Below, in pieces: positions 1 to 64,000 of a stretch of 64,000 bases of DNA. The notes under the pieces are model-generated. The model did no database searches. It had not been told where the DNA came from and was given only the letters and a program-made list of their open reading frames with translations. The stretch covers positions 1-64,000 of the forward strand of contig JAOIOC010000003.1 of the NCBI GenBank assembly GCA_028140145.1. Reading direction: 5' to 3'. Positions within the stretch are counted from its first letter, which is position 1, and every line of letters starts with the position of its first letter. This DNA comes from SAR86 cluster bacterium. GTDB taxonomy: Bacteria; Pseudomonadota; Gammaproteobacteria; Magnimaribacterales; AG-339-G14. The position numbers and the translations under genes are program-made.

Positions 1-98
1 GGCCTCAGCCAATTTTCTCCTAAGATCCAAGGCAGGATAGTGAATGCGGCGAAAGGAATAAACCCTAGATATCCCAAAATAATTTTTGTTTTTAACAT
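1..98 (-). CDS. N-terminus of a DUF3429-like membrane protein, truncated by window edge
   Basis: Hand translation MLKTKIILGYLGFIPFAAFTILPWILGENWLR; hydrophobic LGYLGFIPFAAF motif resembles DUF3429. Confidence 0.5.
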   Translation of the reverse strand, partial: MLKTKIILGYLGFIPFAAFTILPWILGENWLR

Positions 99-192
99 AT
101 TTGCGTTTTGAAAAGTTTAATCTTAATACTCAATTCTTGAATAAAAATGCTTTTTCCCATGCTAATCTTATCTTTGTTATAGGAGATACAAC

Positions 193-933
193 ATGAAAAA
201 AATAATACTATTTGTGACATTAATTGGATTACCAATTAGTCTTTTTGCACAGGAAGTGCCAGATCCGCTAACGGCAGGATATAGCCAATGTAAATTCTTA
301 CCTGGAAAAGGTATGGAATCTCTTGAAGAATATGTAGAGCTTTTTAATGAGGAGTTAGATAAAGCAGGGATTGAAATGGGTTCAGCAATGTTGATGCCGT
401 TTTTTAAAACTAATATTTCTGAATACGATGTTTTGTGGGTAAACACTTGGCAAGATAATGCACAAGCAGGTAAAGCAATGGATTGGTGGCTTTCAGATGC
501 CGGCGAAAAATCCAGAGACGCTTGGCCAATGTTTTGCGATACTCAGATTTTGACTTATCAATGGTGGATGGAAGCGGTTACCGATCGTGATGATTTCGAA
601 GGTCAAAATTTCAGTGCTTCTTATTACACTTGTAATTTAAGAGATGGAAAAAATCTTAGTGACGCCTACCTAGCATCTAATGCAGAACTTAAATTAGCTC
701 ATTCAAAAGGTTCTAAATCTAGCTCTGTTCTTATCAGGCCAGCTTCAGGGACAAATGCAGCTGAATTTCCATTTGATTTTGTAAGACTGTTCACAAATCC
801 TTCATTTACAAATTGGGGTGAAGCTGTAGACGGTTGGTACGATAATGTTAGAGGCTCAGCAGAAAGTAACAAAGTAAGAGATACCTACGATTGCAATGGG
901 TCGACTTTATTTACTGGAAGGATAGTTCGTTAG
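193..933 (+). CDS. Secreted protein of unknown function with two internal repeats
   Basis: Signal peptide MKKIILFVTLIGLPISLFA; RBS aggaga; internal repeat (YSQCKFLPGKG / YYTCNLRDGKN). Confidence 0.85.
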   Translation: MKKIILFVTLIGLPISLFAQEVPDPLTAGYSQCKFLPGKGMESLEEYVELFNEELDKAGIEMGSAMLMPFFKTNISEYDVLWVNTWQDNAQAGKAMDWWLSDAGEKSRDAWPMFCDTQILTYQWWMEAVTDRDDFEGQNFSASYYTCNLRDGKNLSDAYLASNAELKLAHSKGSKSSSVLIRPASGTNAAEFPFDFVRLFTNPSFTNWGEAVDGWYDNVRGSAESNKVRDTYDCNGSTLFTGRIVR

Positions 934-945
934 CTGTTTGAGGAT

Positions 946-977
946 AAAAAAGGAAGGCTAATGCCTTCCTTTTTTTT
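946..977. terminator. Bidirectional intrinsic terminator between convergent genes
   Basis: aaaaaGGAAGGC taat GCCTTCCtttttttt hairpin with A and T tracts on both sides. Confidence 0.85.
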
Positions 978-983
978 CCAACT

Positions 984-1685
984 TTAATATTGAATTAAAG
1001 TGTATCCAGCATCGACTGTGATAATTTCTCTAATTGATTCTACTTCTCTAGCAAATCTCTTAAAGTTATCACTTGCTTGACTTACGCTCAAAGCTTCAGT
1101 CATTTCAGCCATTGACGATCCAAAAATATAAGCAAAGTGAGTCATTCCATCGACTCCTCCTGCCATAATTCTATTCACGCCGTAGCTTCCAGAAGCTAAG
1201 CCGTCTTCTGTTTGTGCTTCCATCATCTTCTTGTAGGCTGCAGCATACTTAGCTTCATCGGTCACCTTCATTTGCCAAAGCATGTAAACATTTGCTTCAG
1301 GTGCAGTTCCTCCGGCATAGATTGGAGTGGACAAAGCCTGATATTCTTGACTAATAACTCCAACTCCATCGGCAAGAAATTTTTGAGCTGCTGCACAAGT
1401 TTGAAATGTTTGGCGCACATTATCCATGCCTTTTCCATTTTGATAATTAAAAGTGAGAATGTGCGAGGCTCCGTTATCACCATTAAAATGAGGCTCGAAC
1501 AAAGTAACTCGAGCTGGCATTTCTTTGGCGCAGTCGGAGGCCATGAATGTTTGTAAAGATTCCACCACGGCAGCAGGATTAGAAGTTGAAAATCCATAAT
1601 GCGCTGTCATCGGTGGAGAATCATGACCATCCGCAAAAAGATTGACTGCAGTGATACTCATCATAAGTAGTAAAAAATTTTTCAT
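984..1685 (-). CDS. Secreted protein of unknown function, related repeat family
   Basis: Signal peptide MKNFLLLMMSITAVNLFADG; similar length and two-lobe layout to neighbours. Confidence 0.8.
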   Translation of the reverse strand: MKNFLLLMMSITAVNLFADGHDSPPMTAHYGFSTSNPAAVVESLQTFMASDCAKEMPARVTLFEPHFNGDNGASHILTFNYQNGKGMDNVRQTFQTCAAAQKFLADGVGVISQEYQALSTPIYAGGTAPEANVYMLWQMKVTDEAKYAAAYKKMMEAQTEDGLASGSYGVNRIMAGGVDGMTHFAYIFGSSMAEMTEALSVSQASDNFKRFAREVESIREIITVDAGYTLIQY

Positions 1686-1688
1686 ATT

Positions 1689-2387
1689 TTACTCAGCCGT
1701 GTAAAGAATTTCGCATTCTTCAATAGAGTCTCTTTCAAAAGAATCAACCAAAGATTGCATAGCCACAAAAGCTTGACTCCAAGATGCCCCGGCATAACCT
1801 TTATCAAACATAGCTCCCATTGATTTACCATCTTTTGCAAATCCTCTGACCATTAAGGTGTTACCTTCAGGACCACCGCCAATAGGCGCAAAAACAGCTA
1901 ATTGGAAATCTTCACCTGCAGCCTTCATAGCAGCCTCAAGAACTTCTGTAGACTGTAAAAAAGCCACAACGTTTTCAGGTTTAATAGACACCCTGGTAAC
2001 TCTTTCAAATCCTGGCGTTAACTCGAAAGGAGTTAAGGTTTTCCAGAAAGATGTATACTTTATTTTTCTCATGTTTTTTAGAGCTGTTGGAGCAGCATAA
2101 GGATTATAAGTAGTGGCATTGGCCATCATATCTTCTAGCGAAGCAAATCCATTCCAAATAAACATTTCACCAGGATAATCATGACCGGAAACAGTCATGC
2201 AATATCCACTTACATCTCCACCACCTGCTGCTAAGAACTGAGGATTTTCCTTCAAATAATCGATATATTCGTAAGGATCTTCAGCTTTTACATGAAAAGT
2301 AGTAAACCCACCTTCTGGAGGTCCTTCCTGAGACCATAAGGTACTAGTAGCAAATATAGCTACTAAAATATTCAATAAAATTTTCAT
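1689..2387 (-). CDS. Secreted protein, tandem paralog A
   Basis: Start trimmed from ORF track to MKILLNILVAIFATSTLWSQ (signal peptide, RBS taggaga); shares EYIDYLKEN, GEMFxWNGFxS, SFWK, ILYTAE with the next ORF. Confidence 0.85.
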   Translation of the reverse strand: MKILLNILVAIFATSTLWSQEGPPEGGFTTFHVKAEDPYEYIDYLKENPQFLAAGGGDVSGYCMTVSGHDYPGEMFIWNGFASLEDMMANATTYNPYAAPTALKNMRKIKYTSFWKTLTPFELTPGFERVTRVSIKPENVVAFLQSTEVLEAAMKAAGEDFQLAVFAPIGGGPEGNTLMVRGFAKDGKSMGAMFDKGYAGASWSQAFVAMQSLVDSFERDSIEECEILYTAE

Positions 2388-2401
2388 AATTTCTCCTAAA
2401 A

Positions 2402-3097
2402 TTATTCGGCAGTATAAATAACCTGACACGACTCATACGTATCAGTAACTACTTCATCTGCCAGTGAAAGTAGTTTTAAATAAATCGGCATCCAGCTAGT
2501 TCCTTCGTAAGCTTTATCAATAATTGCACCAGCTTCTTCAGAATTAGGATGTGAACCTCTAATATGGAATTCTTGTTCGGAATAACCACCACCAAAAGGT
2601 TGAAAAATTCCAAGATTAAAATCAATCCCATCAGCTTTAATTGCCTTTTCAAAAGCAATTGAAGTAGCTAGGTATTCTGGTAAATTTTCTCTTGCTATCT
2701 TAATTCTATTTAACCTTTCAAAAGAAGAGGGACGAATTGGAAAGTCCTTTAGCGGTTTCCAGAAAGTTGAATACTTAACTTCCCTCAGTTTTTGTAAGGC
2801 TCTAGGCGCAGAAGCAGGATCATAAGAATCTCCTCCTTTCATAGCCTCAGCCATTGAACTAAAACCATTCCAAACAAACATTTCTCCAGTATAACTGTTA
2901 CCTGTTCTTGTGACGCAGACTCCAGCCATATCAGAACCAATTGCTTCAAAGGCTTCAGTATTTTCCTTTAAATAATCTATGTATTCTTGAGGATCGTCAG
3001 CTTGAACATGAAGCGAGGAAAAAGCACCTTCGGGTGCATTCTGGGCAAATGTAAAACTGGATAAGACCAGAATTGCCGTAAGTTGTAAAAATTTCAT
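2402..3097 (-). CDS. Secreted protein, tandem paralog B
   Basis: Signal peptide; colinear similarity to 1689..2387. Confidence 0.88.
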   Translation of the reverse strand: MKFLQLTAILVLSSFTFAQNAPEGAFSSLHVQADDPQEYIDYLKENTEAFEAIGSDMAGVCVTRTGNSYTGEMFVWNGFSSMAEAMKGGDSYDPASAPRALQKLREVKYSTFWKPLKDFPIRPSSFERLNRIKIARENLPEYLATSIAFEKAIKADGIDFNLGIFQPFGGGYSEQEFHIRGSHPNSEEAGAIIDKAYEGTSWMPIYLKLLSLADEVVTDTYESCQVIYTAE

Positions 3098-3177
3098 AAA
3101 TCTCTCCTAAAAAATTTTTTACGGCCCTTAACTATAGTAAAAAATCTATTGTTATGGAATGCTAAAATGAAACTAAT

Positions 3178-3993
3178 ATGAAAACTAACAAATCGTTAAT
3201 TTTTTCAGCAATTTTGATAATTCTTTTTTTACTTAGCTGTCAGAATGAACTTACTGAAAATGAGGATAGAGTAGTTATAGATATCGATACGATGGAAGAC
3301 GTATTTCTTCAAAAAAGCGGGATAAATGTCTATAAAACCTGCACTAAAGGAGAAGATTTTTCTAAAAAAAATCTTGAAGTATTGTTGAGAGGATGGAATG
3401 AGGTGATGGAAGAGTTAAAAAATCCATCGGTTAGGTCATCTTTGTTTCAGAAGAATAGAACGGAAACTCTTATTTGGAGCGAGACATGGAGTGACTCTGA
3501 AACAAGAGATGAATTTAAGTTGATCTGGCAAGAGCTTTATGAGGAGAGGTGGAACTACAGATTTAATAAAGTTTTAGCTTGTGATGAGGAAATTGAAGAA
3601 GTAACTGAAATAGTTTCATCGAAAGAGCCAGATGTAGAGTGGCTAGGTCTTCCGCCTCATTATTCAATGTTCGTGTCTTGCAATTTCAAAGACGATAACG
3701 ATCTTGATTTAGCTTTAGCGATTCTCTCAACTGTAGATAATGCAAATCCTGCAATTTTTTCGAATTCACATCGCTATAACGTAGAAATTACTGATGGCAA
3801 TAGATTAATATTTTTAGGAAATGAAAGATTTGATTTCATTTGGAGTAACTTTTGGTTGAATAAAAAGGAACGGGATGATACTAAAAAAAGGTTGAACGAA
3901 AGTTTTATTTTTGAGAATTTATCACTCTATTTCAATTGTAATGTTGATGAATTTTCATACGAACCCATTAAATCAATAATTCAAGATATTTAA
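3178..3993 (+). CDS. Lipoprotein distantly similar to the upstream secreted family
   Basis: Lipobox LLSC; FVSCNFKDDNDLDLAL and FDFIWSNFW segments resemble YTCNLRDGKN/FDFVRLF of 193..933. Confidence 0.75.
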   Translation: MKTNKSLIFSAILIILFLLSCQNELTENEDRVVIDIDTMEDVFLQKSGINVYKTCTKGEDFSKKNLEVLLRGWNEVMEELKNPSVRSSLFQKNRTETLIWSETWSDSETRDEFKLIWQELYEERWNYRFNKVLACDEEIEEVTEIVSSKEPDVEWLGLPPHYSMFVSCNFKDDNDLDLALAILSTVDNANPAIFSNSHRYNVEITDGNRLIFLGNERFDFIWSNFWLNKKERDDTKKRLNESFIFENLSLYFNCNVDEFSYEPIKSIIQDI

Positions 3994-3994
3994 A

Positions 3995-5044
3995 ATGTTG
4001 GATCATCCAAATCAGCTAACAAAAGAATTTATTTCGAATTTGTTTAATAAAGAAGAATTAGATCTAGATAGTTTTGACTTTGAGCCAGTAGGTTCAGGCC
4101 AGGTAGGAGATTGTTATCGAATCAACCTAAACTGGATTAATGCAAAAGATTCTCCTGCTTCTTTAATTGCCAAATGTCCTGCAGAGGATTCTTCAAGTAG
4201 AGAAACTGCAAGAAATCTTCATTTATATGAAATAGAAGTATCATTCTATAAACACTTATCTGCAAGATGTTCTGCACGAGTACCTGAACCTTACTTTGCA
4301 GATTACGATTCAGAAACAAACGATGGCATCTTACTGCTCGAGGATATGTACCCTGCCAAACAAATTCCTCAAATGGAAGGTTGCACCGCCGATGAGATTG
4401 CGATGGTTTTAAAAGAAGCTGCAGCACTTCACAAAAGTTATTGGAACGATGAAACACTTTTAACTTATCCTTGGCTTACCTATGGCATCAGCGAAGAAAG
4501 AAAAAAATTCGCCGCTGAACTTTTGCCAGCCGTCTATCCTGAGTGGAAGAACAGATACCGTGGAAGAATTTCAAAAGATATTTTTGAGATGGGCGATACT
4601 TTATTAACCAATTACGACAAGTATGCTGATGTTAGAGAAGGACCGATGACATTGGTTCAGGGTGATTTGAGGCTAGATAATCTGCTCTTCACAGATAAAA
4701 ATAACAGAGCAGTCCTTCTAGATTGGCAAACTGCAGCAGTCGGCTTGCCTTTAAACGACGTAGCTTATTGCATATCAACAAGTTTTCGAGAACCTAACGA
4801 AAGAGCTAAGAAGGAGGAGGGTTTAGTCAAGGGTTATTACGATTTACTTGGGGTTAGTGATTGTTATAGTTTTGAACAAGCATGGGATGATTATCGACGT
4901 GCTTCGTTTGTAGGCTTTTTGATGGCTGTATTATCTGCAATGATTGTTGAGAGAACAGACCGCGGCGATGAAATGTTTGCTGTGATGGCAGAAAGATCGG
5001 CCTGGCAAGCTTTGCACTTGAATGCTTTATCATTCTTGGAATAA
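3995..5044 (+). CDS. APH/ecdysteroid-kinase-like phosphotransferase
   Basis: LVQGDLRLDNLLF catalytic loop and LLDWQTAAVGLPLNDVAY metal-binding motif. Confidence 0.88.
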   Translation: MLDHPNQLTKEFISNLFNKEELDLDSFDFEPVGSGQVGDCYRINLNWINAKDSPASLIAKCPAEDSSSRETARNLHLYEIEVSFYKHLSARCSARVPEPYFADYDSETNDGILLLEDMYPAKQIPQMEGCTADEIAMVLKEAAALHKSYWNDETLLTYPWLTYGISEERKKFAAELLPAVYPEWKNRYRGRISKDIFEMGDTLLTNYDKYADVREGPMTLVQGDLRLDNLLFTDKNNRAVLLDWQTAAVGLPLNDVAYCISTSFREPNERAKKEEGLVKGYYDLLGVSDCYSFEQAWDDYRRASFVGFLMAVLSAMIVERTDRGDEMFAVMAERSAWQALHLNALSFLE

Positions 5045-5047
5045 AAG

Positions 5048-6475
5048 ATGTTTGAAAACATAAAATTTACTAATCCTTTTTCCAAATTGCCAAGTAATTT
5101 TTATACGAAGCAAAGTTGGTCTTCATTTGATCAACCTTTTTTGCTTCACTTTAATTATGACTTAGCAAAAAGTTTAGGCATTCAAGACGATCCAGAAGAA
5201 TTAATGCAAATTTTTAACGGAAGCAAAAATTTCATAAAATCCTCTCCCCTAGCAATGGTATACGGGGGCCATCAGTTTGGTAATTGGGTCAATCAGCTTG
5301 GCGACGGCCGGGGAATCCTCTTTGGCCAAATTGATTCGTCTGAAGGACTTGTTGATCTTCATATTAAAGGTGCGGGAAAAACTCCTTATTCAAGGTTTGG
5401 TGATGGTAGAGCTGTTATCCGCTCATCGGTAAGAGAACATTTGTGCGGCGAAGCCATGTTTGGGTTAGGTATTCCAAGCTCAAGATCTTTAATGCTTTTC
5501 GGCAGCAATGAACTTGTGATGCGTGAAGAAACTGAACGTGGAGCAATGATTGTTAGAACTGCTAAGACTCATATCAGATTTGGACACTTTGAATATTTTC
5601 ATCACAATAAAATTGCAGATGGCGTAAAAACATTACTTGATCATGTAATTGACTGCTACTACCCAGATACAAAACAAGATTCTGATAAATACTTATTATT
5701 CTTTGATGCAACAGTGAAAAAAACAGCTCATATGGTTTCAGCTTGGCAAAGTGTTGGATTCAATCATGGAGTTATGAATACCGATAATATGTCCATTCTC
5801 GGTGAGACTTTTGATTACGGTCCGTACGCTTTCATGGAAACTTATAACCCTAACTACATTTGCAACCATACCGATTCACAAGGACGCTATAGCTTTTCAA
5901 ATCAGCCAAGCATTGCGGAATGGAATTGCTATGCTCTTGCCTCCGCTTTGATTGACCTTTTCAGTGAGACTGAGTTAAGAGATATTCTGAATAAATTTAA
6001 TGATTATTTTTACGATTCCTTGATTGAAAAATATCGAAAGAAACTTGGTTTTAAAAGCGCTCTGGATAGCGACTACGATCTTCTTCTTGGGCTGTTTGCG
6101 ATTATGGAAACAGAAAAACTTGACTATACTAATACCTTCAGGGATCTATCTATGATCATCACTTCTTCAGACGATTTAAAATTATCTGGTAACTTTTCCT
6201 CTTGGCTTGCTTCCTATAAAGCTAGATTAGGCAAAGATGAAAACAACATTGAGCAATCATTATTATTGATGAATAAAAATAATCCAAAATATATTCTCAG
6301 AAACTATCTAGCACAATCAGCTATTGAAGATGCAGAGGAAGGAAAATCAGAGAAAATAGATCAATTGGTTAAAGTGTTAAGCAACCCTTTTGATGATCTG
6401 GGCAAGTCGATGGAGAAATATTGTAAGCCTGCTCCAAAGGAACACCAAAACCAGCAGCTTAGTTGCTCGTCTTAG
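5048..6475 (+). CDS. selO: Protein adenylyltransferase SelO (YdiU/UPF0061)
   Basis: MVYGGHQFGNWVNQLGDGRGILFGQ, KGAGKTPYSRFGDGRAVIRSSVRE, C-terminal CSS. Confidence 0.95.
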   Translation: MFENIKFTNPFSKLPSNFYTKQSWSSFDQPFLLHFNYDLAKSLGIQDDPEELMQIFNGSKNFIKSSPLAMVYGGHQFGNWVNQLGDGRGILFGQIDSSEGLVDLHIKGAGKTPYSRFGDGRAVIRSSVREHLCGEAMFGLGIPSSRSLMLFGSNELVMREETERGAMIVRTAKTHIRFGHFEYFHHNKIADGVKTLLDHVIDCYYPDTKQDSDKYLLFFDATVKKTAHMVSAWQSVGFNHGVMNTDNMSILGETFDYGPYAFMETYNPNYICNHTDSQGRYSFSNQPSIAEWNCYALASALIDLFSETELRDILNKFNDYFYDSLIEKYRKKLGFKSALDSDYDLLLGLFAIMETEKLDYTNTFRDLSMIITSSDDLKLSGNFSSWLASYKARLGKDENNIEQSLLLMNKNNPKYILRNYLAQSAIEDAEEGKSEKIDQLVKVLSNPFDDLGKSMEKYCKPAPKEHQNQQLSCSS

Positions 6476-6593
6476 CAGATAGAGAAGAGAAACAAGGCCT
6501 GCAAACACTTTTTAATCCCATCAGACCGTGGCGGTCCTTTTCAAAAAAATGCAGAGGAAGTTTCTTTTTGCAGTTAGCGCAGCGGTTAGTCAC
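6459..6593 (-). CDS. Small putative zinc-ribbon protein (44 aa), GTG start
   Basis: Hand translation MTNRCANCKKKLPLHFFEKDRHGLMGLKSVCRPCFSSLSAKTSN; CxxC...CxxC; overlaps the 3' end of selO antisense. Confidence 0.55.
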   Translation of the reverse strand: MTNRCANCKKKLPLHFFEKDRHGLMGLKSVCRPCFSSLSAKTSN

Positions 6594-6594
6594 G

Positions 6595-6696
6595 CTATAT
6601 GATAACTTGAGATATAAAGTATCCGATAGAGAAACCTGTTGTAAAGAACAACATGATCAATAGGTTTCTGAGTTTTTGAAAGGTTTCGTAATCCAT
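6595..6696 (-). CDS. Small single-TM protein (33 aa)
   Basis: Hand translation MDYETFQKLRNLLIMLFFTTGFSIGYFISQVII; stop is 1 nt from the GTG of the zinc-ribbon ORF. Confidence 0.5.
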   Translation of the reverse strand: MDYETFQKLRNLLIMLFFTTGFSIGYFISQVII

Positions 6697-6713
6697 AATG
6701 TTCTGTTTAAGAT

Positions 6714-6753
6714 TAGACCCTTCAGGTATGTATTGGGAGAACTGAAGGGTCTA
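6714..6753. repeat. 12-bp perfect inverted repeat, 16-nt loop
   Basis: TAGACCCTTCAG ... CTGAAGGGTCTA; no T tract, so not a standard terminator. Confidence 0.8.
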
Positions 6754-6781
6754 GGGGGAAATGTTCTTATAATTAGTTTGA

Positions 6782-6886
6782 TTAAACTAGGCTAAAACTT
6801 GCCAATCCTAGGCTGCCAATGTAAATCAAAAATCCCAAGCAGAAAGCTAATCCTACGCTTCCGGTGAAAACTTGGAAATTAATCAT
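6782..6886 (-). CDS. Small hydrophobic TM protein (34 aa)
   Basis: Hand translation MINFQVFTGSVGLAFCLGFLIYIGSLGLASFSLV; SD caggag 8 nt upstream of ATG. Confidence 0.6.
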   Translation of the reverse strand: MINFQVFTGSVGLAFCLGFLIYIGSLGLASFSLV

Positions 6887-7073
6887 CTTTTATACTCCTG
6901 TTTTTAGTTAATATGTCTTAAATAACAGGAGCATTATATGTAATGGATAATCTCAAAATGATCGAAAAGAGTGCAATTTTGTGAAATGCAGGCAAAATAA
7001 TATTGAATTTATATAGATGTAACTCAAAGTTATTAAAAAAGCTTTTTTTTATGCTTTTTTGGGAATATTAAAT

Positions 7074-8075
7074 ATGAAAAGAATAGAAATAGAAAAACCT
7101 GGCGGGCTAGATAAACTTAAATTTGTAGATGCAGAAAAACCAAAGCCTTTGAGCGATGAGGTTCTTTTGAAAGTTTCGCACAGCAGCCTAAATTATCACG
7201 ACCTTCTTGTCGCTATTGGTTTTATTCCTACTGAAGATAAGAGAGTACCTCTTGGTGATGCTGGCTGTACCGTTGAAGAAATCGGAGAGTCGGTCAATGA
7301 ATGGAAAACCGGAGATCAAGTGATGAGCGTGAGTTTCCCGAGATGGATAGATGGTCCACCAAAATATGAATACTTTAGCTTCATTGGAGATAACGAAGAC
7401 GGTTATGGAAGTGAGTACATGACCATTAAAGCTAATGCATTGACTCCGATTCCTAATGATTGGTCTTTGCAAGAAGCAGCTACATTACCTTGCGCAGGAC
7501 TCACTGCTTGGCGAGCAATAATGGAAGAAGGAAACCTTCAACCAAACGAAACAATTTTGGTCCAAGGGTCAGGCGGTGTTTCCATTTTTGCTCTTCAATT
7601 AGCTAAGGCTCATGGAGCAAATGTAATTGCGACGACCTCTTCTGATGAAAAAGCTGAAAAATTAAAATCCCTAGGCGCTGATGAAGTAGTTAATTACAAA
7701 GAACATCCTCAGTGGGGAAAAGAAGTCTTGAAGTTAACGGCGAATGAAGGGGTAGATCATGTCGTTGAAGTTGCAGGAGGAGATTCTTTTAATGAATCAA
7801 TTCGATGTGCCAAATTAGGCGGCCATATTTCCATCATAGGAATCTTAGACGGCAATACCAGTGAAATACTATTGCCAAGACTTTTCGCTAAGCAACTTCG
7901 AACTTCAGGAATATCCATGGGCAGCCAAAAATCTCAAAGAGATATGGTTGACTTCCTTAATGGGACTGATATCAGGCCAATAATTAGCGATACTTTTAAA
8001 TTAGAGAAGTTAGGAGAAGCGTTTCAATTTCAAATGGATAATAAACATTTTGGCAAAATCTCAATTGAGATTTGA
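7074..8075 (+). CDS. Zinc-type alcohol dehydrogenase / MDR family oxidoreductase
   Basis: GroES-like N-term, ILVQGSGGVSIFALQLAKAHGANVIATTSS Rossmann motif. Confidence 0.9.
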   Translation: MKRIEIEKPGGLDKLKFVDAEKPKPLSDEVLLKVSHSSLNYHDLLVAIGFIPTEDKRVPLGDAGCTVEEIGESVNEWKTGDQVMSVSFPRWIDGPPKYEYFSFIGDNEDGYGSEYMTIKANALTPIPNDWSLQEAATLPCAGLTAWRAIMEEGNLQPNETILVQGSGGVSIFALQLAKAHGANVIATTSSDEKAEKLKSLGADEVVNYKEHPQWGKEVLKLTANEGVDHVVEVAGGDSFNESIRCAKLGGHISIIGILDGNTSEILLPRLFAKQLRTSGISMGSQKSQRDMVDFLNGTDIRPIISDTFKLEKLGEAFQFQMDNKHFGKISIEI

Positions 8076-8107
8076 ATTATTTTCAACCCTAATAATTTAT
8101 TCACTTT

Positions 8108-8124
8108 TGACATTAAATATGTCA
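8108..8124. promoter_or_regulatory. Putative operator TGACATTAAATATGTCA
   Basis: 6-bp arms TGACAT/ATGTCA upstream of the DUF3604 gene; similar half-sites upstream of the TetR gene. Confidence 0.35.
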
Positions 8125-8197
8125 TATTTTTCCTCTCATTCTTGTGCTAATTTATTAGAGAATTAAAGACTATCTGCAAGATTTTTAAGGGGAAAAG

Positions 8198-10255
8198 ATG
8201 TTTAAAGTTTTACTGATATCACTAACAATCATTTTCATTGGTTGTTCAGACTCACTCAAACAGACAAAAGACTTTTCAGAAGAGGCAGACTTAAGTAAAA
8301 GAGAGAATGCCAGGCCTGCTTACAGTGAAGATAGGGACGTTTTTTTTGGTGATCTCCACGTTCATACCAAGCATTCTTTTGATGCCTATATTTTTGGCAC
8401 GACCGCTACTCCAGACGATGCTTATCGATTTGCCCGTGGTGAGTCTATTAAGCATCCATTAGGATTTGACCAACAATTACAAGAACCTTTAGATTTCTTT
8501 GCAGTTACTGATCATGGTTTTTTCATGGGCATGGTCCCCGGTTGGGCTGAAGTTGGATCTAAAGCTTCTAGGCTTCCTGGTGCAGATCACTTTCATGATC
8601 TTAATGCTATTGAAAATGTAAATCTAGACTCAATACCGCAAAGGGTTGGTGCTTTTAGAAATATGGTCAGAACTCTGACAAATTATGATCTGATTGGTGC
8701 TTTCAACGCATGGCGAACGAATAATTTATCTCTAGCAAGCGATATGTACGATCATGGAACGCATCTTGCAGCATGGGCGGATGTGGCTCGCTCAGCTGAA
8801 GAAAATTATGAACCAGGAAAATTAACAACTTTTATTGCTTATGAATTCACATCTTCAATGGCGAATTCAGAAAATCTTCACAGGAACGTAATTTTTGAAG
8901 GTTCGAAAGTGCCGACCAGGCCATTTTCACGAATTGATTCGATAAATCCTGAAGATTTATGGACTTGGATGGATATGCTGAGAGATGAAAAAGGCATCGA
9001 TAGCATAGCAATACCGCATAACAGTAACGGCTCGAATGGTCAGATGTTTGAAGATGAAAAATGGAACGGAGATGTTGTTGATAAAGAGTACGCAGAATTT
9101 AGGATGCGGAATGAGCCTCTTGTAGAAGTGACTCAGGTTAAAGGAACTTCAGAAACTCATCCTCTTCTCTCGCCTAATGACGAGTGGGCTAATTTTGAAA
9201 TCTTTCCTTCTAGAATTGGACAAAACATTTATTCTATTCCATACGGGGGTTACGTCAGAGATGCTTATCTCCGTGGAATGCTTGCAGAATGGGAGGGTAA
9301 AGGTAATCCCTATAAATTTGGTTTAGTGGGAGCCAGTGATACGCACACAGCTGCTTCCTCGTACGATGAATCAAACTATTGGTCAAAAGTGGGTCTGCTT
9401 GACGGTGAAACTTTCCTTAGAGGATCAACCACCCTTGCAAAGGAAGACATTGATCAGATTACTTCATCGGTAAACACCCAAGGTCTCTATCGATTCGTTG
9501 AACAAGACGAAGAATATTTCTTGGATACTTTCTACTCCCGGTGGGGAGCGTCTGGGATTGCTGCAGTTTGGGCTGAAGAAAATACCAGAGAGTCTATTTT
9601 TGCTGGCTTTAGAAGAAAGGAAACTTACGCAACTTCCGGTACAAGAATTAAATTAAGATTCTTTGGAGGCTTTGGCCTAGATGACCTGGATCTAAGTGAT
9701 GAAGAAATCATTTCTATGGCATATGAAAAAGGCGTGAGCATGGGTGGTGATCTTGCTTATAGTTCAGTTGAAAAGCCTTCCTTTATTGTTTGGGCGCAGA
9801 GGGATAAAAACGGTGCTCCACTACAAAGAATTCAAATCATCAAAGGAACCATAGATGAGTTCGATGCTATGCCAAACGAAGAAGTCATCGATGTGATTTG
9901 CTCAAACGGCCTGAAAGTTGATCCCAAGACTAACCGTTGCCCCGATAATGGAGCTAAAGTTGATATAGAAACTTGTGCCTTCTCTATGGATAAAGGTGCC
10001 GCTGAATTAAAAACTATTTGGACCGATGAGAATTATGATCCAACTCAAAAAAACTTTTATTACGTCAGAGTATTGGAGAATCCAACCTGTCGATGGTCAA
10101 CCTGGGATGCTATAAAAACAGGCTCAACAATCAGAAAAGATTTACCTATGTTCATTCAAGAACGTGCTTGGTCCACACCCATCTGGATAAGTTCCATTAG
10201 GCCTGAACAAGCTGCTTTATTTTCTACCGACGACACGGCTTTAGATAACAATTAA
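8198..10255 (+). CDS. DUF3604 (PHP-like) lipoprotein
   Basis: Lipobox IGCS; DVFFGDLHVHTKHSFDAYIFG, FAVTDHG, GLVGASDTHTA. Confidence 0.9.
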   Translation: MFKVLLISLTIIFIGCSDSLKQTKDFSEEADLSKRENARPAYSEDRDVFFGDLHVHTKHSFDAYIFGTTATPDDAYRFARGESIKHPLGFDQQLQEPLDFFAVTDHGFFMGMVPGWAEVGSKASRLPGADHFHDLNAIENVNLDSIPQRVGAFRNMVRTLTNYDLIGAFNAWRTNNLSLASDMYDHGTHLAAWADVARSAEENYEPGKLTTFIAYEFTSSMANSENLHRNVIFEGSKVPTRPFSRIDSINPEDLWTWMDMLRDEKGIDSIAIPHNSNGSNGQMFEDEKWNGDVVDKEYAEFRMRNEPLVEVTQVKGTSETHPLLSPNDEWANFEIFPSRIGQNIYSIPYGGYVRDAYLRGMLAEWEGKGNPYKFGLVGASDTHTAASSYDESNYWSKVGLLDGETFLRGSTTLAKEDIDQITSSVNTQGLYRFVEQDEEYFLDTFYSRWGASGIAAVWAEENTRESIFAGFRRKETYATSGTRIKLRFFGGFGLDDLDLSDEEIISMAYEKGVSMGGDLAYSSVEKPSFIVWAQRDKNGAPLQRIQIIKGTIDEFDAMPNEEVIDVICSNGLKVDPKTNRCPDNGAKVDIETCAFSMDKGAAELKTIWTDENYDPTQKNFYYVRVLENPTCRWSTWDAIKTGSTIRKDLPMFIQERAWSTPIWISSIRPEQAALFSTDDTALDNN

Positions 10256-10267
10256 AGTTAAAGAATT

Positions 10268-11140
10268 ATGATTTTAATGGACGGAAGTATGGGAAATGAA
10301 CTTCTGGCCAGAAGATCCGATTTGATTTCAGGTCTTTGGTCTGCTCAGTACCTAATAGATGCGCCAGAGCTGGTTAAAGAAGTTCATTTGGAATACATCA
10401 ATTCAGGTGCTGACCTAATAATCACCAATACCTACTCAACCATTCCAAGTTATCTGTCTAAAAAAAATGCTGTAGATAAAATGCCGGCTCTTATTCGTCT
10501 TGCTGGTGAACTTGCAAGAGAAGCTGTTCAAGATTCCAAAAAAGAAGTTATTGTTGCTGGTTCCTTGCCTCCATTGGAAGAAAGCTACCGACCGGATCTT
10601 GTCATAGATTCAGAAGAAGCTGTTCCAATTTATGAAACTCTCGTAAAAGAGCTTACTCCGTATGTTGATATTTTTATTTGTGAAACTATGTCATCGACCA
10701 AAGAGATGCAACATGTCATGCAAGCTTTACACAATCTTGAGAATGAAAAGCCTGTTTGGATTGCATGGTCTCTTAAAGAAGATCAAAAAAATAAACTGCG
10801 GAGCGGAGAGTCCATCAAGGAAGCTTTCAAAGCTTCTGCTTCGATAGAGCCTGAGGCATATTTGTTTAACTGTACAGATCCCTATGCGATTACTGAGGGG
10901 TTTAAAGAATTGAAAGAATTAACTCAAAAACCAATAGGCGGCTATCCAAATGTCTTTAATGTTCCTGATGGTTGGACCCTTGATAACGATGTTCAGGTAT
11001 CAGTAAGAGATTTGTCAGTTGAAAAGTTTTTAGAATTTGCAGAGGAATGGCGAAATCTTGGAGCATCCATAATAGGTGGCTGTTGTGGAATCGGCCCTAA
11101 ATTCATCAAGGCTCTAGCAGAAAAAAATAAATCGACATAA
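10268..11140 (+). CDS. Homocysteine S-methyltransferase family protein
   Basis: MDGSMGNEL, GADLIITNTY, IIGGCCGIGPKFI zinc site. Confidence 0.9.
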   Translation: MILMDGSMGNELLARRSDLISGLWSAQYLIDAPELVKEVHLEYINSGADLIITNTYSTIPSYLSKKNAVDKMPALIRLAGELAREAVQDSKKEVIVAGSLPPLEESYRPDLVIDSEEAVPIYETLVKELTPYVDIFICETMSSTKEMQHVMQALHNLENEKPVWIAWSLKEDQKNKLRSGESIKEAFKASASIEPEAYLFNCTDPYAITEGFKELKELTQKPIGGYPNVFNVPDGWTLDNDVQVSVRDLSVEKFLEFAEEWRNLGASIIGGCCGIGPKFIKALAEKNKST

Positions 11141-11150
11141 AGTCATTTTT

Positions 11151-11175
11151 TTGTCATTTTTATGTAAGATGACAA
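11151..11175. promoter_or_regulatory. Putative TetR operator, inverted repeat TTGTCAT-N11-ATGACAA
   Basis: 7-bp perfect arms immediately 5' of the TetR start codon. Confidence 0.45.
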
Positions 11176-11176
11176 C

Positions 11177-11833
11177 ATGCAAACTAGAAAGGCAACCAAC
11201 AGATCTAAGTTAATCAAAGCTGCAGCAGTACTCATCGAAAGTGATGGTTATAAAAACATAGACGTTACTAAAGTTACTAAAGAAGCCAAATTAGGCTACG
11301 GTACTTTTTATAATCATTTTTCAGATATCACAGATCTATTTGAAGAAATAACAAAAGAAGTGATCATCAGTATTCAAGATTTTGTAATCGATCTAACAAG
11401 TCATGAAACTAGTTTTCTTAAGCAGATTTTCATTAGGAATTACTTTCAATTTCATGCCTTTTACGGGTCTCCTATCCTTGAATGGGTCGCGGAAAATCCT
11501 ACGTTTTTAATGAAGCTATGGGATGAAAATACAAAAGGTGTTACCGATAACATGATCAAAAAAGCCATAAAAGAAGGTGAGCTAGAGGGAGAGCCTCTAG
11601 AACTTTTAGATCGGTTTGAGAATATTAGAGAAACTTATCGATGGAACTTCCTAGGTTCCCTCCACTCACTGCTTGCTGGGAAAGATCCAAACAAAGCTTT
11701 TGTAGAAAGTACTGAAGGTGTCGATATCTTTTCTATGCCGTATGAGAAAAAACATGAATTTCTCTCTTCTATCGTTTCAGACTATAAGAAACATTCCTCA
11801 AATATACAGAAAATATTTTTAAATAATTCGTAG
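11177..11833 (+). CDS. TetR/AcrR family transcriptional regulator
   Basis: N-terminal HTH: RSKLIKAAAVLIESDGYKNIDVTKVTKEAKLGYGTFYNHF. Confidence 0.9.
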   Translation: MQTRKATNRSKLIKAAAVLIESDGYKNIDVTKVTKEAKLGYGTFYNHFSDITDLFEEITKEVIISIQDFVIDLTSHETSFLKQIFIRNYFQFHAFYGSPILEWVAENPTFLMKLWDENTKGVTDNMIKKAIKEGELEGEPLELLDRFENIRETYRWNFLGSLHSLLAGKDPNKAFVESTEGVDIFSMPYEKKHEFLSSIVSDYKKHSSNIQKIFLNNS

Positions 11834-12879
11834 TGTGGAATAAAAAAGACATTAACGAATGGTACTCAATACATGAGTGGTTAGTAGGTTGTAACTATTT
11901 ACCAAGTACAGCTATCAATCAGTTAGAGATGTTTCAAAACGAAAGCTTTGATTTAGAAACAAATCAAAGAGAAATCGGTTGGGCAAGTGACATTGGCTTC
12001 AACAGTTTACGAATTTATCTACATGATTTGCTTTGGCAGGATAAAGAAAATTTTAAAAAACGACTTAATGAAATTCTAGCCCTATGCGAAGATTTAAATA
12101 TAAAACCCATCTTGGTCCTGTTTGATGATTGTCACAGACCTTTTCCCAAACTTGGCAAACAACCTCTACCAGTCAGAGGAGTTCATAATTCTGGCTGGAA
12201 ACAAAGCCCTGGACACGAAATTGTCAGAGAAATTGCAAAGGGTAATAAGGAAGAAGAAGCAAGACTAAAATTATTTACTCAAGAAATCCTCGATGATTTT
12301 CGAGACGATGAAAGAATCTTATTATGGGATCTATACAACGAACCCGGTCAATTTGGTATTGGTGACGAATCTAATATTCTTTTAGGTAAAGTTTGGGATT
12401 GGGCCTTTGAAGTTCGTCCATCACAGCCCTTAACTGCCTGCCTTGATGGCACGATTGGCGATAAAAATATTCAGACCAATAAAGAAAAATCAGATGTCAT
12501 TACTTTCCATGTCTATGAACACCAAAAGGTAATTCCTATCATTGAAGAACTAAAAGAAATTGGTAGACCTCTTATATGCACTGAATACATGGCAAGGGAA
12601 TTTGGTACGACATTTGAATTTACCTTGCCTATCTTTAAAGAGCACAACATTGGAGCATATAACTGGGGTCTTGTTGCAGGCAAAAGTCAGACGCATTTTG
12701 GCTGGGAAACTATCTTAAAATTCAAAGAACTGAAAGATAAAGGAGATTTTGTAAGAGAAGGAGAACCTCTTCCAGAACCAGATATTTGGTTTCACGATAT
12801 TTTCAGGATTAATGGCTCTCCTTATAATCAAAGTGAAATTGACTTTATAAAAACAATCACCAAAGAGCTACAGGATTAA
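11833..12879 (+). CDS. Glycoside hydrolase-like (TIM-barrel, GH5-type) protein, GTG start
   Basis: GCNYLPS, RIYLHDLLW, ILLWDLYNEPGQ, PLICTEYMAR; TAGTG overlap with TetR. Confidence 0.75.
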   Translation: MWNKKDINEWYSIHEWLVGCNYLPSTAINQLEMFQNESFDLETNQREIGWASDIGFNSLRIYLHDLLWQDKENFKKRLNEILALCEDLNIKPILVLFDDCHRPFPKLGKQPLPVRGVHNSGWKQSPGHEIVREIAKGNKEEEARLKLFTQEILDDFRDDERILLWDLYNEPGQFGIGDESNILLGKVWDWAFEVRPSQPLTACLDGTIGDKNIQTNKEKSDVITFHVYEHQKVIPIIEELKEIGRPLICTEYMAREFGTTFEFTLPIFKEHNIGAYNWGLVAGKSQTHFGWETILKFKELKDKGDFVREGEPLPEPDIWFHDIFRINGSPYNQSEIDFIKTITKELQD

Positions 12880-13798
12880 TAATCATTTGAACTGCTCCTT
12901 TTAATTTTGCCTGGCCTAAGACAAATAAAAATTCACTAACGCCTTCGCTTGCCAATCTTCCTGTATTCATGGTCTCAAGAATATAAATCCCATTTTCTTT
13001 GATAAGAGTTACATGATCATAAAAAACTTTATCGCCCTCAATAGGTGGAACAGCTCCTACACCCCAAGTATCAGATCCAACTGCCATAGGATTTAAGGAT
13101 GCAAGATATCTTGCTGCGTCATTAGTTATGCCTGGCTCAGTAGAGACCCATTCTTGCGGATTTTGTTTAAGCTTTGCGTCTGTCCATCCAGTATGGAAAA
13201 TTATAATGTCGCCATCTTTAAACTTAATATTCTGTTTTTTTGCAGCTCTTTTAATATCGTCGACTGTTATTGGTTCTCCGCCCTTCATAAATTTCACATT
13301 TTTTAAAGAAGTCATATCTAAAAGTACTCCTCTCCCAACCAAAGGGGGGATTTTTTCAATACCAAATTTTGTCATGCCATTAATGAATGCAAATTCCTTG
13401 CCGGGAGTACAATTATAAAATTCCTGGCTTTCTCCAAGGTGTCCCAAACTATCAATTTGTGAACCAGTACCTAGCCACATCTGCAGTACATCGTCATTTG
13501 CCGACATGTCCCATCCGTAATCCCCAATTGCGACTCGACCAAAATGCTGATCAGGTTGAACAACTTGTAGCTGAGTGTATCTTGGAGGAAAAGCCGGCAT
13601 GCCTGGCTCAATAACTACTCCAAGTCCGTGAGATTTTCCTTGTTTGACGAGTTTTAATGCCTCTAAAGTGTTTTGATTCGATATTAGGTTTGCCGATCCT
13701 ATCTGATCGTTAGGTCCCCATTTAGAAGTTACACACTCATTTCCGAAGTTAAAAAAGGAACTTGATAAAATCGAAATTAGAATTAAGAATTTTTTCAT
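12857..13798 (-). CDS. Secreted cyclase family protein (kynurenine formamidase-like)
   Basis: Start trimmed to MKKFLILISILSSSF with RBS aggagag; GTGSQIDSLGHLG, HTGWTD. Confidence 0.85.
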   Translation of the reverse strand: MKKFLILISILSSSFFNFGNECVTSKWGPNDQIGSANLISNQNTLEALKLVKQGKSHGLGVVIEPGMPAFPPRYTQLQVVQPDQHFGRVAIGDYGWDMSANDDVLQMWLGTGSQIDSLGHLGESQEFYNCTPGKEFAFINGMTKFGIEKIPPLVGRGVLLDMTSLKNVKFMKGGEPITVDDIKRAAKKQNIKFKDGDIIIFHTGWTDAKLKQNPQEWVSTEPGITNDAARYLASLNPMAVGSDTWGVGAVPPIEGDKVFYDHVTLIKENGIYILETMNTGRLASEGVSEFLFVLGQAKLKGAVQMIINPVALW

Positions 13799-14001
13799 AT
13801 CTCTCCTAAATATTTTTAAATGTATCTTTACTTTAATATTTTTTTTCAAGTTTTTACAAACTTACGCAATATTTGTAGTTGAGAGTTAAGCCAAGTAACT
13901 TTGCCTTTAATTAACTCAAGTTCGAAAGATTAGTAAAGACTTTCGGTCATCTGGAAATATTCTCCCATCATTAGGAACAAAGACGCGACTGATTTTCTAA
14001 T

Positions 14002-14124
14002 TAATTAGTCTTCAGCTTTTTCTTTTTCTTGATAATTTTTTTTAGCTTCTAAATATTCCTCTTCAGATAGCTTATGCCAACCTATGCATTTACCAATTGG
14101 ACTTCTTCCACATCCACAATCCAT
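14002..14124 (-). CDS. Small Cys-rich protein (40 aa)
   Basis: Hand translation MDCGCGRSPIGKCIGWHKLSEEEYLEAKKIIKKKKKLKTN; RBS taggag; directly downstream of the aminotransferase. Confidence 0.6.
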
Positions 14125-14144
14125 TTATGACTCCTACCATCATA

Positions 14145-15521
14145 TTAATGAACTTTCATTATCTCATCTTTTGCTTCTTGCAAAGACTTTTTTAGTTTGT
14201 CTGTAAGCTCATCAACTTCCTTTTCAGAAATAATCAAGGGCGGACAGAGAGCAACGGTGTCCAGTATGGGCCTCACAATAAGACCATTCTTTTGACAGGT
14301 ATCGCTTAAAATTTTGCCGGCTTTGCCTGCTTCTTCAAAAGCGATCTTGTTTAAAGGATCTTTGTACAATTCAATACCAGCAATCAAACCAATTCCTCTG
14401 ACTTCACCAACGTAGTCTTCCTCGAGGATTTCTTTTATAGAATTTTGAAAGTATTCGCCTACTTTTTTTGCGTGTTGAAAAACCTTATCTCGCTCATAAA
14501 TTTCTAACGTTTTAAGAGCAACCGCACAAGAAACGGGGTGCCCAGAATAAGTATAGCCGTGACCAAAAACTCCTATGTCTCCGCTAGCTTCTTTGATGGG
14601 CTCAAATAATTCGTCGTTCACAATAACTGCACTAATTGGAATATAGCCAGATGAGAGTGCTTTGGCTATGGTCATCGAAGTTGGTTTTATTTCATATGTT
14701 TCAGAACCAAATGCATTTCCTGTTCTTCCGAAAGCAGTGACCACTTCATCGACAATTAAAGGGATATCGAATTTATCTAAAACATCTTGAATAGCAGGGA
14801 AATAACCTTTTGGCGGGAGTATTACTCCGCCAGCCCCCATCAAAGGCTCAGCGATCATTGCAGCAATAGATTCCGGCCCTTCATCAAGTATCGTTTTTTC
14901 TAAAGTCTCTGATAAGCGCCTTACATAGTCTTCTTCAGTCTCTCCTTCTTTGCCTTCTTTAAAATAGTGTGGGGTTTCAGTGTGAATAAAATTTTCTTGT
15001 GGCAGATCAAATAATTTATGTTGGTTTGGCAATCCAGTCATACTAGCGCTGGTAACAGTAACTCCGTGATACCCTTTTTTTCTCGCGATCATTTTCTTCT
15101 TTTTCTCTTTCCCCAGCTTATTATTTGCGTAAGTGAATAATTTATATTGTGTATCGTTAGAATCAGAGCCTGAGAGACCAAAAAAAACTTTTCCTGATGA
15201 AAAAGGAGACATTTCAATCAATTTTTCAGCCAAAAGAATTGCAGGTTCATGAGATTTTGAAGCAAATAAAGTTGAGTACCCAAGCTTGGACATCTGTTCC
15301 TTAGCTGCATCTGCCAGTTCGGTGACACCATGACCAAGTGAAGTACACCAAAGACCGGCAAGACCATCAATGTATTTTTTTCCATCTTTATCGAAGATAT
15401 AGATACCTTCACCTCTTTCCAAAATGAGCACATCTTGGGTTATATGACTTTTAAGATTTGTAATTGGATGGAATAGATAATCCCTATCTAATGCTTCTAA
15501 ATCAAAATTTTTTGCTTTCAC
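14145..15521 (-). CDS. Class III (omega) aminotransferase
   Basis: LIVDEVVTAFGRTG, PLP Lys in SMTIAKALSSGYIPISAVIV. Confidence 0.93.
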   Translation of the reverse strand: MKAKNFDLEALDRDYLFHPITNLKSHITQDVLILERGEGIYIFDKDGKKYIDGLAGLWCTSLGHGVTELADAAKEQMSKLGYSTLFASKSHEPAILLAEKLIEMSPFSSGKVFFGLSGSDSNDTQYKLFTYANNKLGKEKKKKMIARKKGYHGVTVTSASMTGLPNQHKLFDLPQENFIHTETPHYFKEGKEGETEEDYVRRLSETLEKTILDEGPESIAAMIAEPLMGAGGVILPPKGYFPAIQDVLDKFDIPLIVDEVVTAFGRTGNAFGSETYEIKPTSMTIAKALSSGYIPISAVIVNDELFEPIKEASGDIGVFGHGYTYSGHPVSCAVALKTLEIYERDKVFQHAKKVGEYFQNSIKEILEEDYVGEVRGIGLIAGIELYKDPLNKIAFEEAGKAGKILSDTCQKNGLIVRPILDTVALCPPLIISEKEVDELTDKLKKSLQEAKDEIMKVH

Positions 15522-15587
15522 GATCGCAATAGTACATTTGTACGAGGAAATTTAAAAGTAAGAAGTTGAATCAAATTTTAGGACAAA

Positions 15588-16589
15588 TTAGATAGAAAAG
15601 TTTTCATCAATTGCTGCACAACTTTTTTTCCAAATCATCTCCCTAGTTTCAGGATTGTCGTATTTCGCCTCTAATTTAAAGGTAGTGGCCGGTCCTTTCA
15701 TGCCTTTAGGACCAATGAATGTTCCTGATTCAATTGAAGGGTCAGCTATGCCTCGCAAAATGCCCATAGTTCCATCCTCTTGAGACTGACCAAATTTCAT
15801 AAATTGTGCGGTAAACCATCTGCCTAAACCCCCCTCTTTAACTGTGGTATTTTGAAGATCAGTCTCAGCAAGACCAGGGTGTGCAACGATAGCTTTAATC
15901 TTTGAACCACTATTTTTCAATTTTTCATGCATAGCTGCAGTATAAGCTGCGTTTGCCAATTTTGTTTGCCCGTAACGTATCCATCTACCACCGCCAAAAA
16001 ACATACTTTTACCATTTCCTCCTAGAGATCCGCCTTTTTGCTCTAAAAATTGTGGTTCAAGTTTTTTTACAGAATGTCTTGCTCCGCTAGAGTGGTTGAC
16101 TACTCTTGCTTCGCTTTTTTCATTTGCAGCTTTTTCGAGCAGCGGCCATAAAAGTTTCGTTAATAAAAAGTGTGAAAGGTGATTGGTTTGCATTTGAATA
16201 TCGTACCCATCGCCAGTTGGCATGTCTTCGAGCGCCATCACTCCGGCATTATTGCAGAGCACATCAATGCCCTCTGAACAAAGCTCATTAATTTTGGGGA
16301 TACATTCCCGCACTGCAGCAAAACTTTGCAAGTCGCAATCTATCGCATGAAAAGATCCATTGGAAGTTGTCTCTTTTAATTTTTCAAATGAGTTTTTAGC
16401 CCTTTCTGAAGGTCTATTTAAAAGAACAACTTTTGCGCCTAGTTTGCCGCATGCTTCAGCTGCGGTGTATCCGGTACCAGAGGTAGTTCCTGTAATGACT
16501 ATGGTTTTACCTACAAGGGGAGGAAGGCTTTCAAAAAGCTCATGATAATATTTAGATTCGAGATTAGGTTTTTTATATCCTTTTTTCAT
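15588..16589 (-). CDS. SDR family oxidoreductase (retinol-DH-like)
   Basis: TGTTSGTGYTAAE, NNAGVM, YGQTKLAN. Confidence 0.92.
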   Translation of the reverse strand: MKKGYKKPNLESKYYHELFESLPPLVGKTIVITGTTSGTGYTAAEACGKLGAKVVLLNRPSERAKNSFEKLKETTSNGSFHAIDCDLQSFAAVRECIPKINELCSEGIDVLCNNAGVMALEDMPTGDGYDIQMQTNHLSHFLLTKLLWPLLEKAANEKSEARVVNHSSGARHSVKKLEPQFLEQKGGSLGGNGKSMFFGGGRWIRYGQTKLANAAYTAAMHEKLKNSGSKIKAIVAHPGLAETDLQNTTVKEGGLGRWFTAQFMKFGQSQEDGTMGILRGIADPSIESGTFIGPKGMKGPATTFKLEAKYDNPETREMIWKKSCAAIDENFSI

Positions 16590-16590
16590 T

Positions 16591-17574
16591 CTAATTAAAT
16601 AAATTTTCTAGAGTGTAAATTTGCTCTGTATCAAGTCTACCTTTTTTTTCTGCCTCTAAGCACTCGATCAATTCCTCTCTATTTTTAATGCCTAAAATGA
16701 CAGAACCTACTTTATCAATACTTAAAGCATATCTGTGAGCAAGAGAAGCAGGAGATTCTCCCCAATCTTCAGCAAGCTCACGAAACGGTTGAGCTTTTTC
16801 ATAATCAGCAAAATCAGGATGATCAAACCCGCTTGGATGCGGCTCTCGATCCATTTTTGAGGTCAGTGCACCAGCTTGAACAGCTCGAATAGCCAAAATG
16901 GGAATGTCTTTTTTCTTGCTTTCGTCTAGAACCAATTTTGGATTTGGCTTTATGCTGGCGTACCCGATTGCTCCTAATGAATTCAAAACATTTACTCCAC
17001 ACTGAATTGCATCCGGAGGAGTTGTAGAATTGATCACATCGCACACAGCCTCCTCTTGACCAGGACCAATACCCCAATTCAAGATCTTACCTTCTTTTTT
17101 TAAGGTCTCCATCGCTGGCACAACGGCATCGTAAAAGCTTTTTAAGGTTGTTAGGTTTCCAGTGGCAACAAAAGATGAATCGGGTTTTTGAGATTCATGA
17201 TCATTCTCTATTAGCTGGGAATGAAGAAGAAAGAGGTCAACGTAATCAGTTCCCATGGTATCTAAACTCCGTATCAATGATGTATTGAAGCGGTCATAGA
17301 CTTCCTCATCAGGCATACTGCCGAGCGCGCATTTTGTCGTTAACCTAAAGCTATCTCTGCTTCTCTCTTTTATAGCCTCACCCACAACTCTTTCAGCCTC
17401 TCCTTTTCCATACATTGGAGCAACATCTAGGTGATCGATTCCCGACTCTAAAGCCAGATGAACAGATGCGATGCTCTCATCTTTGGAAGTCTCTCCCCAA
17501 ACATTGCCAATGCCACCACCTCCAAGGGTTAAGGCACTTACTGATCCGAACGGTTTAAATTCTCTTGACTCCAT
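16591..17574 (-). CDS. Aldo/keto reductase
   Basis: LGGGGIGNVWG, GIDHLDVAPMYGKGEAE, DYVDLFLLHS. Confidence 0.93.
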   Translation of the reverse strand: MESREFKPFGSVSALTLGGGGIGNVWGETSKDESIASVHLALESGIDHLDVAPMYGKGEAERVVGEAIKERSRDSFRLTTKCALGSMPDEEVYDRFNTSLIRSLDTMGTDYVDLFLLHSQLIENDHESQKPDSSFVATGNLTTLKSFYDAVVPAMETLKKEGKILNWGIGPGQEEAVCDVINSTTPPDAIQCGVNVLNSLGAIGYASIKPNPKLVLDESKKKDIPILAIRAVQAGALTSKMDREPHPSGFDHPDFADYEKAQPFRELAEDWGESPASLAHRYALSIDKVGSVILGIKNREELIECLEAEKKGRLDTEQIYTLENLFN

Positions 17575-17576
17575 AT

Positions 17577-18743
17577 TTAAGAAATACTTTTTGTAGTTAT
17601 CAAAGGGATAATAGATTCTGAACCATCTATCTCCTTTGAAAGATAGCTAAAAAAAAGTTCTGGATCAATAATACCTGACTCTGGGGCATGGACTCCTGTG
17701 TCTAGGACCAATCCGTCTAAAATCATTTTCACTCCACAAGATAAAGGATATGCTGTTGCTTCTCCCATGGATAAGTCATCAACGCTAGCCTCGGTATGAA
17801 AAGTTGCTGCTACTGAGATTTTCTTTTCATTCTTGATCCCCTCTGCATAACCATAGACAGACGGTAACGATTCGACACCTGCTTTATCGTAGTCAGGAGA
17901 TTGCGTTCCCTCTAACCAAGTTAAAACTTTTGCTGCCATGTTCTTGGACAAAAATTTTATTTCTATAAAAAACCTAATGATTTTCAGCATACTGACTAAG
18001 GAATCATCGTTGCTGTGCATTAGGTTTAAGGATTCTTTTATTTCTGGATAATGATGCGGAAAGCTTATTGCCTCAGGATGTCCAAAGATATTTGCTTTGT
18101 AGGTCCCGAGCTGAGGATAGTCAACTGTGACCTTTTCAAGCGGGCGAACCATTTTGTATGCTCCAGAGCTAAAGACTTTAACTTTGCCAATTATTTGTTC
18201 AATGCCATGAACCATGGCTGCATTAACTCCTTTTTGAGAAGATTCCTCTTCGGGTTGTGCTGATGACATATCCCATCCGGTATAAACCTTAGAAACTTGA
18301 TCGAGTTCTTTCATAGCGATTAATCCAAGCATGTTGGTAATCCCTGGGCTTGCACCTAAACCAATGATGGCAGTTATTCCAGCAGCTTTCGCTTTATCGT
18401 TTAAGAGAAACATTTTTTCAGTAGGTTCCCAGTCATCGCATATGTCTAGGTAATGCGTTTTGGTCTCAATAGCTGCTTCCAATATAGGCACAGCAAGTTT
18501 GAAAAAAGGTCCAGTTGTATTTATGACAACGTCAACACCGTTCATTGCTCTCTCCAAAGCCTCTTTATCAGTAACATCGATGCCGATGCCAGAAGTTTTT
18601 TCAGAAAGAGTGGAGGCAAATTTCTTTGCTGCGGATTCATTTAAATCTGCAACTAAAATACTTTCTACTTGAGGATGCTTAATAAGAGAATGAACAGCAA
18701 ACCGTCCCATGCCTCCACTTCCACCTAAAGCAAGAATCTTCAT
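17577..18743 (-). CDS. Saccharopine dehydrogenase-like NAD(P)-binding protein
   Basis: ILALGGSGGMGRFAV, VDVVINTTGPF. Confidence 0.9.
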   Translation of the reverse strand: MKILALGGSGGMGRFAVHSLIKHPQVESILVADLNESAAKKFASTLSEKTSGIGIDVTDKEALERAMNGVDVVINTTGPFFKLAVPILEAAIETKTHYLDICDDWEPTEKMFLLNDKAKAAGITAIIGLGASPGITNMLGLIAMKELDQVSKVYTGWDMSSAQPEEESSQKGVNAAMVHGIEQIIGKVKVFSSGAYKMVRPLEKVTVDYPQLGTYKANIFGHPEAISFPHHYPEIKESLNLMHSNDDSLVSMLKIIRFFIEIKFLSKNMAAKVLTWLEGTQSPDYDKAGVESLPSVYGYAEGIKNEKKISVAATFHTEASVDDLSMGEATAYPLSCGVKMILDGLVLDTGVHAPESGIIDPELFFSYLSKEIDGSESIIPLITTKSIS

Positions 18744-20041
18744 TAAGTCTCAGAGAATTTTTTAAAAGCTGCTGAGTCAATTTTTGCAATTTCTCGAAAA
18801 GCAGCGAAAGGCCTTTTTGCTAGATCAGGATCTTCGCCGTTACCCATTTTATTAATTTGGAGGTAAAACCAAGCTTGCGAGCTAAGAGCATTTATTGCTT
18901 GAATTAAACGGAATGGGCTTCTTGAGGACAACCAACCAGGGCCAACAGAAAGAGTTTTTTCGTAATCAGGTAGTTGGTCAATTTCACCGTCGATCATTTT
19001 TTGAAGCGAATATGGATCTGCGCATAAAGGCCTCCCAATTCCAATGACCTCGCAGGCATTATTTGCAAGAGCAGCATTGATTCCTGTTCTAGATCTAAAT
19101 CCACCTGTGACCATTAAAGGGATGGAAATAGCTTTTTTGATGTCATCTGCGTATTCTAAAAAGTAAGCCTCTCTAGCAATGGTGCTCTCTTTTCTTTTTT
19201 CCATCCTTTTTGGATTCATGCCAACATTGTCATAACCGAGAAGACTTGGTTTTTCATACGTGCCGCCAGAAATTTCCAATAAATCTAAACCTGCATCGCT
19301 GACCATTTTCGCAACTTGAATGGACTCCTCATGAGAAAAACCTCCCTTTTGGAAATCTGCTGAATTCATTTTCATGGATATTGGAAAGTCATCGCCAACT
19401 GCCTCTCTACAGGCTTTGATAATTTCCAAATGAATTCTTGCTCTATTCTCTAGTGAATCACCCCAAGCATCTGTTCTTTGATTGATATCAGGGGATAAAA
19501 ACTCCGACAACAAATAGCCGTGAGCTGAATGCAGCTGAATGCCAGAAAAATTTGCTTCGCGGGCAATTTTTGCAACAAAAGCAAATCTTTTTATCACATC
19601 CAAAATTTCATCTTCGGTCATTGCTTTCGGCGTACCAAAATTTCTTCCAGGTATTTTTAAAGCCGTTGAAGACGGCGCTAAAGGTTCCTTGTTTAATTCT
19701 CCCGGAGTTTGTCTACCGGCATGACTTATTTGCATCCAAAGCTTTGAACCATCTGTCTCAGATACCTCTGCCCATTTTTTCAGTGCTGGCATCTGATTCT
19801 GATAGGAGTGCTCTTCTATACAGACATTGGCAGGACCTTCCATGCAGGATCTATCAATTTGTACGTTTCCGGTAAGTAAAATTCCTGAACCGCTTTTTGC
19901 CCATTTTTCATAAATCTTGTGATGTCGCTCACAAGCAAAATTATCTGGTCCAGCAACCCTTTCGGTCATGGCTGCTTTGCAAAACCTATTTTTAATCTTC
20001 TGCCCGGAAGCCAGAATTAAAGGATCATTAAACTCAGTCAA
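18743..20041 (-). CDS. NADH:flavin oxidoreductase / Old Yellow Enzyme family
   Basis: QISHAGRQTPG, FSGIQLHSAHGYLLSEFLSPDINQRTDAWGDSLENRAR, IGIGRPLCADP. Confidence 0.95.
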   Translation of the reverse strand: MTEFNDPLILASGQKIKNRFCKAAMTERVAGPDNFACERHHKIYEKWAKSGSGILLTGNVQIDRSCMEGPANVCIEEHSYQNQMPALKKWAEVSETDGSKLWMQISHAGRQTPGELNKEPLAPSSTALKIPGRNFGTPKAMTEDEILDVIKRFAFVAKIAREANFSGIQLHSAHGYLLSEFLSPDINQRTDAWGDSLENRARIHLEIIKACREAVGDDFPISMKMNSADFQKGGFSHEESIQVAKMVSDAGLDLLEISGGTYEKPSLLGYDNVGMNPKRMEKRKESTIAREAYFLEYADDIKKAISIPLMVTGGFRSRTGINAALANNACEVIGIGRPLCADPYSLQKMIDGEIDQLPDYEKTLSVGPGWLSSRSPFRLIQAINALSSQAWFYLQINKMGNGEDPDLAKRPFAAFREIAKIDSAAFKKFSET

Positions 20042-20043
20042 AA

Positions 20044-20868
20044 TTAATCGTAAAAGCAGATAGCTCTTACTTCTATACTTTCCCTAGGAGATGCATCTTC
20101 TCTGCCATTTACCGCATCATCAAAGGCACTGTGCAGCGTTGGCATGAATGGCTTCTCATTTGAATCATATGTTTTGAACATAACGACTTCATCACGATGC
20201 ATTTTTGGATAGAAATACCATTGATGTTCATCGCTATTCATGGATTGATAAATTTCAACAGTAAAACCGTTCTCGTCAGCATGGGTATCGCTTTTTTCTT
20301 CTTCTTTTCCATAATTAAAGAGATCAGTAGGTATGAGTTCTTTTTCAGAGACCGTTCTAGAATCGCATAACGCAAAAGGAGCATCGACTCCGTCTTCATC
20401 AAAGCGTCTCCATAAATTGAATACGGTAATCCTGTTGGGATTTGAATTGCTCTCATCAAGAAGCGGCTGAATGGTTTGTTTGAAATTAGGTGTGAAATCG
20501 TTATGAACCAATCGGTGTGCTCCTAATCTTTTACCCTCAGCAGCCTCTGCTTCATTTCTAGTGATGTGAGACACGATAAATACTTGGCTAGCACCGGTTT
20601 GTTTTTTAACCAGATTAGCCATCTCGTCGTAATAAACCTCAGTGACTTCTTTGTCACTATAAAAATTTTCAACTGACGATTTATGATCTAAAAGAATAAA
20701 GCCAGATTCACTTAGAGAATGCTGTTCTTCACGAGCATTTTTAACTTCTTTGAAAAATCCTTTGTGATCAGGTCTATCCGGGTCTGGTTCACTTAAACCA
20801 AAGGCCGGCTTGGCCTCTCCATCTTTTAAAGGCTTTCGGTAGAAAAATTCAGCTGTTACAGATTCCAT
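20044..20868 (-). CDS. CmcJ/NvfI-like oxidoreductase/isomerase
   Basis: LVHNDFTPN, ITVFNLWRRF, PFALCDSRTV, MFKTYDSN, HSAFDD, PRESIEVRAICFY. Confidence 0.85.
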   Translation of the reverse strand: MESVTAEFFYRKPLKDGEAKPAFGLSEPDPDRPDHKGFFKEVKNAREEQHSLSESGFILLDHKSSVENFYSDKEVTEVYYDEMANLVKKQTGASQVFIVSHITRNEAEAAEGKRLGAHRLVHNDFTPNFKQTIQPLLDESNSNPNRITVFNLWRRFDEDGVDAPFALCDSRTVSEKELIPTDLFNYGKEEEKSDTHADENGFTVEIYQSMNSDEHQWYFYPKMHRDEVVMFKTYDSNEKPFMPTLHSAFDDAVNGREDASPRESIEVRAICFYD

Positions 20869-20939
20869 AACGTTAATTCTAGATATTTTTTCCTTATAGT
20901 AAACTGTTTGTAAATCATTAATTAAGAGGTATACAAAAT

Positions 20940-21374
20940 ATGGAAATTCTATATCCCATGTTTGGCATGATATTCGTTACAGCTATAGTAATGATGCTCT
21001 TATATATCTCTCGAATTCAAGCTCTTTCAAATCGATCAAAAAATCCAAATAGATTGCCTAACGAGGTAGCAAGACACTCTGATGAAATCAGAAAGTACAT
21101 GACTCCTCGAAATAGGTTCATTACTGAAAACTATAATCATCTATTTGAGCAACCTACTTTATTTTATGCAGTCGTGATCTACATATTTTTAATGGGAAAC
21201 TCAGACTTAACTCATTTAGTTCTTGCATGGGGGTACGTTTTATTTCGAGCCATCCACTCGGTTTATCAACTGACTCATAATAAAGTTAAATGGCGAGCTA
21301 CCATTTTTGGAATTGGAGGAGCTTTTCTTCTGATTATGATTGCAAGAGAGGCCATTTCTTTATTAACTTCTTAA
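20940..21374 (+). CDS. MAPEG family membrane protein
   Basis: TM helices; TENYNHLFEQPTLFYAVVIY. Confidence 0.88.
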   Translation: MEILYPMFGMIFVTAIVMMLLYISRIQALSNRSKNPNRLPNEVARHSDEIRKYMTPRNRFITENYNHLFEQPTLFYAVVIYIFLMGNSDLTHLVLAWGYVLFRAIHSVYQLTHNKVKWRATIFGIGGAFLLIMIAREAISLLTS

Positions 21375-21414
21375 ATCATTTAAGTTAAATTTAAAGTACA
21401 GATTAGGGAGATAT

Positions 21415-22641
21415 ATGTCTGGACCGTTAGATGGATATAGAGTGGTCGAATTAACTTCGACAGTTTCAGGGCCTTTTGCGGGCATGATGATGGCAGATCA
21501 AGGTGCTGATGTCATAAAAGTTGAACCGCCACTAATTGGTGATTTAGCCAGAGTGATGGGTAGCTCACGTGACGGCATGGCAGCAATGTTCTCGGTGATC
21601 AACAGAAATAAACGTTGCATCGTTTTAGATTTCAAAGAACCGAAGGATTTTGATGTTTTAAAAAAACTTTTAGATACAGCCGATGTGTTGATAGAAAACT
21701 ATCGTCCAGGAGTTGTGAAAAAATTGGGTATCGATTACGAAACTCTAAAAAAAACCAATCCAAATATTATTTACACCTCTATTTCCGGTTACGGGCAATC
21801 CGGTCCTTACATAAATAGAAGAGTCTATGATCCGTTAATTCAAGCTACAGCCGGTTCGGCTGCTGCGCAAAATTCAGAGCAGCCTGAGTTCTTTAAAACC
21901 ATAGTTTTTGACAAAGTTACCGGCCTGACAGCCGCTCAAGCTATCAGCACCGCATTGGTACAAAGAGAAAGAACCGGCAAAGGACAGTATCTACCGATAT
22001 CAATGCTGGATTCAGCGCTTTATTACATTTGGCCTGATGTCATGTGGTCCAAAACTCTCTTGGGAGATGGTGTCAAATATTTACCTGACCTCTTCGATGC
22101 TTTTCCAATTTTCAAAACTAAAACAAGATATTTAAGCGTCATTCTTTTACAAGACGCAGACTTTCAAAAATTCTGTGAACTTTGTAATTCTGATTTGCAC
22201 ACCAATGAAAAATATTTGACCACTGATGCAAGAGTAGAGAACTTAGAGTCTTTACTTGAAGACGTGCAAGATCTGCTCACCGATATCGATGCAGAATTTC
22301 TTTGTGATGAATTGGATAAAGCTGGGGTGCCTGTGGCCATTGTTAATTCCCTTGATGAAATTCATGAAGATCCTCAAGTCATTCAACAAGAATCGTTAGT
22401 TGAGGTTGAGCATCCAGTTGCTGGCAAAATGCGTATGCCGAAACCTCCTTTTAATTTTATCGATCAAAATGAATTCCCTAAATCACACGCTCCAAGTCTA
22501 GGTATGCACAACCGAGAAGTACTCGAGGATTTAGGTGTTGATGAAGAGGATATCTTGAGGATGGAAGAAAGAGAAAAAACTAACAAAGAATTAATAGAAG
22601 CTATGACTCTAGCTGACGCAGGCAATCAATCTAGAAAATAA
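21415..22641 (+). CDS. Family III CoA-transferase (CaiB/BaiF)
   Basis: GYRVVELTSTVSGPFAGMMMADQGADVIKVEPP; NKRCIVLDFK. Confidence 0.95.
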   Translation: MSGPLDGYRVVELTSTVSGPFAGMMMADQGADVIKVEPPLIGDLARVMGSSRDGMAAMFSVINRNKRCIVLDFKEPKDFDVLKKLLDTADVLIENYRPGVVKKLGIDYETLKKTNPNIIYTSISGYGQSGPYINRRVYDPLIQATAGSAAAQNSEQPEFFKTIVFDKVTGLTAAQAISTALVQRERTGKGQYLPISMLDSALYYIWPDVMWSKTLLGDGVKYLPDLFDAFPIFKTKTRYLSVILLQDADFQKFCELCNSDLHTNEKYLTTDARVENLESLLEDVQDLLTDIDAEFLCDELDKAGVPVAIVNSLDEIHEDPQVIQQESLVEVEHPVAGKMRMPKPPFNFIDQNEFPKSHAPSLGMHNREVLEDLGVDEEDILRMEEREKTNKELIEAMTLADAGNQSRK

Positions 22642-22644
22642 AAA

Positions 22645-23427
22645 TTAATTAAGATTAATTGTTCCCTCCAAATAACGTTTTGATAATCCTCCAAGGATAA
22701 TTCTCTTGTTGGAAATTTCACACTGCAAGTAGCCACCTCGTGGTGAAGCTTGATAGGCGTTTAACTTATTTTTATTTAACTTCTTACTCCAGTATGCAGC
22801 GAGCATACAATGAGCAGATCCGGTCACTGGATCTTCATCGACGCCTGTTTGGGGATAAAAACAACGCGAGATGAAATCAACTTCAGCGCTTTCAGCAGAG
22901 ACTACCAGACCTCTCGAATTTAGTTTCGCCATTGTTGCGAAATCGGGTTGTAAATTTTTTATATCATTTTCGGAAGCCAAAATAGCAAGGTAATCGCTTC
23001 GACCTTTTAAGATTTCGATGGGCTCGCACTTCAGACTTTCTGTGATGAGAGATTCTGACTCGATAACCGCTGGGTGATCGATAGGAAAATCAAGATGGAT
23101 CATGTCGTCTTTTTGAAAAGCAATTAACTCGCCGCTTTTAGACTGAAAACTAATCTTAGTTTCGTTTTGAAAATATTCATCGAATAAGATTCTGGCGGTT
23201 GCCAAAGTTGCATGTCCGCATAACTCTACTTCAAGCGTAGGAGTGAACCATCGAATTTGCAGTGGATCATCTTTAAGATTTACAAACGCTGTCTCGGATA
23301 AATTATTTTCAAAAGCTATCGCCTGCAGTACGTCATCGCCCGGCCATTCTTCAAGAATACAAACTGCAGCTGGGTTGCCATTAAAAAGTTCCTTAGTGAA
23401 CGCGTCGACGTAAAAAATACGAATCAC
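22645..23427 (-). CDS. PhzF family isomerase
   Basis: VDAFTKELFNGNPAAVC, LSETAFV, LCGHATLA, DEDPVTGSAHC. Confidence 0.95.
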   Translation of the reverse strand: MIRIFYVDAFTKELFNGNPAAVCILEEWPGDDVLQAIAFENNLSETAFVNLKDDPLQIRWFTPTLEVELCGHATLATARILFDEYFQNETKISFQSKSGELIAFQKDDMIHLDFPIDHPAVIESESLITESLKCEPIEILKGRSDYLAILASENDIKNLQPDFATMAKLNSRGLVVSAESAEVDFISRCFYPQTGVDEDPVTGSAHCMLAAYWSKKLNKNKLNAYQASPRGGYLQCEISNKRIILGGLSKRYLEGTINLN

Positions 23428-24173
23428 ATTTCTGCAATTTTTTTATTTACTATTTCAATGCCCTTCATGTTCGCACCCATGATCCTTTCCATTTCAGGTG
23501 CGCCCTGACTGATATCGCCAAGTTCTTTTAAAACCAAGTGAGAATCATCGTGGCCATCAAGTTTAGTCATATCATCCAACCATCTGGAGACGTTTGAAAA
23601 TTCTGAATAATCAAAAGTATTGGTAAATTCCTTTTTTAATTGACCGAGCTCAACGTAGGCAGCCATGTCAGCCACAGTTGGGGAATCGCCGGTAAGGTAT
23701 TGGTTATTAGCAAGCCATTGAGTTTCCATCGCCTTTAGACCGTTGGTAAAAACTCGGCGCGACATTTCTATGACCGGTTCAGCTAATCCTAAATCAGGCC
23801 TAACTTTAGGGGCAAAAAAAGCGAGCGTCGCTTCTTTAAAGCTGCGGTGATGATAATGCAAGATGGAATCAACTTTTGATCTGCGCTCAGGATCGTCGGG
23901 ATACAAATCTGTCCATCCATGCTTGGTACAAAGATATGTCATGATCGCAAGAGACTCACCCAAGAGAAATCCAGAATCTGTCTCTTCAAGACCGGGAATA
24001 GTCGCGTTTGGGAATTTTTTCATGTATTCAGGATCGCGAGTACCGTTAGCTTTAGGAGAACCAGGAACGGTGACGACCAATTCAAACGGTAGCTTTTTAT
24101 TCAGAAGTAACCAAATAACGGTTCTGACTGCCTGCGACATTGGAACTCCGTAGATTTTAAGTGGTGCACTCAT
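23424..24173 (-). CDS. Glutathione S-transferase family protein
   Basis: Thioredoxin-like N-term with FPNATIPGLEETDSGFLLGESLAIMTYL, start trimmed to MSAPLKIYG. Confidence 0.9.
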   Translation of the reverse strand: MSAPLKIYGVPMSQAVRTVIWLLLNKKLPFELVVTVPGSPKANGTRDPEYMKKFPNATIPGLEETDSGFLLGESLAIMTYLCTKHGWTDLYPDDPERRSKVDSILHYHHRSFKEATLAFFAPKVRPDLGLAEPVIEMSRRVFTNGLKAMETQWLANNQYLTGDSPTVADMAAYVELGQLKKEFTNTFDYSEFSNVSRWLDDMTKLDGHDDSHLVLKELGDISQGAPEMERIMGANMKGIEIVNKKIAEM

Positions 24174-24190
24174 AATTTTCTCCAAATTTT

Positions 24191-24877
24191 TTAATTAACA
24201 AGACTCGAAGTCTTTTTTGATTCAAAAGCATACGTGATGAAATACATACAAACTATATTAATTAAGACGATAATTTTTTGCAGCGTTGCATGTCTTACCA
24301 TTTCTGATTCACTCTCCATCGGACTACCACTGAATATCTCATAAATAACGTAAGCAGTAATAGCCAACATTAAAAATAAAATGACGTAGGCATAAGTCTT
24401 ATCAATGCCTCTGTTTTTAAACATTAAAAATAAATACAAAAGAGTAGCTGGAATCAACAATCGAAAAGAATTGAGGGCAAAAAAAACATGTTCGTCGAAA
24501 TACAAATCATGCGGGGTTAGACCAACCAATGCAAAAAAGGCCATGCCAAAAAAAATAAAGAGTGAACCTGCCAAGGCTATCCAATAATCAATACCGTCCT
24601 CTTTAAAAAGAGGCGGCACAGAATTTAAAAATGCAATTCCAGCAAAAAAACAAATACCTAATGAAAAAGCAAAAAACACAGAAGACAAGAAATTAAGTTC
24701 TCCGTTGTGGGCTGAATAGGCTCCTAAATCACTCAAGAAATTATGCGAGAAAGAATAACCAACTTGCGACTCATCGTGAATATTCCCGCCGGGATAAAAA
24801 TACATTGAACAAAATACAAAAACTAAGAAACCGACGACGGTTAGTCGTATTAAATTGAAGTTAAATAAATCCCTCAT
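24191..24877 (-). CDS. DUF998-like multi-TM membrane protein
   Basis: About six hydrophobic helices; FSHNFLSDLGAY motif. Confidence 0.7.
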   Translation of the reverse strand: MRDLFNFNLIRLTVVGFLVFVFCSMYFYPGGNIHDESQVGYSFSHNFLSDLGAYSAHNGELNFLSSVFFAFSLGICFFAGIAFLNSVPPLFKEDGIDYWIALAGSLFIFFGMAFFALVGLTPHDLYFDEHVFFALNSFRLLIPATLLYLFLMFKNRGIDKTYAYVILFLMLAITAYVIYEIFSGSPMESESEMVRHATLQKIIVLINIVCMYFITYAFESKKTSSLVN

Positions 24878-24892
24878 TCTTGAGGAGTCTGA

Positions 24893-25687
24893 TTAGTTAC
24901 TGTCGGCTACTGCACCACCATCCGATGCAATAGTTTGGCCAACGATATATTCTCCTGCTCTGGAGCATAAAAAGATGGCGAGTCCAGCGATGTCCTCAAT
25001 ACCGCCAACTCTGCCGCTTGGATTTGCATCGCCTACCTGACTCCAGTCCACATCGGTATCGCCGCCGAAGCCCACTCCAGTACTTAACATCCAAGTTGGA
25101 TAAGGTCCAGGCGCTATGGCATTAACAATTATCTTTTCTTTAATTAAAAAAGCAGCTAACACGCGAGATAAATGATGCACGGCTGCTTTGGACGGACCGT
25201 ATGCAAAATTTTCAAATGCTCCTTTCTTCAATCCATCAATCGAACCAATGTTAATGACTCTGGAAGGATCAGTTTTTCCAGCTTCTCTTAATAAAGGGAG
25301 AAGTTTTTGTGTTAAAAAGAAGATGCCTTTTACGTTGGTATCCATGACTTTATCCCAACCCATTTCAGGATATGTGTCTATTGGTTCTCCCCAAGCAACT
25401 CCGGCGTTGTTAATTAAAATATCAAGTTTGTCCTCTTTTGCTTTGATCGCATCAGCTAGAGCTTCTATGCCTTCAACATTGGAAACGTCTGCGGGAATGG
25501 ATATGCACTCACCCCCGTATTCTTCGCTGAGTTTTTTTGCAGTTTCATCGCAAGCATCTGCTTTTCTAGAACTGATATAAACTTTCGCTCCGGAGGATAA
25601 GAAGCCTGCTGCGATCATGCTTCCGATACCCCTTGAGCCCCCCGTGACCAATGCCACTTTACCTTTAATAGAAAATATATCTTTCAT
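24893..25687 (-). CDS. SDR family oxidoreductase
   Basis: TGGSRGIGSMIA, NNAGVAWG, YGPSKAAVH. Confidence 0.95.
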   Translation of the reverse strand: MKDIFSIKGKVALVTGGSRGIGSMIAAGFLSSGAKVYISSRKADACDETAKKLSEEYGGECISIPADVSNVEGIEALADAIKAKEDKLDILINNAGVAWGEPIDTYPEMGWDKVMDTNVKGIFFLTQKLLPLLREAGKTDPSRVINIGSIDGLKKGAFENFAYGPSKAAVHHLSRVLAAFLIKEKIIVNAIAPGPYPTWMLSTGVGFGGDTDVDWSQVGDANPSGRVGGIEDIAGLAIFLCSRAGEYIVGQTIASDGGAVADSN

Positions 25688-25721
25688 TTGTCTCTCCTTT
25701 GAATCTTAAATACAAATATAA

Positions 25722-26423
25722 CTAATAAATAGCCAATTTAGAAAACGGTTTCTCATTAATCTTGGTATTCTTCTTGGTGACTTCAAAAGCGTTCTTTCTT
25801 TTATTGAAAACTACTGCCTTATAAGGTTTTTCATCAATTAAATGCAGAGCGCAACCGCCATCAATGGCAAAACATGCTTCAAATAATTTCCTTTTCAGCA
25901 TTTTGTGTACCGTTGGTCTTCTCTGAGGTTCTTCGTCGTAGTGCGGACAGCAGACTCCAGAGACGAAATCTAGACAGTCCATGATTTTTAATTCATCAGC
26001 CCAAGAATCAGTTATCCCCTTTTCAAACCAGCAAATGGCTCCAGCACTAACTCCGCTCATCACAGTGCCTTTTTGGTATGCTTTTTTTAATATTTTATCC
26101 AAACCCCAGTCGCGCCATACTGCCAACATGCTTTTGGTATTCCCGCCACCTACAAAGATTGCGTCTTGCGAGGAAATTAACTTTTCTAAATCTGGAGTGC
26201 GTTTGAAAAAATCCAAGTGTGTGGGCACACAATTTAAACTAGCAAAAGTTGCGTAGTAGTTGAGCTTGTAAGCTTCTAGATCGCCGGTGGCTGTTGGAAT
26301 AAAACAGATATTTGGTTTTCTCTTTTTTGTCTGTTCAAGAATATATCGTTCTACGATCCCTTCACCAGGATTTCTTCCAAAGCCTCCGCCGCCAATGGAT
26401 ATAATTTGTCTTGGTTTACTCAC
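25722..26423 (-). CDS. Peptidase E (S51 family)
   Basis: AIFVGGGNTKSML, GVSAGAICWF. Confidence 0.92.
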   Translation of the reverse strand: MSKPRQIISIGGGGFGRNPGEGIVERYILEQTKKRKPNICFIPTATGDLEAYKLNYYATFASLNCVPTHLDFFKRTPDLEKLISSQDAIFVGGGNTKSMLAVWRDWGLDKILKKAYQKGTVMSGVSAGAICWFEKGITDSWADELKIMDCLDFVSGVCCPHYDEEPQRRPTVHKMLKRKLFEACFAIDGGCALHLIDEKPYKAVVFNKRKNAFEVTKKNTKINEKPFSKLAIY

Positions 26424-26536
26424 TTAAATTCTGGAAAAAATTTGTTTTGCAAATACCGCACTTTAAGTGGTTTCCGAGTTTTCATCTCCCAATTAATATA
26501 ACAGCTTTATTCCGTCCTTAAAATTTTTGAATCGAT

Positions 26537-27418
26537 TTAAGTGTTTAATTCTTCAGGAATTTCTTCAATTGCAGGTTCTAAATCTATAGGCGACAATTCT
26601 CTTGGACATCCAAATAATCTCTCGCAGGGAAGTTCTTTACCCATTTCTATTGGATAATTCTCGCTTAATATATCTCTTACCTTACCCGTCCAAATAGCGT
26701 ACCCCCTCGGATTCATGTGCAACATATCAGGGATGTAAAGCTCTCTTCGAGGTTTTCCATCTTCCGTAAACATAGTTTCAGAGACATTGATTACAAAAAG
26801 GTTTGGATCAACTTTAGCAAGGTCTTCAATGTGATCGTTCCATTTAAGTTGGAGGTTTCTTTGAAAAAAACGACTCGGCGAGGGCTGGATTTCGATAACA
26901 AAAAGTTTGGTGTCTGGTAAATCACGCTTCACGCGGTTATAAAAGATTTCAAAATCAAGTTTCACTTTCTCTACCGGGTTATAGGCTGCTATGTCGTTGG
27001 TGCCACAAAAAAATATGATAGCTTTAGGTTCGTAAGGCAAAACAATCGATTCAAAATGCCTATTAATATGCTTGATATGGGCTCCACCAAAACCCCTATT
27101 GATAACTTCTAAGGGCGCCATATCCTCTGACAAAGATTTCCAAAGTCTTATCGATGAGCTGCCAATAAAAAGAAACTTATTTTTAGCCGGAGGAGAAATT
27201 TGATCTTGGGCTACGAATGCGTTGATATCCTCATCAAACTTCTCTATGTCGTTAGAGTTATAAGATTTTAATCTTTCTATCCAAGCTTCTAATTCTTCTT
27301 CGGTTAACTGATAGCCCATGGACTTAGCTGTCTCTCTTATAGTTTTTGCATACTGGCTATCCTCATTGCTTAATAATGAAACCGATATCAAAATAAAGAT
27401 GATTAAAAAAACTTTCAT
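26537..27418 (-). CDS. Secreted SGNH/GDSL hydrolase
   Basis: FIGSSSIRLW, NRGFGG, FFCGTNDI, DMLHMNPRGYAIW; signal peptide. Confidence 0.9.
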   Translation of the reverse strand: MKVFLIIFILISVSLLSNEDSQYAKTIRETAKSMGYQLTEEELEAWIERLKSYNSNDIEKFDEDINAFVAQDQISPPAKNKFLFIGSSSIRLWKSLSEDMAPLEVINRGFGGAHIKHINRHFESIVLPYEPKAIIFFCGTNDIAAYNPVEKVKLDFEIFYNRVKRDLPDTKLFVIEIQPSPSRFFQRNLQLKWNDHIEDLAKVDPNLFVINVSETMFTEDGKPRRELYIPDMLHMNPRGYAIWTGKVRDILSENYPIEMGKELPCERLFGCPRELSPIDLEPAIEEIPEELNT

Positions 27419-27461
27419 ATCTTTTATATATTTTGCATTAAAAATGATATCTTAGACCGCT

Positions 27462-27842
27462 ATGACAGACAAAATAATCCTGATAGTTATTGGCCTGGAA
27501 TGGCTTATTTTTGGATTAATTGGATTAATCAGCCCTGTTTACATAGCAGCTTTATTGGATATGCAGTTAGGTTCTTCCATTGGCTACAACGAACTCAGGG
27601 CAATGTATGCATTTTTTGCGTGCATGGGTTTTACTGCTCTTTTGAGTTTATGGAATGTAAAACTTAAAAAAACCGCCTACCTATTATTTTGTATTGTTCT
27701 TGGATGTTTCTTAATTGGAAGAATCATAAGTTTCATTTTTGATGGTTCGCCCACACAAGGAGGCATTATCATTTTTGTGAATGAACTTATTGTTTATGCT
27801 CTTGTAATGTGGAGATACAGGAAAAGAGAAGTTCTTTTTTAG
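27462..27842 (+). CDS. DUF4345-like small membrane protein
   Basis: Four TM helices; ELRAMYAFFACMGF. Confidence 0.65.
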   Translation: MTDKIILIVIGLEWLIFGLIGLISPVYIAALLDMQLGSSIGYNELRAMYAFFACMGFTALLSLWNVKLKKTAYLLFCIVLGCFLIGRIISFIFDGSPTQGGIIIFVNELIVYALVMWRYRKREVLF

Positions 27843-27855
27843 ATTTAGTTGGGGT

Positions 27856-29532
27856 TTGGTTTTGCGGTTTCTTATTGTTATTTTTTCTATTTTTCTTATT
27901 GGGTGTAATTTTTCAAGCGGAAAGGACACTGAAATCTTGAGCATTCCTCAAGGGGATTTAGTTGGTTTTACAAAAGGCGAAACCGATTATTTTTTGGGCA
28001 TACCTTATGCTGAGCCTCCTACAGGAGATAATAGATTTGAACCACCAAAATCTCATAAGGGTTGGAGCGATGTTTTAGAGGCAAAGGAAGCGGAAAAGCA
28101 GTGTATGCAACCTCAAGGTGAAGAAGGCGAATTAAGTGAGTTCTTTGAGGTTTTTCTTACGAAATCTGGAATGAAGCGGTGGGAACAAATCATTCTAGAA
28201 AATGCTGCCTGGCTTTTCGCAAGTTTAGATTTTGAGAAACAGCAATCCGAAGATTGCTTATTCATTAACATCATTAAACCCTCAAAAATAGATAACGGTT
28301 CCTTACCTGTTATGGTTTGGTTCCACGGAGGTGGTTATAACTTCGGTAACGGTGATGGACTATACATAACAGATAGATTTGCAAAACGTGACGTTATCTT
28401 GGTAACAATGAACTACCGATTAGGTCCATTTGGATTTTTTGCACATCCGTTATTATCTGAAACATCAAAAATGGGTGTCTCAGGAAATTATGGAACTTTA
28501 GATCAAATCCAAGCCTTAAAATGGGTGCAGACCAATATACATCTATTTGGGGGCGATCCAGATAACGTAACTATTTTCGGTGAATCCGCCGGAGGAGCAA
28601 GCGTTGAAACCTTAGTGTCAACAAAACTTGCAAAAGATCTTTTTCATAAAGCCATAGCTCAAAGCGGTTACACAGTAGGAAGAGCTAGAAATATCAGAGA
28701 GCAAAAAGGTGATCTAATTTCTGCAGAATCGCTCGGGGAAAAGTTTTTTTATTCAATATCTGGAATAGATAATCCTTCTGTAGAAGATATTAAAAATCTA
28801 CCAGCGGATCTTTTTTTTGAAACTGAAAAATTTGAAAAGGAAAACGATAGTGAACAAGCTGGATGGTTTCCTATCGAGGACAAATGGGTTTTTGATTCGC
28901 CGACGCAAATAAGTTTTACCGAAGGCAAAACCAATGATGTTATTTACGTTGCTGGATTTAATGCAAATGAGGGTACCAATTTATCTCCTTTCGTATTTGG
29001 TGAAAAACTTAATGAGAATGATTGGATCAAACAAACTTGGGAGATGAGTGACTTCTCTTACCTTCCTTTACCTGATGATGTAAAAGCATATGGCGAAAGT
29101 CTTGAATATTCGAAGGAACGATCTGCCAATGAATTGTGGGGCGATTTAGCATTTGGAGGAGATGGTTTTTTCATGGTTAATCAGTTTGCATCCAATGGCG
29201 GAGAAGCTTATTTGTATTATTTTGAAAAAGGCCCGTCATCGGATACCCAAACTCTTGATGCCGCGCATGGCTTAGAGTTGTTTTATCTGTTCGATAACAT
29301 AGTCCCATTTTGGCCTTGGAAAAAAATTGATGATGAAATTAGAGATGCGATGCTTAAGGATTGGACGGATATTGCAAAATATGGAAAACCAAGAAGTGAA
29401 TGGCAAAAATTTGATCCGAATAATCCAAAGGCAATGCATTATGGGCAGAGAATTGAATTCAAGACTCCCGAAAAACTCTCTCTTTATAAGAGTCTAGAAA
29501 AGGTTTATTTAGAAGAAGGAAAAAATTTCTAG
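27856..29532 (+). CDS. Type-B carboxylesterase family lipoprotein (TTG start)
   Basis: FLGIPYAEPPTGDNRFEPP, FGGDPDNVTIFGESAGGAS; lipobox IGC. Confidence 0.93.
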   Translation: MVLRFLIVIFSIFLIGCNFSSGKDTEILSIPQGDLVGFTKGETDYFLGIPYAEPPTGDNRFEPPKSHKGWSDVLEAKEAEKQCMQPQGEEGELSEFFEVFLTKSGMKRWEQIILENAAWLFASLDFEKQQSEDCLFINIIKPSKIDNGSLPVMVWFHGGGYNFGNGDGLYITDRFAKRDVILVTMNYRLGPFGFFAHPLLSETSKMGVSGNYGTLDQIQALKWVQTNIHLFGGDPDNVTIFGESAGGASVETLVSTKLAKDLFHKAIAQSGYTVGRARNIREQKGDLISAESLGEKFFYSISGIDNPSVEDIKNLPADLFFETEKFEKENDSEQAGWFPIEDKWVFDSPTQISFTEGKTNDVIYVAGFNANEGTNLSPFVFGEKLNENDWIKQTWEMSDFSYLPLPDDVKAYGESLEYSKERSANELWGDLAFGGDGFFMVNQFASNGGEAYLYYFEKGPSSDTQTLDAAHGLELFYLFDNIVPFWPWKKIDDEIRDAMLKDWTDIAKYGKPRSEWQKFDPNNPKAMHYGQRIEFKTPEKLSLYKSLEKVYLEEGKNF

Positions 29533-30470
29533 AGCAGGTGCTTTTTCATGAAAGAAAGTGCTTGATCCATAGCGTCTCTTCTTATCGACCAATCTCCGCC
29601 CGAATGAGCGCCAAACTTTATCTCGCCGGTTTCAAATATTTTAACTCTATCTTCAAATGAGTTAGCACTCATTGCTTTTCCATCATCGGTAATAAAAGTG
29701 ATACTTCCATCGTTTTTTAACTGTGCAAACTTTTCATTTATTGCCAGCGCTTCAGGCCAAAAAGTCACAGGATGAATAGAGTCAAAAGAGTGATGACCTT
29801 TTTTAAATTCACACACCTCAACATCCGCACCAGCTTTCTTCATTTCTTTGCAAATATCTTTAACAAGAATGCCAGGCGTATAGTCATCATCTGAACCAAT
29901 TAAATTTAAAATTGGAGCTTTTGACCATCGGTGTTCATCCGGATTCAAAAACGTTGGAGGATAAAAAGGTAGGTGAGCACAAAATCTCTCACCGTTTGGT
30001 GCAAGCTTCTCCATAATAGGTTCCCACGCAGCATAGAAAGCTACCATGCCGCCTAAGCTCCAACCGGTAATTGCGATTTTATTTGCGTCTAGATCAGGAT
30101 GCCTTGATAAAAATTTCAAAGGTTCTACCACATCAACCATCATCATGGCTGTTGTCACAGAGAGTTGATCTTCGACAGTAGAAGCAACCCCTCTTGAATC
30201 AAAACTGTGAGCTTTAAAGACTGCAATTCCATTATTGAGAAAATTGAGTATATGTTCATGATGGTGCCCTGCCCAATTATCGCTTCCATGCGCGCATACT
30301 ACTACTGGATAGGGTTTTTTCCCCTGTTCTGGAAAAATTAACCAACCAAAACTATCTTGAGTTTCGGCTTCATCTAATTCATTAAATATTTGATAGAACT
30401 CATAAGGATTTTTGGATTTATATTCGATGTATCCGAATTCGTTTTCTTTAAAGTTGATTTTTTCGTTCAC
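29529..30470 (-). CDS. Dienelactone hydrolase/alpha-beta hydrolase family
   Basis: VVVCAHGSDNW, ITGWSLGGMVAFYA, KGHHSFD. Confidence 0.88.
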   Translation of the reverse strand: MNEKINFKENEFGYIEYKSKNPYEFYQIFNELDEAETQDSFGWLIFPEQGKKPYPVVVCAHGSDNWAGHHHEHILNFLNNGIAVFKAHSFDSRGVASTVEDQLSVTTAMMMVDVVEPLKFLSRHPDLDANKIAITGWSLGGMVAFYAAWEPIMEKLAPNGERFCAHLPFYPPTFLNPDEHRWSKAPILNLIGSDDDYTPGILVKDICKEMKKAGADVEVCEFKKGHHSFDSIHPVTFWPEALAINEKFAQLKNDGSITFITDDGKAMSANSFEDRVKIFETGEIKFGAHSGGDWSIRRDAMDQALSFMKKHLL

Positions 30471-30559
30471 GTCTTATAATTATTGAGAATAATTCTTATT
30501 TGATGATTAAATTTGCTCCATAAAGTGTCATAATGTCCAACCGAACTTTGAAGAACTAA

Positions 30560-32083
30560 ATGAATCATAATATTCCGATTGATAATCTTATAGAAATTGC
30601 CCTCAATAACAAGGAAGGCATCACTGCATCCAATGGTGCCCTAATAGTCACCACGGGAAAGAGAACCGGGAGAAGCCCTAAAGACAGATTTATTGTCGAG
30701 GATTCAATTACCAGAGATGTTGTTGATTGGAGTGAGAACAATCAGCCCATCAATTCAGAGAAGTTCGAACGACTTTGGAATGAGTCAGCAGACTATCTTA
30801 AGGGAAAAGAGACTTATACTGCAGATCTTCATGTTGGGGCTAGTGCTGAGCATTACCAGCCTGTTGTAGTTGAAAATGAGCTAGCCTGGCACAACGTCTT
30901 CTGTCAAAGCTTACTCATTAGACCTGAATCCTTTAACCCTAAGAAAAAAGATTTATGGAATCTTAGATGTGTTCCAAGCTTTGTTTGTGACCCTAAAGTC
31001 CATGGAACTAATTCGGATGGAACAGTGATGATCAATTTCACTGAGAAAAAGGTTCTTATTCTTGGAATAGCGTATGCAGGCGAAATGAAGAAATCTATGT
31101 TTGGAGTCTTGAACTTCATCTTACCTGAACACGATGTCTTACCTATGCATTGTGCTGCAAATGCTGGAGAGAACGGCGATGTTTCACTTTTCTTTGGTCT
31201 TTCTGGGACAGGCAAAACAACTCTATCAGCCGACCCAAGTAGATGGTTGATTGGCGATGATGAACATGGCTGGGGTGAGGGAATTGTCTTTAATTTCGAA
31301 GGCGGATGTTATGCAAAAACAGTAAACCTATCGCAAAAAAACGAACCTATCATTTGGGATGCTATTAAAAGAGGCTCAGTGGTTGAAAATGTCGTACTCA
31401 AGCCTAATACCATTGATATTGATTACGCTAATCAATCTATTACTGAGAATACAAGAGCGGTCTATCCTCTTTCACATGTAGACAGTCATTTAAAAGATAA
31501 TTTTGCTGGCGAGCCAAATGCAATTATTTTCCTTACTTGTGATTTAACTGGGGTACTGCCTCCAGTATCTATTCTGAGTAAAGAGGCGGCTGCGTATCAC
31601 TTTCTCAGCGGTTATACAGCAAAAGTTGGTTCCACAGAAATTGGTTCGACCAAAGATCTGGATTCAACCTTTTCTCACTGTTTCGGCTCTCCGTTTTTTC
31701 CAAGGCCTCCTAGAGTTTATGCTGAACTTTTAATGAAAAGAATTGAGAGTTTCGGCAGTAAAGTATTCATTGTTAATTCTGGATGGACCGGAGGTCCATA
31801 CGGAGTTGGTAATAGATTTGATATTCCTGTTACCAGGAGTGTCATAAAAGCTATACAGGATGGTTCTATCCATGAATCATCTACAGAAATGCTTGATATC
31901 ATGAATGTTGAAATACCCGTCAATCTTGATGGCGTAGATCCAAAACTTTTAAATCCGTCTGCTACATGGGGAAGTAAATCAGATTACGATAATGAAGCAA
32001 AACAACTTGCTGAAAAATTTAGAACTAACATAGAAAAATTTAATCTCTCATCCGAAGTAGTAGCAGCTGGTCCAAAGGTATAA
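30560..32083 (+). CDS. pckA: Phosphoenolpyruvate carboxykinase (ATP)
   Basis: [43 protein letters not shown]. Confidence 0.97.
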
Positions 32084-32095
32084 TCTTTACCAGCA

Positions 32096-33646
32096 ATGTC
32101 TAACGAATTTCTTAATTCTCTAGAAGATCTAGACTCATTAAATCTGTCTGATTTTATAAAATTCTCTCGGAGAGGCATTGAAAAAGAAAATTTAAGATCA
32201 AAGAATTGCTCCATATCTCTTGAAGATCATCCTAAAGCTTACGGCTCGTCTTTGACCAATCCTAGAATCACCACTGACTTCTCAGAAGCCTTGATCGAGT
32301 TAGTCACCAGCCCAAATAAGGACCTTAATAACTGTCTTAAAGAGTTGGAAAATATCGTTTACTTTTGCTTAAAAAATACTGATGATGATTTTTGGCCGGC
32401 AAGCATACCCATGTCCATAGAAGATGAATCTGCAATTCCAATTGCAGAATACGGGCACTCTAACTCGGGCAAACTGAAAAAACTTTATCGCATTGGTTTA
32501 TCTCATAGATATGGAAGCATGATGCAGACGGTTTCCGGTATACATTACAATTTTTCTTTTGACGATCGATTATTTGAAGAATGGGCAAAAAATGAAGGTG
32601 GGTCACTCAGAGAATTCAAAGATAAAAAATATTTGAGTCTGGTAAGAAACTTCCGAAGAAATGCTTGGTTAATTACTTACCTTTTTGGATGCAGCCCTAT
32701 AGTCCCAAAAGCTTTTGCAAAAGGGAGGGAACATAGTCTTAAAGAATTAAATGCAAATGATCTTTACCTAGAGAACGCCACTTGTCTAAGAATGGGAGAA
32801 TTGGGATACATATCAAAATCACAAGATAATCTTAATATTGCCTACAATAATCTTGAGGAATATTTGGTCGATCTAAAAAAAGCCTTAACAACTGATCATC
32901 CAAGATATAAAACCCTAGGTACAAAAGTTGGTGATGAATACATACAGTTGAATACTGCTATCATTCAAATTGAAAATGAGTATTACAGCTCAATTAGACC
33001 TAAAAGATTAGTTGGAAGTGGAGAAAGACCAATTAATGCACTCAGAGAAAACGGCATAGAGTACGTTGAGATTAGAGCTTTAGATAATAATATATATGAT
33101 CCATTCGGTATTTCGGATGAAACAGCCATTTTCCTAGAAAGTTTTCTTTTTTACTGTTTGCTATGTGAAGATCAGCCGTGTGATGCTGATGAAATAATTA
33201 AAATACAAAATAATTGGGGGAAAGTTGTTCTCTCAGGTAGAGATGAAAACACAGAGTTACAGTTCAAAGAAGGCTCAGCACCATTAAAAGAAAGAGCTAT
33301 CGAAATTCTCGATGCAATGACCAACTTTGAAGATCGAATAGGTGATCTGGGATATCGAAACATTTATAAAAAATCCCTAGAATCTCAAAGACTTAAAATA
33401 AGTGATTCAAACATGACACCTTCAGGAAAACTGTTACAAGACATCACAGAATCTGGATTATCTTGGGATGAGTACACTGATCAGATCGCCAAAAGTCATA
33501 AAGAAGAGATACTTAAGTCAAAGAGAGATGTAGATTACTTAGAAGAGCAAGCTAAAAAATCATTAGAAGAGTTCTCTATAAAAGAAACTCAAAAAGAAAA
33601 AGACTTTGATTCTTTTCTTGCAGAGTACCTATCTGCAATTGAATAA
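32096..33646 (+). CDS. gshA: Glutamate-cysteine ligase
   Basis: RRGIEKENLR, TTDFSEALIELVTSP, QTVSGIHYNFSF. Confidence 0.95.
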   Translation: MSNEFLNSLEDLDSLNLSDFIKFSRRGIEKENLRSKNCSISLEDHPKAYGSSLTNPRITTDFSEALIELVTSPNKDLNNCLKELENIVYFCLKNTDDDFWPASIPMSIEDESAIPIAEYGHSNSGKLKKLYRIGLSHRYGSMMQTVSGIHYNFSFDDRLFEEWAKNEGGSLREFKDKKYLSLVRNFRRNAWLITYLFGCSPIVPKAFAKGREHSLKELNANDLYLENATCLRMGELGYISKSQDNLNIAYNNLEEYLVDLKKALTTDHPRYKTLGTKVGDEYIQLNTAIIQIENEYYSSIRPKRLVGSGERPINALRENGIEYVEIRALDNNIYDPFGISDETAIFLESFLFYCLLCEDQPCDADEIIKIQNNWGKVVLSGRDENTELQFKEGSAPLKERAIEILDAMTNFEDRIGDLGYRNIYKKSLESQRLKISDSNMTPSGKLLQDITESGLSWDEYTDQIAKSHKEEILKSKRDVDYLEEQAKKSLEEFSIKETQKEKDFDSFLAEYLSAIE

Positions 33647-33677
33647 GGCAAAATATAAATTTAAATTGGAGAGAATT

Positions 33678-34667
33678 ATGAAAGCTTTTGTTTGTAATGA
33701 ATTTGGACCAGTTGATATTCATAAGGTTGAAGATGTTACAGAGCCAGAATTGTTAGATGGCCAAGTATTAATTGATGTCAAAGCTGCTGGGGTCAGCTTT
33801 CCTGAAGTACTCATAGTCCAAGGCCTATATCAGTTCAAACCTCCCTTTCCTTTCATTCCGGGAGGAGAAGTCGCTGGTGTGATAAGTAAGATAGGGAACG
33901 GTGTTGAAGGTTATAAAGAAGGCGACAGGGTTATTGCTATGTGCGGAAATGGAGCGATGGCGGAGAAAGTTGCTGCATCTGCAGCCTCGCTTACTAAACT
34001 GCCAGAATCAATGAGCTTCCCCGAAGGAGCTGCATTTCCTATGAACTACGGCACAACAATTCACGGCCTTAAACAAAGAGCCAATCTTCAAGAAGGTGAA
34101 ACCTTAATGGTTTCTGGAGCTGCCGGAGGCCTAGGAATAACTGCTATCCACGTAGGAAAAGCGATGGGTGCAAAAGTAATAGCAACTGCATCATCAGAAG
34201 AAAAATTAGAAATCTGTAAGCAAGAGGGAGCTGATGAGGTAGTTTTGTATCCCAGAGATATGGACAAAGACAAGCAAAAAGAATTTTCAAATAATCTGAA
34301 AGCCGTTGCTCCCAATGGAATTGATGTAATTTATGATATTGTTGGTGGTGATTATGCTGAGCCTTCTTTGAGAGCAATTGCAAGAAACGGCAGATATCTG
34401 GTAATAGGATTTACTGCAGGCATACCAAAAATGCCTCTGAACTTAACACTACTAAAAGAATGCCAAATCGTCGGAGTATTTTGGGGACAGTTCCAAGGCT
34501 TGGAGCCTGAGGTAAATAAACAAAATTTTGATGATTGTTTTAAGATGGTGACTGATGGAAAATTTAAACCTTTAGTGTCACACACTTATAAGATTGAAGA
34601 TTCAGTAGAAGCTTTAAAATTCATTCAAGATAGAAAAGCGACCGGAAAAGTTATTGTAGAGTTTTAA
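33678..34667 (+). CDS. NADPH:quinone oxidoreductase (MDR family)
   Basis: Start trimmed to MKAFVCNEFGP (SD gagag); VSGAAGGLGITAIHVGKAMGAKVIATASS. Confidence 0.93.
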   Translation: MKAFVCNEFGPVDIHKVEDVTEPELLDGQVLIDVKAAGVSFPEVLIVQGLYQFKPPFPFIPGGEVAGVISKIGNGVEGYKEGDRVIAMCGNGAMAEKVAASAASLTKLPESMSFPEGAAFPMNYGTTIHGLKQRANLQEGETLMVSGAAGGLGITAIHVGKAMGAKVIATASSEEKLEICKQEGADEVVLYPRDMDKDKQKEFSNNLKAVAPNGIDVIYDIVGGDYAEPSLRAIARNGRYLVIGFTAGIPKMPLNLTLLKECQIVGVFWGQFQGLEPEVNKQNFDDCFKMVTDGKFKPLVSHTYKIEDSVEALKFIQDRKATGKVIVEF

Positions 34668-34675
34668 ATGTTTTT

Positions 34676-34708
34676 AAAAAAAAAGAGGAGCTATAGCTCC
34701 TCTTTTTT
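34676..34708. terminator. Bidirectional intrinsic terminator
   Basis: aaaaaaaaaGAGGAGCTATAGCTCCTCtttttt, perfect palindrome flanked by A/T tracts. Confidence 0.92.
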
Positions 34709-34719
34709 CTAGATAAAGT

Positions 34720-35124
34720 TTAGCTTCTTTTAATCCAAATCCCACCAAGAATAATTGCAAGAATAACAAGATACCAAACCATGAATACCGGATCTGCAGG
34801 TATCAAACTAAATGAAGAATCCCCCACACCAATCGAGTCAACAAATTGCTGGCCACTAGCTGTGAGATTATCAAGCTCTGCTAGTGCATTGACAGTGCCT
34901 TGCCAGTTTGCATATAAGAAACCTACTGTTTGAAGATTGTAATAAACAACACCCAAACCAAATAAGGTTGCTAAAACTTTGTTTAACATTGGCGTGCCAG
35001 GATCACTTTGAACATTTACCACCATTCTGAAGGCGACCCATATAAGAAAAGCACCTGCTGCAAGATATACAGAGTTACTTATTAAAAAAACATTAAATTG
35101 ATTAATTATTTCCATTTCAGTCAT
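34720..35124 (-). CDS. Small multi-TM membrane protein, tandem paralog 1
   Basis: Start trimmed to MTEMEIINQFNVFL (RBS ggagag); similar to the next two ORFs. Confidence 0.85.
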   Translation of the reverse strand: MTEMEIINQFNVFLISNSVYLAAGAFLIWVAFRMVVNVQSDPGTPMLNKVLATLFGLGVVYYNLQTVGFLYANWQGTVNALAELDNLTASGQQFVDSIGVGDSSFSLIPADPVFMVWYLVILAIILGGIWIKRS

Positions 35125-35172
35125 ATTTCTCTCCTTAATAATTAAACTGAGCTGACATAGTATCACCTACTA

Positions 35173-35207
35173 TTAAAAAAGGGAGTAAGAAATTACCCCC
35201 TTTTTTT
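35173..35207 (-). terminator. Intrinsic terminator after tandem paralog 2
   Basis: On minus strand aaaaaaaGGGGGTAAtttcTTACTCCCtttttt (one mismatch in stem). Confidence 0.75.
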
Positions 35208-35223
35208 ATTTTTATCTAGAGAC

Positions 35224-35628
35224 TTAATCGCTAGGTTTAAGCCAAGTACTTCCAAGAAGAATTACAAGAACTGCAATCCACCAAACGAATAGTATTGGAT
35301 TGTTTGGAATTAAACTAAAAGTCACTTCTTCAGCACCGACAAATTCAACAAATCTCTGCGCACGGTCAGATAGCTCTGGTAACTGACTGAGATCGAAAGC
35401 GGTACTCTCAAAGTTCACTCTTACAAATGCCAAAGTTTGCAAGTTCAAAAAAACTATTCCCAATGAAAAAATAGTTGATAAGACCTTTTGGAAAACAGTT
35501 GCTCCTTGATCTTGAATTCTTAGCACTCCTCTAAATGCAACCCATAGTAAAAATATATTTGCTGCGCCAAATATTGCCGTGCTTGTCATAGCCCCATTAA
35601 AAAGGGCATAAATTTCATATTCAGTCAT
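35224..35628 (-). CDS. Small multi-TM membrane protein, tandem paralog 2
   Basis: MTEYEIYALFNGAMTS...LLWVAFRGVLRIQDQGATVFQKVLSTIFSLGIVFLNLQT. Confidence 0.87.
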   Translation of the reverse strand: MTEYEIYALFNGAMTSTAIFGAANIFLLWVAFRGVLRIQDQGATVFQKVLSTIFSLGIVFLNLQTLAFVRVNFESTAFDLSQLPELSDRAQRFVEFVGAEEVTFSLIPNNPILFVWWIAVLVILLGSTWLKPSD

Positions 35629-35690
35629 ATTTTCTCTCCTATAAAAATTTAACTGTGATCATGATAAATAAATAAAAAATTTATTGCTAT

Positions 35691-35719
35691 AAAAAGAGAG
35701 ACTTAATATCTCTCTTTTT
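35691..35719 (-). terminator. Intrinsic terminator after tandem paralog 3
   Basis: aaaaaGAGAGA cttaata TCTCTCttttt, 11-bp perfect stem including A/T. Confidence 0.78.
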
Positions 35720-35733
35720 ATAAAAAAATTAAA

Positions 35734-36129
35734 CTATTGTTTAGTCCAAATTCTTCCCATCAACATAACAGTCACAACTGCCCACCAACCTGTATTGATT
35801 GGATTATTGAATAACCCGCCTTGAGCAACTTCTCCTGTACCCCAAGTGTCAACAAAAGCTTGTGCTGTTGGCGATATAGCCTCGAGTTGACTCATAGAAT
35901 AAGCTGAATTTTCAAGGGTTGCGAATAGAATCGCGCCGGTATTAAGACCATTGAAGATTATGCCTAAACTAAAAAGAGTCACTAAAACTTTGTTAAGAGC
36001 ATTAGCATCTTCAGCTCTCACTTGATTTGCAGCCCTAAATGCTACCCAAAGCAAAAAGAATACACCAGCTTGATAAATTGCATTAGATGTTAAAAAACCA
36101 GTTAAGGTATCGTAAATTTGATATTCCAT
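35734..36129 (-). CDS. Small multi-TM membrane protein, tandem paralog 3
   Basis: MEYQIYDTLTGFLTSNAIYQAGVFFLLWVAFRAANQVRAEDANALNKVLVTLFSLGIIFNGLNT. Confidence 0.87.
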   Translation of the reverse strand: MEYQIYDTLTGFLTSNAIYQAGVFFLLWVAFRAANQVRAEDANALNKVLVTLFSLGIIFNGLNTGAILFATLENSAYSMSQLEAISPTAQAFVDTWGTGEVAQGGLFNNPINTGWWAVVTVMLMGRIWTKQ

Positions 36130-36250
36130 AATTTCCTCCTATTAGAAAATCTAATAGTTAATTTTAACAAATCTAATGTATTTATTTAGGAGTTTATTAA
36201 AAATATCAAATAAATATAAACTTTCTCTTACAAATGAGTATAGTGAATAT

Positions 36251-36565
36251 ATGTTTGAAATTTATTTAGATAAAGCAAAAAAATACCGTTTCCGCCTGAG
36301 GGCAAAGAATGGAGAGAATATCTGTGCAAGTCAGGCCTACACATCAAGGTCTTCCTGTATGAAAGGGATAAAATCCGTTGCAAAGAACTCAAAATCTAAA
36401 GATAACTTTATTACTCAGGAGTCTAAATCTGGAAAATGGACTTTCAGGTTAAAGTCTGGAAACAATAAAGTTGTCGCAACCAGTCAGTCCTATAAAGATA
36501 AATCATCCATGAATAAAGGGATTAGAAGTGTGATGACTAATGCTCCAAAGCTTGTAATAAAGTAG
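36251..36565 (+). CDS. DUF1508 (YegP-like) protein with two repeats
   Basis: FEIYLDKAKKYRFRLRAKNGENICASQAYTSRSSCMKGIKSV / KWTFRLKSGNNKVVATSQSYKDKSSMNKGIRSV; start trimmed to MFEIYL. Confidence 0.88.
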   Translation: MFEIYLDKAKKYRFRLRAKNGENICASQAYTSRSSCMKGIKSVAKNSKSKDNFITQESKSGKWTFRLKSGNNKVVATSQSYKDKSSMNKGIRSVMTNAPKLVIK

Positions 36566-36730
36566 TTTTTTTCCTTTTTAGCTCTGTCAGTGTTCTAGAT
36601 GAATCTATTAAAATGATTCTGGTTTGCTATGAAGTTGGCAATTCTATAGTCTCAAGCCATGTAAAAGGCTTAAATATAATCACATTATCTGTTCTCAATA
36701 AATAATTTCTTTTTCTGATAACATTTAAGG

Positions 36731-37105
36731 ATGAAATTAAATAACTATCTAATCTTCTTAGTAACGGTTTTTTTTCTTTCTGCCTGCGGCGTAAAAAGCG
36801 TTACCTCTGCTTCTGTTCAAGCTGATATTGTGTCTGTTGCTGAATACAAGGATTATTCATGTAAAGAGCTGGCTATAGATGCGCTTAATATTCAAAACAG
36901 AATTCCTGAAATTTCTTCTGTTATCGATAAAAAGAAAAAAGATAACGATGCATACATAGCTACAGCAGTTGTGTTTATGCCAATATTGGCTGCAGGGATT
37001 AAAGGCAATCAAGAAGAAGCGGCTCAGTTAGCTCTCTATAAGGGGCAACTAAACGCAATTAGACAGGCAGCAATAATGAAGGATTGCGAAATAATTGTTC
37101 AATAA
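36731..37105 (+). CDS. Small lipoprotein of unknown function
   Basis: Lipobox LSAC after a hydrophobic signal. Confidence 0.75.
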   Translation: MKLNNYLIFLVTVFFLSACGVKSVTSASVQADIVSVAEYKDYSCKELAIDALNIQNRIPEISSVIDKKKKDNDAYIATAVVFMPILAAGIKGNQEEAAQLALYKGQLNAIRQAAIMKDCEIIVQ

Positions 37106-37140
37106 TTTAGATCATATACCCTAAAGGGGGCTACCTAATT

Positions 37141-38460
37141 TTATTGCCAACTGACCTTTGCAAAAGTACCAGTAGTACAATAAAAAATGTCTCTATTGAA
37201 ACCAGGTGATAAAAACATACCATTGGCTAGTCTTGCGTTTACATCAACTTTGCTGAGTAATTCTCCAGTTTGAATATCTACAACAATTAAATAATCTTTG
37301 TCGTTTTCAAAACTATTAATGACCAGTTCTTTTGTATCTGGGAAAACAACCGGTTGCATGGTTGGTCTTGCGTCTAAATTCCAAGATAAATCTAGATTTC
37401 CATTTTTTGTTGAAATTCCTGCAAGACCTCCATTAAGACTATCCCATGCGATGCAAGTTTCTAATTCTGGAACATTCACCGGCGGTGCAATAATACCTCC
37501 GCCATTTCTTTCAAAAGGTTCAATGAAGGATAGATCTGATGTTGTGAGATCAAGCTTTAAAAGTCTTTGCTTGCCAGTCCATGGTGCAGGGCTTCTCCAA
37601 CTCAAATGAGTATTTTCCTTGACTCTACCGTTGGGATGAACACCGTAAATTTGTCTTACTGAATCTATATCTCCGTTATCCATTAACCAAAGGCACCCAT
37701 CAGAAATGCACCCATCCCATGCCAAACCTTGAATGCCCTTTTCTTGTCTGTATTGAGGTTGCCACTCTTGATCAATCTCTAAATTTCTTTCATGAACTCT
37801 TAGTCGCCATATTCTTGAAATTCCCGGAATGTAAATGAATTCACCCAGTGGAGTTATATCGCTGGCAATCCTTCCCATAGAGCCTTCAGGAAGCTGAATA
37901 GTCTCGATAACCTCAAGATTATTAGGGTTTAACCTAGTTATTGAAGAATTACATTGATTTTCAAGTCTGCAGTCTTTAGTGACTATGCTTCCATCAGATA
38001 AAACTAATAATCCATTGTGAGCCTGATCAATAGGAAGCTTTTTTTCAATTAAAACTTGGCAATCACTATTTAAGACATGCATGAAATTTCCATTAACCTT
38101 GATAATGTTACCGTTTTTGTGGGCAGCTATGGCTCCGCACCACACATGATCCCCACAAGGTAGATTAGGACTTTCACTGATAGTCTCAAGAGTTAGAGGA
38201 TCTATTCTTTGCAACCATCCGAAAGGTTTTGGTCCGTTGAAGTATGGCATCGTTCCCCCAAGATAGAACTCATTCTCATCTCTTCTTACAACCATTACAT
38301 TCCATTTCCCTGATAGAACCGATTCAACTTTTGCCTCAGCACCCTTTGCAAATAGGCCTCCTTTGGCTGCTTTCTGTCTTCTGTTCCCGCCACACTCAAC
38401 AGGCCATGGAGATTTAAAATAACCAGGATGTTGGTTTTCTCTATCTAATGAGTTACTCAA
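37141..38460 (-). CDS. Beta-propeller-like protein of unknown function
   Basis: Repeated blade-like segments (LQRIDPLTLETI, ITRLNPNNLEVIETIQL, LLKLDLTTSDLSFI, LIVVDIQTGELLSKV); no signal peptide. Confidence 0.65.
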   Translation of the reverse strand: MSNSLDRENQHPGYFKSPWPVECGGNRRQKAAKGGLFAKGAEAKVESVLSGKWNVMVVRRDENEFYLGGTMPYFNGPKPFGWLQRIDPLTLETISESPNLPCGDHVWCGAIAAHKNGNIIKVNGNFMHVLNSDCQVLIEKKLPIDQAHNGLLVLSDGSIVTKDCRLENQCNSSITRLNPNNLEVIETIQLPEGSMGRIASDITPLGEFIYIPGISRIWRLRVHERNLEIDQEWQPQYRQEKGIQGLAWDGCISDGCLWLMDNGDIDSVRQIYGVHPNGRVKENTHLSWRSPAPWTGKQRLLKLDLTTSDLSFIEPFERNGGGIIAPPVNVPELETCIAWDSLNGGLAGISTKNGNLDLSWNLDARPTMQPVVFPDTKELVINSFENDKDYLIVVDIQTGELLSKVDVNARLANGMFLSPGFNRDIFYCTTGTFAKVSWQ

Positions 38461-38522
38461 TTTTTATGCTTGGTTTTTAGTTAATTTAAAAACTTTAATC
38501 TATAAGATAATTCTTTATCTTA

Positions 38523-39173
38523 TTAACGATTGTAAGTTAAAACGCTTTCCAAAACAGTGACCATGTTATTTGGATCAACAGGAGATTTAAAGAAGCCGTA
38601 ATATCTTCCAGATGGGCTTAATAGTGCAAGATTCATGCTGTGATCCATATCATAATCTGTTCTTTTGGAATCCACTACTGGCACAAATGGAAGTGTTAGC
38701 TGAGTTGCTAAAGTATAAATAGTTCCAATGTCCCCGCTTACACCTATAAAAGAAGAATCAAAAGATTTAGCGTATCTATCGATCAGTTCAGGAGTATCTC
38801 TGTCTGGATCAACAGAAACAATCATAAAATTGATCTTATCTCTTAATTGAATGTTTCTATCAGCAAGAAGATTTGAAGTCTTTTTCATTTTTGCCATAGT
38901 CATTGGACACATATCAGGACATGAAGCAAAACCCATGAAAACCAGGTGCCATTTCTCAAGCAAGTTTGTTTGCTTAAAAACTTCTGTCCCGGATTGAAGC
39001 CTGAATTCTGTTAGCTGCCTTGGCGCTGAGAGTTCATAAAATTTGAGTTCTTTGTATTCATCTTTGGTCAGCTCTTTGGGTGACACAATGCTGTAAACAA
39101 AAACACCGATCACCAACGAGACCAATACAAGACAAGATAGAACTGTTAAGCGAATATTTGATGTTCTAGACAT
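38523..39173 (-). CDS. SCO1/SenC copper chaperone
   Basis: FMGFASCPDMCPMTMAKM, SVDPDRDTPE, MDHSMNLALLSPSGRY. Confidence 0.93.
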   Translation of the reverse strand: MSRTSNIRLTVLSCLVLVSLVIGVFVYSIVSPKELTKDEYKELKFYELSAPRQLTEFRLQSGTEVFKQTNLLEKWHLVFMGFASCPDMCPMTMAKMKKTSNLLADRNIQLRDKINFMIVSVDPDRDTPELIDRYAKSFDSSFIGVSGDIGTIYTLATQLTLPFVPVVDSKRTDYDMDHSMNLALLSPSGRYYGFFKSPVDPNNMVTVLESVLTYNR

Positions 39174-40038
39174 AAGTTATCACCGCCCTGTCAACGATCA
39201 TCAATAAAAATATTAATGTTAAATAAATTATGGAATATAAAAATAAACTCATGGCATTATCTGCACCTATACTTTTCTTTAATTTCCAGGATTTTTGTAT
39301 AAATATTCCGCCAAGAATTACAGCTCCTATCAGATAAACATAACCAAAGTGCCCAGTAGCAAATAAAAGAAGTGATACAAGCAATAATAAAATTGAATAT
39401 AAAACTATTTGAATCTTTGTGTACTCAACACCTTTCACTACTGGCATCATCGGTATACCAGCTTTGGCGTACTCATCTTTTTTATTGATAGCCAAAGCCC
39501 AAAAATGAGGCGGCGTCCAGATAAAAATTAAGAGCACTAGTAATAAAGGTAGAGGATCTATTGTTCCTACAACGGCTGTCCAACCAAGCAATGGTGGCAT
39601 GGAACCTGCAAGTCCACCGATTACTATATTAAGAACACCGGAAAATTTTAGAATCTTGGTATAAATAAATGCATAAAAAACCCATGTTGCAAAAGTAAGA
39701 GCCCAAGTAAGGAAATTATTGAAGTAGAGTATCAAAGCTGATCCAATGAAAAGAAGAAAAATAGCAAAAAGAGTCGCTGAAAAAATGCTAATTTTTCCTG
39801 TAACAATTGGCCTTTTCCCTGTTCTTTCCATAACGGAGTCATACTTGAAATCAAGGATCTGATTTATTGCAGCTGATGAACCAGCTATGAAAGCTATTCC
39901 AATAAAACCTGTAAGTGCTTTAACAAGATTTAAGTTGAAATTGGTTGCAAGAACCATAGATGCTCCAGCAGTAATCATAAGAAGGTACAAAACACCTGGC
40001 TTCGTTAATTTAAAATATTCTGTAATAGTAAGGCTCAT
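39166..40038 (-). CDS. ctaB: Protoheme IX farnesyltransferase
   Basis: NQILDFKYDSVMERTGKRPIVTG, WTPPHFWALA. Confidence 0.96.
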   Translation of the reverse strand: MSLTITEYFKLTKPGVLYLLMITAGASMVLATNFNLNLVKALTGFIGIAFIAGSSAAINQILDFKYDSVMERTGKRPIVTGKISIFSATLFAIFLLFIGSALILYFNNFLTWALTFATWVFYAFIYTKILKFSGVLNIVIGGLAGSMPPLLGWTAVVGTIDPLPLLLVLLIFIWTPPHFWALAINKKDEYAKAGIPMMPVVKGVEYTKIQIVLYSILLLLVSLLLFATGHFGYVYLIGAVILGGIFIQKSWKLKKSIGADNAMSLFLYSIIYLTLIFLLMIVDRAVITYV

Positions 40039-41039
40039 GCGGTGCTTATTGTAGAGGATTTTAGCCTAACAAAGGATAAATACATCAATAAGAACAAAGC
40101 ACCTAGGTTATGTGCTATGGCTACATAAAGAGGAACCTGAAAGTATATATTTGATACTCCCAAAGCTAATTGAAGGCTGATCAACGAAGCAAATCCTAAT
40201 GATGTCATTCGATAATTCTCTTTATAAAAACGCCAGGATAATAAAAGGAATACTATAGAAACTGCGACAGCTCCAAGCCGATGAATAAAGTGAATTGCGA
40301 CTCTGGATTCAACATCTAATTGCCCGCCTAAATAGTCTGGGCCTATTTGTTGAAAAAAATTAAATCCTTTTGAGTAATCAGCTGGTGGCAACCATTGACC
40401 GTGACACGTTGGAAAATCTGGACAGGCCAAAGCTGCGTAGTTTGAGCTTAACCAAACGCCTAAAATTATTTGTCCAATTAAAAATGGAAAGGCCCAGTTT
40501 AGTAATGTTTTTGTTTGAGTAACTACTGAAAAGCTGACATTGAAAGTAGACCTGAGTTGAGATGATCTTAAGAAAATTAAAAAGACTAATGTGGTTGTGA
40601 AAAAACCTCCCAATAAATGAAGAGTTACAACCTGAGGCCATAATTGCAAGCTAACCGTTAAGTAACCGAACAAAGATTGTATACAGACCAATACAGTGGC
40701 AGCATAAATTAAATTATTTAGTCTTCTATCTCTAATTTTTGAAAAGATAGCCAAAAAGAAAAGACCAAATATCAATAATCCTAGTGAGCCAGCAAAATAT
40801 CTATGCACTACTTCTGGAACAGCTTTTGCCAATTCAAATTGTCTCTCTGGGAAAGTAATGTTTGCTTGTTCAATTTCTGCTTCGGTAGTTGGCATCCAAA
40901 CGTATCCATAGCAACCTGGCCAATCAGGACATCCTAATCCAGCATCAACAAGCCTTGTCCAGGCTCCTAGACCAACAACAACGAATGCTAAAAATATTCC
41001 TATCAGACTGATAATCTGAATTTTTTTAAAATTATCCAA
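40035..41039 (-). CDS. ctaA: Heme A synthase (COX15/CtaA)
   Basis: GAWTRLVDAGLGCPDWPGCYG, EVVHRYFAGSLGL, ALACPDFPTCHG. Confidence 0.95.
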   Translation of the reverse strand: MDNFKKIQIISLIGIFLAFVVVGLGAWTRLVDAGLGCPDWPGCYGYVWMPTTEAEIEQANITFPERQFELAKAVPEVVHRYFAGSLGLLIFGLFFLAIFSKIRDRRLNNLIYAATVLVCIQSLFGYLTVSLQLWPQVVTLHLLGGFFTTTLVFLIFLRSSQLRSTFNVSFSVVTQTKTLLNWAFPFLIGQIILGVWLSSNYAALACPDFPTCHGQWLPPADYSKGFNFFQQIGPDYLGGQLDVESRVAIHFIHRLGAVAVSIVFLLLSWRFYKENYRMTSLGFASLISLQLALGVSNIYFQVPLYVAIAHNLGALFLLMYLSFVRLKSSTISTA

Positions 41040-41619
41040 TTTTTGAAACCCTCAATAGTTTTTTTAAGTCTTCAAGAATTTGCTTAAAGTTTTCATTTTT
41101 ATCTTCTTTAGGACCATAAAACATGATGATATTTCCTAAAGGATCTACTATAAACAAAGATCCTTCCTCAAAAGGATTAATATTCTGGCTTTCAAATTCT
41201 TTAGCTATCAATGAGCCCTCGACATATGTAGCATGTTTAAGAGGCTTATATTTTTCCAAGATATCGTAGTCTTTATCTGACTCGCTGAGGAGAAATCTTG
41301 ATACTCGGATGCTTTCTCGATTCAAGGCTATGTTTGCTTGTCTTGCGACATAAGCTGCATCATCGCAAGTTGATGAGCAATCGCCTTTAATAAACTGGAA
41401 GATCATCCAATCTCTTTCGATGGTTTCAATGTTAAAAGGTTGATACTCATAAGTGACCCCCAGCTCACCAACATCAATCGGCGGAGACAGAAGTTGACCA
41501 TTGTTCACTCTTCCCTCTGGAAGGGATGCACCTGAGTAGTACCACACAGTGCTTGATAGAATCACCAAGATAGGGGTCAAGAAAATTAACATCGCTATAA
41601 CAAAGTTCTTCTTAATCAT
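41032..41619 (-). CDS. SCO-like membrane-anchored protein of the cox cluster
   Basis: N-terminal TM; GDCSSTCDDAAYVARQ CxxxC segment; position between surf1 and ctaA. Confidence 0.7.
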   Translation of the reverse strand: MIKKNFVIAMLIFLTPILVILSSTVWYYSGASLPEGRVNNGQLLSPPIDVGELGVTYEYQPFNIETIERDWMIFQFIKGDCSSTCDDAAYVARQANIALNRESIRVSRFLLSESDKDYDILEKYKPLKHATYVEGSLIAKEFESQNINPFEEGSLFIVDPLGNIIMFYGPKEDKNENFKQILEDLKKLLRVSKIG

Positions 41620-42316
41620 TTTTTCTAAACCCTACAAAAATAAAACCTGCCAAAGCAACCAAACTCAAGCCTAACCATTGAATTGCGTAGCCAAAATGTC
41701 TATTGGCAGATAAATAAACAGGTTGCCAAATCCTAGTGAATCCATCTAATAAAAATTCATCAAGTTCAAAGACTACAGCCGGATAGCTTGTATTCCACTT
41801 CAAGTTAATGCTATCGATATCAAAGGACTGCATTTCTAGACCACTTTCTTCCCTTTCATAAATTGAATTATCTAACGTGAAAGCTTTTTCGATTGGTCTG
41901 AAAACTCCCTGCAATAAATAATTCTGGTCTAAGGTCTTTTTTGATTCATCAAATGACTTTGACCATCCTTTAGATACTAAAAGTGACAATCCTTTATTAG
42001 ATAAAAACTCTTGATAAACAGAAAAACCACGAACTCCTTCATGGATTGCATTGTCTACTAAAACTGTCCTTTGACTGAACTTGCCTTGCATAAAAAAGGG
42101 TATGTACCATTGGCTGGGAGTAGCATATTCTAATGAAATAAATTCGGTTGGGGGCTTTGATTGCTGATTATTAATAAAACTTTCAAGCTTAGATTTTTCT
42201 AATCCCCTTTGATATTGCCAAAAACTTAAACTTAATAAAATTGGTAATATAATTGCCGTAAAAATTGTAAACTTCCAACCAGGATTAAATTTTCCAATGT
42301 TAGTAAAAATACTCAT
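41612..42316 (-). CDS. SURF1 family cytochrome oxidase biogenesis protein
   Basis: Two terminal TMs, FWQYQRGLEKSKL, VLVDNAIHEGVRGF; start trimmed. Confidence 0.88.
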   Translation of the reverse strand: MSIFTNIGKFNPGWKFTIFTAIILPILLSLSFWQYQRGLEKSKLESFINNQQSKPPTEFISLEYATPSQWYIPFFMQGKFSQRTVLVDNAIHEGVRGFSVYQEFLSNKGLSLLVSKGWSKSFDESKKTLDQNYLLQGVFRPIEKAFTLDNSIYEREESGLEMQSFDIDSINLKWNTSYPAVVFELDEFLLDGFTRIWQPVYLSANRHFGYAIQWLGLSLVALAGFIFVGFRKND

Positions 42317-42509
42317 CGTCGTTTTAATGATTGCTATGCTGATCAGCCTCTTTTCTAGCGCAGCTTTTATGATCAAAGATAAAAAAGGAGCAATGACCAG
42401 AAGTTTTATGGCTCTCAGGGTAAGGGTAGTAATTGCGGGTCTTCTTTTGTTGACCCTCGCATACGGTCTTTATAGTGGTCAAATAGTTGTTAATAGCCCT
42501 TGGGGTTAG
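42297..42509 (+). CDS. DUF2909 twin-TM protein
   Basis: LVKILIVVLMIAMLISLFSSAAFMIKD...LRVRVVIAGLLLLTLAYGLYSGQI; encoded between cox3 and surf1. Confidence 0.85.
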   Translation: MLVKILIVVLMIAMLISLFSSAAFMIKDKKGAMTRSFMALRVRVVIAGLLLLTLAYGLYSGQIVVNSPWG

Positions 42510-43408
42510 AATACGTAAACTACCAACACCAATAATATCCATACTACATCTACGAAGTGCCAGTACCAGGATCCTGCTGCAAGACCAAAGTGATCTTCCT
42601 TAGTAAAGGCTCCTCGAAATCCTCTTATGGTCATAATTGTCAAAATGATTGCTCCTAAACAAACATGAAAGCCGTGGAAACCTGTAAGAAGAAAGAAAGT
42701 AGTTCCATAAATCCCAGCACCTAGAGTCAGACCCATGTGATCATAGGCTTCGTAATACTCAAGGCCTTGTAAATAAACAAAAGTAAATCCAAGAATAAGA
42801 GTCATAACCATCCAAAACTTAAATGAAGTTCTATTGCCTTTTTTCAAAGCATGCTCAGCAATCGTTATGGTTCCGCTTGAAGTTACCAAGCAAAGAGTGT
42901 TCCAAAACGGTAACCAATGCCCTACGTTTGCAAATCCAGGAAAATTCATATTCTCTTTTGGGCCTTGAAATAAAGACTGATCCGGGGTCTGCATTACTGG
43001 CCAAGTCGCTTCGAATCCAGGCCACAACATATTCGAGATAGCCTTTTCACCTTCACCTCCAAGCCACGGCACTGCAAAAATTCTTACGTATCCTAGCGCT
43101 AAAAAGAAAGCGAAGAAAAACATGACTTCACTGAATATGAACCACTGCATGCCCATGACAAATGATCTATTCAATTGATCGCTGTACATTCCTTTGTCGT
43201 TTTCTTTTATAACTTCGCCAAACCAAAAGAAGAACACTGAAAAAATAACGGCAAAAGCAGCGATTAGGATCCAATATGAATTTGAATCAGGTTTGTCTAA
43301 ATCGTTAATAGTGTAACCAGCGCCTAATACAAAAAGCATCAAACCAAAAGCCATCCAAATTGGCAGTCTGCTGCTTGCTGGAACAAAATATGAAGATTGA
43401 TCAGACAT
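42506..43408 (-). CDS. ctaE: Cytochrome c oxidase subunit III
   Basis: FSEVMFFFAFF, GFHGFHVCLGAI, AGSWYWHFVDVVWILLV. Confidence 0.97.
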   Translation of the reverse strand: MSDQSSYFVPASSRLPIWMAFGLMLFVLGAGYTINDLDKPDSNSYWILIAAFAVIFSVFFFWFGEVIKENDKGMYSDQLNRSFVMGMQWFIFSEVMFFFAFFLALGYVRIFAVPWLGGEGEKAISNMLWPGFEATWPVMQTPDQSLFQGPKENMNFPGFANVGHWLPFWNTLCLVTSSGTITIAEHALKKGNRTSFKFWMVMTLILGFTFVYLQGLEYYEAYDHMGLTLGAGIYGTTFFLLTGFHGFHVCLGAIILTIMTIRGFRGAFTKEDHFGLAAGSWYWHFVDVVWILLVLVVYVF

Positions 43409-43410
43409 AA

Positions 43411-43950
43411 TTAATTACTCGCTTGTAATTTTATATGAGATTCAGTGATATCAAAAAGAGTATAACCAAGGGTTAACACAGGAACATCATCGGGGAGATC
43501 AGGATCAATAATAAATCTAACCGGCATGGTTAACTTTTCTCCAGGTTGTAGAAGTTGTTCCTCAAAACAGAAGCATTCAGTTTTATGAAAATATTGTGCA
43601 CCTTTTCCCGGAGATACACTCGGTATTGCCTGAGCTACCATAGGATAATCTGTAGGATTTTCAAAAGTATAATCAACTGTATAAGCTGTTCCCGTTTCTG
43701 CATCTATTGTTCTTTTCTCGGAAGTAAAATTCCAAGCCATATTTTCATTATTCTTGGTAACAAAGAGAATTTTGATTTCCCTGGAATCAAAATTTTCATC
43801 ATATTGGGTAATGGTAGGTCCAGATACTTTTCCATTTAACCCAGTGATTTCACAAAAAACATCGTAAATAGGAACCAAAGCAAAACCAAAGCAAAACATA
43901 CCTAAAACAAGACTTACTAATTTTAAGTTTGTTTTAGTAGCTGCTTTCAC
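43411..43950 (-). CDS. ctaG: Cytochrome oxidase assembly protein CtaG/Cox11
   Basis: ALVPIYDVFCEITGLNGK, YFHKTECFCFEEQLLQPGE. Confidence 0.96.
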   Translation of the reverse strand: MKAATKTNLKLVSLVLGMFCFGFALVPIYDVFCEITGLNGKVSGPTITQYDENFDSREIKILFVTKNNENMAWNFTSEKRTIDAETGTAYTVDYTFENPTDYPMVAQAIPSVSPGKGAQYFHKTECFCFEEQLLQPGEKLTMPVRFIIDPDLPDDVPVLTLGYTLFDITESHIKLQASN

Positions 43951-45530
43951 TTAACTTCTGGTGGAGTTTCAAAAGTGTGATACGGAGCTGGCGATGCAAC
44001 AGTCCACTCCAATCCTTTGGCGCCTTCCCATACTTCAGAAGTAGCCTGTTTTCCAGCAAAAATACTCTTAAGAATAATAAATAAGAAGAGGAGTTGCGTT
44101 AAACCAAAAATGAACGCACCAATAGAAATCACCATATTAAAATCTGCAAATTGAAGAGCGTAATCAGGAATTCTTCTAGGCATACCTGCTAATCCAACAA
44201 AATGCATGGGGAAGAAAGTAATGTTAACCGAAATAAAAGACATCCAAAAATGAGTTTTCCCTAAAACTTCGTCGTACATGTTACCCGTCCATTTTGGTAG
44301 CCAATAATAAACACCAGCGATTATTCCAAAAATAGCTCCGGGAACTAAAACGTAATGAAAATGCGCAACAACGAAGTAAGTATCGTGGTACTGAAAGTCA
44401 GCTGGAGCTATTGCAAGCATCAACCCTGATAATCCACCAATAGTAAACAAAGCTACAAAAGCTATCGAAAAAAGCATCGGAGTTTCAAAAGAGATAGAAC
44501 CTTTGAACATAGTCGATAACCAATTGAATACTTTCACTCCTGTTGGGATTGCAATCAACATGGTTGTGTACATGAAGAAAAGTTCACCTGCGATTGGCAT
44601 TCCAACTGTAAACATGTGATGCGCCCAAACAATGAAAGAAAGGATAGCGATTGATGCTATTGCATAAACCATTGACGTGTATCCAAAAATTGGTTTTCTT
44701 GAGAAGGTTTCAATGATGTGCGATACGATTCCAAAAGCAGGCAAAATCATTATGTAAACCTCAGGGTGACCAAAGAACCAAAAGATATGTTGGAATAACA
44801 CTGGATCTCCACCACCGGCAGCGTTGAAGAAACTGGTTCCAAAATGGATATCCATGAGCATCATAGTTACAGCCCCTGCAAGAACTGGCATTACAGCAAT
44901 TAGAAGATAAGCAGTGATCAGCCAAGTCCAAGTAAACAATGGCATCTTCATGAAAGTCATTCCAGGTGCTCTCATGTTAAGAATTGTGGTTATGATATTT
45001 ATGGATCCCATAATGGAAGATGCTCCCATGATGTGAACTGCGAAAATGAAGAAAGTTACTGTTGGCGGTGCGTAAGTTGTAGATAAAGGTGCATAGAAAG
45101 TCCAACCAAAGTTAGGACCTCCGCCTTCCATGAAAAAGGTGGAGATTAAAATTCCAAAAGCCACTGGGAGAATCCAAAAACTTAAGTTATTCATTCTCGG
45201 TAAAGCCATATCTGGAGCACCGATTTGCATAGGAATAATCCAGTTAGCCAAACCAACGAAAGCTGGCATGACCGCTCCAAAAACCATAATCAGACCATGA
45301 TTAGTCAGCATTTGATTATAAAATTCTGGAGATACTATTTGGCTTCCAGGCTCAAATAGCTCAGCTCTGATAACCATTGCCATGGCACCACCTAAAAATA
45401 ACATCAAAAAGCTAAACCAAAGGTAAAGCGTACCGATGTCTTTATGGTTAGTAGTGTATAACCATCTGGTTATACCTTTTGCTGGGCCGTGATGATGATC
45501 ATCTGAATGCGAATCTATTACTGCGCTCAT
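43947..45530 (-). CDS. ctaD: Cytochrome c oxidase subunit I
   Basis: WLYTTNHKDIGTLYLWF, HIFWFFGHPEVYIMILPAFG, HDTYFVVAHFHYVL. Confidence 0.98.
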   Translation of the reverse strand: MSAVIDSHSDDHHHGPAKGITRWLYTTNHKDIGTLYLWFSFLMLFLGGAMAMVIRAELFEPGSQIVSPEFYNQMLTNHGLIMVFGAVMPAFVGLANWIIPMQIGAPDMALPRMNNLSFWILPVAFGILISTFFMEGGGPNFGWTFYAPLSTTYAPPTVTFFIFAVHIMGASSIMGSINIITTILNMRAPGMTFMKMPLFTWTWLITAYLLIAVMPVLAGAVTMMLMDIHFGTSFFNAAGGGDPVLFQHIFWFFGHPEVYIMILPAFGIVSHIIETFSRKPIFGYTSMVYAIASIAILSFIVWAHHMFTVGMPIAGELFFMYTTMLIAIPTGVKVFNWLSTMFKGSISFETPMLFSIAFVALFTIGGLSGLMLAIAPADFQYHDTYFVVAHFHYVLVPGAIFGIIAGVYYWLPKWTGNMYDEVLGKTHFWMSFISVNITFFPMHFVGLAGMPRRIPDYALQFADFNMVISIGAFIFGLTQLLFLFIILKSIFAGKQATSEVWEGAKGLEWTVASPAPYHTFETPPEVK

Positions 45531-45544
45531 AGTCCTTCCGTATA

Positions 45545-46681
45545 TTAAAGTTTGTTATTTTTATAATCCAAAATTTCTTTTGGAATTACGATTTCTCCGT
45601 CACCGCTAGCATCGTTACCCCACGCCTTCCTCGTATAGGTTATAACGGCTGCAATGTCGACTTCAGAAAGCTGTTCGGCGTATGACTGCATAGCAGCACC
45701 TTGAACACCTTCCATTAAAATTTCTATTTGTTTAGCTTTATCATTTAGCACAAGATCGCTTCCTGCTAATGCTGGAAATACAGGAGGTAATCCTTCTCCA
45801 TTGACTTGATGACAAGCTACACAATTGGTTTGGTAAACACCTTCTCCAATTTCATAAAGTTCTTCTGTTGACCAAAGCTTTTCAGTGAGAAGTGCTTGTT
45901 GAATTTTTGCTTCTTTCTTCTCATTTACCCAAAGTTCGTAATCTTCAGGTGATACTGCTTTAACAACAACTGGCATGTAACCGTGATATTGCCCACACAG
46001 CTCAGTGCATTGACCTCTGAAAATTCCTTCTTCATCAACTTGTGTCCAAGCTGTGTTTATAAACCCAGGGATTGCATCTTGCTTTACTGCAAAATCTGGA
46101 ACCCACCATGAGTGGATTACATCGTTAGCTGTGATTAAAAATCTGATTCTTTTATTTGTTGGTATGACTAAAGGCTCGTCAACTTCCAAAAGATAGTTAT
46201 CTGATTTGGGGGCAATGTTGTTTCTTTGATCTAAATCTGTGGATAGGTTACTGAAAAAACTTACTTCGTCTTCTAGGTACTCATACTGCCACTTCCATTG
46301 ATGCCCAGTGATTAAAATATTGATATCTCCTTCTGCATCATCGTATGCACGAATCATTGTAAAGGTTGCTGGAATGGCCATGACCGCCAAAATAACTGCA
46401 AATAATACGGTCCAAGTCATTTCTAGAACTGGATGGTCATCAAACTGAGCTGGTTTATCTCCCTCTTTTTTTCTAAAAGCAACTATGAGATAAACCATAA
46501 AGCCGAGCACTAATGCTCCAATGACCACGCATATCCAGAAAATAGTCATGTGCAGATCAAAAATTTCTCTGCTGAGGGCATTAACACCCGGAGTCATATT
46601 CACGTCTCCCCAGCCAGCAAAAAGCGGAAGAGATACGCAACAGGAAATTAATGCCGCAAAAATTCTTTTAATAAGTACCAT
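45545..46681 (-). CDS. ctaC: Cytochrome c oxidase subunit II fused to a cytochrome c domain
   Basis: CuA motif FRGQCTELCGQYHGYM; C-terminal CVACHQ haem site. Confidence 0.96.
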   Translation of the reverse strand: MVLIKRIFAALISCCVSLPLFAGWGDVNMTPGVNALSREIFDLHMTIFWICVVIGALVLGFMVYLIVAFRKKEGDKPAQFDDHPVLEMTWTVLFAVILAVMAIPATFTMIRAYDDAEGDINILITGHQWKWQYEYLEDEVSFFSNLSTDLDQRNNIAPKSDNYLLEVDEPLVIPTNKRIRFLITANDVIHSWWVPDFAVKQDAIPGFINTAWTQVDEEGIFRGQCTELCGQYHGYMPVVVKAVSPEDYELWVNEKKEAKIQQALLTEKLWSTEELYEIGEGVYQTNCVACHQVNGEGLPPVFPALAGSDLVLNDKAKQIEILMEGVQGAAMQSYAEQLSEVDIAAVITYTRKAWGNDASGDGEIVIPKEILDYKNNKL

Positions 46682-46738
46682 TTAGTAATCTTTCATTAAG
46701 GTAGGCTGCGTAATTTTACTTCAAAAGTATGTGGAAAA

Positions 46739-47575
46739 CTAACGCAAAGCCAATAAATTATTGGTCTTTGGAAGTTTTCCTGTCCAAGTTTTAAATGAAG
46801 CAGCTCCCTGTTCAACGAGCATCCCCCATCCGTCTGATACTGATTGAGCTCCATTGTTTTTAGCATCAATCATAAATTGGGTATCGGTCTGAGAGTAAGC
46901 TAAATCATAGGCTAGAGCGCAATTACTATACAAAGATGGATCTATCGGTAAACTCTCATTTTCAAGGGTGGACATTGAGGTTGCGTTGATAATAAGGTCA
47001 AAAGAATGAAATTCATCCTGAATTGAATTAAAACTCGATGCTATAAGATTAGAATTTTTCCCTGAAGACTGTCTGTATAAGGATAAATCTTTAACTAGTT
47101 CTTGAGCTTTTTCAAGCGTCCTGTTCGTTATGCAAATGGTTTTGGGATTAAGATCCTGTAGACCAAAAGCAGCTCCTTTGGCTGCTCCGCCGGCTCCAAG
47201 GATTAAAATCTCCTTGCCGTAAAGATCAAATCCTAAATTTTGATTAATATCCTTTGCTAAGCCAATACAATCTGTATTATCTCCGACAATAATATCTCCC
47301 TTCTTATATAAATTATTAGAAGCGCCTATCATTTGCGCTTTTGTTGAAGAATCATTTGAAAATTTCAAAGCTAATTTTTTAAAAGGCAATGTGACGCTTA
47401 ATCCAACACCAGATTTAAAAAAATCTTTAACAAAATTTTCGAAGTCTTCCTCATCAACTAAATATTTTCCAAATGAGATTTTAATTTTTTGCTGATCAGC
47501 AAAGTGGTGATGGATCTCTGGGGATCTACTATGTCTAATGGGATTACCAACTACTCCAAATTTTAAATTCTTCAT
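46739..47575 (-). CDS. aroE: Shikimate dehydrogenase
   Basis: VVGNPIRHSRSPEIHHHF, VTLPFKK, GAGGAAKGAAF; ATGA overlap with tsaC supports start. Confidence 0.94.
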   Translation of the reverse strand: MKNLKFGVVGNPIRHSRSPEIHHHFADQQKIKISFGKYLVDEEDFENFVKDFFKSGVGLSVTLPFKKLALKFSNDSSTKAQMIGASNNLYKKGDIIVGDNTDCIGLAKDINQNLGFDLYGKEILILGAGGAAKGAAFGLQDLNPKTICITNRTLEKAQELVKDLSLYRQSSGKNSNLIASSFNSIQDEFHSFDLIINATSMSTLENESLPIDPSLYSNCALAYDLAYSQTDTQFMIDAKNNGAQSVSDGWGMLVEQGAASFKTWTGKLPKTNNLLALR

Positions 47576-48075
47576 TTTCTTATCCACTCCCCAGTTTCTA
47601 GATTTTGTATTGGAGTAGCGCCTCCAAAATTGCCTATCTCTCCCTTAATGAGCGTTACCTCATTTCCAAAAATCTTTGTTACTTCGTCTGCTGACATAGC
47701 AGGTGGGTCGTCAGAAATATTTGCTGATGTGCTAGTCAGCACTTTGCCAATTTTTTTTGTCAGTTTTATCACTTCAGGATGAGAACTATGACGGAGGGCA
47801 ACCAAATCAGAATTTCCTTTAATCCATTCTGGGACATTTTCATTTGCTCTAACAAGCCAGGTGTGAGGGCCAGGCCATGGCTTTTTAAGTTTTTCTATAT
47901 CTTGTTTATCAAGGTGATTTATATATTTTTCAAAATGCCCAAAAACTCCACTTATTAGTATTAAGCCTTTGTCTATTGATCTTTTTTTTAACTCGCAAAG
48001 TTTAAAGACATCCTTTTTTGAGTCAGGATCACACCCTAGCCCATAAACTCCCTCGCATGGATAGGCATAGATCAT
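47572..48075 (-). CDS. tsaC: L-threonylcarbamoyladenylate synthase (TsaC/Sua5)
   Basis: YPCEGVYGLGCDP, PWPGPHTWLV, LTSTSANIS. Confidence 0.93.
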   Translation of the reverse strand: MIYAYPCEGVYGLGCDPDSKKDVFKLCELKKRSIDKGLILISGVFGHFEKYINHLDKQDIEKLKKPWPGPHTWLVRANENVPEWIKGNSDLVALRHSSHPEVIKLTKKIGKVLTSTSANISDDPPAMSADEVTKIFGNEVTLIKGEIGNFGGATPIQNLETGEWIRK

Positions 48076-48087
48076 TTTAAGATTGCT

Positions 48088-48564
48088 TTATTGATCCTCT
48101 AATAAGATTCTTTTTTGTTCTTCTCTTTGATCAGCTATTTTTTTAGCCAACTCCTTATCTCCGGTTCCTAGCATTTGGGCAGCTAAATGGCCTGCGTTTA
48201 CTGCTCCTGCCTTTCCTATGGCTACAGTTGCAACTGGAACTCCTCTAGGCATTTGAACGGTTGAGAAAAGAGCATCCAAGCCATTTAAAGGTCCGCCATC
48301 CCCTGGAATTCCAATGACAGGTAGAGTCGTATGAGCAGCAATATTTCCTGATAGATGTGCTGCCAACCCAGCAATTCCTACGAAAACTTTGGTGCCGTCC
48401 TTGATGGTATTTTCTATAAACTCTTTAAGGGCCTCCGGAGTTCTGTGAGCGCTCAATACTTTAATCACTGAACCAATTCCATAACCATCCAATACTTCTT
48501 TTGTTGCTTCTGCCAAAGCCATATCAGACTTTGATCCCATCACAATTGCTACGCTATTAGTCAT
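48088..48564 (-). CDS. purE: 5-(carboxyamino)imidazole ribonucleotide mutase
   Basis: VAIVMGSKSDMALA, SAHRTPE, GIAGLAAHLSG. Confidence 0.97.
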   Translation of the reverse strand: MTNSVAIVMGSKSDMALAEATKEVLDGYGIGSVIKVLSAHRTPEALKEFIENTIKDGTKVFVGIAGLAAHLSGNIAAHTTLPVIGIPGDGGPLNGLDALFSTVQMPRGVPVATVAIGKAGAVNAGHLAAQMLGTGDKELAKKIADQREEQKRILLEDQ

Positions 48565-48630
48565 AATTTCTAAGATATTTAGTTTTTGTTAATTACCCAC
48601 ATATAATATATGTAAAGTAAATTTATAAAA

Positions 48631-49146
48631 ATGAAATTATTGAAGATTTTAGAATTTCCTGATCCTAGACTCAGAACAAAAGCAAAGCCTGTAAAGGAAG
48701 TTACTAATGTCCATAGAGAACTAATCGACAACATGATTCACACCATGTACGAAAGCAAGGGTATTGGTCTTGCTGCTACACAAGTGGATTTTCATGAAAG
48801 GATCTTGGTTATTGATATAAGCGAAGAAAGAGATGATCCTCAAGTATTTATCAATCCTGAGGTAGAAATTCTCAATAAAGATGAAAAGTCCGGCTATGAG
48901 GAAGGTTGCTTATCTGTACCGGGCTTTTATGAAGAAATAATTAGACCTGAAAAAATCAAAGTCACCTACTTGGATAGAGATGGCAAGAAGCAAACTCTTA
49001 TGCCTGAAGGTTTACTAGCTGTTGTCATCCAGCATGAAATGGATCATTTAGAGGGAATCCTCATGGTTGACTACATATCAAACATTAAAAGACAAAGAAT
49101 AAAACAAAAACTCCAGAAATCTGCTAAAGAAAAATTAGCCTCCTGA
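48631..49146 (+). CDS. def: Peptide deformylase
   Basis: [26 protein letters not shown]. Confidence 0.98.
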
Positions 49147-49149
49147 TAA

Positions 49150-50085
49150 ATGAAAATAGCTTTTGCTGGAACTCCAGAAATTGCCGCTACAATTCTTCAA
49201 TCTATTATTGATAAAAAAGATCATCAAGTTGTATGCGTTATAACGTCAGTTGATAAACCTTCAGGCAGAGGCAGAAAATTAAAGCCTTCGCCAGTAAAAA
49301 AAATTTCCTTAGAGAATAACTTAACTTTGATGCAGCCTGATTCACCTAAATCTGAGGAATTTATCGATGAGTTTAAAAATTATCAATGCGATGTTCTTTT
49401 AGTGGTGGCTTATGGTCATATTTTGACAGAGGAATTATTGGAAACACCTCAGTACGGCAGCGTAAATATCCATGCATCTCTTTTACCAAAATACAGGGGA
49501 GCTGCTCCAATACAAAGAGCTATTCTGAATGGTGATAAAAAAAGTGGACTGACTTTTATGAAGATGACGAAAGGACTTGATTCGGGACCTATGTCTAAAC
49601 GGTTTGAAATTAAGATAGAAAAAGACGACACCACTGCTGATTTAACATCGAAGATGGCTTCTTTAGCGGCAAAAGAAGTTAATAAATTTTGTTCTGATTG
49701 GCCAAATTTAATTGATAGTTTGGAAGAACAAAATGAAACAGATGCGTCTTATTGTCCGAAGATTACAAGAAATGATGCGGTGATTGAATGGTCTGATAAG
49801 GCCAAAAAAATCAGTAAGACTATTAACGCAATGTACCCTAACCCAATAATATCTATCGACATTAACGGTATAGGGATTAACCTCTGCAAATCAAAGGTCA
49901 ATAAAAAGTTAATTGGCGACCCTGGAGAAATTATTGAATTTAATAAAAATATTCTTGCGATAGGTTGTGGAGATTTTGCAGTGGAAGTTACTGAACTTTG
50001 TAGGACAGGAAAAAATAAACTTTCCATTAAAGATTTTTATAATGGGGCTCAAAAACTTTTGAAAGAAGGCGATATTATTTCTTGA
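49150..50085 (+). CDS. fmt: Methionyl-tRNA formyltransferase
   Basis: IAFAGTPEIAA, VNIHASLLPKYRGAAPIQ. Confidence 0.97.
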   Translation: MKIAFAGTPEIAATILQSIIDKKDHQVVCVITSVDKPSGRGRKLKPSPVKKISLENNLTLMQPDSPKSEEFIDEFKNYQCDVLLVVAYGHILTEELLETPQYGSVNIHASLLPKYRGAAPIQRAILNGDKKSGLTFMKMTKGLDSGPMSKRFEIKIEKDDTTADLTSKMASLAAKEVNKFCSDWPNLIDSLEEQNETDASYCPKITRNDAVIEWSDKAKKISKTINAMYPNPIISIDINGIGINLCKSKVNKKLIGDPGEIIEFNKNILAIGCGDFAVEVTELCRTGKNKLSIKDFYNGAQKLLKEGDIIS

Positions 50086-50133
50086 ATATTAGGTGTATAA
50101 ATATCAATAAAGTTATAGTTAGAAAGAAATAAA

Positions 50134-51492
50134 TTGGAAATTTTAATTCTCGGAGCTGGCCAAGTTGGCACTGAATTATCTGAGCTCCTTACAAATGATG
50201 GTCATAACATTACCATTGTTGATACAGATGCTGATCGACTTCAAAAAGCCTCCTCTCACATAGACTTAAAAACTGTGGAGGGCAATGCTTCCTATCCTAA
50301 AGTTTTAGAGCAAGCCGATATTAAAAATATAGATGTTGCTGTTGCGATGATGGAATCTGATGAGGTGAATATTATTGCCTGTCAGATGATAAAACTCCTC
50401 AATAAGGATACGAAAACAATGGCAAGAATTCGTACCTACGAATATTTAAAAGGTAAGGGGAAACAAATCGTCGAGGGAGAACAAGGTATAGACGTCATTA
50501 TTAGCCCGGAAGAATTGATAACTGCGCAAATTTGTAGGCTTATTGAAAATCCTGGAGCTACTCAGATTATGGATTTTGCCAACGGTAAGGTATCCATGGT
50601 TTCAGTGAAAGCTAAAGAAGGCGCCCCAATAACAGGTCACAAAGTAGCAGAGCTTAGACAGCATATTCCCAAGGTTGATACTAGAATTGCAGCAATTTAT
50701 AGAGAGGACAAAGTTATAGCTCCAAAAGGAGATGACATAGTTGAAACAGGAGACGAGGTGTTCTTCATAACAGAATCAAGAGATATAAAGAAAGTTATAT
50801 CTGAGCTTCGAATGAAAGAAATAGCTTCGAAAACAATCATGATTGCTGGAGGAGGAAGAATAGGAAGAAGACTTGCAGAATCTTTGGAAGGAAAATTTGA
50901 TCTTAAGATAATTGAACTCAATAAAGATAGGTGCATTTATTTGTCAGAAAAACTAGGTTCCTCTTTAGTTTTGAATGGCGATTCATCAGATAGTGCTCTT
51001 CTAGAGGAGGAAAATATTGAAAAAACTGATTTCTTTTGCTCTGTTACTAATGATGATGAAGCGAATGTGATGTCTTCTATGTTGGCTAAAAAGATGGGTG
51101 CTAAAAAATCACTATCCTTGGTTAATAAAAATGCATACTTAGATCTAATATCGAAGGAACAAATAGATATCACCATTAATCCCTCAGAAATAACGATCGG
51201 ATCGATTTTAGAAAATTTGTCTGATGAATCGCAATTGAAAACATATTCTTTTAAAAGAAAAGGCGAAGCAGTTGAGCTAATTGCAACATCAAGAAATGGC
51301 TACCCAGGAGTTGTAGGAAAACAAATTGATCAGATAGAACTTCCTAAAGGATGTGTAATTGGGGCTATTTTCTCTGAAAATGCAATCAAAATCGCTCATC
51401 ATGATACTAAAATCAATGAAAACGATCATCTGATTACTTTTATAGCTGATAAAAAGAATCTTGAAGAAGTAACAGACATAATTTGTTCATAA
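50134..51492 (+). CDS. trkA: Trk potassium uptake protein TrkA (TTG start)
   Basis: ILGAGQVGTELSELL; second GGGRIGRRLAESL; duplicated RCK-N/RCK-C. Confidence 0.95.
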   Translation: MEILILGAGQVGTELSELLTNDGHNITIVDTDADRLQKASSHIDLKTVEGNASYPKVLEQADIKNIDVAVAMMESDEVNIIACQMIKLLNKDTKTMARIRTYEYLKGKGKQIVEGEQGIDVIISPEELITAQICRLIENPGATQIMDFANGKVSMVSVKAKEGAPITGHKVAELRQHIPKVDTRIAAIYREDKVIAPKGDDIVETGDEVFFITESRDIKKVISELRMKEIASKTIMIAGGGRIGRRLAESLEGKFDLKIIELNKDRCIYLSEKLGSSLVLNGDSSDSALLEEENIEKTDFFCSVTNDDEANVMSSMLAKKMGAKKSLSLVNKNAYLDLISKEQIDITINPSEITIGSILENLSDESQLKTYSFKRKGEAVELIATSRNGYPGVVGKQIDQIELPKGCVIGAIFSENAIKIAHHDTKINENDHLITFIADKKNLEEVTDIICS

Positions 51493-51502
51493 ATAGAATT
51501 TA

Positions 51503-52954
51503 ATGAAAGTTAGACCCATTTTAAACCTTTTAGGCATAGGTTTAGTGTATTTTTCGTTTTTTCAGCTGCTTCCAATAGCGATATCCTTCATTTACGAAGA
51601 AAATAATTTCACTGATTATTCTGGAGCCTTTTTTATAACTCTTATTACAGGAATAGCGTTTTGGGTAGCTACTTATAAAGAAAAACAAGAAACAATTCGA
51701 ATAAAAGAAGGATTCATCCTAACTGTTGCCTTTTGGGTCTTATTCACCGTTTTTGCATCTTTACCTTTCCTTTTGAGCTCAACACACGATTTCTCTATCG
51801 TAGATGCCTATTTTGAAACAACATCAGCCCTTACAACCACTGGATCTACAATATTGGTTGGCCTGGAATCGTATAGTAAGTCCTTACTATTCTATAGAGC
51901 CCTATTACAATGGCTTGGGGGAATGGGAATAATTGTATTAGCAGTTGCAATCTTTCCACTTCTGGGAGTTGGAGGTATGCAATTATATAAAAATGAGGGC
52001 TCTGGGGTGATGGGAGACAATAAATTGAGGCCCAAAATTGCGGAAACAGCTAAATCCTTGTGGTTTATATACCTAATTTTGACTCTAAGCTGTTGTTTTT
52101 GTTACTTTTTTTCAGGTATGAACCTCTTTGATGCTGTGACTCACTCATTTACAACGGTAGCCATTGGTGGATTTTCAAATTATGACGAAAGTTTTGCCTA
52201 CTTTGATAGCAATGCAATCTACTTAGTCTCTATAATATTTATGTTTCTTTCTGGTGCCAATTTTTCCCTTCATTTCCTTGCCTATACAAAGTTAAACCCT
52301 AAGTATTACTTTCAAGATTCAGAATTTAAGTTTTATGGCACCGTTATTCTTTCTGCTTTTCTTTTAATAACTGTTGCAATGATTTTTTACGGATCAGCTA
52401 ATAACTTTGACTTAATTGTTACTACCGCTTTTCAAACAGTTTCTTTTGCAACCACAACAGGTTACGTAAATTCAGATTACTATCTATGGCCTTCTTTTAT
52501 TCCTTTTATGCTTTTGATGCTAGGAGCAATCGGAGCTTGTGCTGGCTCTACGGGAGGCGGCATAAAGATGATTAGAGTTTTAGTTCTCTACAAACAAGGT
52601 GGAAGAGAACTTAAAAAATTGACCCATCCACAATCGGTTGTTCCAGTAAAAATTGGTGGGAAAATTCTTCAGCCAGAAATCGCGGAATCGGTTTGGGGTT
52701 TCTTTTCTGTGTACATGTTGGCGTATGTTTTTCTTACAACGTTTATGCTCTTGTACGGCTCAGATTTCATTACTGCATTTTCTGCAGTTGGTGCATCAAT
52801 TAATAATTTAGGTCCTGGACTGGGCGATGTTTCTCAAAACTATAGCTCTTTGAATGATATCTCTAAAATAACTTTATCATTTTCTATGATACTAGGAAGA
52901 TTAGAAATTTATACGCTTCTTGTCTTACTAACTCCCTTCTTTTGGAAAAGTTAA
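51503..52954 (+). CDS. trkH: Trk potassium transporter TrkH
   Basis: TSALTTTGSTI, GGMGIIVLAVAIFPLLGVGGMQL, ACAGSTGGGIKMIR. Confidence 0.95.
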   Translation: MKVRPILNLLGIGLVYFSFFQLLPIAISFIYEENNFTDYSGAFFITLITGIAFWVATYKEKQETIRIKEGFILTVAFWVLFTVFASLPFLLSSTHDFSIVDAYFETTSALTTTGSTILVGLESYSKSLLFYRALLQWLGGMGIIVLAVAIFPLLGVGGMQLYKNEGSGVMGDNKLRPKIAETAKSLWFIYLILTLSCCFCYFFSGMNLFDAVTHSFTTVAIGGFSNYDESFAYFDSNAIYLVSIIFMFLSGANFSLHFLAYTKLNPKYYFQDSEFKFYGTVILSAFLLITVAMIFYGSANNFDLIVTTAFQTVSFATTTGYVNSDYYLWPSFIPFMLLMLGAIGACAGSTGGGIKMIRVLVLYKQGGRELKKLTHPQSVVPVKIGGKILQPEIAESVWGFFSVYMLAYVFLTTFMLLYGSDFITAFSAVGASINNLGPGLGDVSQNYSSLNDISKITLSFSMILGRLEIYTLLVLLTPFFWKS

Positions 52955-52972
52955 GTAAGTACTTACTATCAT

Positions 52973-53836
52973 TCAAACGTAATCAATGTATCCCTTAAAT
53001 CTTTTATACTCCCATGCATATTGTTCAGGAGAAGCAAGAATATCGTCTTCCAGAACTTTATTCATTGACTCAAGGGACTTAGTTAGATCATCGGAAAAAA
53101 ATTTCTCCCCTACTTCTCTTATATTGATTTGATATCCATCTTTGCCAAGCGTACAACTGCAATAAATTACATTACAGTTAGTCCTTTTAGCGATATTTGA
53201 AATCAAAGAATTGGTGAAGCAAGCTTTGCCAAAAAAATTAGCCGTATGTCGATTTTTGTTTTTCGGGACCTGATCGACTGCCATTGCTATCGTTCCTTTG
53301 TTGTTGATGTGTTCGAGCAAAAGTTTGGTACTTTTAAAGCCTATCCCAACCATCCTTGCTCCGTAATTTTGTCTTCCACTTTTTACAAGATTATTAATAA
53401 TTTTATTTTTTACTTTTGTAAACGGAATAATAAGATTTTCTGATTTTGATGACATCCATGAAATTAATAATTCCATATTGCCAATATGGCTTGAGATGAT
53501 TATCAAGCCTTTGTCTTCACCTAATAATGAATCAAATTTACTTTCATTATTAACTCTAGAAATCAGAGGGTATATTTTTCTAGAGAAATCCCTTGAATTT
53601 GACCAAACATAAATAGCTTCGATTAAAGATAAAGATGTTTGTCTGACGCTACGTCTAGATAAATCCTCAATCTCTTCTTTAGTTTTGCTTTTAAAGACAT
53701 GTTTGAGATTAGTTGAGCTAGTTTTAAGGCTTTTAGAGTTAGAAAAAACCATCAAAAAGCCTAAAATCCATCCAAAAGCTTGAAAAGCTCTAAAAGGGAC
53801 AATTTTAGCCAAAAAAAACAGTATTTTTATGAACAT
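52973..53836 (-). CDS. LpxL/HtrB-like lysophospholipid acyltransferase
   Basis: IIISSHIGNMELL (HxxxxE), AMAVDQVPKN. Confidence 0.88.
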   Translation of the reverse strand: MFIKILFFLAKIVPFRAFQAFGWILGFLMVFSNSKSLKTSSTNLKHVFKSKTKEEIEDLSRRSVRQTSLSLIEAIYVWSNSRDFSRKIYPLISRVNNESKFDSLLGEDKGLIIISSHIGNMELLISWMSSKSENLIIPFTKVKNKIINNLVKSGRQNYGARMVGIGFKSTKLLLEHINNKGTIAMAVDQVPKNKNRHTANFFGKACFTNSLISNIAKRTNCNVIYCSCTLGKDGYQINIREVGEKFFSDDLTKSLESMNKVLEDDILASPEQYAWEYKRFKGYIDYV

Positions 53837-53919
53837 TTCAGTCCATTATATTCAACATTCAAGTAGAATTAGTAAGAAATCAGTCTATTTTATTGAATCT
53901 AATCCAAATCATCGTATAA

Positions 53920-55275
53920 ATGTCAGCTAAATCAATGGATGAATTAGTCTCTTTATGCAAGAGGAGAGGATTTATTTTTCAATCAAGTGAAATCTATGGT
54001 GGCTTGCAAGGCACGTATGACTTTGGTCCGCTTGGAGTTGAATTAAAAAATAATTTAAAGAGCGCATGGTGGAAATCCATGGTTTATGAAAGAGATGATG
54101 TTGAAGGTTTGGATGCTTCCATCCTAACAAATCAACTTGTATTAAATTATTCCGGTCATGAAGATACTTTTACAGATCCTTTGGTTGACTGTAGAAGTTG
54201 TAAGTCAAGATGGAGAGCAGATCAAATTGAAGATACTTGTCCAAATTGTGGCAGCAAAGACTTGACTGACCCCAGACCTTTTAACTTGATGTTCAAAACA
54301 AACGTGGGTCCTCTTGAAGATGACGGATCCATTGCGTATCTCAGACCAGAAACTGCGCAACAGATTTTTACAAACTTTAAGAATATAGTTGATTCAACAT
54401 CAAGAGCTTTACCTTTTGGTATTGCGCAAATTGGAAAAGCTTTTCGGAATGAAATAACTCCAAGAAATTTTATTTTTAGGGTTCGTGAATTTGAACAAAT
54501 GGAATTGGAATTTTTTGTACAGCCAGGAGAAGATAATCTCTGGCACGACAAATGGATTGAGGAAAGATCAAAGTGGTGGGAGAGTCAGGGAGTCTCCAAG
54601 AAGAAAATTAGATTTTTAGAAGTGCCTAAAGATGAACTATCTCATTATTCAAAACGTACTGTAGATTTAATGTATGAATTCCCTCACGGCGAGGAAGAAT
54701 TGGAGGGCATAGCAAATAGAACTGATTTTGATTTAGGCTCACATTCCAAAAATCAAGATCAACTAAATATACAAAGCAAGATAAGAGAAAATTCGGATTC
54801 AAACTCAAGATTGGCGATACAGGATAAAGATTCAAATGAATGGATTGTTCCATTTGTTATAGAGCCATCTGCCGGTGTCGAAAGAGGAGTGTTGGCTATT
54901 TTGAATGAAGCTTACAAAGTTGAGAAATTAGAAGACGGAAAAGAAAGAATAGTTCTAGCTCTTAAAGCTCATCTCAGTCCAATAAAGGCCGCAGTAATTC
55001 CTCTGAAAAAAAATAATGAAGATCTCGTGAACTTAGCTAAAAATGTAAAAGACGAACTTCAATCTTTAGGTAAGGGCAGAGTTCTCTTGGAAAATACAGG
55101 AAATATCGGAAAGAGTTATAGGAAGCATGATGAAATAGGTACTCCAATGTGCATAACAATTGATTTTGATTCTCTTGATAAGAACACAGTTACAATAAGA
55201 GATAGAGATACTATGGAACAAAAAACTGTCCAAATACAAGACCTTACAACTTATTTCTCTAATTTTTTTAAGTAA
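53920..55275 (+). CDS. Glycine--tRNA ligase, alpha2 (homodimeric) type
   Basis: [71 protein letters not shown]; Zn-ribbon CRSCKS..CPNCGS. Confidence 0.97.
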
Positions 55276-55283
55276 AAATATTC

Positions 55284-55826
55284 TTGGATAACTCAAGTAA
55301 ATATATTGTTTTAGATCGTGATGGTGTCATCAATGTTGATCTATTTGACTATGTAAGAGATCCAAAGGAATTTGAATTTGAACATAAAAGCGTTCAAGCA
55401 ATAAAAAAATTATCAGATAAAAATGTAAAAATTGTTGTTCTTACAAATCAAGCCTGCGTTTCACAAAAAACGGCAACTGAAGAAATGATAAATAACGTTC
55501 ATGACCATATGAAAAATGAACTAAAAAAAATTGGGGCTGAGATTGAGCTAATTCTATTTTGTCCGCATGCAAATGAAGACAATTGTGAATGTAGAAAACC
55601 CAAAACAGGTTTGTTAGAAAAAGCTGAAGCTAAGCTTGGAATTTCACTCAAGGATTGTTTTTTTATTGGTGACAAAGAATCTGATTTACTTGCTGCAAAA
55701 AAGCATGGATGTCGTCCTGTCTTGGTTCTTACCGGTTATGGAATGCATACCATTAGAACAGCTGAAAGTTTGATGGGTGTAAAAATTTATGAGAATTTAT
55801 TCGAAGCAATAGAGAATAACTTTTGA
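55284..55826 (+). CDS. gmhB: D-glycero-beta-D-manno-heptose 1,7-bisphosphate 7-phosphatase (TTG start)
   Basis: IVLDRDGVIN, LTNQACV, CxH..CECRKPKTGLLEKA, FFIGDKESDLLAA. Confidence 0.94.
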   Translation: MDNSSKYIVLDRDGVINVDLFDYVRDPKEFEFEHKSVQAIKKLSDKNVKIVVLTNQACVSQKTATEEMINNVHDHMKNELKKIGAEIELILFCPHANEDNCECRKPKTGLLEKAEAKLGISLKDCFFIGDKESDLLAAKKHGCRPVLVLTGYGMHTIRTAESLMGVKIYENLFEAIENNF

Positions 55827-56533
55827 TGGTTTATCTTAGATCGGGTATTTTTTATTTTTTCCTTATTATTGGATTGGGATTAATTTTCATTGGCATACCT
55901 TTCCTATATTTTACTCCGTTAATAAAGCGACAAAAAATTATTTTAAGCTGGGTATGGTTAGTAAGATTCACATTGAAATATATTTGTAATGTTGAAATTG
56001 AATTTAAAGGATTCAAAGATTATCTTAATGGCAAATTTCTTTTTGTCTCTAATCACCAAAGCACATTGGAAACGTTGGTGTTACATCATGAGTTTCAACC
56101 AATGTCAGCGATTACAAAGAAAGAAAATTTGAGCGTTCCAGTTTTTGGTTTAGGTTTTAGATTGCTTGAACCTATTTACATAGAAAGAGATATGAAGCTG
56201 AGCTCTACCAAAAAAATTATAAGAGAAGGAATAAAAAAAATTGAAGCTGGATTATCTGTTTTATATTTTCCAGAAGGCACGAGGATGCCACTAGGAGAAA
56301 TAGGAAGATTTTCTAGAACTGGTATTGAAGTTGCAGCCAAAACAGATACCAGCATCATCCCGATAGTTCACAACTCAGCAGAGTGTTGGCCGCCCAGTTA
56401 CTTAATACAACCAGGAAAAGTTATTTTTTACTTAGGTGATCCAGTTGAAACATCCGGTAAAAATATAAGACAACTTACAACTGAACTTCAATCATGGATG
56501 ATTGAAAATTATCATCTAACGTCCAAGTCTTAA
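55823..56533 (+). CDS. plsC: 1-acyl-sn-glycerol-3-phosphate acyltransferase
   Basis: VSNHQSTLETL, YFPEGTRMPLGEIGRFSRTG. Confidence 0.94.
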   Translation: MMVYLRSGIFYFFLIIGLGLIFIGIPFLYFTPLIKRQKIILSWVWLVRFTLKYICNVEIEFKGFKDYLNGKFLFVSNHQSTLETLVLHHEFQPMSAITKKENLSVPVFGLGFRLLEPIYIERDMKLSSTKKIIREGIKKIEAGLSVLYFPEGTRMPLGEIGRFSRTGIEVAAKTDTSIIPIVHNSAECWPPSYLIQPGKVIFYLGDPVETSGKNIRQLTTELQSWMIENYHLTSKS

Positions 56534-56647
56534 AAATATCTTTAAAAAAAAGTTCTCAAACCTTAAATTCATAAAAAACTCCCTTTTTTGCTACTTTTTG
56601 CTAAATTTATGACTTAAATAGTGTAAAAGTGCCATTTTGGGGGAAAT

Positions 56648-57082
56648 ATGCTGAAAAAACTGTTTAGTCAGGCTACAAATGACAAAATTCACTGGACAAC
56701 ACTCATAAGTGAGAAAATCCTTTTAGCGCTTATCGGAATTGCTACATGCATCGCAGCAGCCCTTTATTTATGGGAAATGTTCATTGATAGACGCATTGAA
56801 CTGTCGGATTTATTCTTATTATTCATCTATGCTGAAATTTTAGGCATGGTGGGGTCTTTTTACAGTACGAATAGAATTCCAGTAACTTTGCCAATAATTA
56901 TCGCTATAACGGCTATTTGCAGATTAATTGTTATGCAGAATAAAGAAATGGAAGCTACATTAATTGTTGGTGAAGCTGCAGCAGTTCTTATTCTGGCTGG
57001 CGCTGCATACATGATGAGCCTAAAAGATAAGATAAGTTTAGAAAAATTAAAAAACCAAAACAATGATGATATCCAAAGCTAA
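56648..57082 (+). CDS. PsiE-like membrane protein
   Basis: Four TMs; LLFIYAEILGMVGSFY, IAITAICRLIV. Confidence 0.75.
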   Translation: MLKKLFSQATNDKIHWTTLISEKILLALIGIATCIAAALYLWEMFIDRRIELSDLFLLFIYAEILGMVGSFYSTNRIPVTLPIIIAITAICRLIVMQNKEMEATLIVGEAAAVLILAGAAYMMSLKDKISLEKLKNQNNDDIQS

Positions 57083-57393
57083 TGTTTTTTTAGTGGCTTT
57101 TCAGATTCTTCGAACCAACCGTCTATAATTTCATTGTTCTCATCTATCCATCTTTCGATTTGAAGGATGACGAAATCTTGCCCAGAAATTAAATCAAAAT
57201 TCTCTTGCGGCATTGATTCCTTTTCTCTCTCAAGAAGCTCTTTCAAAGTAATTAGATTTTCCGTTTGTTTTTGATATTCCAAAAGAGTAGGATTTTTTTT
57301 ATCAGAAAAAGTATCTTGGATTTCATCCAATAATTGGTCCTTGAATTTTTGAATCTCTCTTATATTCAAAACTCTTTTATCTCTCTGTTCCAA
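57079..57393 (-). CDS. Hypothetical cytosolic protein
   Basis: Charged helical protein; overlaps the Coq4-like ORF by 28 nt. Confidence 0.6.
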   Translation of the reverse strand: MEQRDKRVLNIREIQKFKDQLLDEIQDTFSDKKNPTLLEYQKQTENLITLKELLEREKESMPQENFDLISGQDFVILQIERWIDENNEIIDGWFEESEKPLKKH

Positions 57394-57905
57394 GAAACTT
57401 TTTTTATTTTCCTTTCTGAATGTGTAAGAATCTTGATGTGAAATTCTTCTCTTAATTCTTTTATACTTTTATCCAGTAACTCCTCTGAAAAATAATAATT
57501 CCAACGCTTCTTCATTTTAAAGCATCTAAATAAAATCGTTGGCCACTTTCTAATCATGACTTTTAAGTAGAGAAAAAAGTACTTTGTATAACCAACTTCT
57601 TTTAAAAGAATTTCTACTTTTTCAGTAGTTTCTTTGAAATTTATTTTTCCAGAAAAATAATCTTTTAGTATTTGAAAATAGTTTCCACCAAAAAATACCC
57701 AGCAATCCAACATTGCTTCCTCTTCTAAGGTTGTATCTAATCCAAAAATTACATGAGTTGCATCATGGCAGAGAATACCCCACTTTTCTGAATCGCTAAC
57801 TTGTTCTCCAAGAACATATCTATTATTTTTTCTTAAATAACTTCTATATTCTTCTATTCCTCCTTGCAAAGAAGTATTGCAATCTTGGTTCTGAAAATTA
57901 AGCAT
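57366..57905 (-). CDS. Hypothetical protein with Coq4-like HDxxH-x11-E motif
   Basis: ILCHDATHVIFGLDTTLEEEAMLDCWVFFGGNYFQIL. Confidence 0.65.
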   Translation of the reverse strand: MLNFQNQDCNTSLQGGIEEYRSYLRKNNRYVLGEQVSDSEKWGILCHDATHVIFGLDTTLEEEAMLDCWVFFGGNYFQILKDYFSGKINFKETTEKVEILLKEVGYTKYFFLYLKVMIRKWPTILFRCFKMKKRWNYYFSEELLDKSIKELREEFHIKILTHSERKIKKVSWNREIKEF

Positions 57906-57976
57906 TTTTTTATTATAGTTTAATACTTTTCACTCATTACAAAATTTAGTTTAAATTTTTGTTTTAAACTCACCAA

Positions 57977-58186
57977 ATGAATTTAAGTATGTTCATTATT
58001 GGAAGCGCGGTTTTCATTGTCGCTTTTTCTTTTTTTAAAGTTACTGCTTTGCATAAAACTAAAAATCAGAATGAGTCTTGGTTGAAGCTTATTTCTGTTT
58101 TTTTCGTGGACCTTATTGTGCTCGTGGTGGGCACTCTTGGAGTAGGGATATTTTTTGTCTCTTTGTTCAACGCGTTTCATGGATAG
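57977..58186 (+). CDS. Small two-TM membrane protein
   Basis: Two hydrophobic stretches flanking a KTKNQNESWLK loop. Confidence 0.6.
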   Translation: MNLSMFIIGSAVFIVAFSFFKVTALHKTKNQNESWLKLISVFFVDLIVLVVGTLGVGIFFVSLFNAFHG

Positions 58187-58415
58187 GCTTTTAAGGAGTA
58201 GTTTTCTAAGCAATCTTTTTGCTTATCTAAAATATAGGTATTTCTTACAAGATATTGAATTTAATGAGGATATTTCTATGTACGAAGATTTATTTTCTAA
58301 TGGGCAGAGAGTTTTTCATGGAGTGTTATTAGATGATGAAGGAAATCTTTTAAAGGACAATCAAGAGCCTGAAAATAACTGCCTGGAAGACTTTTTACTC
58401 AAGCAAAGAAATTGA
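58179..58415 (+). CDS. Hypothetical protein coupled to the preceding gene
   Basis: Start trimmed to MDRLLRSSF; 8-nt overlap with preceding stop. Confidence 0.55.
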   Translation: MDRLLRSSFLSNLFAYLKYRYFLQDIEFNEDISMYEDLFSNGQRVFHGVLLDDEGNLLKDNQEPENNCLEDFLLKQRN

Positions 58416-58417
58416 AG

Positions 58418-59437
58418 TTAGGATCTTGAAGATCCTATAGCGACTGGTCTGATTGGTGAGGCCGCGCTACCCTTCGTTTTTAGTGGGAGAATCATCACGC
58501 ATGAAAGATCAACGGAATCCTTAGCAAGTAAATCAAGCTTTAAGTTTTCTATAGTGTGAATGCCAACCTGAGTTAAGAAATAATAGTGTGCCGGTAAAAC
58601 AACGCCATCAGGATTTTGAGACACCTCTTTACCCATTTCGCTTGGATCACCAAAGGCATCTACCCCCCAATTATCTACACCTACTCCTACAACTTTTTTA
58701 TCAGCTAAAAACTTTGCGGCATTAAAAGATATTCCCGGTGCCTTAGAATAATAAATTTTATTTTCGTCTGGATCCTCATATTGATCACTCCATCCAGTGT
58801 AAATAAGGACAACATCACCAGGCAAAATTCCTCTTTTTTTCAGCGATGATTTTTTTAAAGTTTCCTCAATATGTTTTACGGTTACGTATTCACCAGCTCT
58901 CATAGATCTTCCACCAAATGAATGTTTTCTAACGTCTAGCAAAACAGCCGTCGTGATGATAGGAGGAACTGTTTCAATTCCTAATTTTTGCAATGGAGAT
59001 TCTGGAAATGGTTTAACTTCTTTAGCAGTTAAACCTTTGAAGTATCGAACACCAGAAAGATCCAACTCGCCTTTTCCATCCCAAAATTTATCTGAATGTC
59101 CAAAGTGTCCAAGAGCATCAATTTGGGTTCCTTGATTTCCGTCATTCACGTTTTCATTGAGTACGTCCATCGTATAAATGTGATTAGATTTTTCGAAACC
59201 CAGTTCAGGTAAAAATTTTGGTTTGTACTCACCTGCAAATGGAGACAAGGGCATTGTTGAGGTTCTTTCGTATGAAAGCTCATAAACCTTTACATTATTC
59301 TTAGACATCTCCGTTGCACATCTCGCCCAAGTTTCTGAACCGAGTAAGTTTGTCATTCCTCTCTCTGAAGAAAAATCTGAAGCAAAAAGAAAACTTGATG
59401 AACTTAAAAATAATATAAAAATGATCTTGATCATCAA
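58418..59437 (-). CDS. Secreted cyclase family protein, paralog of 12857..13798
   Basis: GTQIDALGHFG, GDVVLIYTGWSDQY, APGISFNAAKFLADKKVVGVGVDNWGVD; signal peptide. Confidence 0.88.
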   Translation of the reverse strand: MMIKIIFILFLSSSSFLFASDFSSERGMTNLLGSETWARCATEMSKNNVKVYELSYERTSTMPLSPFAGEYKPKFLPELGFEKSNHIYTMDVLNENVNDGNQGTQIDALGHFGHSDKFWDGKGELDLSGVRYFKGLTAKEVKPFPESPLQKLGIETVPPIITTAVLLDVRKHSFGGRSMRAGEYVTVKHIEETLKKSSLKKRGILPGDVVLIYTGWSDQYEDPDENKIYYSKAPGISFNAAKFLADKKVVGVGVDNWGVDAFGDPSEMGKEVSQNPDGVVLPAHYYFLTQVGIHTIENLKLDLLAKDSVDLSCVMILPLKTKGSAASPIRPVAIGSSRS

Positions 59438-59462
59438 AGAATTATAAATGAATTAAATTTAA

Positions 59463-59491
59463 TTGAGTCAGCTAACAAATAGCTGACTCAA
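59463..59491. terminator. Putative terminator hairpin downstream of 59495..59803
   Basis: TTGAGTCAGCT aacaaat AGCTGACTCAA, 11-bp perfect stem, AT-rich flank but no clean T tract. Confidence 0.55.
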
Positions 59492-59494
59492 AGA

Positions 59495-59803
59495 TTATTT
59501 TGCTAAATTGAAGTTATCAGTTCCTTCTCTAGCGCCCATCCAAGTTTCGTTAGCAACTTGCGTTGAAATATCAGATAAATCAAACAAAGCTTTCATTGCT
59601 TCTGAAGTTGGCTGTGCTCCTGAACCCCACGCTCCTGACTCTGCATCAACAATGAATGCAATTAAATTGGGATTTACCCAATAATATTTAGCATCATTGA
59701 CGCCAGGACTGCTTTTTGCAGTTTTACATACTGCATAAGCTGCATTTCCAAAGGTATTTCTATCAGCACCGCTGTGCATCTCAAATTTTGTAATTTGTAA
59801 CAT
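59495..59803 (-). CDS. Small conserved-looking protein of unknown function
   Basis: Complete 102-aa ORF with RBS (aggag) and downstream hairpin. Confidence 0.7.
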   Translation of the reverse strand: MLQITKFEMHSGADRNTFGNAAYAVCKTAKSSPGVNDAKYYWVNPNLIAFIVDAESGAWGSGAQPTSEAMKALFDLSDISTQVANETWMGAREGTDNFNLAK

Positions 59804-59895
59804 AAAAAACTCCTATTTTTTTATTAATTTATTAGTAACAGTAATAAATAGTATTAATAATTATTATAAAAGGGAAGTGGAAGGGAAATTTGAAT

Positions 59896-62334
<2,439 letters not shown>

Positions 62335-62337
62335 TTA

Positions 62338-63360
62338 TTATAAAGCAATTAGGGTATTAAATCGCCCTTTTATACCTAAAAAATCAGGGTCAATTGAGGA
62401 CACAAACTTCTGTCCTGGAGCATCTAAAATCAGCTCCAAGCATTTTAGAAAATTCTCCTCATCTAGCTCAGAAGGCAAGTCATCAACTAAAAATATTGAG
62501 TGCTTATTTCCGAGATTATGTATGTGTTGATTAAATCCTAATATTGTTAATAAAATCAATAGCTTCTGTTCTCCTCTGGATAAAATATCCCCTGATTTTA
62601 TATCGTTGACATCATAGAGAAGATCAAGCCTATGCGGCCCAACCGTTGAAAATTTTACTTCCGAATCTTTTTGATAAACTTTGCGCAATTCATTCTTAAA
62701 ATCTTCTTCTTCCAGCCATAGATTTTCAACCCAGAAATTTACCTTTTTTTCCGTAGGAAAATCCTTATCAAAATTTACTTTTAGCAATGGAATTATCTTC
62801 TCCAAATGCTTATTTCTTAAGCATGAAATTTCTATTGATTTTTCGACAAATAGATCGTTCCAAATTTTGAAAGTTTTCTTGTTTGCTTCTCTGAGCGCAT
62901 TGTTCCTTAGTCTCAGAGATTTTTGAAACTCTATGTATTTTTTTTTGTAATTTTGTTCCACGTGAAACAAATAAAAATCTAAGAAGTTTCTTCTGGTTTC
63001 AGATGAAGACTCTAAATAATTTAATGCAAAGTTGTTAATTAAAAATGGACAAACATCATTTAATATTGATTCTTTTGGAGTGATTTGCCTGACCAGCGCC
63101 TTAGTTTTTTTTCTTGAAAGCTCTAGCTTTGAATTGTCGTCAAATATGGCTTTCAAAGCAAAAAAATCTTCTTCAAATGGATAAAAAGAACTCATGTTGT
63201 TGGTTTTGAACGACTTATTTTCTATCGAGAAATAAATACTTTCCAATAAAGTAGTTTTTCCAGAACCGTTCTTCCCCGAAATAAGATTTGTGTCAGTAAA
63301 GGAGAAAAATTTTTGTGAGAGGGCTCTAAAAGAAGATAGCTCTAATTTTTTTAAACCCAT
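62338..63360 (-). CDS. recF: DNA replication and repair protein RecF
   Basis: NLISGKNGSGKTTLLESIYF, LSRGEQKLL, FLVDDLPSELD. Confidence 0.95.
   Translation of the reverse strand: MGLKKLELSSFRALSQKFFSFTDTNLISGKNGSGKTTLLESIYFSIENKSFKTNNMSSFYPFEEDFFALKAIFDDNSKLELSRKKTKALVRQITPKESILNDVCPFLINNFALNYLESSSETRRNFLDFYLFHVEQNYKKKYIEFQKSLRLRNNALREANKKTFKIWNDLFVEKSIEISCLRNKHLEKIIPLLKVNFDKDFPTEKKVNFWVENLWLEEEDFKNELRKVYQKDSEVKFSTVGPHRLDLLYDVNDIKSGDILSRGEQKLLILLTILGFNQHIHNLGNKHSIFLVDDLPSELDEENFLKCLELILDAPGQKFVSSIDPDFLGIKGRFNTLIAL
62954..62969. promoter_or_regulatory. parS-like centromere site (ParB binding)
   Basis: TGTTCCACGTGAAACA matches the consensus TGTTNCACGTGAAACA at all positions; origin-proximal within recF. 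Confidence 0.85.
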
Positions 63361-63364
63361 GAGA

Positions 63365-64000
63365 CTAGAGTCTCATAGGCATAATAACGTGTATTAGATC
63401 TTCATTTTCCTTATTTTTAACAATGCAACTTGATTCTTGACCGAAAAAAACTATTTCTGCCGATAAATCTTTAATAGTTGTAAGGGATTCTTGTAAATAG
63501 CTTATATTGAAACCAATTTCTAGCTCTGGGCCGGAATAATCAACTTTTATTTCTTCTTCAGCGCTTTCTTTTTCTGGATTATTTGCCTCAATTTTCAGTA
63601 AATCTTTATTAAGACTCAATCTAATTCCTCTGTATTTTTCATTTGAAAGAACTGAAGCTCTGCTCAGAGCAGTATTAAATTCATTTTTATCGACAATAAG
63701 CTTAGATTCATCACCAACCGGAAAAACTTTTTCATAATCAGGATAATTGCCCTCGATTAATTTAGAGGTGAAGGAAAATACAGAGCCTACAACATTGATT
63801 TGATTCTGAGATACATTTAACGTGATTTCTTCGTCGTTAGCAGAAATAATTTTTTGCAATTCCATAACGGCCTTTCTGGGAACAATAACCCTAAAATCCT
63901 CTTTTAAACCATCAATTGATGTTTTTGTAAAAGCCAGCCTATGGCCATCTGTTGATACCACACATAATGCGTTTCCTTTTGTCTCTAAAAGGCACCCATT
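63365..64000 (-). CDS. dnaN: DNA polymerase III beta clamp, N-terminus beyond window
   Basis: NGCLLETKGNALCVVSTDGHRLAFTKT reads through the edge; C-terminal VIMPMRL; upstream of recF. Confidence 0.96.
   Translation of the reverse strand, partial: NGCLLETKGNALCVVSTDGHRLAFTKTSIDGLKEDFRVIVPRKAVMELQKIISANDEEITLNVSQNQINVVGSVFSFTSKLIEGNYPDYEKVFPVGDESKLIVDKNEFNTALSRASVLSNEKYRGIRLSLNKDLLKIEANNPEKESAEEEIKVDYSGPELEIGFNISYLQESLTTIKDLSAEIVFFGQESSCIVKNKENEDLIHVIMPMRL

Follow-up and report, generated by a model that had tools for sequence, protein, structure and literature searches.

Small single-pass membrane proteins of bacteria such as AcrZ, KdpF and CydX comprise about 30-50 aa, form one helix and are easily overlooked by annotation. 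VcdRP of Vibrio cholerae is a short free-standing transcript with an ORF of about 30 aa, a conserved cytosine run and a Rho-independent terminator; four cytosines pair with the start sites of its targets, for which Hfq is required, and its peptide VcdP binds citrate synthase (PMC8672173). The type I toxin mRNA aapA3 encodes a small hydrophobic peptide and shows constrained synonymous sites (PMC6733600).

Here, we relate these systems to a locus from a SAR86-like genome (1.10 Mb, 50 contigs, 72% complete), to which, judged by selO, SAR86 single-cell genomes are the nearest named relatives. The window, i.e., the whole stretch of DNA that was analysed, has a length of 64,000 nt. We compared it with 40 genomes (mostly draft assemblies) of its family, denoted f1, which includes the window's genus (g1) and the genera g2, g3 and g4. 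The locus is the space between selO and a quinone-oxidoreductase-like gene. For this gap, an earlier note had proposed a cluster of three minus-strand micro-ORFs, and all of them are present where it had placed them: a 34-aa membrane peptide with a good SD (TM34; AGGAG is found 8 nt before its ATG), a 33-aa membrane peptide (TM33) and a 44-aa CxxC/CxxC protein with GTG start (Zn44), the latter being antisense to the 3' end of selO. The spacing of 1 nt between the TM33 stop (6595-6597) and the Zn44 GTG (6591-6593) is found as well. Beyond what had been described, the locus holds a promoter-like site, a C-run, a terminator-like hairpin and a low synonymous divergence of TM34. In g1, the minus-strand order is -10 TATAAT, SD AGGAG, TM34, C-run, hairpin, TM33 and Zn44. 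Respective coordinates are provided in Table 1. Elsewhere in the window (193-3993), five adjoining genes (193-933 +, 984-1685 -, 1689-2429 -, 2402-3097 -, 3178-3993 +) code for proteins that look alike, measure 231-271 aa and start with signal-peptide-like sequences, apparently as members of a local paralogous family.

Table 1. Features of the locus and its flanking genes (window positions).
Feature	Position	Strand	Description	Evidence or remark
selO	5048..6475	+	475-aa ORF	convergent with Zn44
Zn44	6459..6593	-	44-aa C4 zinc-finger protein, CxxC-x22-CxxC, GTG start	overlaps the final 17 nt of selO (3' end)
TM33	6595..6696	-	33-aa single-pass membrane peptide MDYETFQKLRNLLIMLFFTTGFSIGYFISQVII, ATG start	conservation, dN/dS
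Hairpin	6714..6753	-	arms 6742-6753 and 6714-6725, 12 bp	fold -18.7 kcal/mol
C-run	6754..6758	-	5'-UUUCCCCC after the TM34 stop	conserved in every genome
TM34	6782..6886	-	34-aa single-pass membrane peptide MINFQVFTGSVGLAFCLGFLIYIGSLGLASFSLV, ATG start	conservation, dN/dS, AF2
SD of TM34	6895..6899	-	AGGAG	GGAG at the same place in 32/32 genomes with complete 5' region
-10-like site	6933..6938	-	TATAAT, candidate TM34 promoter	kept in 7/7 g1 genomes
Quinone-oxidoreductase-like gene	7074..8075	+		divergent from TM34; control region common to both

All three ORFs show dN/dS values of about 0.04-0.18, i.e., purifying selection at the protein level. For TM34, the values are 0.105 (g1), 0.112 (g2), 0.118 (g3) and 0.180 (g4), for Zn44 0.081, 0.108, 0.039 and 0.150, respectively, and for TM33 0.065 (genome G001 left out). 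When TM34 and TM33 are read in other frames as a control, dN/dS is at least 0.46 or there is zero synonymous change. Furthermore, the variable columns within g1 are biased to codon position 3 for TM34 (P = 0.013), TM33 (9/12 columns; P = 0.004) and Zn44 (P = 0.0025), and both order and strand of TM34 and Zn44 are kept across the four genera. The earlier note had named unconserved frames or stop-rich alignments as grounds against its proposal; what we find is purifying selection on all three frames. We are thus highly confident that TM34, TM33 and Zn44 are real protein-coding micro-genes with the layout given above. The three genes of the proposed cluster are therefore real, but they are layered and do not form one ancient unit: TM34 is family-wide and was never seen broken, Zn44 is family-wide and repeatedly lost, and TM33 is limited to g1 (97-100% identity in 6 genomes).

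A profile search for TM34 among 203 genomes of the SAR86 order yielded 33 matches, all within f1 (33/40) and single copy each, while the other SAR86 families of the order gave no convincing match (one weak, E 0.005, with a stop). Among f1 genomes that are at least 90% complete, TM34 is found in 11/13. In one of the other two, G019, the contig breaks off 385 nt upstream of the oxidoreductase gene, and in the second, G014, the oxidoreductase was likewise not found. TM34 identity is 91-100% within g1 and about 33-50% in other genera. The gene is always located directly upstream of Zn44 or of its expected place, and the oxidoreductase is its divergent neighbour in 32/32 genomes with complete 5' region. 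A repeated element, about ATAAAAAAGCTTTTTTNATAACTTTTNG, is found in the control region between the two (6941-7070) and in its g2 and g4 counterparts, with two copies in g2 and g4 and one in g1 near the oxidoreductase; otherwise it is rare genome-wide.

The predicted TM34 structure (AF2) is a single helix of residues 2-33 (pLDDT 86), uncharged and with a KD19 hydropathy maximum of 2.1. Invariant residues are M1, G9, G12, C16, Y22, G24 and F31, and G27 is nearly so; this invariant small-residue face is suited to packing against another helix. TM34 thus resembles AcrZ, KdpF and CydX in having one helix and a similar size class. In contrast to these, it is without a sequence family match and occurs in one SAR86 family only among the searched genomes. 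Neither TM peptide matched a family in Pfam, NCBIfam or PHROGs, and TM34 was not detected in viral contigs.

With regard to the TM34 transcript, the -10-like hexamer is also found at comparable positions in two further genera; a simple sigma-70 scan of the window did not call the site. A search for a regulon of the upstream motif TTTTTNATAACTTT gave at most one extra site per genome besides the TM34 locus, and an Rfam search (gathering threshold; E<=1) returned no usable match. The g1 C-run UUUCCCCC matches UUCUCCCCCC in the other three genera. Downstream, the hairpin itself is kept while its stem sequences vary between genera. In g2-g4, the hairpin at this position differs in sequence from that of g1 and precedes a U-tract, except for G013, where A's are found; that is, apart from G013, it is an ordinary intrinsic terminator, at which the TM34 mRNA would end. 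In g1, no U-tract follows the hairpin and a terminator scan finds none, which points to read-through into TM33 and Zn44, such that transcription may run on to give a tricistronic micro-operon. Therein, TM33 and Zn44 would be coupled through their 1-nt gap.

Zn44 has relatives in all four f1 genera (42-98% identity), with aligned ATG or GTG starts in the other genera. Intact copies share 13 invariant residues including the four cysteines. HMM comparison relates it to a C4 zinc module (PHROG 1035, 2255, 2633 and 5558), with best E-values of 3e-5 for the window's Zn44 and 2e-6 for its g3 relative. The module of phage endonuclease VII/HNH proteins and of the Lar-like PHROG 5558 shows the same CxxC-x22-CxxC spacing and the pattern LPxxxF..K..R..MGL..(V/I)C..C. 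In contrast to the phage endonuclease VII/HNH proteins, Zn44 is standalone, 40-44 aa long, chromosomal and syntenic. It has no nuclease domain, and the ORF stops at 40-44 aa in all genera. In viral contigs, one such module was found, which is part of a longer phage protein of about 165 aa (contig L314, 3001-3114) whose C-terminal zinc module is 39% identical to Zn44. Searches against Pfam, NCBIfam and PDB sequences assigned no family to Zn44. Its predicted structure is of moderate confidence only (pLDDT 76 for the best of five models, 52-58 for the rest), and all matches of the fold search have E-values of at least 0.85, none being significant. Zn44 is broken or absent next to an intact TM34 in G001 (TGA), G013, G016, G017, G026, G037 (Cys lost) and G038; in G024, too, one Cys is lost with TM34 intact. 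As these genomes are mostly draft assemblies, single nonsense changes could partly be errors. The loss of Zn44 without loss of TM34 in 7 genomes argues against one pathway common to both.

As a gene, TM34 is specific to this lineage: it encodes a small hydrophobic peptide and has a promoter-like site, an SD and a 3' hairpin of its own. As to its role, we favour a protein-level explanation. TM34 would insert as one helix, presumably N-in where a genus has an N-terminal Lys/Arg, and its face of G9, G12, C16, G24 and nearly G27 may pack against a larger membrane protein, the activity or stability of which it would tune in the manner of AcrZ, KdpF or CydX. Zn44 would be a free-standing cytoplasmic C4 zinc finger, its probable ligand being nucleic acid or a protein, and would serve an accessory, dispensable function. 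Taken as a whole, i.e., three micro-genes, tricistronic read-through in g1, TM34 as a membrane-protein regulator and Zn44 as accessory zinc finger, we judge this explanation slightly better than an even bet; its functional part remains tentative, with the chances somewhat against it.

A purely protein-level role leaves one observation unaccounted for, which counts against the protein reading: the synonymous sites of TM34 are constrained. It should be noted that the TM34 ORF is short; the following tests are approximate. In all four genera, the synonymous divergence of TM34 is lower than in any 30-codon window of the oxidoreductase (0/117 overlapping windows). It is likewise below every such window of ribosomal protein S12, the deepest-sampled genus included. 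In a codon bootstrap of TM34 vs. S12, this results in P<5e-5 for g3 and P=0.03 for g1. For g4, represented by three close genomes, TM34 is below S12 (P=0.0008), while the comparison with the oxidoreductase is not significant (P=0.16). Among these close g4 genomes (G011, G020, G023), synonymous divergence is higher for S12 (0.34) than for the oxidoreductase (0.19), perhaps due to recombination. S12 is a highly expressed gene, and high expression alone is therefore not readily an explanation of the TM34 constraint. Energy z-scores of the TM34 ORF RNA are near 0, so no unusually stable fold accounts for it either.

This constraint would fit a dual-function RNA, in which the TM34 mRNA encodes a peptide and additionally base-pairs like VcdRP, its C-run UUCUCCC(CCC) binding G-rich start regions. 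The order of parts agrees with VcdRP (PMC8672173), i.e., promoter (a promoter-like site in TM34), ORF of 30-34 aa (under selection in TM34), conserved C-run and terminator, in place of which g1 has a hairpin without U-tract. Nucleotide conservation fits this as well, since it spans the region from SD to terminator (0.84-0.98 in g3) and then falls (mostly 0.2-0.7). The C-run is conserved and mostly single-stranded, being on average less paired than the remaining transcript. In g1, the core UUCUCCC, which precedes the terminator in other genera, is kept within the hairpin loop (6735-6741) with an unpaired probability of 0.86-0.97. The longer C-run motif TTCTCCCCCC is unique to the TM34 locus in G009 and G020. 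However, TM34 differs from VcdRP in that its peptide is a hydrophobic helix, its C-run is longer, and the U-tract is missing in g1. Furthermore, a search for the Hfq domain, which is positive for E. coli and further controls, found no match in 40/40 f1 genomes, such that a family-wide loss of Hfq is possible. Nor did the search for GGGGAGAA or GGGAGAA before ATG reveal a start-site target common to genera, where a minority of the GGGAGAA matches was individually inspected. The clearest cross-genus candidate, GGGGAGAAACCCCTCATG, is located inside a coding sequence (MAWGETPHD...), and the match therefore reflects protein conservation. Together with the non-significant g4 comparison, this makes base pairing by the TM34 mRNA improbable in our view, if by no means negligible. 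We are similarly, and marginally more, doubtful of its broader form, namely that a genome-reduced marine lineage without Hfq possesses a dual-function RNA of its own, with C-run and codons fixed by RNA regulation.

A further alternative concerns g1 only, where TM33 and Zn44 could be one functional unit apart from TM34, i.e., a membrane peptide with a cytoplasmic zinc partner. Beside the 1-nt junction, this is suggested by G001, in which TM33 has a stop at codon 3 and Zn44 is also broken while TM34 is intact, and by the other six g1 genomes with the locus, in which both are intact. On the other hand, three other genera have Zn44 without TM33, and the co-decay could equal the simple loss of a common transcript. 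We thus consider such a unit unlikely.

A type I toxin-antitoxin pair, with TM34 as toxin and its mRNA silenced by structure, has far less in its favour. TM34 does share with mRNAs of the aapA3 type a small hydrophobic peptide and constrained codons (PMC6733600). It shows no sign of an antisense RNA (three of four genera have no conserved antisense -10 within TM34) and is single copy, vertically kept and never seen broken. Self-inhibition by pairing of SD and C-run was rejected for g2 and g3, where shuffled UTRs show a higher pairing probability; in g1 and g4, the comparison gave mixed results. We thus hold the toxin reading to be very unlikely. Chance ORFs within an AT-rich gap, as might be supposed from short ORFs, a GTG start and TM peptides without database family, are already refuted by dN/dS, frame controls, aligned starts and family-wide conservation, which leaves this reading virtually no probability.

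Of the locus, TM34 is the most interesting part: this membrane micro-gene occurs family-wide as a single copy and shows constraint at the RNA level. If this constraint reflects regulation, it would mean RNA-based control in bacteria where Hfq was not found. SAR86 bacteria are a major group of the ocean, have reduced genomes and are for the most part uncultured. That a 34-codon gene is unmatched in family libraries, located beside a redox enzyme and kept wherever the f1 locus is assembled suggests that real genes are missing from the gene catalogues of SAR86.
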